A stretch of 21,943 nucleotides of DNA from a virus: positions 1-21,943 of the IMG/VR virus record IMGVR_UViG_3300033144_003702, one strand, 5' to 3'. Under the pieces are notes generated by a model, which did no database searches, was not told the origin of the DNA, and saw only the letters and a program-made list of their open reading frames with translations. This document shows, piece by piece, positions 1-21,943 of the stretch (its first letter is position 1; the number at the start of each line of letters is the position of its first letter). The translations under genes and the position numbers were made by a program.

Positions 1-68
1 GACGCGAGTATCTGCTGTGCCCAGCTTACCTGCTTCTCCTGGAGACGTTTCTTCTTGTAGCTGGTCAC
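1..68 (-). CDS. Start of an unidentified gene, cut by the left edge
   Basis: A reading frame starts at GTG (66-68) and stays open to the window edge, giving 22 codons that begin M-T-S-Y-K-K-K-R-L-Q. The GTG overlaps the TGA of the head protein upstream in a GTGA junction, as elsewhere in this genome. An AGGAG motif lies about 11 nt upstream of the GTG. The peptide is basic and helical-looking, but too short to assign. Its place after a portal and an SPP1 gp7-like gene suggests a structural or scaffold-related protein; this is inference from gene order only. Confidence 0.55.
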   Translation of the reverse strand, partial: MTSYKKKRLQEKQVSWAQQILA

Positions 69-955
69 GATGCGCGCTGTCTCCTTCGTGCTCTCGACCG
101 TCGTAAGCCACGACGTATCTTTTGACTCTGTGTTGCTTGGACAGCGGGAACCCAGGCGCACCGGCAGTTCGGGTGAACGGGGATAATACCCCTTGCCTCG
201 TCAACAGAGAAGATCTCGCCTTCGAGTCCCTCGCAGCGTGCACACACTCGGTCGTCGCCAGCCGTTTGAAACTCGACCTGCGCACCTACTTCCTCTATAC
301 CAAGGTCAGCAAACGCGTCTAGCTGTCCTTCGGCGTGTGCGTGCACGATCTCGGTGCGAGCCAGGACGAGTGCACGCTGCTTCGTGATCTTCGCTACAGT
401 GCGCGACATCTCAGCCGCTATCTGCCGTGGACCTTGTCCTTGGATAAGACCATCGGCCAAGTTGCGGTTAAGCTTCTGACTCATAGCTTGTGTGATACCA
501 CGTAGCTCCTCGAAAGAGCGAGTGGCTAGGAGACGCACCTTAGATAGGCGCTCCGGTGAGTTGAACGCCTGGCTAAGGAATTGCTCCTGTGCAGAGCCAA
601 ACGCCTCACCACCTTCTATCGCCTTCGCACGTTTCGCGTCGATAAAGGCTCGGGTTTGGCCTTTCTTGTAGGCACTCTCCACGAATTCTTTAGTAGAGTC
701 GACGGTCAAAATCTCCAAGTCTATCTGACGCTGTAACTCGCGATTAAAAGACCTGATCTTCTGCTCGTCAGTCTGAAACCGGAAAGCTTGGCGTTCGACG
801 TTGAAGAGGAAGGTTTCCTTCTCAAGACCAAACACGTCGAGGCCTACTACGAGTTCTCGTATCTTCTTGTTGAGCGCACGGAAGCGCTTACGTAGGTCAG
901 TCCGGAACCGCCGCACTATACGGCCTGTCCTCGTTGGGTCTCTTCTAGTCGCCAT
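65..955 (-). CDS. Phage head morphogenesis protein (SPP1 gp7 / Mu F-like)
   Basis: This 296-residue protein has a long basic, helical N-terminal part and a C-terminal minor-head-protein signature. That signature is DDRVCARCEGLEG around residues 234-246, with a CxxC, followed by IPVHPNCRCAW around 258-268. The pattern of a charged pair, CxxC, and then HPNCRC is typical of the Mu gpF/SPP1 gp7 family. Members sit inside or at the portal vertex of the procapsid and take part in head assembly and DNA delivery. The C terminus is a strongly basic tail (RRGLRRSRARRRQR), which could contact DNA. The gene lies downstream of terminase and portal, the usual place. Its ATG overlaps the end of the small gene upstream by 11 nt. 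Confidence 0.9.
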   Translation of the reverse strand: MATRRDPTRTGRIVRRFRTDLRKRFRALNKKIRELVVGLDVFGLEKETFLFNVERQAFRFQTDEQKIRSFNRELQRQIDLEILTVDSTKEFVESAYKKGQTRAFIDAKRAKAIEGGEAFGSAQEQFLSQAFNSPERLSKVRLLATRSFEELRGITQAMSQKLNRNLADGLIQGQGPRQIAAEMSRTVAKITKQRALVLARTEIVHAHAEGQLDAFADLGIEEVGAQVEFQTAGDDRVCARCEGLEGEIFSVDEARGIIPVHPNCRCAWVPAVQATQSQKIRRGLRRSRARRRQRAS

Positions 956-1166
956 TATCGCCCGTCTCTTTTTCTGTCGTCAGCCCTTGGACCAGACGTC
1001 GTAAGTCGTCGACGGTCAAGTAGACCTGGACTCCAATACTTGTGACCAGGATAATCCCACTCACAGGAAGAGACGCAGTGCTCTTGACTAAGCCTATGTT
1101 CTTCCAGTCGCTGTTAGGATCAACTCGAATCAGCAATGCCAACTTCTTCCTCTTCCCCTTCGTCAT
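945..1166 (-). CDS. Small hypothetical protein between portal and head gene
   Basis: A 73-residue frame overlaps the portal 3' end by 47 nt and the head-protein start by 11 nt. It starts MTKGKRKKLALLIRVD and contains a hydrophobic beta-rich middle (SGIILVTSIGVQVYLTVDDLRRLVQGL) that looks like a folded small domain rather than random translation. An internal TTG near residue 10 would shorten it and reduce the portal overlap, so the start is uncertain. I do not recognise the family. The coding call rests on the gap it fills between two tightly spaced structural genes and on the plausible composition. Confidence 0.55.
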   Translation of the reverse strand: MTKGKRKKLALLIRVDPNSDWKNIGLVKSTASLPVSGIILVTSIGVQVYLTVDDLRRLVQGLTTEKETGDNGD

Positions 1167-2688
1167 CCTCTTCGGCTGGGACCGCTGGTGGGACCTGGCC
1201 AGGTGGTAGAAGAGCGACGTCGTCCTCTTCTAGTGCGTCGTCTTCCTCTTGCTCCTTCATGAACTCCTCTGCTGCTTCCATGATGGAGTCGACCATCTCG
1301 GGGTCGATACCCAGGATCAGAGTCATGAACTCGGCAGGTGGAATCAACTGGTCGACGCCACCTGTGAGGTAGGTAGCTAGTGCCTTGGTGTTGATGGCCG
1401 CGACCTTCGCCTTCTCCTCGTCTGTGATGGCGTTGAGATCTGGCCAGTCAACGTTGTATTTCTCGTCGGCAGGCGTGGGTAGAACCTTGAACTCGATCAG
1501 CCTGTTAATGAAAGGCCGAATGAGCATCGGAGTGAGATATTTGTCTTGTCGACGTGCAATCCGAATGTTCCACGTCTTCGCGTCCTGGCCGCTGGCTAGC
1601 TGTGCTTGCTCGCTGCCTAGAAACTTGCGCTTCGGCACGCCAAGTGTGATAGCGATGTTCTCAAGGATCGTCTGCACGTGCTTGCTAGGATCTGCCACCT
1701 GGGGAGCGAGAGACTTAGCCGTCACGCCGGTAAGCGCCAAGTATCGTTGCAGACCATTGCTGTAGTTAGCGAACTCGGTACGCAGCGTCTCTGCGTCTAG
1801 TTCGGCATCCCCCAGGCTCGGATTGATCTCGAACGAGTAGCCAGGGAATGCTCCCTTCCAGAACATCTCACCCGACCCACTCAACACCTTGCGAATATCG
1901 TAGATCCGGTTGTAGACTGGCTGCATGCGCGGAGTGCCGAAGACCTCTGACGTCTCACGGTTATCGGCCACGTGTAGAACGCGCTCCCAGTGCACCTTCA
2001 TCGTGATCTGACCGATGGTGCGCTGCGTCCCTGTCCCTACAGTGCCTGTGCCGGGAGTAGAGAGGTCTCCCGAGTCTATACCGCGAATCGTCCCACCTCC
2101 CACGTTGCCCTTGAGATCCTGGAACGTGATCGTGTAGAGCGTCGGTTGACCGAAGCGCGGGTTCATGGGATCTGCTTCTCTTGAGTCGACCGTCACCACG
2201 TCCTCGTCGAACGCTCGTAGGAACATTAGCTCCAGTCCCTCTTCGACCTTTACCGCCATGTGCGCTTTCTCACCATCAGAGAAGCCAAGGAAGAGGACGC
2301 CGAAACGGCCGATCCCCGAGATCTCGTCGACGCGATGCATGTAGTGGTAGATGTTCCTGTCACGCTGCAGGTCTTCCCACGCCTCTTCAAACTCGGTCTG
2401 ATCTGCCTCGTCGTCTTCACGAACTTTGGGGTCTACTGCCCACGACTCTTCTGGGAAGATCTGCACGACTCGTCGGGCGACTCCCTCGCGGTCATAGAGG
2501 TAGCGATACTGCTCGGGGGTGATCGACTTGGGATAGCCGCACTCGATATCGATGTCGCGCCTGTCGTCGAAGAGCTTGGTAAGGATCTCTGTCCTGAGAA
2601 GCGACGCGTTCTCGATCAGACGGTTCCTGGTTAGCACCGCTTGCTGATTCGTGGTGAGTTCGCCCGGCTTAGTCGTGAGGTCTGTCAT
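1120..2688 (-). CDS. Phage portal protein (DUF1073-like)
   Basis: This 522-residue protein is the dodecameric-portal candidate, the ring through which DNA enters and leaves the capsid and the terminase docks. The N-terminal region has the portal-like pattern YRYLYDREGVARRVVQIFPEESWAVDP, followed by an 'isGIGRFGVLFLGFSDG' beta core. This resembles the DUF1073/Mu gp29-like portal group. The middle contains LHVADNRETSEVFGTPRMQPVYNRIYDIRKVLSGSGEMFWKGAFPGYSFEI, also typical of that group. The C-terminal 50 residues are highly acidic (EEDD and DDEGEEEE blocks). The ATG overlaps the terminase stop (ATGA), so the two are likely translated together. Function is assigned by family resemblance and position between TerL and the head protein. 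Confidence 0.88.
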   Translation of the reverse strand: MTDLTTKPGELTTNQQAVLTRNRLIENASLLRTEILTKLFDDRRDIDIECGYPKSITPEQYRYLYDREGVARRVVQIFPEESWAVDPKVREDDEADQTEFEEAWEDLQRDRNIYHYMHRVDEISGIGRFGVLFLGFSDGEKAHMAVKVEEGLELMFLRAFDEDVVTVDSREADPMNPRFGQPTLYTITFQDLKGNVGGGTIRGIDSGDLSTPGTGTVGTGTQRTIGQITMKVHWERVLHVADNRETSEVFGTPRMQPVYNRIYDIRKVLSGSGEMFWKGAFPGYSFEINPSLGDAELDAETLRTEFANYSNGLQRYLALTGVTAKSLAPQVADPSKHVQTILENIAITLGVPKRKFLGSEQAQLASGQDAKTWNIRIARRQDKYLTPMLIRPFINRLIEFKVLPTPADEKYNVDWPDLNAITDEEKAKVAAINTKALATYLTGGVDQLIPPAEFMTLILGIDPEMVDSIMEAAEEFMKEQEEDDALEEDDVALLPPGQVPPAVPAEEDDEGEEEEVGIADSS

Positions 2689-4133
2689 GATAGTGCTCCT
2701 ACGCGTATTACTGGCTTCGTGAGAAGGTTAAACGCTCCTGCTGATGCGTCCACCTGGTCTTTGTTTGTTGAGTAAGGGAAGTGCTGGATCTCCTGGAGGA
2801 AGTCGCGGTTCCAAGGACCTTTCTTCAAGTAGACGTTCCCAGCGTTCACTTGCACAGAAAATGGATCAGCACGAATAATCTTATTACCTGTAGGACGATC
2901 CACACGAACACGAAACCCAGCCAGGTTTCTAACCGTGTTCTGTGCGCTCTCCTTACCACCGGAGCCTGGCTCTTGCTCGACACCAATTATCACCTTGCGG
3001 GTGTCGATGTTCGCGGTCTGCTTAATGATAGTCTCTCGGGCTGCAGACTCCCACTGGCCGCGCACTACGTCCAGGATCCAGAACCTGGCTTCGTGGTCCC
3101 AGCCCATGAGCACGCCCACAGTCCACGCACCACCTCCTCCAGTGCCTGCTTTGTCCCAGTATCGCACCTTCTGTCGATAGAACGGGTGAGCAGGTGGTGA
3201 GATCTCGATGTGAATACGACCGAACTTGAACATCCCGCCACCGAGTGGCACAGGACGCTGCAGCATCTGACCGGCGTAACCATACTCACCTAGTGCTGCA
3301 CGCAGGTCTTGCAGGACGTCCCTGGAGAGACGCACCGGATCGAGTAAGCCGTCTTCGTAGTAGCCAAGCAGTTCCGCAGGCTGGACGTCTGCACGTGTCG
3401 CTTCCGTAATCTCCGCAGGCAGGTTGATGTGAAGGACGTCGAACTTGCCCTCTGCCTTCTTGAGGAATTGCGCAGACGGGTCATTTTGGTGCAGCCGCTG
3501 CATGATCAAGAACGTCACGGTGACGGCCTTGTCTACCTTGCGCGTCGATAGCGTCTCGCACACGTAGCGGTTGGCTGTGTTGAGTTCCTTCTCCGAGAAC
3601 GCTTTGTGCGGGTTGATCGGGTCATCGATAATAATGAAATGACTGTGCATTCCCGTAACGGTGCTGTTGGTCCCGACTGCGAAGCGTGACCCACCGTGCG
3701 TGTTGATGAAATGGCCCTTAGTATCCTGGTCTACACGCAGCTTGATGTCGGGGAATAGCTCCAGCCACAAATCCGACTTGATAATGTCGCGACTCTTACG
3801 ACTCAGATCCATGGCAAGCGGGTAAGAGTAGGAGGCGCAGATAGTCCGCGCTGTGGGCATGCGCGTCCACACCCACATAGGGAACATGATCGACGCGATG
3901 GTCGACTTGGTCGTGCCTGGCGGGATGTTGACTACGGTCTCGTGCTTCTTCTTCTCTCCTACAAAGACGCGCTCCGCAGACTCCTGCATCACGTCGCACA
4001 GATACTTGATGTGCCAGTTCCACACCGGATCTTCAGCTATGACCTCAGGCCAGAACGTCTGGACGAAGTCATAGAACGAGTCGCGGCAGATAGACGCGAT
4101 TAGTTCGTTTTTGTCAATCCTAAAGTCTGCCAC
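2685..4133 (-). CDS. terL: Terminase large subunit
   Basis: This 482-residue DNA-packaging motor has both expected domains. The ATPase has a TerL-style Walker A, NIPPGTTKST (residues 69-78), and a Walker B, FIIIDDP (166-172), with acidic D170/D171. The C-terminal RNase H-like nuclease has candidate metal ligands at D327 (RYWDKAGTGGGG), E386/E388 (GVEQEPGSGGK) and D459/D462 (DQVDASAGAF). The enzyme would pump the genome into the prohead through the portal and cut it to length. The gene overlaps the portal start by 4 nt (ATGA) and follows a small zinc-motif gene. No intein or frameshift is seen. The call is firm. Confidence 0.95.
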   Translation of the reverse strand: MADFRIDKNELIASICRDSFYDFVQTFWPEVIAEDPVWNWHIKYLCDVMQESAERVFVGEKKKHETVVNIPPGTTKSTIASIMFPMWVWTRMPTARTICASYSYPLAMDLSRKSRDIIKSDLWLELFPDIKLRVDQDTKGHFINTHGGSRFAVGTNSTVTGMHSHFIIIDDPINPHKAFSEKELNTANRYVCETLSTRKVDKAVTVTFLIMQRLHQNDPSAQFLKKAEGKFDVLHINLPAEITEATRADVQPAELLGYYEDGLLDPVRLSRDVLQDLRAALGEYGYAGQMLQRPVPLGGGMFKFGRIHIEISPPAHPFYRQKVRYWDKAGTGGGGAWTVGVLMGWDHEARFWILDVVRGQWESAARETIIKQTANIDTRKVIIGVEQEPGSGGKESAQNTVRNLAGFRVRVDRPTGNKIIRADPFSVQVNAGNVYLKKGPWNRDFLQEIQHFPYSTNKDQVDASAGAFNLLTKPVIRVGALS

Positions 4134-4423
4134 TAGCGGAATCTCTGTCCAAACCTGCCGTTACCTTCGAAGTGAATACGAAGCCTGGGCTTATCAAACG
4201 GGTCTTTCCTGGCGTGGTTAACGCCTACCCTCTTCACTCTTGAAGCCTCAAGTATCCTGTCACGCATCGCGTTCATGATCTCTATACACTTAGGGCAGTA
4301 AGAGCAGAGGTGTCCACGACCGTCTGTGCGCGGAATAGCAGGCATCTTCTTTCTACAACCAAAACACTTAATGAAAACTCTTCCCTTCTTTTTCTTTCGC
4401 TTCTTCTTTTTCCTCACCGCCAC
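4133..4423 (-). CDS. Lysine-rich small zinc-motif protein
   Basis: This protein of up to 96 residues begins with an extreme basic block (RKKKKRKKKKGR) followed by CxxC at C20/C23 and CxxCxxC at C40/C43/C46, consistent with a small zinc-binding fold. The rest is basic with no recognised domain. The first in-frame GTG is at 4421-4423; a second GTG at 4415-4417 would make a GTGA overlap with the preceding stop, like other junctions here, so the start is uncertain by two codons. It sits directly before terL. The basic tail plus zinc motif suggests nucleic acid binding, possibly linked to packaging, but this is inference. Confidence 0.65.
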   Translation of the reverse strand: MAVRKKKKRKKKKGRVFIKCFGCRKKMPAIPRTDGRGHLCSYCPKCIEIMNAMRDRILEASRVKRVGVNHARKDPFDKPRLRIHFEGNGRFGQRFR

Positions 4424-4722
4424 TGCATCACTTCGTCACTGTCATCTGAGTTGCAGCGTCGTGCGTCGGGGTAGTCTTCCTCGCTCTTGATCGAGTTGGA
4501 AAGGTCCAGCTTCAGGACTCCGTCCACCAAGATAAGCGACGCTGCAGGCCAACCCGCTGCTATGTCCTTCCCTTCATACCAGACTTCTTTGCCCATACCC
4601 TCGAAAAGTTGGAACCCACAAATAACGCAAGCTTGTCCTGTGTCTGGCATGAACGAGCCAGAGATGTGGACAAGCGCAGGCACCCTGGGGTCATCAGGCT
4701 CCTCATCTTCATGGTTTTCCAC
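4414..4722 (-). CDS. Hypothetical acidic protein with CxxC
   Basis: I do not recognise this protein. It is about 102 residues from the GTG at 4720-4722, which lies 1 nt after the stop of the upstream gene. A TTG at 4771-4773 in the same frame would give 119 residues but a 50-nt overlap, so I prefer the GTG. The N terminus is acidic (ENHEDEEPDDPR). A single CxxC (CVICGF) sits in the middle, with a nearby His, too little for a certain zinc site. The C-terminal half (AAGWPAASLILVDGVLKLDL) looks like a small beta domain. It lies in the packaging cluster between a membrane-anchored protein and a zinc-motif protein. Confidence 0.6.
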   Translation of the reverse strand: MENHEDEEPDDPRVPALVHISGSFMPDTGQACVICGFQLFEGMGKEVWYEGKDIAAGWPAASLILVDGVLKLDLSNSIKSEEDYPDARRCNSDDSDEVMQWR

Positions 4723-4723
4723 C

Positions 4724-5332
4724 TCACCTTGCCCCTCGTAGTGCTTGCGATACAAGCCAGTCGTCGAAGTCAATCTTGAACCACGGACCCCGCGAGTGAT
4801 GTGTGTCGGGGTCGACGACGAAATGCCAAATGAGATGGGCCAGTCGTGGACCTTCTAGTTTTGGACCAGCAGTTACGTGTAGCGTCTTGTAGTGAGTAAA
4901 CCCCCAAGCAGCATTCAGTTGAAATGTGAAGTTTCCTCCTGTGTGGACCTGGGGCGGAGTCATTAACTGGCTTGTAGGAACGAAGCTGTTTTGTGCTGCC
5001 GCAAATGCTTTATTGATGTCTTGCTGCGTTCGGTAGAATTGGATTCTGACGTTCGGCCAAGTCGTCCCAGGCTGGTGCTTATCGATGACGACTAGGTGCT
5101 TCTCGACTGTCTCGGCTAACCAGGTTAGCTCAAACGGCTTCGCATCGAGAAAAGGAATGACTGTGACGTGTCGAACTGTGAATGAGCCACTAGGCGCACC
5201 GTGACGACTGCCAGTGTCCGTACTCCCACATCCTTTGAACGCGACAAACATCACAATGATCACTATTAGCAGGACTGCTGCAATTACCGTCTCTGCCCAC
5301 TTGAAAATAAAACACTTAACCCAGGTCTTCAT
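4724..5332 (-). CDS. Membrane-anchored hypothetical protein
   Basis: This is a 202-residue protein with one strong N-terminal transmembrane segment at about residues 14-32 (TVIAAVLLIVIIVMFVAF). A Cys follows at 35 (FKGCGS) that does not fit a clean lipobox. The remaining 165 residues are soluble-looking. Near the C terminus the sequence LAHLIWHFVVDPDTHH has H166, H170, H178 and H179. The HxxxH spacing recalls a zinc-metallopeptidase helix, but the expected Glu is Leu, so protease activity is doubtful. It may be an envelope-associated phage protein. I cannot name a family. It lies between TerS and small unknown genes on the same strand. Confidence 0.65.
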   Translation of the reverse strand: MKTWVKCFIFKWAETVIAAVLLIVIIVMFVAFKGCGSTDTGSRHGAPSGSFTVRHVTVIPFLDAKPFELTWLAETVEKHLVVIDKHQPGTTWPNVRIQFYRTQQDINKAFAAAQNSFVPTSQLMTPPQVHTGGNFTFQLNAAWGFTHYKTLHVTAGPKLEGPRLAHLIWHFVVDPDTHHSRGPWFKIDFDDWLVSQALRGAR

Positions 5333-5358
5333 CCTGCATTTGGCTACCCTCTTCCCTA

Positions 5359-5871
5359 TTAGTGGACCCCCGTCCCATTTCGTTCTACCTTCAAGATAGC
5401 GGCTAAGATAGCCTTCCTAATCTTGAGTGGTAGGTTCAGCTTCTCTAAGTCGACGACCGACTTGGACTCGACCACCACAGCTTGCTGTGGCGCAAAGTCT
5501 GCCATCTTCTTTTCGAGATACCAACGGCTAGCACGTTCGGCCAACGCCAGGTCGACACGCTGCTCGATCATCCACTTCATCGTAGTGTGCGCGGAGTCGG
5601 CTACGGCGTCGCACTCCTCCTGGTATCGCTGCTTGACGGTCTCCCAGTCCGGACCTTCCCGGTTAAGGCAGAAGTCGACGACGGAGCGAGGGACACCTAG
5701 CTTCATCGCGATTTCTTGTCTGATACCACCTGTCCCATCCAACGCTACCAGGAAGTCCTCTACTTTAATCTTGGTCGGATCTACGAACTTGCCCTTACGC
5801 CTGGGGCGTTTCTTCTGCGCTACCTTCTTAGTGGCCTTCTTCTTTTTTGCCACGCTCGCTCCTACTTCCAT
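5359..5871 (-). CDS. terS: Putative terminase small subunit with lysine-rich N-terminal tail
   Basis: This 170-residue protein starts with a basic tail (VAKKKKATKKVAQKKRPRRKGK). A predicted helix-turn-helix follows at about residues 45-75 (GGIRQEIAMKLGVPRSVVDFCLNR), the type used by small terminase subunits to bind pac/cos DNA. The next stretch, around AERASRWYLEKKMADFAP, resembles the end of the helical part in many TerS proteins. Four genes lie between it and terL in the direction of transcription reading, which is a little further than usual. The tail is similar to that of the protein at 16667-17722. A GTG at codon 7 is an alternative start. The family assignment comes from motif pattern and location. 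Confidence 0.7.
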   Translation of the reverse strand: MEVGASVAKKKKATKKVAQKKRPRRKGKFVDPTKIKVEDFLVALDGTGGIRQEIAMKLGVPRSVVDFCLNREGPDWETVKQRYQEECDAVADSAHTTMKWMIEQRVDLALAERASRWYLEKKMADFAPQQAVVVESKSVVDLEKLNLPLKIRKAILAAILKVERNGTGVH

Positions 5872-5902
5872 TAAACTACAGAGCCGGGGTTAAGGACAAC
5901 CT

Positions 5903-6481
5903 CTAGGACTCCGTCGGCTTGTCCAGCCAGGATAGCTTGGTCGGTCCTCTTGACTTCTTGTCCCACACTACCCAGGTGTGAGGGAAGCCACCTCGCTTCC
6001 ACTCACCGTCTTTCCAGTAAGGAAGCAAGAAGCACATCCCATAGACTCGTGACGGCCGGTGCTTTTGAAAGAACTTGGTCCATTTTTGGTTTCCTGACAG
6101 CACACCCATCCGCAGCAGCCAGGCAGAGTAAGGCACGAGGTCGAGTGCGTGTAGGATGAACTCCTGCGCCAACACGTAAGGTGGATTCGTGATGATCGAT
6201 TGGACCCGCATAGGGGGCTTCACGGTGAGAAAGTCGATTCCCTCTCCTCCATAGCCATAGCTGTAGAGATCAGACGACACAACGTTGTGTCCGAACTCCT
6301 CAAGGACCTTAGAGATCGCACCGTCTCCACACGCCGGTTCCCACACACGTCCTTTTGGTGGCGTCTCGGCGCTTAGCAACGCGACGGTAGCGATACGCGG
6401 CGTGGGATAGAAATCACCTTTGACTCGTGGTGTGGTGTTCGCACCAGGCACGCCCCAGTTCCCCATCGATGGCTTGCTCAC
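5903..6481 (-). CDS. DNA methyltransferase, NPPY type (probably N6-adenine)
   Basis: This 192-residue class I SAM-dependent methyltransferase has the phage-type opening DFYPTP (residues 23-28). SAM motif I is WEPACGDGAI (47-56), with motif II-like acidic SSDLYSYG after it. The catalytic motif IV is TNPPY (98-102). NPPY enzymes methylate exocyclic amino groups, N6 of adenine or less often N4 of cytosine. There is no target-recognition domain, so specificity cannot be predicted. It overlaps the upstream small gene by 4 nt (ATGA). The assignment as a DNA methylase is firm, but the target base is not. If the genome carries 2-aminoadenine, the likely substrate would be Z or unreplaced A. Confidence 0.85.
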   Translation of the reverse strand: MSKPSMGNWGVPGANTTPRVKGDFYPTPRIATVALLSAETPPKGRVWEPACGDGAISKVLEEFGHNVVSSDLYSYGYGGEGIDFLTVKPPMRVQSIITNPPYVLAQEFILHALDLVPYSAWLLRMGVLSGNQKWTKFFQKHRPSRVYGMCFLLPYWKDGEWKRGGFPHTWVVWDKKSRGPTKLSWLDKPTES

Positions 6482-6663
6482 AGAGCCACCTGCTTTTCCT
6501 TCCTGACTTTGGCTAGGTTAGCAAGTATGTCCTCGTAGCACTCCTTGCAATAGCGGGTAGCGTTGTCCTTCCTCACGTTCTTTTTGCAGTGGTGGGACTC
6601 GCGTCCTAGGCAAGCTACCCACGGGTTGACCGATGGTATGTAGCTCGAATATCGTCTCTTCAC
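6478..6663 (-). CDS. Small zinc-finger-like protein
   Basis: A 61-residue basic protein starts at GTG (6661-6663), with a strong ribosome binding site (GGGAGGGG) about 6 nt upstream. Candidate zinc ligands are C18, H24/H25, C26, and C39/C42 (YCKEC), followed by a helix of basic residues. The family is not recognised, but the zinc pattern resembles HNH-like or treble-clef knuckles. The stop overlaps the methyltransferase ATG (ATGA), so the two are likely co-translated. This is the first gene after the repeat array. Confidence 0.6.
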   Translation of the reverse strand: MKRRYSSYIPSVNPWVACLGRESHHCKKNVRKDNATRYCKECYEDILANLAKVRKEKQVAL

Positions 6664-6734
6664 AGAAGCCCCTCCCTAAACACGATTTTTCAAAGTCTCG
6701 TCCTGCGGACTAACCTTCAGCTCCCTACGCTTGG

Positions 6735-7337
6735 TCATTTCTTCCCATATAGGACCACCAGGAACCGCTTACTCGTCCGTGGCCATCCCGACTGTTCTCC
6801 TTGCCCTTCCGTTGAGATCTGCGTCCGTGGCCTCTCTTGCGTCGTAGAACGGCCTTCCGTTGGTATTTGGGAATTAATACTCGTCCGTGGCCTTTCTTGC
6901 GTCGTAGGCTGGCCTTCCGTTGAGATCTGCGTCCGTGGCCTCTCTTGCGTCTCCCCTTGCCCACCGGTTGGGATTACTACCTGTGGCCTCTCCCCCGTTT
7001 CCCCTTGCCCTTCCGCTGGTATTACCTCAACGAGACGCGCCACGACGGCCTTCTCTGGGCAATATCCGTCCGTGGCCTCTCCTCCGTCTTCCGCTGTCCT
7101 TCTCTTGGTATTTCTCGTCCACCCTGGTCCGAAGAGATATCCGTCCGTGGCCTCTCCTCCGTCTTCCGCTGTCCTTCCCTTGGGATCTGCTCCCGTGGCC
7201 TCTCCCCCGTTTACCCTTGCCCTTCCCTTGGTATTTCGCCAAGGAGGAGCGCCATGACGGGGCCCGCTGGGACAATACCCGTCCGTGGCCTTTCTTGCGT
7301 CGTAGGCTGGCCTTCCCTTGGTATTCACACTGAACAC
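6735..7337 (-). CDS. Doubtful 200-codon ORF spanning the repeat array
   Basis: A frame from GTG (7335-7337), with GGGGAG just upstream, runs through the whole repeat array without a stop. It overlaps the reductase gene end by 13 nt. The translation is low complexity: the first half reads like TKGRPAYDARKATDGY and the second half, after a one-nucleotide phase change near 7000-7070, like TEGQPTTQERPRT. The same DNA repeat is therefore read in two different frames. The other two frames are also largely open (basic GKASLRRKKGHGR-type repeats). This argues that the ORF may be a by-product of a stop-poor, purine-rich repeat and not a gene. I list it only because it has a plausible start. Confidence 0.2.
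   Translation of the reverse strand: MFSVNTKGRPAYDARKATDGYCPSGPRHGAPPWRNTKGRARVNGGEATGADPKGRTAEDGGEATDGYLFGPGWTRNTKRRTAEDGGEATDGYCPEKAVVARLVEVIPAEGQGETGERPQVVIPTGGQGETQERPRTQISTEGQPTTQERPRTSINSQIPTEGRSTTQERPRTQISTEGQGEQSGWPRTSKRFLVVLYGKK
6774..7326. repeat. Mosaic tandem repeat array, nine CCGTGGCC units
   Basis: Nine units share a core GTCCGTGGCC-TCTC and an end near CCTTCCCTTGGTATT (plus strand). Core starts are at about 6777, 6825, 6885, 6933, 6981 (CTGTGGCC), 7070, 7145, 7193 and 7283. The spacings are 48, 60, 48, 48, 89, 75, 48 and 90 bp. Unit middles fall into subtypes: GCGTCGTAGGCTGGCC (2 is close, 3, 9), CCGTCTTCCGCTGTCC (6, 7) and CCCCGTTT-CCCTTGCCC (5, 8, partly 4). A second module of about 42 bp, with CGCCAYGACGG and CTGGG-CAATA, follows units 5 and 8. 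The array starts immediately at the reductase stop codon. The spacing is too irregular for CRISPR. Function unknown. Confidence 0.85.
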
Positions 7338-9193
7338 TTCTCCCCATCGCAGCCACGTGGCGGTGTGACTTCGCCTCGAAAGCCTGTCCAGTCAAGAGGC
7401 ACTGTAGCCAGGGTGCGCACGTGATACTCCTTCTCTGTGATCTCTTCCTCAGGACACAGTTCGTAAGCCGACGTCGCTGGGTCGAACTCAAGACCAAGCG
7501 CTAACGACTTGACGCCGCGATCAGCCAAGTCGACTAGGGTGCGCTCTACTTGCCCACTGCAGTATTCATGCTCAGTGAAGTAAAGCGTGCAGGACACCGC
7601 GTTGTCGGACCACACCTCTTGTGTGCAAGCCAGGAGGTCGGCTTGTTCCTGAAAAGACGAATCCTTAGCCGTCCTGCCGCGAGTGCGCACAGGCACCTCG
7701 TAGACCAGGACGTCCTTCGCACCCTGCTTGTCCTCAACACCAAAGTAGCCTGCGCACTCCAGGACCTGGCGAATGGGGTCATCTCGGCCGATCCTGATAC
7801 GCCGCAACATGAAGGACGCGGTGGTAGCACGCACACGTCGGTAGGCACGTCTCAGGATCCTGCGTAGCTCGCTCTCTCCCACACGGTCCTGCCAGTCGGC
7901 CGTTCCTACTAGTGAGACGCCGATACGTCGGTTTCGACCTAGCACCTCGTTCGTGAAGTGGCGGTGTGTGGGTAGGAGAGCCACCGTCCCCGCGTAGAAC
8001 GCCGCGTGTTCTGCAGCCGCAATCATGTCCTCCTCGTCGGCACAGCGGCCAGGGAACGTCTCTACCACGTTGCACAGTTCGCGGTGGTCAAGCAGGATCT
8101 CACCACACGGGTTGACGAGCTTAGCTTTGTCGACCGAGTTGAAGAGGAGAAGCGCTCCTGGCTCTGCACGCTCAAACGCACCGTCGGCTAGACGACCCAC
8201 GCATTGCAGGAACTTGGCTCGCGTGTGAAACCGCAGCGTGTTATTCGACGCCCATCCCCACTCTGCACGTTCAGGGTGCAGGTCGTAGTTTTTCAAGTCC
8301 CAGAAGGTCTCGTCATCTGGGTCACCAAGCAGGATTTCTGCACTGCGACGCACATCACCCATAGAGACGGCAGCGCCGATCTGGTTGACAAGGTCAGCGA
8401 GTAGCCGCGTGGTATTGAAACCCAGGTCTCGCCGGTAGTAACCAAAAGAGTCGCGGATCCACTCGTGACATTGTAGCAACGGATCGGACCCAGAGGCGCG
8501 TCCACCCATGCCGCGTAGTGGTGACCCCTTGGGTCGAATCTCGCTGTAGTCGAAGATGGGGTGCGCGGCCAGGACTCCCATCTCGGCTTGCACTAGTCGA
8601 GAAATCGACTCCACCCAGCCTTCCCGTGTGTCGGGGATCACCCACTCGTAGCGGTAGGCTCGTGCTACCGGTTCGGCTACCACGCGCTTACCGAGTGAGA
8701 TACCGCAGCCTACACCAACACCACACATCAGAGCGTCGGTGATCCAGGCTAGATCGTGTGGCAGGTTCTCGTCTGCACGGATCTCGCTGGCCCCGCAGTT
8801 AAAGAGAGCCATCGACCCGCGATCACGAACCCACTTGGTTCCCATGGCGAAGAGACCACGACCAGGGGGACACCACTTGAACTCCATGAGCGACTTGGCC
8901 ATGAGCAGAGCCACTATCTGCATCTCTGGCTCATCCCATTTTTGACCAGCACGAACATACCAGTCCAAGCGGATCGACATCATGCCTTCGATCACTCGCA
9001 CTACGACGTCTAGCCAGGACTCACGTTGGTCATCGTCGTCTCGCGAGTAAGTCCTATAGAAAACGATCTCAGCAAAGTCACCACCGGGAAAAGGTTGGAC
9101 CGAAGCTTGTAGCTCCTTCAACCCGTCGATACTGAAACGCCAAATCGCTTGCACATACTTCCCGTGTTCCCTTACCTCGAATGTCGTCGTCAC
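7325..9193 (-). CDS. Class II (adenosylcobalamin-dependent) ribonucleoside-triphosphate reductase
   Basis: This 622-residue enzyme resembles the monomeric Lactobacillus leichmannii-type RTPR, which reduces NTPs to dNTPs with B12. Visible residues fit: FNCGASE (Cys about 131) and NPCGEILLDHRELC, with the two Cys about 363 and 374 spaced 11 apart as in the family's C408/C419. The C-terminal redox pair CDGEKC (C615/C620) matches the family's swinging-arm cysteines. It starts at GTG (9191-9193) in a GTGA overlap with the MazG-like gene, so the two are coupled. Because it acts on triphosphates, it would directly supply dGTP for the MazG-like enzyme. It is somewhat shorter than the family's usual length of about 740. 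No intein seen. Confidence 0.92.
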   Translation of the reverse strand: MTTTFEVREHGKYVQAIWRFSIDGLKELQASVQPFPGGDFAEIVFYRTYSRDDDDQRESWLDVVVRVIEGMMSIRLDWYVRAGQKWDEPEMQIVALLMAKSLMEFKWCPPGRGLFAMGTKWVRDRGSMALFNCGASEIRADENLPHDLAWITDALMCGVGVGCGISLGKRVVAEPVARAYRYEWVIPDTREGWVESISRLVQAEMGVLAAHPIFDYSEIRPKGSPLRGMGGRASGSDPLLQCHEWIRDSFGYYRRDLGFNTTRLLADLVNQIGAAVSMGDVRRSAEILLGDPDDETFWDLKNYDLHPERAEWGWASNNTLRFHTRAKFLQCVGRLADGAFERAEPGALLLFNSVDKAKLVNPCGEILLDHRELCNVVETFPGRCADEEDMIAAAEHAAFYAGTVALLPTHRHFTNEVLGRNRRIGVSLVGTADWQDRVGESELRRILRRAYRRVRATTASFMLRRIRIGRDDPIRQVLECAGYFGVEDKQGAKDVLVYEVPVRTRGRTAKDSSFQEQADLLACTQEVWSDNAVSCTLYFTEHEYCSGQVERTLVDLADRGVKSLALGLEFDPATSAYELCPEEEITEKEYHVRTLATVPLDWTGFRGEVTPPRGCDGEKCSV

Positions 9194-9513
9194 CGGCTGT
9201 CTCCTTTGCCGCGAATCTTACCGCGCACTGCTCTGCTGTTTATCTTTTCCATGTTCGACTCAATGAGTCGTTCTATGGTGAGCCCATTATGTAAGGCTAT
9301 CGACGTCAAATAAAAGAGGACGTCTCCTAACTCTAGTTCTATGGCTCTTTCGAATTCGTCGTCGAGACTCTCATAATCGAGACGCTCTCGACGCTTCATC
9401 TTACCCAACACCTCGCCTGTCTCTTCTGCGAGACCGAACACTTTCTCGTTCAGCGACGAACCAGCCATCATACCATTAATCCACTCTTGATAGTGTGTAA
9501 GCAGATCACTCAT
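9190..9513 (-). CDS. MazG-like nucleotide pyrophosphohydrolase (MazZ candidate)
   Basis: This 107-residue all-alpha NTP pyrophosphatase has the metal-binding pairs of the MazG fold: EETGE (E30, E31, E34) and ELGD (E61, D64). In Z-genome phages a MazG-like enzyme (MazZ) hydrolyses dGTP or GTP to the monophosphate, giving PurZ its substrate. The present protein has the right family, size and genomic company for that role, but sequence alone cannot prove dGTP specificity. An AAGGTG Shine-Dalgarno lies about 9 nt before the ATG. It is the first gene after the 452-bp palindrome region and overlaps the reductase start (GTGA). A remnant resembling its first residues lies at 15113-15181. Confidence 0.85.
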   Translation of the reverse strand: MSDLLTHYQEWINGMMAGSSLNEKVFGLAEETGEVLGKMKRRERLDYESLDDEFERAIELELGDVLFYLTSIALHNGLTIERLIESNMEKINSRAVRGKIRGKGDSR

Positions 9514-9570
9514 TTTGTCACACCTTGCCTGTAGTTAAGGGGTTACCAGCCCGTGGGTCGGCGGTCCGTC

Positions 9571-9592
9571 TGAGTTGTGACGTCACAACTCA
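9571..9592. repeat. Perfect 22-bp palindrome, copy 1
   Basis: The 20-bp core GAGTTGTGACGTCACAACTC is flanked by T and A, making a 22-bp perfect dyad centred on ACGT within TGACGTCA. It lies 58 bp upstream of the mazG-like start codon. The symmetry suits a dimeric DNA-binding protein. Confidence 0.95.
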
Positions 9593-9645
9593 TGAGGCAT
9601 CGCGTCAGCGACCCAAAATAGAAATACCAACCAGGGAAACACATG

Positions 9646-9687
9646 TAATACTCTCTTTTTCTATTTTATTATTTTTTAATTTTTTAT
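9646..9687. other. A+T-rich tract (candidate DNA-unwinding element)
   Basis: About 40 bp are almost all T/A on the plus strand (CTATTTTATTATTTTTTAAT and flanks), in sharp contrast with the GC-richer surroundings. The tract sits between the two perfect palindromes. It could melt easily at an origin, or hold a promoter -10 region on the minus strand. If adenines are replaced by Z, which forms three hydrogen bonds with T, an A/T tract would be less easily melted, which makes this placement interesting. Confidence 0.7.
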
Positions 9688-9697
9688 GGGGGGAAGG

Positions 9698-9717
9698 GAG
9701 TTGTGACGTCACAACTC
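9698..9717. repeat. Perfect 20-bp palindrome, copy 2
   Basis: An exact second copy of GAGTTGTGACGTCACAACTC lies 127 bp from copy 1, on the other side of the A+T tract. Degenerate relatives follow at 9793-9808 (GAGTTGTGACGGTCAC, an inserted base at the centre) and 9924-9941 (AGTCGTGCCGTCACGACT, one mismatched pair). Confidence 0.95.
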
Positions 9718-9749
9718 AGTCAAGTTTGTTGACAAGGCCAGAGGCCGTC

Positions 9750-9830
9750 TCCCAGGCGGATTGGATCACCTAAAGAAGTAGTCAAGGGTGTCGAGTTGTG
9801 ACGGTCACCACCGCTCCGAGCCGCCTGGGA
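9750..9830. repeat. 10-bp inverted repeat with 61-bp spacer
   Basis: TCCCAGGCGG (9750-9759) and CCGCCTGGGA (9821-9830) are exact inverted copies. The right arm is itself inside a smaller dyad, CTCCGAG-15 nt-CTCGGAG. Either could be a protein site or a transcript hairpin. No T-run follows on either strand that would make it a classical terminator. Confidence 0.6.
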
Positions 9831-9965
9831 CTTGACTCGGAGTCCGTATATAGTGCTTACCGACTCCAAGTCACTAGTGTTGACTACGAGTCTCATTAGA
9901 CCTCTCGCGGACCTTGCCAACTCAGTCGTGCCGTCACGACTCGTCCTGCTTGCCTAGCCCACACA

Positions 9966-10145
9966 CTACTGAGAGTCAAGTCGGTCCTCCTCGACTCTTG
10001 CCCTACGATTACCACGAGTCCTACACTCGACACAGAAGAGGAAGTCGCGGATGAGCACACGTTGCCAGCCTTTCGGGATCGTGTCAAACTCGGTAGTTCG
10101 ACATGTCCCACACCACACGCACTTTCTCTCTACGAGTCGCTTCAT
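9966..10145 (-). CDS. 59-residue zinc-ribbon protein (short gene)
   Basis: ATG at 10143-10145 leads to TAG at 9966-9968, giving 59 residues. The protein has CVWCGTC (C9, C12, C15) and FCVEC (C38, C41), a compact zinc ribbon, with a basic start (MKRLVERK) and an R/E-rich end. It begins 3 nt after the stop of the previous gene, itself a double zinc-ribbon protein, which supports reinitiation; no strong Shine-Dalgarno is seen. The spaced CxxC pairs and tight linkage make chance unlikely. Role unknown; nucleic acid binding is plausible. Confidence 0.7.
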   Translation of the reverse strand: MKRLVERKCVWCGTCRTTEFDTIPKGWQRVLIRDFLFCVECRTRGNRRARVEEDRLDSQ

Positions 10146-10148
10146 CTA

Positions 10149-10547
10149 CTAGCCGACGCGGTTGCTGATCGCGAGTGATCCCGCGCTGAGCCACGTCCTC
10201 CAAGACACGTCAAACACATAAAACTCTTTATGAGTAGTCTTACCAATCCGGATTACCACCCCCTTCGTGACGTAGAAGTTAATACCCGGCTCCCGATAGA
10301 CCTCACGCTCTAGACCGGAGGGGGAAATAAGAGTTAGTGACACCTCGTTCTCTTGCTTCTGCCGATTCGGCCGACGAGGTGAGCACTTCTCGCAGAAGTT
10401 ATCGAGCCCGTAGGTAGGCCCGGTGCAAGAAGCGCATTTTGGCTTACGATGGCGCTGGCGCATACATGGCTCACAGACAAGACGTTGCTTCGCCTTGTAT
10501 CGTTCTCGACGATGGCAGAATCGGCAGAGACTATTAGCCACTGGCAT
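10149..10547 (-). CDS. Double zinc-ribbon protein
   Basis: This protein of about 132 residues has four CxxC pairs in its first 55 residues (CRFC, CEPC, CASC, CEKC), suggesting two zinc ribbons rich in Arg/Lys. A C-terminal domain of about 70 residues follows, with strand-like segments (INFYVTKGVVIRIGKTTHKEFYVFDVSW). An upstream ATG at 10560-10562 would add five residues. I prefer the ATG at 10545-10547 because GAGGA lies 8 nt before it. The gene overlaps the end of the large ATPase gene by 14 nt. Possible roles are RNA or DNA binding, or contact with a polymerase; none can be shown from sequence. Confidence 0.7.
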   Translation of the reverse strand: MPVANSLCRFCHRRERYKAKQRLVCEPCMRQRHRKPKCASCTGPTYGLDNFCEKCSPRRPNRQKQENEVSLTLISPSGLEREVYREPGINFYVTKGVVIRIGKTTHKEFYVFDVSWRTWLSAGSLAISNRVG

Positions 10548-13002
10548 CGGGTAGGTCCTCATTCACAGGGCGTTCGCCTAGTCGGCCAGGACCAACGAAC
10601 CTCCCCACCCAGGTGCGGTGTCGAAATTGTCCTTCAAATCGGATAGCGGAACTTTTGATACCTAGGCGCTTAGGCCAGTCGATTTCTTGCAGGTCCTGAG
10701 TGAGAATGTGGCGTGGATCGATACTGCCACCTACGTCTGGCATGAACTCCTCCAGGATCTTGGAGGCGACAGGAGAAGAGAGGTCAACCCACCCACGCTC
10801 TCCCGGCCAACGAGCTGAATTCGAAAGCACACGCTCCTCATGTCTCCCACACACGTGCTCGTAAAAGAGAGCCAGGAGCGCACCGTCAATCTTCCCTTGC
10901 TCGCTGTGTGTCTCCTCACCGGAGCGACAGCCAAGCACGCGTGCAGCGTTCGGCCACACGTAGTCGGCCTTCTTCGCTATCTCTAGTGCGTGGGCAAGGA
11001 TGCCCTCTGCTGCGCGAACACGCTTCCATTCGTTAGGTGGTATGTCCAGGCTCTTCTCACGTTCTTTCGGTGTGGACCGCCAGGCTGACGGGCTAGGCCC
11101 AGTCTTGCGCCAGTCGCTGTGGACCGACGTCTCTATTGTGATGTAAGTAAGTCTTCGTGCCATCTCTGGAGCATGTAGAGCGGAGGGCATTCTAACGAAC
11201 GTAAGGACGAGCGGTGAACTACAACGAGCCCTGACTGCAGACGAGTAGAGCGGACGATACTCAATCGGGTCTTCGAGTCCAATGACTCCCTTAATGTGTC
11301 GATGCAGACCTCGGACTCGGTGGAGGTCATTAACAATAAGTGGTCTCCGTCCGGAAGACATCGCCTCACCGACTCGTCGTCGCCAGTATTCTTCATCTTT
11401 AGGGAACGCCTCCGTTACGTCTGCTGGTGTTGATCGAACGATACTAGCTGCGATGCCGACTGTCTGCGTCTTACCAGAACCCGTAGGCCCGATAACGGCT
11501 AGGATGATCGGAGGACCACCCGCTTCGGCACAGGCCATGGCAACGACAAGAGTAAGGAGGTAGTCTTCTCGTATTCCTGGGTAGTCTCTTTTGAGAACGC
11601 GGCATGCCTCGTCGTAGGGAAGTGGCTTAATGCTGCTCGATAGAGGTGGAGGTGTTCCATCTCCAGGTCGTGCGACTGTGACGACTCCAGGCATTTCAGA
11701 CTTGGGGTTAAGTATGACATCAATCGGTCTCACCTTCAAGTAGCCCTCAAGTGGCCCAGTCGAGCGAGCCAACGCTATCCGCTCTCGTTGTGAGCGCACC
11801 CAGGGTAGGCACGCTATCTCCGCGTCTCGTAGCTCAATAGACTCGAACGTGTCCGAGTGCACCCAGCGGCCATCGTGTCGACGAACCCAACGCAGCGACT
11901 CATTAAACACGCCCTCTGCTCGCTTCTTGAACTCGCCTTGCGCGACGATACGTGGGTGCCTCGCAGCCAACATAGCAGAGAACGTGACTTGGCCGGTGCT
12001 CTTGTGTCCTATCTTCTTCGGCCACCCTGCAGGCAGGGCCAGCGTAATCTTGCCGTGTTCCCAGTGAGTCCACGCGTCAGCCGCACAGAGCCACGGGTCT
12101 CGCTCAAGTTCGAGTTCCTGCTGCGGCACACCGATGATACGAGACCAAGGACGCCACCCTTCACCAAGTCGACCCGCACAGCGGAAGCACCAGAGTCCTT
12201 GCTCCAGGACGATAACAGGGTCGCGTCCCTCGTAAGGCGAAGGGGCGATCACGCACATGTGGTGTGGTAGGCGTGCACCCTCGTTGCCTGCACGGTAGTT
12301 AAGCCAGGACACGACACGTGGGTCGTTGATAGAGAGGCCGTCAGCGTGGCCGTATTCCTGGGAACGGAGCACAGCGCCTAGCGGTGCAGGACGTCCACGG
12401 GCTCTCCACTTTTGCGGACGCAGAGACCGACGCACCTTTAGGCCACGCACGTAGGGAAGGTCCGACACACCACACAGCAGGAGCGAAGCCAAGGCTCGTC
12501 CTGTGGCTGGGATCTCGTCCTCGCCTTCAAAGAGAAGCTCCGCACTCTTTCTGCTAGCGAACGCAGCGACAGCACCCGTGGCTACAGCGAGGTCGGCTGT
12601 CACACGTCTTGCTACGTCTTGCTCGATCCCTGGCTTAAAGAGCACGAGTGCACACGCCGCGTCGACACTCTCGTCCCAACGCACACGCTTAGCGTCAGCC
12701 GCTGCGAGTAAGATAGCCTCGACGCCAGCACGTGGCACCGCGACGTCTTCTTCTTTCTCACCGTCGACCTTCAAGACGCGGAGGCGTGTGGTAGGGTTGG
12801 CCTCCTCTGGTATGACGTCGGTTTTCCTCGCGTTAAGGAAGGCTGTGCGTAGCTTCTCTAGCTCGACACCCAGGTTCTTGGCTACGCGCCGAAGCTGTGT
12901 AGCGTCGTCGGGGTTGCAGCGGTCCGACAGGTCTTTAAACCTGGCTGTCCACTTGGTGCTGGTCTTCCCGACTGGTGGTTCTATCCAGATCTCGTCACTC
13001 AC
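10534..13002 (-). CDS. Putative primase-helicase-like AAA+/P-loop ATPase
   Basis: This is an 822-residue protein. The C-terminal half has a clear Walker A, GPTGSGKT (about residues 505-512). A Walker B-like PLIVNDL follows, then a conserved-looking PLVLTFVRMP and an arginine-finger-like EMARRLTYITIE, as in SF3/D5 or VirE-type helicases. In the N-terminal half, HHMCVIAPSPYEG (about 247-259) and WCFRCAG (about 271-277) resemble a primase CHC2-type zinc motif of the CPFH...CFxCG type. No catalytic TOPRIM or AEP motif was recognised between them. The start is GTG in a GTGA overlap with the polymerase gene, which supports a replication role. It may be the replicative helicase or helicase-primase of the phage. 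An unusual divergent protein. Confidence 0.7.
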   Translation of the reverse strand: MSDEIWIEPPVGKTSTKWTARFKDLSDRCNPDDATQLRRVAKNLGVELEKLRTAFLNARKTDVIPEEANPTTRLRVLKVDGEKEEDVAVPRAGVEAILLAAADAKRVRWDESVDAACALVLFKPGIEQDVARRVTADLAVATGAVAAFASRKSAELLFEGEDEIPATGRALASLLLCGVSDLPYVRGLKVRRSLRPQKWRARGRPAPLGAVLRSQEYGHADGLSINDPRVVSWLNYRAGNEGARLPHHMCVIAPSPYEGRDPVIVLEQGLWCFRCAGRLGEGWRPWSRIIGVPQQELELERDPWLCAADAWTHWEHGKITLALPAGWPKKIGHKSTGQVTFSAMLAARHPRIVAQGEFKKRAEGVFNESLRWVRRHDGRWVHSDTFESIELRDAEIACLPWVRSQRERIALARSTGPLEGYLKVRPIDVILNPKSEMPGVVTVARPGDGTPPPLSSSIKPLPYDEACRVLKRDYPGIREDYLLTLVVAMACAEAGGPPIILAVIGPTGSGKTQTVGIAASIVRSTPADVTEAFPKDEEYWRRRVGEAMSSGRRPLIVNDLHRVRGLHRHIKGVIGLEDPIEYRPLYSSAVRARCSSPLVLTFVRMPSALHAPEMARRLTYITIETSVHSDWRKTGPSPSAWRSTPKEREKSLDIPPNEWKRVRAAEGILAHALEIAKKADYVWPNAARVLGCRSGEETHSEQGKIDGALLALFYEHVCGRHEERVLSNSARWPGERGWVDLSSPVASKILEEFMPDVGGSIDPRHILTQDLQEIDWPKRLGIKSSAIRFEGQFRHRTWVGRFVGPGRLGERPVNEDLPDASG

Positions 13003-15116
13003 GGTTTCGTATACCTTTTACCTACTGCTCCATCGACGTCGATGGGGAAGCCTTTAGCCCAGGCGGGACCGTCACGCATTATCGCCTCTATCTTTGCTAG
13101 GCTCTCTTCGGCCTCACGCTTTGCGACCTCGACCACCAACTCGTCATGCACGTGCAGGACGATGCGCACACGCTTACCGGCCTCACCATTTCCGATACGG
13201 ACCATGGCGTCACCTAGCAGGTCGCGTGAAACAGCCTGCACCACATTCTCTGTCAGCTTCCCACCGTAGGTCGGCACACGGAAGCCACCACGGTTCGACT
13301 CAAAAGTGATCGAGTTAGTCCGTCCTCCCCAACGGTCGTCGACCTTCTCCCAGTCGATGTTGCGATACTGCACACGTCGGCCAGAGGGAAGGACGCAGAT
13401 CATGTGTCTTCCCTCACGCAGCCACGTGCAGCGACCAGCTTTTTCCATCCGCGACTCGCCTTTTGCGATCCGCTCGACTGCCTTCTTCATCTCCTTCCAC
13501 AGTCCACCCTGTCGAGTGACGACGAGCTTACCCTCTGGTGTGCGCCACTTTCCTTTGCGTCGGCCAGCGATAGCGACGTTAGCATCGCGCCAGCCGTTGA
13601 CGACGTCGACTGCGGTAACACCTGCAGCTTCGAGGTCAACGTTCATCTTGCTAGCCATGTTGGTCAGCGCATCAGGTCCACCCTGGTAGCCGCAGGCAAG
13701 GACGGCTATCTTACCGGCGTCACGTTGGGACGAGGGTTTCTCTATGTCCTCGTATCGCATACCAAAGATCTCGGCAGCGACGACGCGGTAGGCGTCTAGT
13801 CCTTTCTCGTAAGGAACGAGTCCCGGCTTGTTACGAGCGATCCAGTGCGTTCCACGTGCTTCGACAGCCGAGTAGTCGACGACTGCGATAAGTCGGCCTT
13901 TGGGCGCTGCGAAGATGCCACGCAGCATCGAGCCTAAGACCTCGAATATCGACTCATCTTTCTCGTCTGCGAACACTGCCGGTGCATCGTTGGGATGTGC
14001 GTAGACGAACTCGGGGATCTTGATCTTGACCTTGGGAAGGTTACCGAGCTGTGCACCACGATGCGACCAGCGGCCAGTGTGCGCACCGTGGTAGACGGTA
14101 GCGCCACGTAGCCGACCGTCGAGGCACGAACGGTGGATCACAGCCTCGATTTTAGCTGCGGTTATTTTCGACGTTGCTATCTTGGCCTGGACCACGACCT
14201 TCACGACGGGGTCGTCAGTGTTATCCAGGATGCGACCGAGTGTGAGACTCGTGCAGTTCTTGACGCTCTTACTGTAGTTCTCCTTTAACCACTTTAGCGT
14301 TTGCGGCTGCGAGCGTAGAGCCTTTGCACCCATCACACCGTTGGTGGCGACACGCGAAGCTTCAGCTAGCCTGGCCGCGTTCTCGTGCTCTTGCTTGAGC
14401 ATCCCGGCTGCTAAGTCTAGGTCGACCGCTATCCCTCTGTCGTTGATGGCTCGGTCTGCAGCCAGGACGAGATCATCAGTGTGTTCATGCCCCAGACATT
14501 CGTCTCTCCAAATGGCCGCGTTAAGGAAGACGTCGGTTGCGCAGTAGCGAGCGAGTGCTGAAAGGCGATATTTATCAGGTTCGACAAATTTGCCACGGAA
14601 TGGACCTTTCCCTTGTGGGCGTGAGAGAAGACGAAGCACCTGCTGTCCGTCTTTGTGTTTGCCAGTGCTGAAGAGCATCTGCCCGATTTTATCGAGTCCA
14701 CCTGGTAGGCCGCGACGTCGACAGCGTGGCATCGAGTCGAACCACACCGCTCCTGTCCCTGGGTAGAACTTGTCCCACACCAAGCGATCAAACTCCGCTG
14801 CGTTGTGACCGATGAGAGGAACGCCCTCCTTGATAGCGCGGAGGATAGCGCCGGGTGGCTGCGTCGTGTTGCCACGTCCCTTTACGAAGCGCACTGCTCC
14901 TTTTGCCCACCCTAGCGAGCGAAGCGTAGCCCAGTCTGGTCTCCAGTCACGAATGGGGTAATCGTGTGGAGACCAGCACCAGGCTACGTTCGGGTCTTCC
15001 CGTATATCGAGAGCCACCACACACAGAACGTCTGTGGTAGCGTCTCGAATATACGAGCGACCTCCTACTTGACGTAGGTCCGCACAACTCCGAGTTTCGA
15101 AGTCGACAAAAATCAC
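12999..15116 (-). CDS. Family A DNA polymerase with 3'-5' exonuclease (DpoZ candidate)
   Basis: This is a 705-residue replicative polymerase. The DEDDy exonuclease has FVDFET (ExoI, residues 3-8), IGHNAAEFD (ExoII, about 105) and YCATDV (ExoIII, about 192). The polymerase has motif A VVDYSAVEAR (about 412), motif B RDAGKIAVLACGYQG (about 465) and motif C VHDELVVEV (HDE about 655). No 5'-3' exonuclease domain is present. Phage Z-genomes often carry a family A polymerase (DpoZ) next to purZ that prefers dZTP over dATP. This gene sits 60 nt downstream of purZ. Its discrimination cannot be judged by eye. The start is GTG (15114-15116) because the only upstream in-frame codons soon meet a stop. 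It overlaps the next gene by GTGA. Confidence 0.95.
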   Translation of the reverse strand: MIFVDFETRSCADLRQVGGRSYIRDATTDVLCVVALDIREDPNVAWCWSPHDYPIRDWRPDWATLRSLGWAKGAVRFVKGRGNTTQPPGAILRAIKEGVPLIGHNAAEFDRLVWDKFYPGTGAVWFDSMPRCRRRGLPGGLDKIGQMLFSTGKHKDGQQVLRLLSRPQGKGPFRGKFVEPDKYRLSALARYCATDVFLNAAIWRDECLGHEHTDDLVLAADRAINDRGIAVDLDLAAGMLKQEHENAARLAEASRVATNGVMGAKALRSQPQTLKWLKENYSKSVKNCTSLTLGRILDNTDDPVVKVVVQAKIATSKITAAKIEAVIHRSCLDGRLRGATVYHGAHTGRWSHRGAQLGNLPKVKIKIPEFVYAHPNDAPAVFADEKDESIFEVLGSMLRGIFAAPKGRLIAVVDYSAVEARGTHWIARNKPGLVPYEKGLDAYRVVAAEIFGMRYEDIEKPSSQRDAGKIAVLACGYQGGPDALTNMASKMNVDLEAAGVTAVDVVNGWRDANVAIAGRRKGKWRTPEGKLVVTRQGGLWKEMKKAVERIAKGESRMEKAGRCTWLREGRHMICVLPSGRRVQYRNIDWEKVDDRWGGRTNSITFESNRGGFRVPTYGGKLTENVVQAVSRDLLGDAMVRIGNGEAGKRVRIVLHVHDELVVEVAKREAEESLAKIEAIMRDGPAWAKGFPIDVDGAVGKRYTKP

Positions 15117-15181
15117 GCAATACCCCGCGAGTCTGACATTCCTGTCATCCTACCATCCACCCACTCTTGGTATTGATTAAG
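15113..15181 (-). pseudogene. Remnant of a mazG-like N terminus between purZ and polymerase
   Basis: A 22-codon open stretch reads LNQYQEWVDGRMTG and then runs to a stop at 15113-15115. It matches the beginning of the mazG-like gene at 9190-9513, LTHYQEWINGMMAG, with 8 of 14 identical residues and conservative V/I, D/N and T/A changes. The DNA also matches over CAAGAGTGG and beyond. The copy has no start codon of its own, and its first codon overlaps the purZ stop. It appears to be what is left of a second mazZ adjacent to purZ. Confidence 0.6.
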
Positions 15182-16661
15182 CGGGAACTCCGGCAGACCA
15201 CAGCTTAAGCTGTGCCGCATCGAGTGCACCAGGTCCGTAGCCAACGATAGCATTCTCGTCGATCATCAAGCACTCGTCACGAATGCCACCCACCTCTTCT
15301 GGCTTATTTTGGTAGTAGTCACCAAAGGACAGGAAGATGCGGGGTTTCTTGCCGAAGAGGGAGGCCACCTCAGTCAGATAACCAGGAGCCCACTTAGCCA
15401 CACGACGCAGACGCTTCGTCACCGTCGTAGTCTCGCGACTACGGAGCGTCTCAGCAGGAATCCCGCTTGTGCGAGCTACCTCTTCCCAGGTCGTCTCGTT
15501 CTCCATGGGGCCAGACGGTCCCGCCACACGAATGGGATGCGTCCTGGCGACAAGCCACCACTCCACATCCCACGCTACGCCGAGACCGAGATCAGCCAGG
15601 AGGCCAGCCGGTCCCGTTTCTCTCGACGTCGTGTGTGGATACCCACCACCGATCAACGAGAGGCCGATGCCTTGCGTTGCCTCGATCAAGATGTCGCGTC
15701 CACTCCGCAGGAGGTTACGCAGCAACGAGCCGACAGGCGCGACCTTGACGCCTGGCAGATCCGGCACTCCACCGATTTTGCCGAACGTGTCAGCCACACG
15801 CAGAACGCGCAGCGCCATAGCACCACCTGTCCCTGTCAGCGTAGACCCGATGCTCGACAGCGTGTAGTCCCGCTCAAGCTGCCTACCGTGCTCGTCCACC
15901 AACGCTACCGACGGGTCGATAGTGACGGTGCAACCCGCAGGCACGTAAGGCAGTTCCTTTGCCAGGACTGCTGCATCGACGACAGCGCCAGGACCGATCA
16001 ACAGATCCGTTCCAGGCGAAGCCCAGGGTGTGGCCGAAGGGAGGTGACGGAAGACCGCGTATTCCCCGTTCGGACACTCGATACGATGGCCAGCGTTCGG
16101 ACCACCGGACCTGGCGAACGCAGCGTAGCGCTTATTCTCCAGTGCCTTGGTAGCAACGAGCCAGGAGCAGACTTTGCCCTTGCCTTCGCTCCCCCACTGT
16201 GCACCGACGATGCCGGTCACCTGGCCATGCGTCGTCTCGCCATCGTAGACGACTAGGTTCTGCAGCACGTGGCTTACGATCCTCTCTGGCTTCCAACGTG
16301 GAACGTGCAGATCACCTGGCTCCGTAACCTTGTAGTGATCCTCGCCTATGCAGACGACGATCCCACCGTGGTGGCGCACCAGATCAGCCTGCGCTTCAGA
16401 ACGCACAGCATCAATTACGACTCGATCATAAGGCGCTAGGCGTTCACCAAAAATCCAATAGATGTCTTCTTGGTCAAGTTCGTTTCCAAACTCAAACAAC
16501 TCATCGTTAGTTGGGACCGTCCTGCCATACGCCCCCTCTGCTGCAAGCTTGCGCAGCAGAGAGGACGTCGACACTACGGACCAACCTAATCGGCGGAGAA
16601 GCTTAGCTACTGTCGTCTTCCCAATCTTCGGGGATCCAGTTAGCGCGATCAGATGGGCCAT
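15177..16661 (-). CDS. purZ: Fusion of a dNMP-kinase-like domain and PurZ (2-aminoadenylosuccinate synthetase)
   Basis: This is a 494-residue fusion. Residues 1 to about 147 are a P-loop kinase: Walker A GSPKIGKT (9-16), and VVIDAVRSEAQADLVRHHGGIVVCI (81-105), whose DxVR...GG pattern recalls T4 gp1-type deoxynucleoside-monophosphate kinases. Residues 148-494 follow the adenylosuccinate synthetase fold: GAQWGSEGKGK (153-163), SGGPNAGH (185-192, catalytic-type His192), GPGAVVDAAVL, IEATQG and TTSRETG. S158 replaces the Asp that activates IMP in PurA, the known PurZ substitution that makes space for the 2-amino group of dGMP. PurZ joins dGMP and aspartate to N6-succino-2-amino-dAMP. The fused kinase may act on dGMP or dZMP. 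Start ATG, with AAAGGA close upstream. Confidence 0.92.
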   Translation of the reverse strand: MAHLIALTGSPKIGKTTVAKLLRRLGWSVVSTSSLLRKLAAEGAYGRTVPTNDELFEFGNELDQEDIYWIFGERLAPYDRVVIDAVRSEAQADLVRHHGGIVVCIGEDHYKVTEPGDLHVPRWKPERIVSHVLQNLVVYDGETTHGQVTGIVGAQWGSEGKGKVCSWLVATKALENKRYAAFARSGGPNAGHRIECPNGEYAVFRHLPSATPWASPGTDLLIGPGAVVDAAVLAKELPYVPAGCTVTIDPSVALVDEHGRQLERDYTLSSIGSTLTGTGGAMALRVLRVADTFGKIGGVPDLPGVKVAPVGSLLRNLLRSGRDILIEATQGIGLSLIGGGYPHTTSRETGPAGLLADLGLGVAWDVEWWLVARTHPIRVAGPSGPMENETTWEEVARTSGIPAETLRSRETTTVTKRLRRVAKWAPGYLTEVASLFGKKPRIFLSFGDYYQNKPEEVGGIRDECLMIDENAIVGYGPGALDAAQLKLWSAGVPA

Positions 16662-16666
16662 CCTTT

Positions 16667-17722
16667 CTAACCCCAGTCGTCGTCAGCGTCGTCCGCGTCA
16701 GCGTCGATGCCGGTGTCCTCGTCGAAGCCACCGTCGTCGTCGGTGTCCTCGTCTTCGGCCACCTCCTCGTCGGCCTCTTCCTCTTCCGGCTCTTGCTCTT
16801 CGCCTTCAGCCGCAGCCTGGATCGAGTTAAGCCGACGGTTCAGCTTCTCGACGTAGTCCGCTCGCAGTGCGCGGTTGGTCTCGTCGGCAAAGAACGCCTC
16901 GATGCACTCCAACTGCATGAGCGAGATCGGGCCGGTGTTGGCGTTCGCCAGTGCATAGGCGAAGCCAGAACGCGCAGTCTTCTGCACGATGTCCCACTGC
17001 GAAGCGACGCGGAAGCGAGCGGGTGCACGACCCACCAGCTTACCGTAGCGCTTGGCAAACGCTTCCTTCTTGCTGTCCTCGATGCCCTTGAGTTGTGACA
17101 GGACACAGGGTGCCTTGGTGCCACGGAAATCGCAGATCGCGAGGAAGGCAGGAGCCAGGTCGTCGTGCAGAGCGTCTGCACCCGGCAGGATCATGAGCAC
17201 GGACTGCACGCAGTCCTTGATCACGCGACCACCGGACTTGGCCTGCCAACCCTGATCCTCCATGAAGACGTCCACCAACGCGTTGGACTCGTCGGTCGTA
17301 GCCCAGTAGCGGAACTCCTCCAGGACGACGAACGCAGCACTCGACAGGTTGTAGAACGCCTCTTCTGTCTTCAGGTAGGGCGTGCCCATTGTGAGCGAAC
17401 CCAGTGCCTGCTTGACGTCTGATGCGATGCTGGCCTTCTTGTTATAGAAGCCAACCCAGGGAACGCCACCACCACCGGAGGGAAGTTCTACCTTGCCCTC
17501 TTCGTAGCCACCGACCTCAGCCAGATAGCCCTTAGGTGCTGACCCATTCCTGGCCGGAAGCTGCTTCTTGCGTGAGGCTGGCTTCTTTTTCTTCACCACA
17601 GGCTTCGTCGCCTTCTTTTTGGCGACTTTCTTTTTCGCCACTTTCTTTTTCGCTTTCTTCTTGGCGACTTTCTTTTTCGCCTTCTTTTTCGCCTTCTTTT
17701 TTGCTACCTTGGCCTTAGCCAT
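16667..17722 (-). CDS. Protein with histone-like Lys-rich head and SSB-like acidic tail
   Basis: This 351-residue protein has three parts. Residues 1 to about 54 are a histone H1-like Ala/Lys tail (repeated AKKKAKKKV). A core of about 240 residues follows, with no recognised motif. About 45 mostly Glu/Asp residues then end in DADDADDDWG. An acidic C-terminal tail with a terminal aromatic residue is typical of phage and bacterial ssDNA-binding proteins, where it recruits replication partners. The gene lies between a helicase/nuclease pair and purZ-polymerase, the right place for a replicative SSB. The two tails could neutralise each other or gate DNA binding. The SSB role is inference. The ATG overlaps the preceding nuclease stop by 8 nt. 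Confidence 0.7.
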   Translation of the reverse strand: MAKAKVAKKKAKKKAKKKVAKKKAKKKVAKKKVAKKKATKPVVKKKKPASRKKQLPARNGSAPKGYLAEVGGYEEGKVELPSGGGGVPWVGFYNKKASIASDVKQALGSLTMGTPYLKTEEAFYNLSSAAFVVLEEFRYWATTDESNALVDVFMEDQGWQAKSGGRVIKDCVQSVLMILPGADALHDDLAPAFLAICDFRGTKAPCVLSQLKGIEDSKKEAFAKRYGKLVGRAPARFRVASQWDIVQKTARSGFAYALANANTGPISLMQLECIEAFFADETNRALRADYVEKLNRRLNSIQAAAEGEEQEPEEEEADEEVAEDEDTDDDGGFDEDTGIDADADDADDDWG

Positions 17723-18674
17723 GGAATGCGCTTCCTATTTCTACCTCGCATCGGTGAGGTCCGCCGCCTGGACACCAATTACAGTGCGTCCCAGGAGTCT
17801 GATCAAAAATGCCTCGTCGCAGCCGAGCGATTGCCCGTGCTGCTTGTCTCATCATGGTGTGGCACGCTTCAAGCGACCACGGGGTTTCGTAGAAGACCTT
17901 CGCTTCGTGAGGAGCCAGGACCTTCTTTCTTGATTTCTTGTTGCAGGTTGGGCAGCGGTCCAGGTCGTTAAGATACGACTGGGTGCGAATGATCCCACCA
18001 GGTAGCACGGTCTCGCCGTAGAACTCGGTCGATGCGATGGCGTAAGCTGCTAGCTGCCACGCGTAAGCGAGTCGTAGCTCGTCTCCCTCAGGCTTCCCAT
18101 TTTTGACGTCCCACACGTAGAGACCACCGTCACTCTCTCGTCGGATTTGATCGACGTGGCCGGGTATCTCCATCATCTTCTGCACTGGGTCGCTGGGATC
18201 AGGTTCTAGCTTAAGTATCACCTCCTGCTCGCAGCTATCAGGAATGACGACTCCCCTATTACGTGGGTCGCAGGCGTAGAAGATCGCAACTTTGCACGCG
18301 CTGTCAAAGTTGGCTTTGGGGAAGTCGGTGATCCCGTCGAGGAATGCACGCCTCTTCGCTGCCAGCAGTCCTTCGGCGGTCTCACCATTACGGTGCCACA
18401 GTTCGATCAGCCGACCGACGGCAGAGCCTGTGTGTGCGGCTGTTCCGAATGACACGTCGGTAATCCTGGTCTTGAGTGCGAAAAATGAGGGACACTTGGC
18501 GAGGTTGGCAAGGATAGAGATGCGAAGACCTGAGACAAGTCCAGTCCCTTCGCAGTGTGGGCAGTCCTCGCCTACGCACCCACGGCACTTATGCATAGCT
18601 GGGAACAGTCCCTCGACACTATCGGCACCACCCGCCCACAGTTGGCCTTCGATGATCTCGGTCGGTTTCGCCAT
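17715..18674 (-). CDS. Cas4/RecB-like PD-(D/E)XK nuclease with Fe-S and zinc cysteines
   Basis: This is a 319-residue exonuclease. An N-terminal CxxCx4CxxC knuckle (C30, C33, C38, C41) comes first. C61 (KCPSFF) and the C-terminal trio C298, C301 and C309 (CNWCPGGGPHRC) give the four ligands of a Cas4/AddB-type 4Fe-4S cluster. Catalytic motifs are GTAAH (H81), GHVDQI (D175), WDVKNGK (D189, K191) and WQLAAY (Q207). Such enzymes resect DNA ends and pair with helicases in recombination or replication. Here it starts in a TAATG overlap with the SF2 helicase gene, suggesting a joint helicase-nuclease. No Cas1/Cas2 is nearby, so a CRISPR role is unlikely. Confidence 0.85.
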   Translation of the reverse strand: MAKPTEIIEGQLWAGGADSVEGLFPAMHKCRGCVGEDCPHCEGTGLVSGLRISILANLAKCPSFFALKTRITDVSFGTAAHTGSAVGRLIELWHRNGETAEGLLAAKRRAFLDGITDFPKANFDSACKVAIFYACDPRNRGVVIPDSCEQEVILKLEPDPSDPVQKMMEIPGHVDQIRRESDGGLYVWDVKNGKPEGDELRLAYAWQLAAYAIASTEFYGETVLPGGIIRTQSYLNDLDRCPTCNKKSRKKVLAPHEAKVFYETPWSLEACHTMMRQAARAIARLRRGIFDQTPGTHCNWCPGGGPHRCEVEIGSAFHG

Positions 18675-20233
18675 TAGAGCCTTGCCTTGCAGTCGAGTAA
18701 GAGAGGGAGAGCCTGGAACGAACGACCTGTGAGGCCGTCAGCTTGTGGATCGAGACCAGCCGCAGCCGCTGCACGTTTCCACCAAGCCATCTGCTTTTCT
18801 GAAGGAGCGTTCCTCCACTTGGAGGTTGCGTATCCTACCAGGTCAGTGGGTAGTTCGCAACGCGCCCACTTACCCCACTTTTTAGAACCGTCTTCTCGTG
18901 TCTCGTCACGTCGAAAAGCTGTGATAGGCTTCTGCTTCCCTGGGTGGATCAGCGACGCGTAGGTGTCCCAGATCCCCTCTTCCACCTGGGCATAGACGAT
19001 GAACATTCCGCCCTTGAGCCCATCACGCAGTGGTAGCTCGATCTGCTTGAACTTGCCTAGTGCCTCGAAACCGAGTGCACGCATGGCCGTTCGCTCTGTC
19101 GGCTGGGGGAACGCCTGCTGTGCCTCTGCGATGATCTGCGCTGGGATAGCGCCGCACAGTAGGTAAGCGTGTCGCTCGACATTGCGACACACGCAGATGT
19201 AGTAGCCGCGTTCGCCAGGTCGCATGATACGACCGATCCTCTGCATCCACTTAACGGGTGACAGGGTAGGAGAGGCGTCGACCATCGCGCGCAGCCAGGG
19301 AAAGTCGACTCCTTCGCGAAGGAGGTCGATTACGACGAGGACTGCACCCTCGTCCCTGCAAGCAGCGTAGGCTTCGGCTCGTCCCTTCGCCTTCGTCACC
19401 TGCGTAACGACTCGGATATTGAGACCTAGCTCCTTGGCTCGCACACCGCAGGACATAGCTACCTCAGTCGACGGGACCACCAGACACGTTGGCCGCTTCG
19501 CTGCCATGCGTGTCGCCCCGTTCAAGATGTCGTCCAGCCGTGAACCGACCTCCTTGGTAACCGACTTGACTACGAACTGTCCCTTAACTACGCGAATCTG
19601 GTCGTCGTCGACGAGTGGCTTGATACGAACGTGGGGTATAGAAATGAACTCACGCTTGAGAGCCTGAGGGATGGTGAGCATCACCTTCGGTTCTCCCCAC
19701 GCCTCACGCAATTCGATAGTCCCACGTGGTGTTCCTCGAAAGGGAGTTGCAGTGAAGCCTACCCAGGTCGCAGCAGGCGACAAGGCAAACAAGGTCCCTG
19801 CTACTGCGCCACCCTGCACCGCGTGGTGCGCCTCGTCATAGATGATCACGTCGTCGACCTGGCGATCTCGTCGCATGATGCTGTTCTGGTAGCGGATCGG
19901 TGTCGAGATCCCGATCTCTTCTGCGGTCTTTGCGATCTTCGCCTTCGACCAGCCGGATAGGTCGCCAGCACCGCAGCGCTCCAGGAAGCCACGGATGACC
20001 TCCAGTGATGGGGTGAGGATCGTGGTATACTTACCTCGCTCTCGGAGTGCGCGCAGCAGAGCTAGCTCGATACTCCCCTTGCCAGAACCCGTGGGTGCCG
20101 AGTAGAGTCGACGTCCTGGGTCCCGTTCGGTGGCCTTGTGCACAAGCAGCAACGCGTCTTGCACTGCCTCCTGCTGGTAGTCGCGCAGTATCTGCTGAAA
20201 CTGGCTGAGGTCGACGGTTGCGGTCTTACTCAT
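18674..20233 (-). CDS. SF2 DEAH-type DNA helicase
   Basis: This is a 519-residue superfamily 2 helicase. A Q-motif-like LRDYQQEAV is at 17-25. Walker A is APTGSGKGS (46-54), where a Gly replaces the usual Thr after Lys, with Ser following. Motif II is YDEAHH (132-137), motif III GFTATPFR (159-166), motif V LREGVDFPWL (305-314) and motif VI QRIGRIMRPG (331-340). Domain order matches RecQ/UvsW/RAD25-like phage helicases that remodel forks or start recombination-dependent replication. It is coupled to the Cas4-like nuclease downstream (TAATG) and to a short Cas4-like fragment upstream (ATGA). The C-terminal part ends in a Trp-rich helical segment. Confidence 0.93.
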   Translation of the reverse strand: MSKTATVDLSQFQQILRDYQQEAVQDALLLVHKATERDPGRRLYSAPTGSGKGSIELALLRALRERGKYTTILTPSLEVIRGFLERCGAGDLSGWSKAKIAKTAEEIGISTPIRYQNSIMRRDRQVDDVIIYDEAHHAVQGGAVAGTLFALSPAATWVGFTATPFRGTPRGTIELREAWGEPKVMLTIPQALKREFISIPHVRIKPLVDDDQIRVVKGQFVVKSVTKEVGSRLDDILNGATRMAAKRPTCLVVPSTEVAMSCGVRAKELGLNIRVVTQVTKAKGRAEAYAACRDEGAVLVVIDLLREGVDFPWLRAMVDASPTLSPVKWMQRIGRIMRPGERGYYICVCRNVERHAYLLCGAIPAQIIAEAQQAFPQPTERTAMRALGFEALGKFKQIELPLRDGLKGGMFIVYAQVEEGIWDTYASLIHPGKQKPITAFRRDETREDGSKKWGKWARCELPTDLVGYATSKWRNAPSEKQMAWWKRAAAAAGLDPQADGLTGRSFQALPLLLDCKARL

Positions 20234-20415
20234 TTGTTGCCGTCTTTCTTCAACGCGTCGCGCAGGCTGTTACCAAGCTTACGAGACACAAAGTCTAGGT
20301 TAACCTTCTTTTCGACACGTGGGATCCTGCCGTCCTCAAGTAGCTTGAGAGCCAGGAAGCTGGGACAGTTAGCCAGCGTAGAGAAATCGGAGATGCGGAG
20401 AGGGAGGGGCAACAC
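20230..20415 (-). CDS. Short protein related to the Cas4-like nuclease N terminus
   Basis: A 61-residue protein starts at GTG (20413-20415) 7 nt after the previous stop and ends in an ATGA overlap with the helicase. Its residues LRISDFSTLANCPSFLALK closely match LRISILANLAKCPSFFALK of the nuclease at 17715-18674, including the conserved CPSF cysteine of the Fe-S site. None of the catalytic motifs is present. It is either a decayed duplicate of the nuclease or a small protein that keeps the N-terminal cap alone. The clean overlaps suggest it is still translated. Confidence 0.6.
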   Translation of the reverse strand: MLPLPLRISDFSTLANCPSFLALKLLEDGRIPRVEKKVNLDFVSRKLGNSLRDALKKDGNK

Positions 20416-20422
20416 GAATTGC

Positions 20423-20929
20423 CTATTCTACCTCTGTGCCTCTCTCTGAGTCAAGCGCTAGCTCCTTTCTCTTTTCGCGTATTCGCTTTATCGCGAGGAG
20501 GAGTCGGTCTGCGTGTGCGTGCATCGACTCTCGTATCCAGGTCCAGCACTCCATGCACAGCTTCGTATTGTGAAACTCGACCGTCACTTCTCCTGGTAGC
20601 GTCGGCTTCTCGCAGGACTCGCACTCCCCGATTTCTCTTCTTTCTCTTCCCCTACTGGCTTTCTTCACTTCCTCCACGGGCACCACCTGTTGCCCACACG
20701 CTCCACACGTGCCGTCTGGTTTTAGACGACCGACACACTCCTCCTTCGGCTCCTCGTAGTGAAACACCGCGTTGATCCAGCGTGTTTCTAGACCTGTGAT
20801 CAAGACTGCCTCGTTTAGAACCTTGTCGGAGAATGTGAAGTCTGAGTCACGAAGCTCCTTAGCCGTCTTCCCTACTAGTTGGTCTCGAAAATGGTTAGGT
20901 AGTCTGACCCCGACTGTCGATCTACTCAC
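20423..20929 (-). CDS. Ribbon-helix-helix-like protein with zinc knuckles
   Basis: This is a 168-residue protein. The first 45 residues (STVGVRLPNHFRDQLVG...FSDKVLNEAV) look like an Arc/CopG-type ribbon-helix-helix DNA-binding domain, normally dimeric. Two cysteine groups follow: C65...CGAC (C75, C78), and CESC (C103, C106) with CMEC (C125, C128). A basic helix ends the protein (AIKRIREKRKEL). Its start overlaps the XRE regulator gene (ATGA), so both are probably made together. A zinc-containing transcription regulator is likely, but the target is unknown. The palindromes at 9571-9717 would suit such a dimer. Confidence 0.65.
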   Translation of the reverse strand: MSRSTVGVRLPNHFRDQLVGKTAKELRDSDFTFSDKVLNEAVLITGLETRWINAVFHYEEPKEECVGRLKPDGTCGACGQQVVPVEEVKKASRGRERREIGECESCEKPTLPGEVTVEFHNTKLCMECWTWIRESMHAHADRLLLAIKRIREKRKELALDSERGTEVE

Positions 20930-21156
20930 TCGTTTTCTGCAATCGCAGCGAGGACGTCGGCTGCAGTCGTCCCTAGCGCCTTAGCGATCCGGTGCAGGGT
21001 GTCTAGCTTAGGAGACCGTTGGTCTCGTTCAAGCAGACCGATGTAGGAGATGTCGAGTCCTGCACCCTCTGCGATCTCTGCCTGTGTCTTGCCGAGAGCG
21101 ATCCGCAACATGCGCAACGTCCTTCCAACCTTCATACTCCCGTCACTGATGGCCAT
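20926..21156 (-). CDS. XRE/Cro-type helix-turn-helix regulator
   Basis: This 76-residue protein is almost entirely one Cro/CI-type helix-turn-helix: LRMLRIALGKTQAEIAEGAG (15-34), then DISYIGLLERDQRSPKLDTLHRIAKALGTT, the classic recognition helix and SPxxxTLxKIAxAL pattern. Such small proteins bind palindromic operators as dimers. It lacks a protease or dimerisation tail, so it is more Cro-like than CI-like. It sits in an overlapping set (TAATG with the gene before, ATGA with the gene after). No integrase is seen, so lysogeny is not implied. Confidence 0.88.
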   Translation of the reverse strand: MAISDGSMKVGRTLRMLRIALGKTQAEIAEGAGLDISYIGLLERDQRSPKLDTLHRIAKALGTTAADVLAAIAENE

Positions 21157-21698
21157 TACTTCTTACCTTTCTTGATTGCTGCGCGTCGCGCTGCAGTCCT
21201 TCTGCGGCGTGCACGCTGCTTGTGCCGTTCCTGGCAGGGAATGCAGCGCTTGACTTGGAACAGGTCCTGGGTTGCGACCTTGCGCGTCTTCTTGCAGACG
21301 GAGCTACCGGACTCGTCCTTCTGCGGATCGGTGCACTTGATGCTGACGAAGATCTTCCCCGTTAGCGACGCCCTGTGCGATAGCGTAGTCGTCTTGGGGA
21401 TGTCGCTGCGCGACTTGAGGATCCGAGTGTTTCCGCACTCGCTGCAGCTTTTGGGTGACGTCTTCCGCTCCTCGACGAACTTTTTGTTGCAAGCTGAGCA
21501 GACCACGGTCCAGGAGCCAACCTCGACGTCCTCTTCCAAGCTAGCCAGGAGCTTACGCACCTCTGGCAACTTGGCCTTGTTGAGAGCAGCACCGGCTGCG
21601 TCTTTGAAAGCCTTCTTGATCGAGGCGTGATGGTCCTTGGTGCGACTACCAGAGCCAAAGATCTTGATGACTACTTTTTCGAATGCGATTTTCGGCAT
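21156..21698 (-). CDS. Basic zinc-ribbon protein
   Basis: This is a 180-residue protein of unknown family. A helical N-terminal segment (about 1-60) precedes a CxxC-14-CxxC ribbon (C67, C70, C85, C88; CSAC and CSEC). A second cysteine set follows (C122, C135, C152, C155, the last pair CIPC). The C terminus is strongly basic (RARRRRTAARRAAIKKGKK). The pattern suits a nucleic-acid-binding protein. It overlaps neighbours on both sides by single bases (TAATG), so it belongs to the early regulatory operon at this end of the window. Confidence 0.7.
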   Translation of the reverse strand: MPKIAFEKVVIKIFGSGSRTKDHHASIKKAFKDAAGAALNKAKLPEVRKLLASLEEDVEVGSWTVVCSACNKKFVEERKTSPKSCSECGNTRILKSRSDIPKTTTLSHRASLTGKIFVSIKCTDPQKDESGSSVCKKTRKVATQDLFQVKRCIPCQERHKQRARRRRTAARRAAIKKGKK

Positions 21699-21943
21699 TA
21701 CTTTGATTCCCTTCGTTTGTTGAGGTGGTTAGTTACTTCTTTCATCAGTCGAGTCGGTAGCATCGTTTGCTGCCGACTCGCTTTCATCAGGTAGATCAGG
21801 CTGTTGTAGGTAGACTCGAAGCGTTCGACTGCTCCGGATCCATACTGCCTTGCCCAGTGACCAGCGTCGTGCTGTTCGCCTTGCGTAGCCGCGACCTCAC
21901 GTCGTGACTCCCTAGCTACGTCCTTGATCCGGTCGACGACCCA
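21698..21943 (-). CDS. C-terminal part of an unidentified gene, cut by the right edge
   Basis: An open frame enters from the right edge and gives 81 residues up to a TAA at 21698-21700, whose last base is shared with the next ATG (TAATG). The residues are charged and helical (VVDRIKDVARESRREVAATQ, then YNSLIYLMKASRQQ). I recognise no family. The overlap with the zinc-ribbon gene and lack of stops support a real gene end. Confidence 0.65.
   Translation of the reverse strand, partial: WVVDRIKDVARESRREVAATQGEQHDAGHWARQYGSGAVERFESTYNSLIYLMKASRQQTMLPTRLMKEVTNHLNKRRESK

Follow-up and report, generated by a model that had tools for sequence, protein, structure and literature searches.

Synthesis of 2-aminoadenine (Z) is regarded as a phage trait, in which PurZ is a stand-alone protein and the kinase steps are left to the host. 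The window analysed here, a 21,943-base record of an uncultured virus classified as a fragment, contains a reading frame (P0001) in which a PurZ-type synthetase follows a P-loop kinase-like domain. This raises the question of what the two halves do together and whether the fusion belongs to one phage or to a family.

The fused gene and its neighbours

The features of the window are presented in Table 1. The fusion in P0001 is real: the frame is uninterrupted and has no internal stop. The motifs read earlier in an initial annotation lie where it placed them, on the minus strand (it gave no strand), with VIDAVR at residues 82–87 and HHGG at residues 97–100. An assembly artefact was considered and is unlikely, because independent contigs as well as complete genomes carry this pair of domains. 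A split gene with two starts was also rejected: GTG codon 148 has, by eye, no convincing ribosome-binding site and the frame contains no stop, which argues that the fusion is the main product.

Table 1. Positions of the fused gene, its motifs and selected neighbouring genes in the window
Feature	Position	Strand	Basis
P0001, fused P-loop kinase-like/PurZ-type synthetase	15177..16661	-	Single open frame, 494 aa, ATG at 16661
P-loop NMP-kinase-fold domain, residues 1–147, compact, no LID	16221..16661	-	Pfam AAA_18/AAA_17, PHROG, family HMM, AF2 and Foldseek
Walker A GSPKIGKT, residues 9–16	16614..16637	-	Sequence motif
D84-A-V-R87, DxxR motif conserved in the fusion family	16401..16412	-	Alignment
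GTG codon 148, possible internal start for the PurZ domain alone	16218..16220	-	Shine-Dalgarno unconvincing by eye
PurZ-type (2-aminoadenylosuccinate synthetase-like) domain, residues 148–494; 452–494 poorly predicted	15180..16220	-	Profiles, PDB, AF2 and Foldseek
GAQWGSEGKGK, residues 153–163	16173..16205	-	Sequence motif
Ser158, at the position of PurA catalytic Asp13	16188..16190	-	Sequence and alignment
Asp448, nucleotide-donor specificity position, PurA/PurZ0-like	15318..15320	-	Alignment with S-2L PurZ Q308 (PMC8342488)
Family A DNA polymerase, 705 aa	12999..15116	-	Profiles; clusters with ordinary PolA of phages
MazG-type pyrophosphohydrolase, may supply dGMP from dGTP	9190..9513	-	Profiles; ~20% identical to S-2L MazZ
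Class II (B12-type) ribonucleotide reductase-like protein	7325..9193	-	Profile
Gene immediately upstream of P0001, N-terminus with Lys/Ala repeat, no family	16667..17722	-	Profiles

The synthetase fold (PurA/PurZ) of P0001 spans residues ~148–450. The C-terminal part is matched by Pfam Adenylsucc_synt (E=3.5e-25), PHROG 1211 (‘2-aminooxy adenylosuccinate synthetase’, 1e-49) and NCBIfam PurZ (3.6e-52; the 177 bits lie below the curated cut-off of 300), and among PDB sequences by 7vf6 (8.5e-29, the best match), 5k7x (1.3e-26) and 7odx (5e-22). The matches of the N-terminal part to P-loop kinase families are weak yet consistent: AAA_18 of Pfam (1.3e-5, under its curated cut-off), the phage dNMP kinases of PHROG 139 (4e-6), which share the P-loop kinase fold, with a match limited to residues 1–42, and the archaeal adenylate kinase 4cvn (2.7e-5). 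Both domains were modelled by AlphaFold2 (mean pLDDT 81.8, pTM 0.71), with an unreliable tail at residues 452–494. In Foldseek, the C-terminal domain retrieves PurA, PurZ and PurZ0 (5k7x, 7odx, 7vf6), and the N-terminal domain adenylate-kinase-related proteins (3h0k, 3lw7) and gluconate-type kinases; none of the viral structure models among the best matches recognisably covers both domains. Profiles, structures and alignment thus bear out the two folds that had been proposed, including Ser158 in place of the catalytic Asp.

Concerning the remainder of the window, there are also genes for a helicase, a PD-(D/E)XK nuclease, a terminase, a portal protein and a DNA methyltransferase. The polymerase clusters with the ordinary PolA of phages (SH-aLRT 100), apart from both DpoZ-1 and DpoZ-2, in a comparison from which the polymerase of contig L009 was left out; DpoZ is also missing from S-2L (PMC8342488), so that an ordinary PolA is not decisive. 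DatZ, DutZ and DmtZ were not recognised in the 21.9-kb fragment of this incomplete phage genome, and the MazG-type protein was considered as MazZ and is not assignable at its level of identity. With an ordinary PolA and no DatZ seen in the fragment, a fully Z-substituted genome is unproven. The gene upstream of P0001 has a Lys/Ala-rich repeat at its start (AKKKVAKKKAKK) and an acidic tail at its end. A repetitive stretch with a unit of about 60 bases is located at 6735–7337, adjoining the end of the ribonucleotide reductase gene, and its ORF is unlikely to be a normal coding gene.

Synthetase active site and kinase-derived domain

The pocket of P0001 was mapped onto S-2L PurZ, using the residue roles given in PMC8342488. 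The dGMP pocket is kept at S158, N189, A190, G191, H192, G272, S273, T274, R288, Q330, T345, R378, V379, T412–T415 and R419, and the only changes are His343 (Y203 in S-2L) and Thr344 (C204). The phosphate contacts, the TTVT aspartate loop and both catalytic residues (Arg, His) are also retained. R288, which contacts the alpha-phosphate by reaching across from the partner protomer, is among the kept residues; the corresponding Arg is found in only 8 of 76 cellular fusions, whose substrate may therefore differ. Concerning the NTP site, R193 replaces Thr53 of S-2L. The position facing the donor base is Gln308 in S-2L, Asn297 in phiVC8 and Asp448 in P0001, and Asp is common to the sampled PurA, PurZ0 and fusion sequences at this position. 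Asp448 predicts a guanine nucleotide, GTP, as phosphoryl donor of P0001, in place of the ATP or dATP named in the initial annotation. Section 24 of PMC12884076 gives ATP as the donor of PurZ0 and GTP as that of PurZ, which is opposite to the donor-site residues and to the PurZ structures with ATP; this may be a slip in that paper, and our assignment follows the residues.

P0001 thus resembles PurZ of S-2L and phiVC8 (7odx, 6fm1) in fold, in Ser for the PurA Asp and in nearly all dGMP contacts, whereas those enzymes have no kinase domain, an ATP/dATP-type donor pocket and a clade of their own. With PurZ0 of the actinobacteriophages Wayne and Ghobes (7vf6) it shares the Ser motif and Asp at the donor position; PurZ0 differs in being stand-alone, accompanied by DutZ/DmtZ (PMC12884076), and likewise in a separate clade. 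The GTP-type pocket, together with a high similarity of P0001 to PurA of archaea (5k7x), could also suggest a PurA-like paralogue converting IMP or dIMP to ordinary adenylosuccinate, in which Ser158 would be a neutral change. We consider this very improbable: Ser replaces the catalytic Asp in every sampled member of the clade, which the known PurA mechanism does not permit, and Asp13 is 99% conserved in PurA (PMC12884076).

With a family HMM made from the other fusions' kinase domains, P0001 being left out, P0001 scores 35.9 bits; unrelated P-loop proteins from the same neighbourhoods reach at most 17.1 and shuffled sequences at most 4.5. Across 32 diverse fusions the near-invariant positions are the P-loop Gly/Lys (G14/K15, 32/32), an Arg after helix 2, a Gly/Leu-Asp segment, a Trp, the DxxR motif, a Gln, an Arg, a His, two LID arginines (32/32 and 29/32) and a Glu, a pattern as would be expected for working NMP kinases. 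P0001 keeps Walker A, G59, L62-D63, W69, D84xxR87, Q91 and R96; it has lost the Ala-Asp, both LID arginines and the conserved Glu, and Asn52 occupies the position of the conserved Arg48. The whole LID region (~40 aa) is absent in comparison with all other fusions aligned. In the AlphaFold2 model, strand 101–105 leads directly to strand 118–120, which occupies the point of the expected lid insertion, and then to helix 125–139. With the LID and its arginines missing and Asn52 in place of Arg48, the domain probably binds nucleotide with poor or no phosphotransfer, and working phosphotransfer by residues 1–147 is doubtful on sequence and model. The operons of contigs L206 and L207 have a similar pattern, a truncated fused kinase next to a complete stand-alone kinase. 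More generally, an extra stand-alone kinase of the same family is present in about 14–15 fusion operons (e.g. L098:8881-9435, L196:12374-12925, L180, L186).

These features bear on a bifunctional enzyme, in which an active N-terminal kinase for dGMP or dZMP would place two steps of dZTP synthesis in one polypeptide. The Walker A lysine and DxxR are intact in P0001, the catalytic positions are strongly conserved in the other fusions, and the extra kinases indicate that the kinase matters to the family. The losses listed above and the compact, lidless core of the model nevertheless make such an enzyme unlikely for P0001, and phosphorylation of dZMP by this domain, suggested in the initial annotation, is weakened accordingly.

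Besides the features computed here (fold, fusion, Ser substitution, pocket residues, missing lid and family), the reading that we somewhat favour is that P0001 is a dGMP-using succinyl-purine synthetase joined to a nucleotide-binding, probably regulatory, kinase-derived module. It would condense dGMP with aspartate, presumably using GTP, to N6-succino-2-amino-dAMP, the first committed step towards Z nucleotides; the MazG-type hydrolase in the window could make the dGMP. The N-terminal domain derives from a P-loop nucleoside-monophosphate kinase of the subtype found in cellular and phage fusions. As the lid over the phosphates is gone, it would probably bind nucleotide and regulate, tether or dimerise the synthetase rather than phosphorylate dZMP. 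Against the regulatory role, a lidless domain can in principle transfer phosphate or borrow arginines from a partner; against a Z pathway, the usual Z toolkit is incomplete in the fragment and the polymerase is not of the DpoZ type. The very long branch of P0001 and its identity of at most 39–40% to any relative also make function transfer risky.

Distribution and phylogeny of the fusions

The kinase-PurZ(Ser) fusion is a widespread, mostly cellular architecture and not a one-off, and the main result of this work is that P0001 points to a family crossing viruses, bacteria and archaea. Known phage PurZ is stand-alone, as the initial annotation had stated: no fusion is found in 184 isolate phage records with a PurZ match (P0001 as query) or in 218 isolate phage records searched with a full-kinase fusion. 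A single-sequence scan of IMG/VR with P0001 gave no match, and profile scans were required to detect further fusions in this database. With these, the domain pair recurs in five unrelated phage types (L009/L010, L014, L018, L042 and L088), which have almost no other genes in common, and in contigs L098/L214, L212 and L216 together with the cellular operon described below. In genome contigs, 79 loci were found in many bacterial phyla and some archaea, including complete chromosomes; they are 46–60% identical to the L018 fusion and three of them (L179, L206, L207) have no full kinase in frame. Like these phage types, at least 75 cellular genomes or plasmids have the architecture with complete kinase domains and Ser, the Ser in the 79-locus scan being partly a selection effect as one search pattern contained it. 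Plasmid matches covering at least 80% were found in eight records.

The cellular fusions, which are annotated only as ‘adenylosuccinate synthetase’, share with P0001 the domain order, the kinase subtype and the Ser motif (e.g. Sorangium L138, Agrobacterium plasmid L315); unlike P0001, they have a complete kinase with LID, mostly lack the alpha-phosphate Arg and lie in an operon of their own. No paper on a PurZ-kinase fusion was found in a literature search, and the word ‘kinase’ is absent from the 2026 PurZ survey.

When bacterial PurA and long and short archaeal PurA serve as outgroups of the tree, P0001 and all other Ser-type enzymes fall into a single clade (100/99), apart from the Asp-type archaeal and bacterial PurA. 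One side (95/89) comprises PurZ, PurZ0 and related viral sequences; the other (95/88) comprises P0001, several viral sequences without the fusion and the kinase-fusion clade (100/99), which thus stands apart from PurZ and PurZ0. The phage fusions L009, L014 and L018 are nested among cellular fusions, and so the gene moves between phages and cells; L042 and L088 are basal. P0001 lies outside the PurZ and PurZ0 clades, beyond the 95/89 branch, but its branch is long (~2.2 changes per site), so its position is uncertain. Its identification as PurZ therefore holds for the Ser-type active site and the dGMP contacts and not for membership of either named clade; it belongs to a third Ser-type lineage. 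In the best tree P0001 is outside the fusion clade, and monophyly with the fusions is not rejected (p-AU 0.173). As its kinase is of the family subtype by the HMM, one fusion event with later divergence is a simpler history than two.

A kinase gene beside PurZ in known Z phages was considered as the source of the fusion and rejected: no P-loop kinase is found among the scanned genes just downstream of PurZ in Galactica, Ghobes, SBlackberry, PinkFriday, PSA28 or Bm1. In contig L013 (9920-12462) a non-fused PurZ-type gene overlaps a P-loop kinase gene, yet the kinase scores only 24 bits with the family HMM; two dUTPase-like genes follow, and a PurB-like gene is found further along (16389-17675).

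Two other gene fusions were seen in the fusion-carrying phages. Near the fusion in L018 (2144-2926) and L042 (2677-3378), a nucleoside deoxyribosyltransferase-like domain (DUF1937/DUF4406) is joined to a MazG-like C-terminal part, a logic like that of the DmtZ-DutZ fusion of PurZ0 phages. In L009 (12897-15884), a domain of the Uracil-DNA-glycosylase superfamily is located at the N-terminus of the family A DNA polymerase.

The cellular operon and a possible role in defence

The cellular fusions are found in a conserved operon of an IrrE-type protease/macrodomain protein, kinase-PurZ(Ser) and DUF7002, seen among contigs L131–L209 (e.g. L138:9806-12276, L144:8221-12282, L196:8554-12925). DUF7002 is located immediately downstream of the fusion in 68 of the 79 cellular loci, with a median overlap of 3 bases, and the IrrE-type metallopeptidase protein directly precedes it in 59. 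HExxH is present in 58 of 61 IrrE-type proteins (two IMG/VR loci counted), and a macrodomain is located at their end in the examples scanned. The model of DUF7002 (pLDDT 94.3) finds E. coli DarT1 as best PDB match, followed by Tpt1/KptA and DarTG; the TM scores are 0.25–0.45, so that the relation to DarT is distant. No paper on DUF7002 was found in a literature search. Toxin-antitoxin systems that act against phages are known in which DarT is paired with a macrodomain antitoxin, or DarT1 with NADAR (PMC11543638).

At some loci a second kinase or proteins of MazG-like or HD/YfbR-like type are also encoded; the HD proteins of rhizobial operons were considered as DatZ and have only weak YfbR-like similarity. 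A full-length ordinary PurA-family match is also present in all ten fusion-bearing genomes checked. Near the fusion loci are Type I restriction genes, VapBC, an AAA ATPase with a UvrD helicase, AbiJ-like genes and integrases. The distribution of the operon is sparse and patchy: when 398 genomes of one phylum were searched through DUF7002, a route free of the Ser selection effect, three strong hits resulted, each adjoining a Ser-type kinase fusion and one of them in the genome on which the search was centred. This pattern is typical of defence modules. The fusions themselves have no PADLOC model, and only their P-loop part is matched, weakly, as the N-terminal part of dCTP deaminases (PADLOC dCTPase, 3.4e-6 for L138; NCBIfam NF041025, 0.0076–0.037); P0001 itself is not matched by PADLOC dCTPase. 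AvcD/anti-phage dCTP deaminase likewise has a P-loop domain ahead of a nucleotide-pool enzyme, in its case a deaminase and not a synthetase. Taken as a whole, the cellular operon looks like an undescribed DarTG-like phage-defence system.

We tentatively propose a broader reading, in which the fusion is a third, mainly cellular branch of Z-type purine enzymes, used by bacteria and archaea within an undescribed mobile defence operon (IrrE protease with macrodomain, kinase-PurZ and DUF7002, sometimes with MazG or HD nucleotide hydrolases). The modified purine nucleotide made there would arm, be sensed by or protect against the DarT1-like ADP-ribosyltransferase, and phages including that of the window would carry versions of the enzyme. 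P0001 could be a phage-captured relative of the cellular operon enzyme that serves in host–phage conflict (counter-defence or pool poisoning) and not in a Z genome. Its place on the fusion side of the Ser-type tree, the unrejected grouping with the fusion clade, the nested phage fusions L009, L014 and L018 and the ordinary PolA are consistent with this. Such a role is quite unlikely, however: Arg288, lost in most cellular fusions, is kept, the window contains neither DUF7002 nor a macrodomain partner (the IrrE-macro/DUF7002 operon is also absent from the other phage-type fusions), and a neighbourhood of PolA, MazG and ribonucleotide reductase fits metabolism equally well.

For phage biology, P0001 represents a third lineage of PurZ-like enzymes and a naturally occurring fusion of kinase and synthetase with which the dZTP pathway may be dissected. 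The presence of Ser-type kinase fusions across bacterial and archaeal phyla would mean that cells may also run Z chemistry, and a use in defence is suggested by their location, flanked by genes for a macrodomain protein and a DarT-like ADP-ribosyltransferase. If the cellular enzymes make Z nucleotides, the origin of PurZ would become directly testable.
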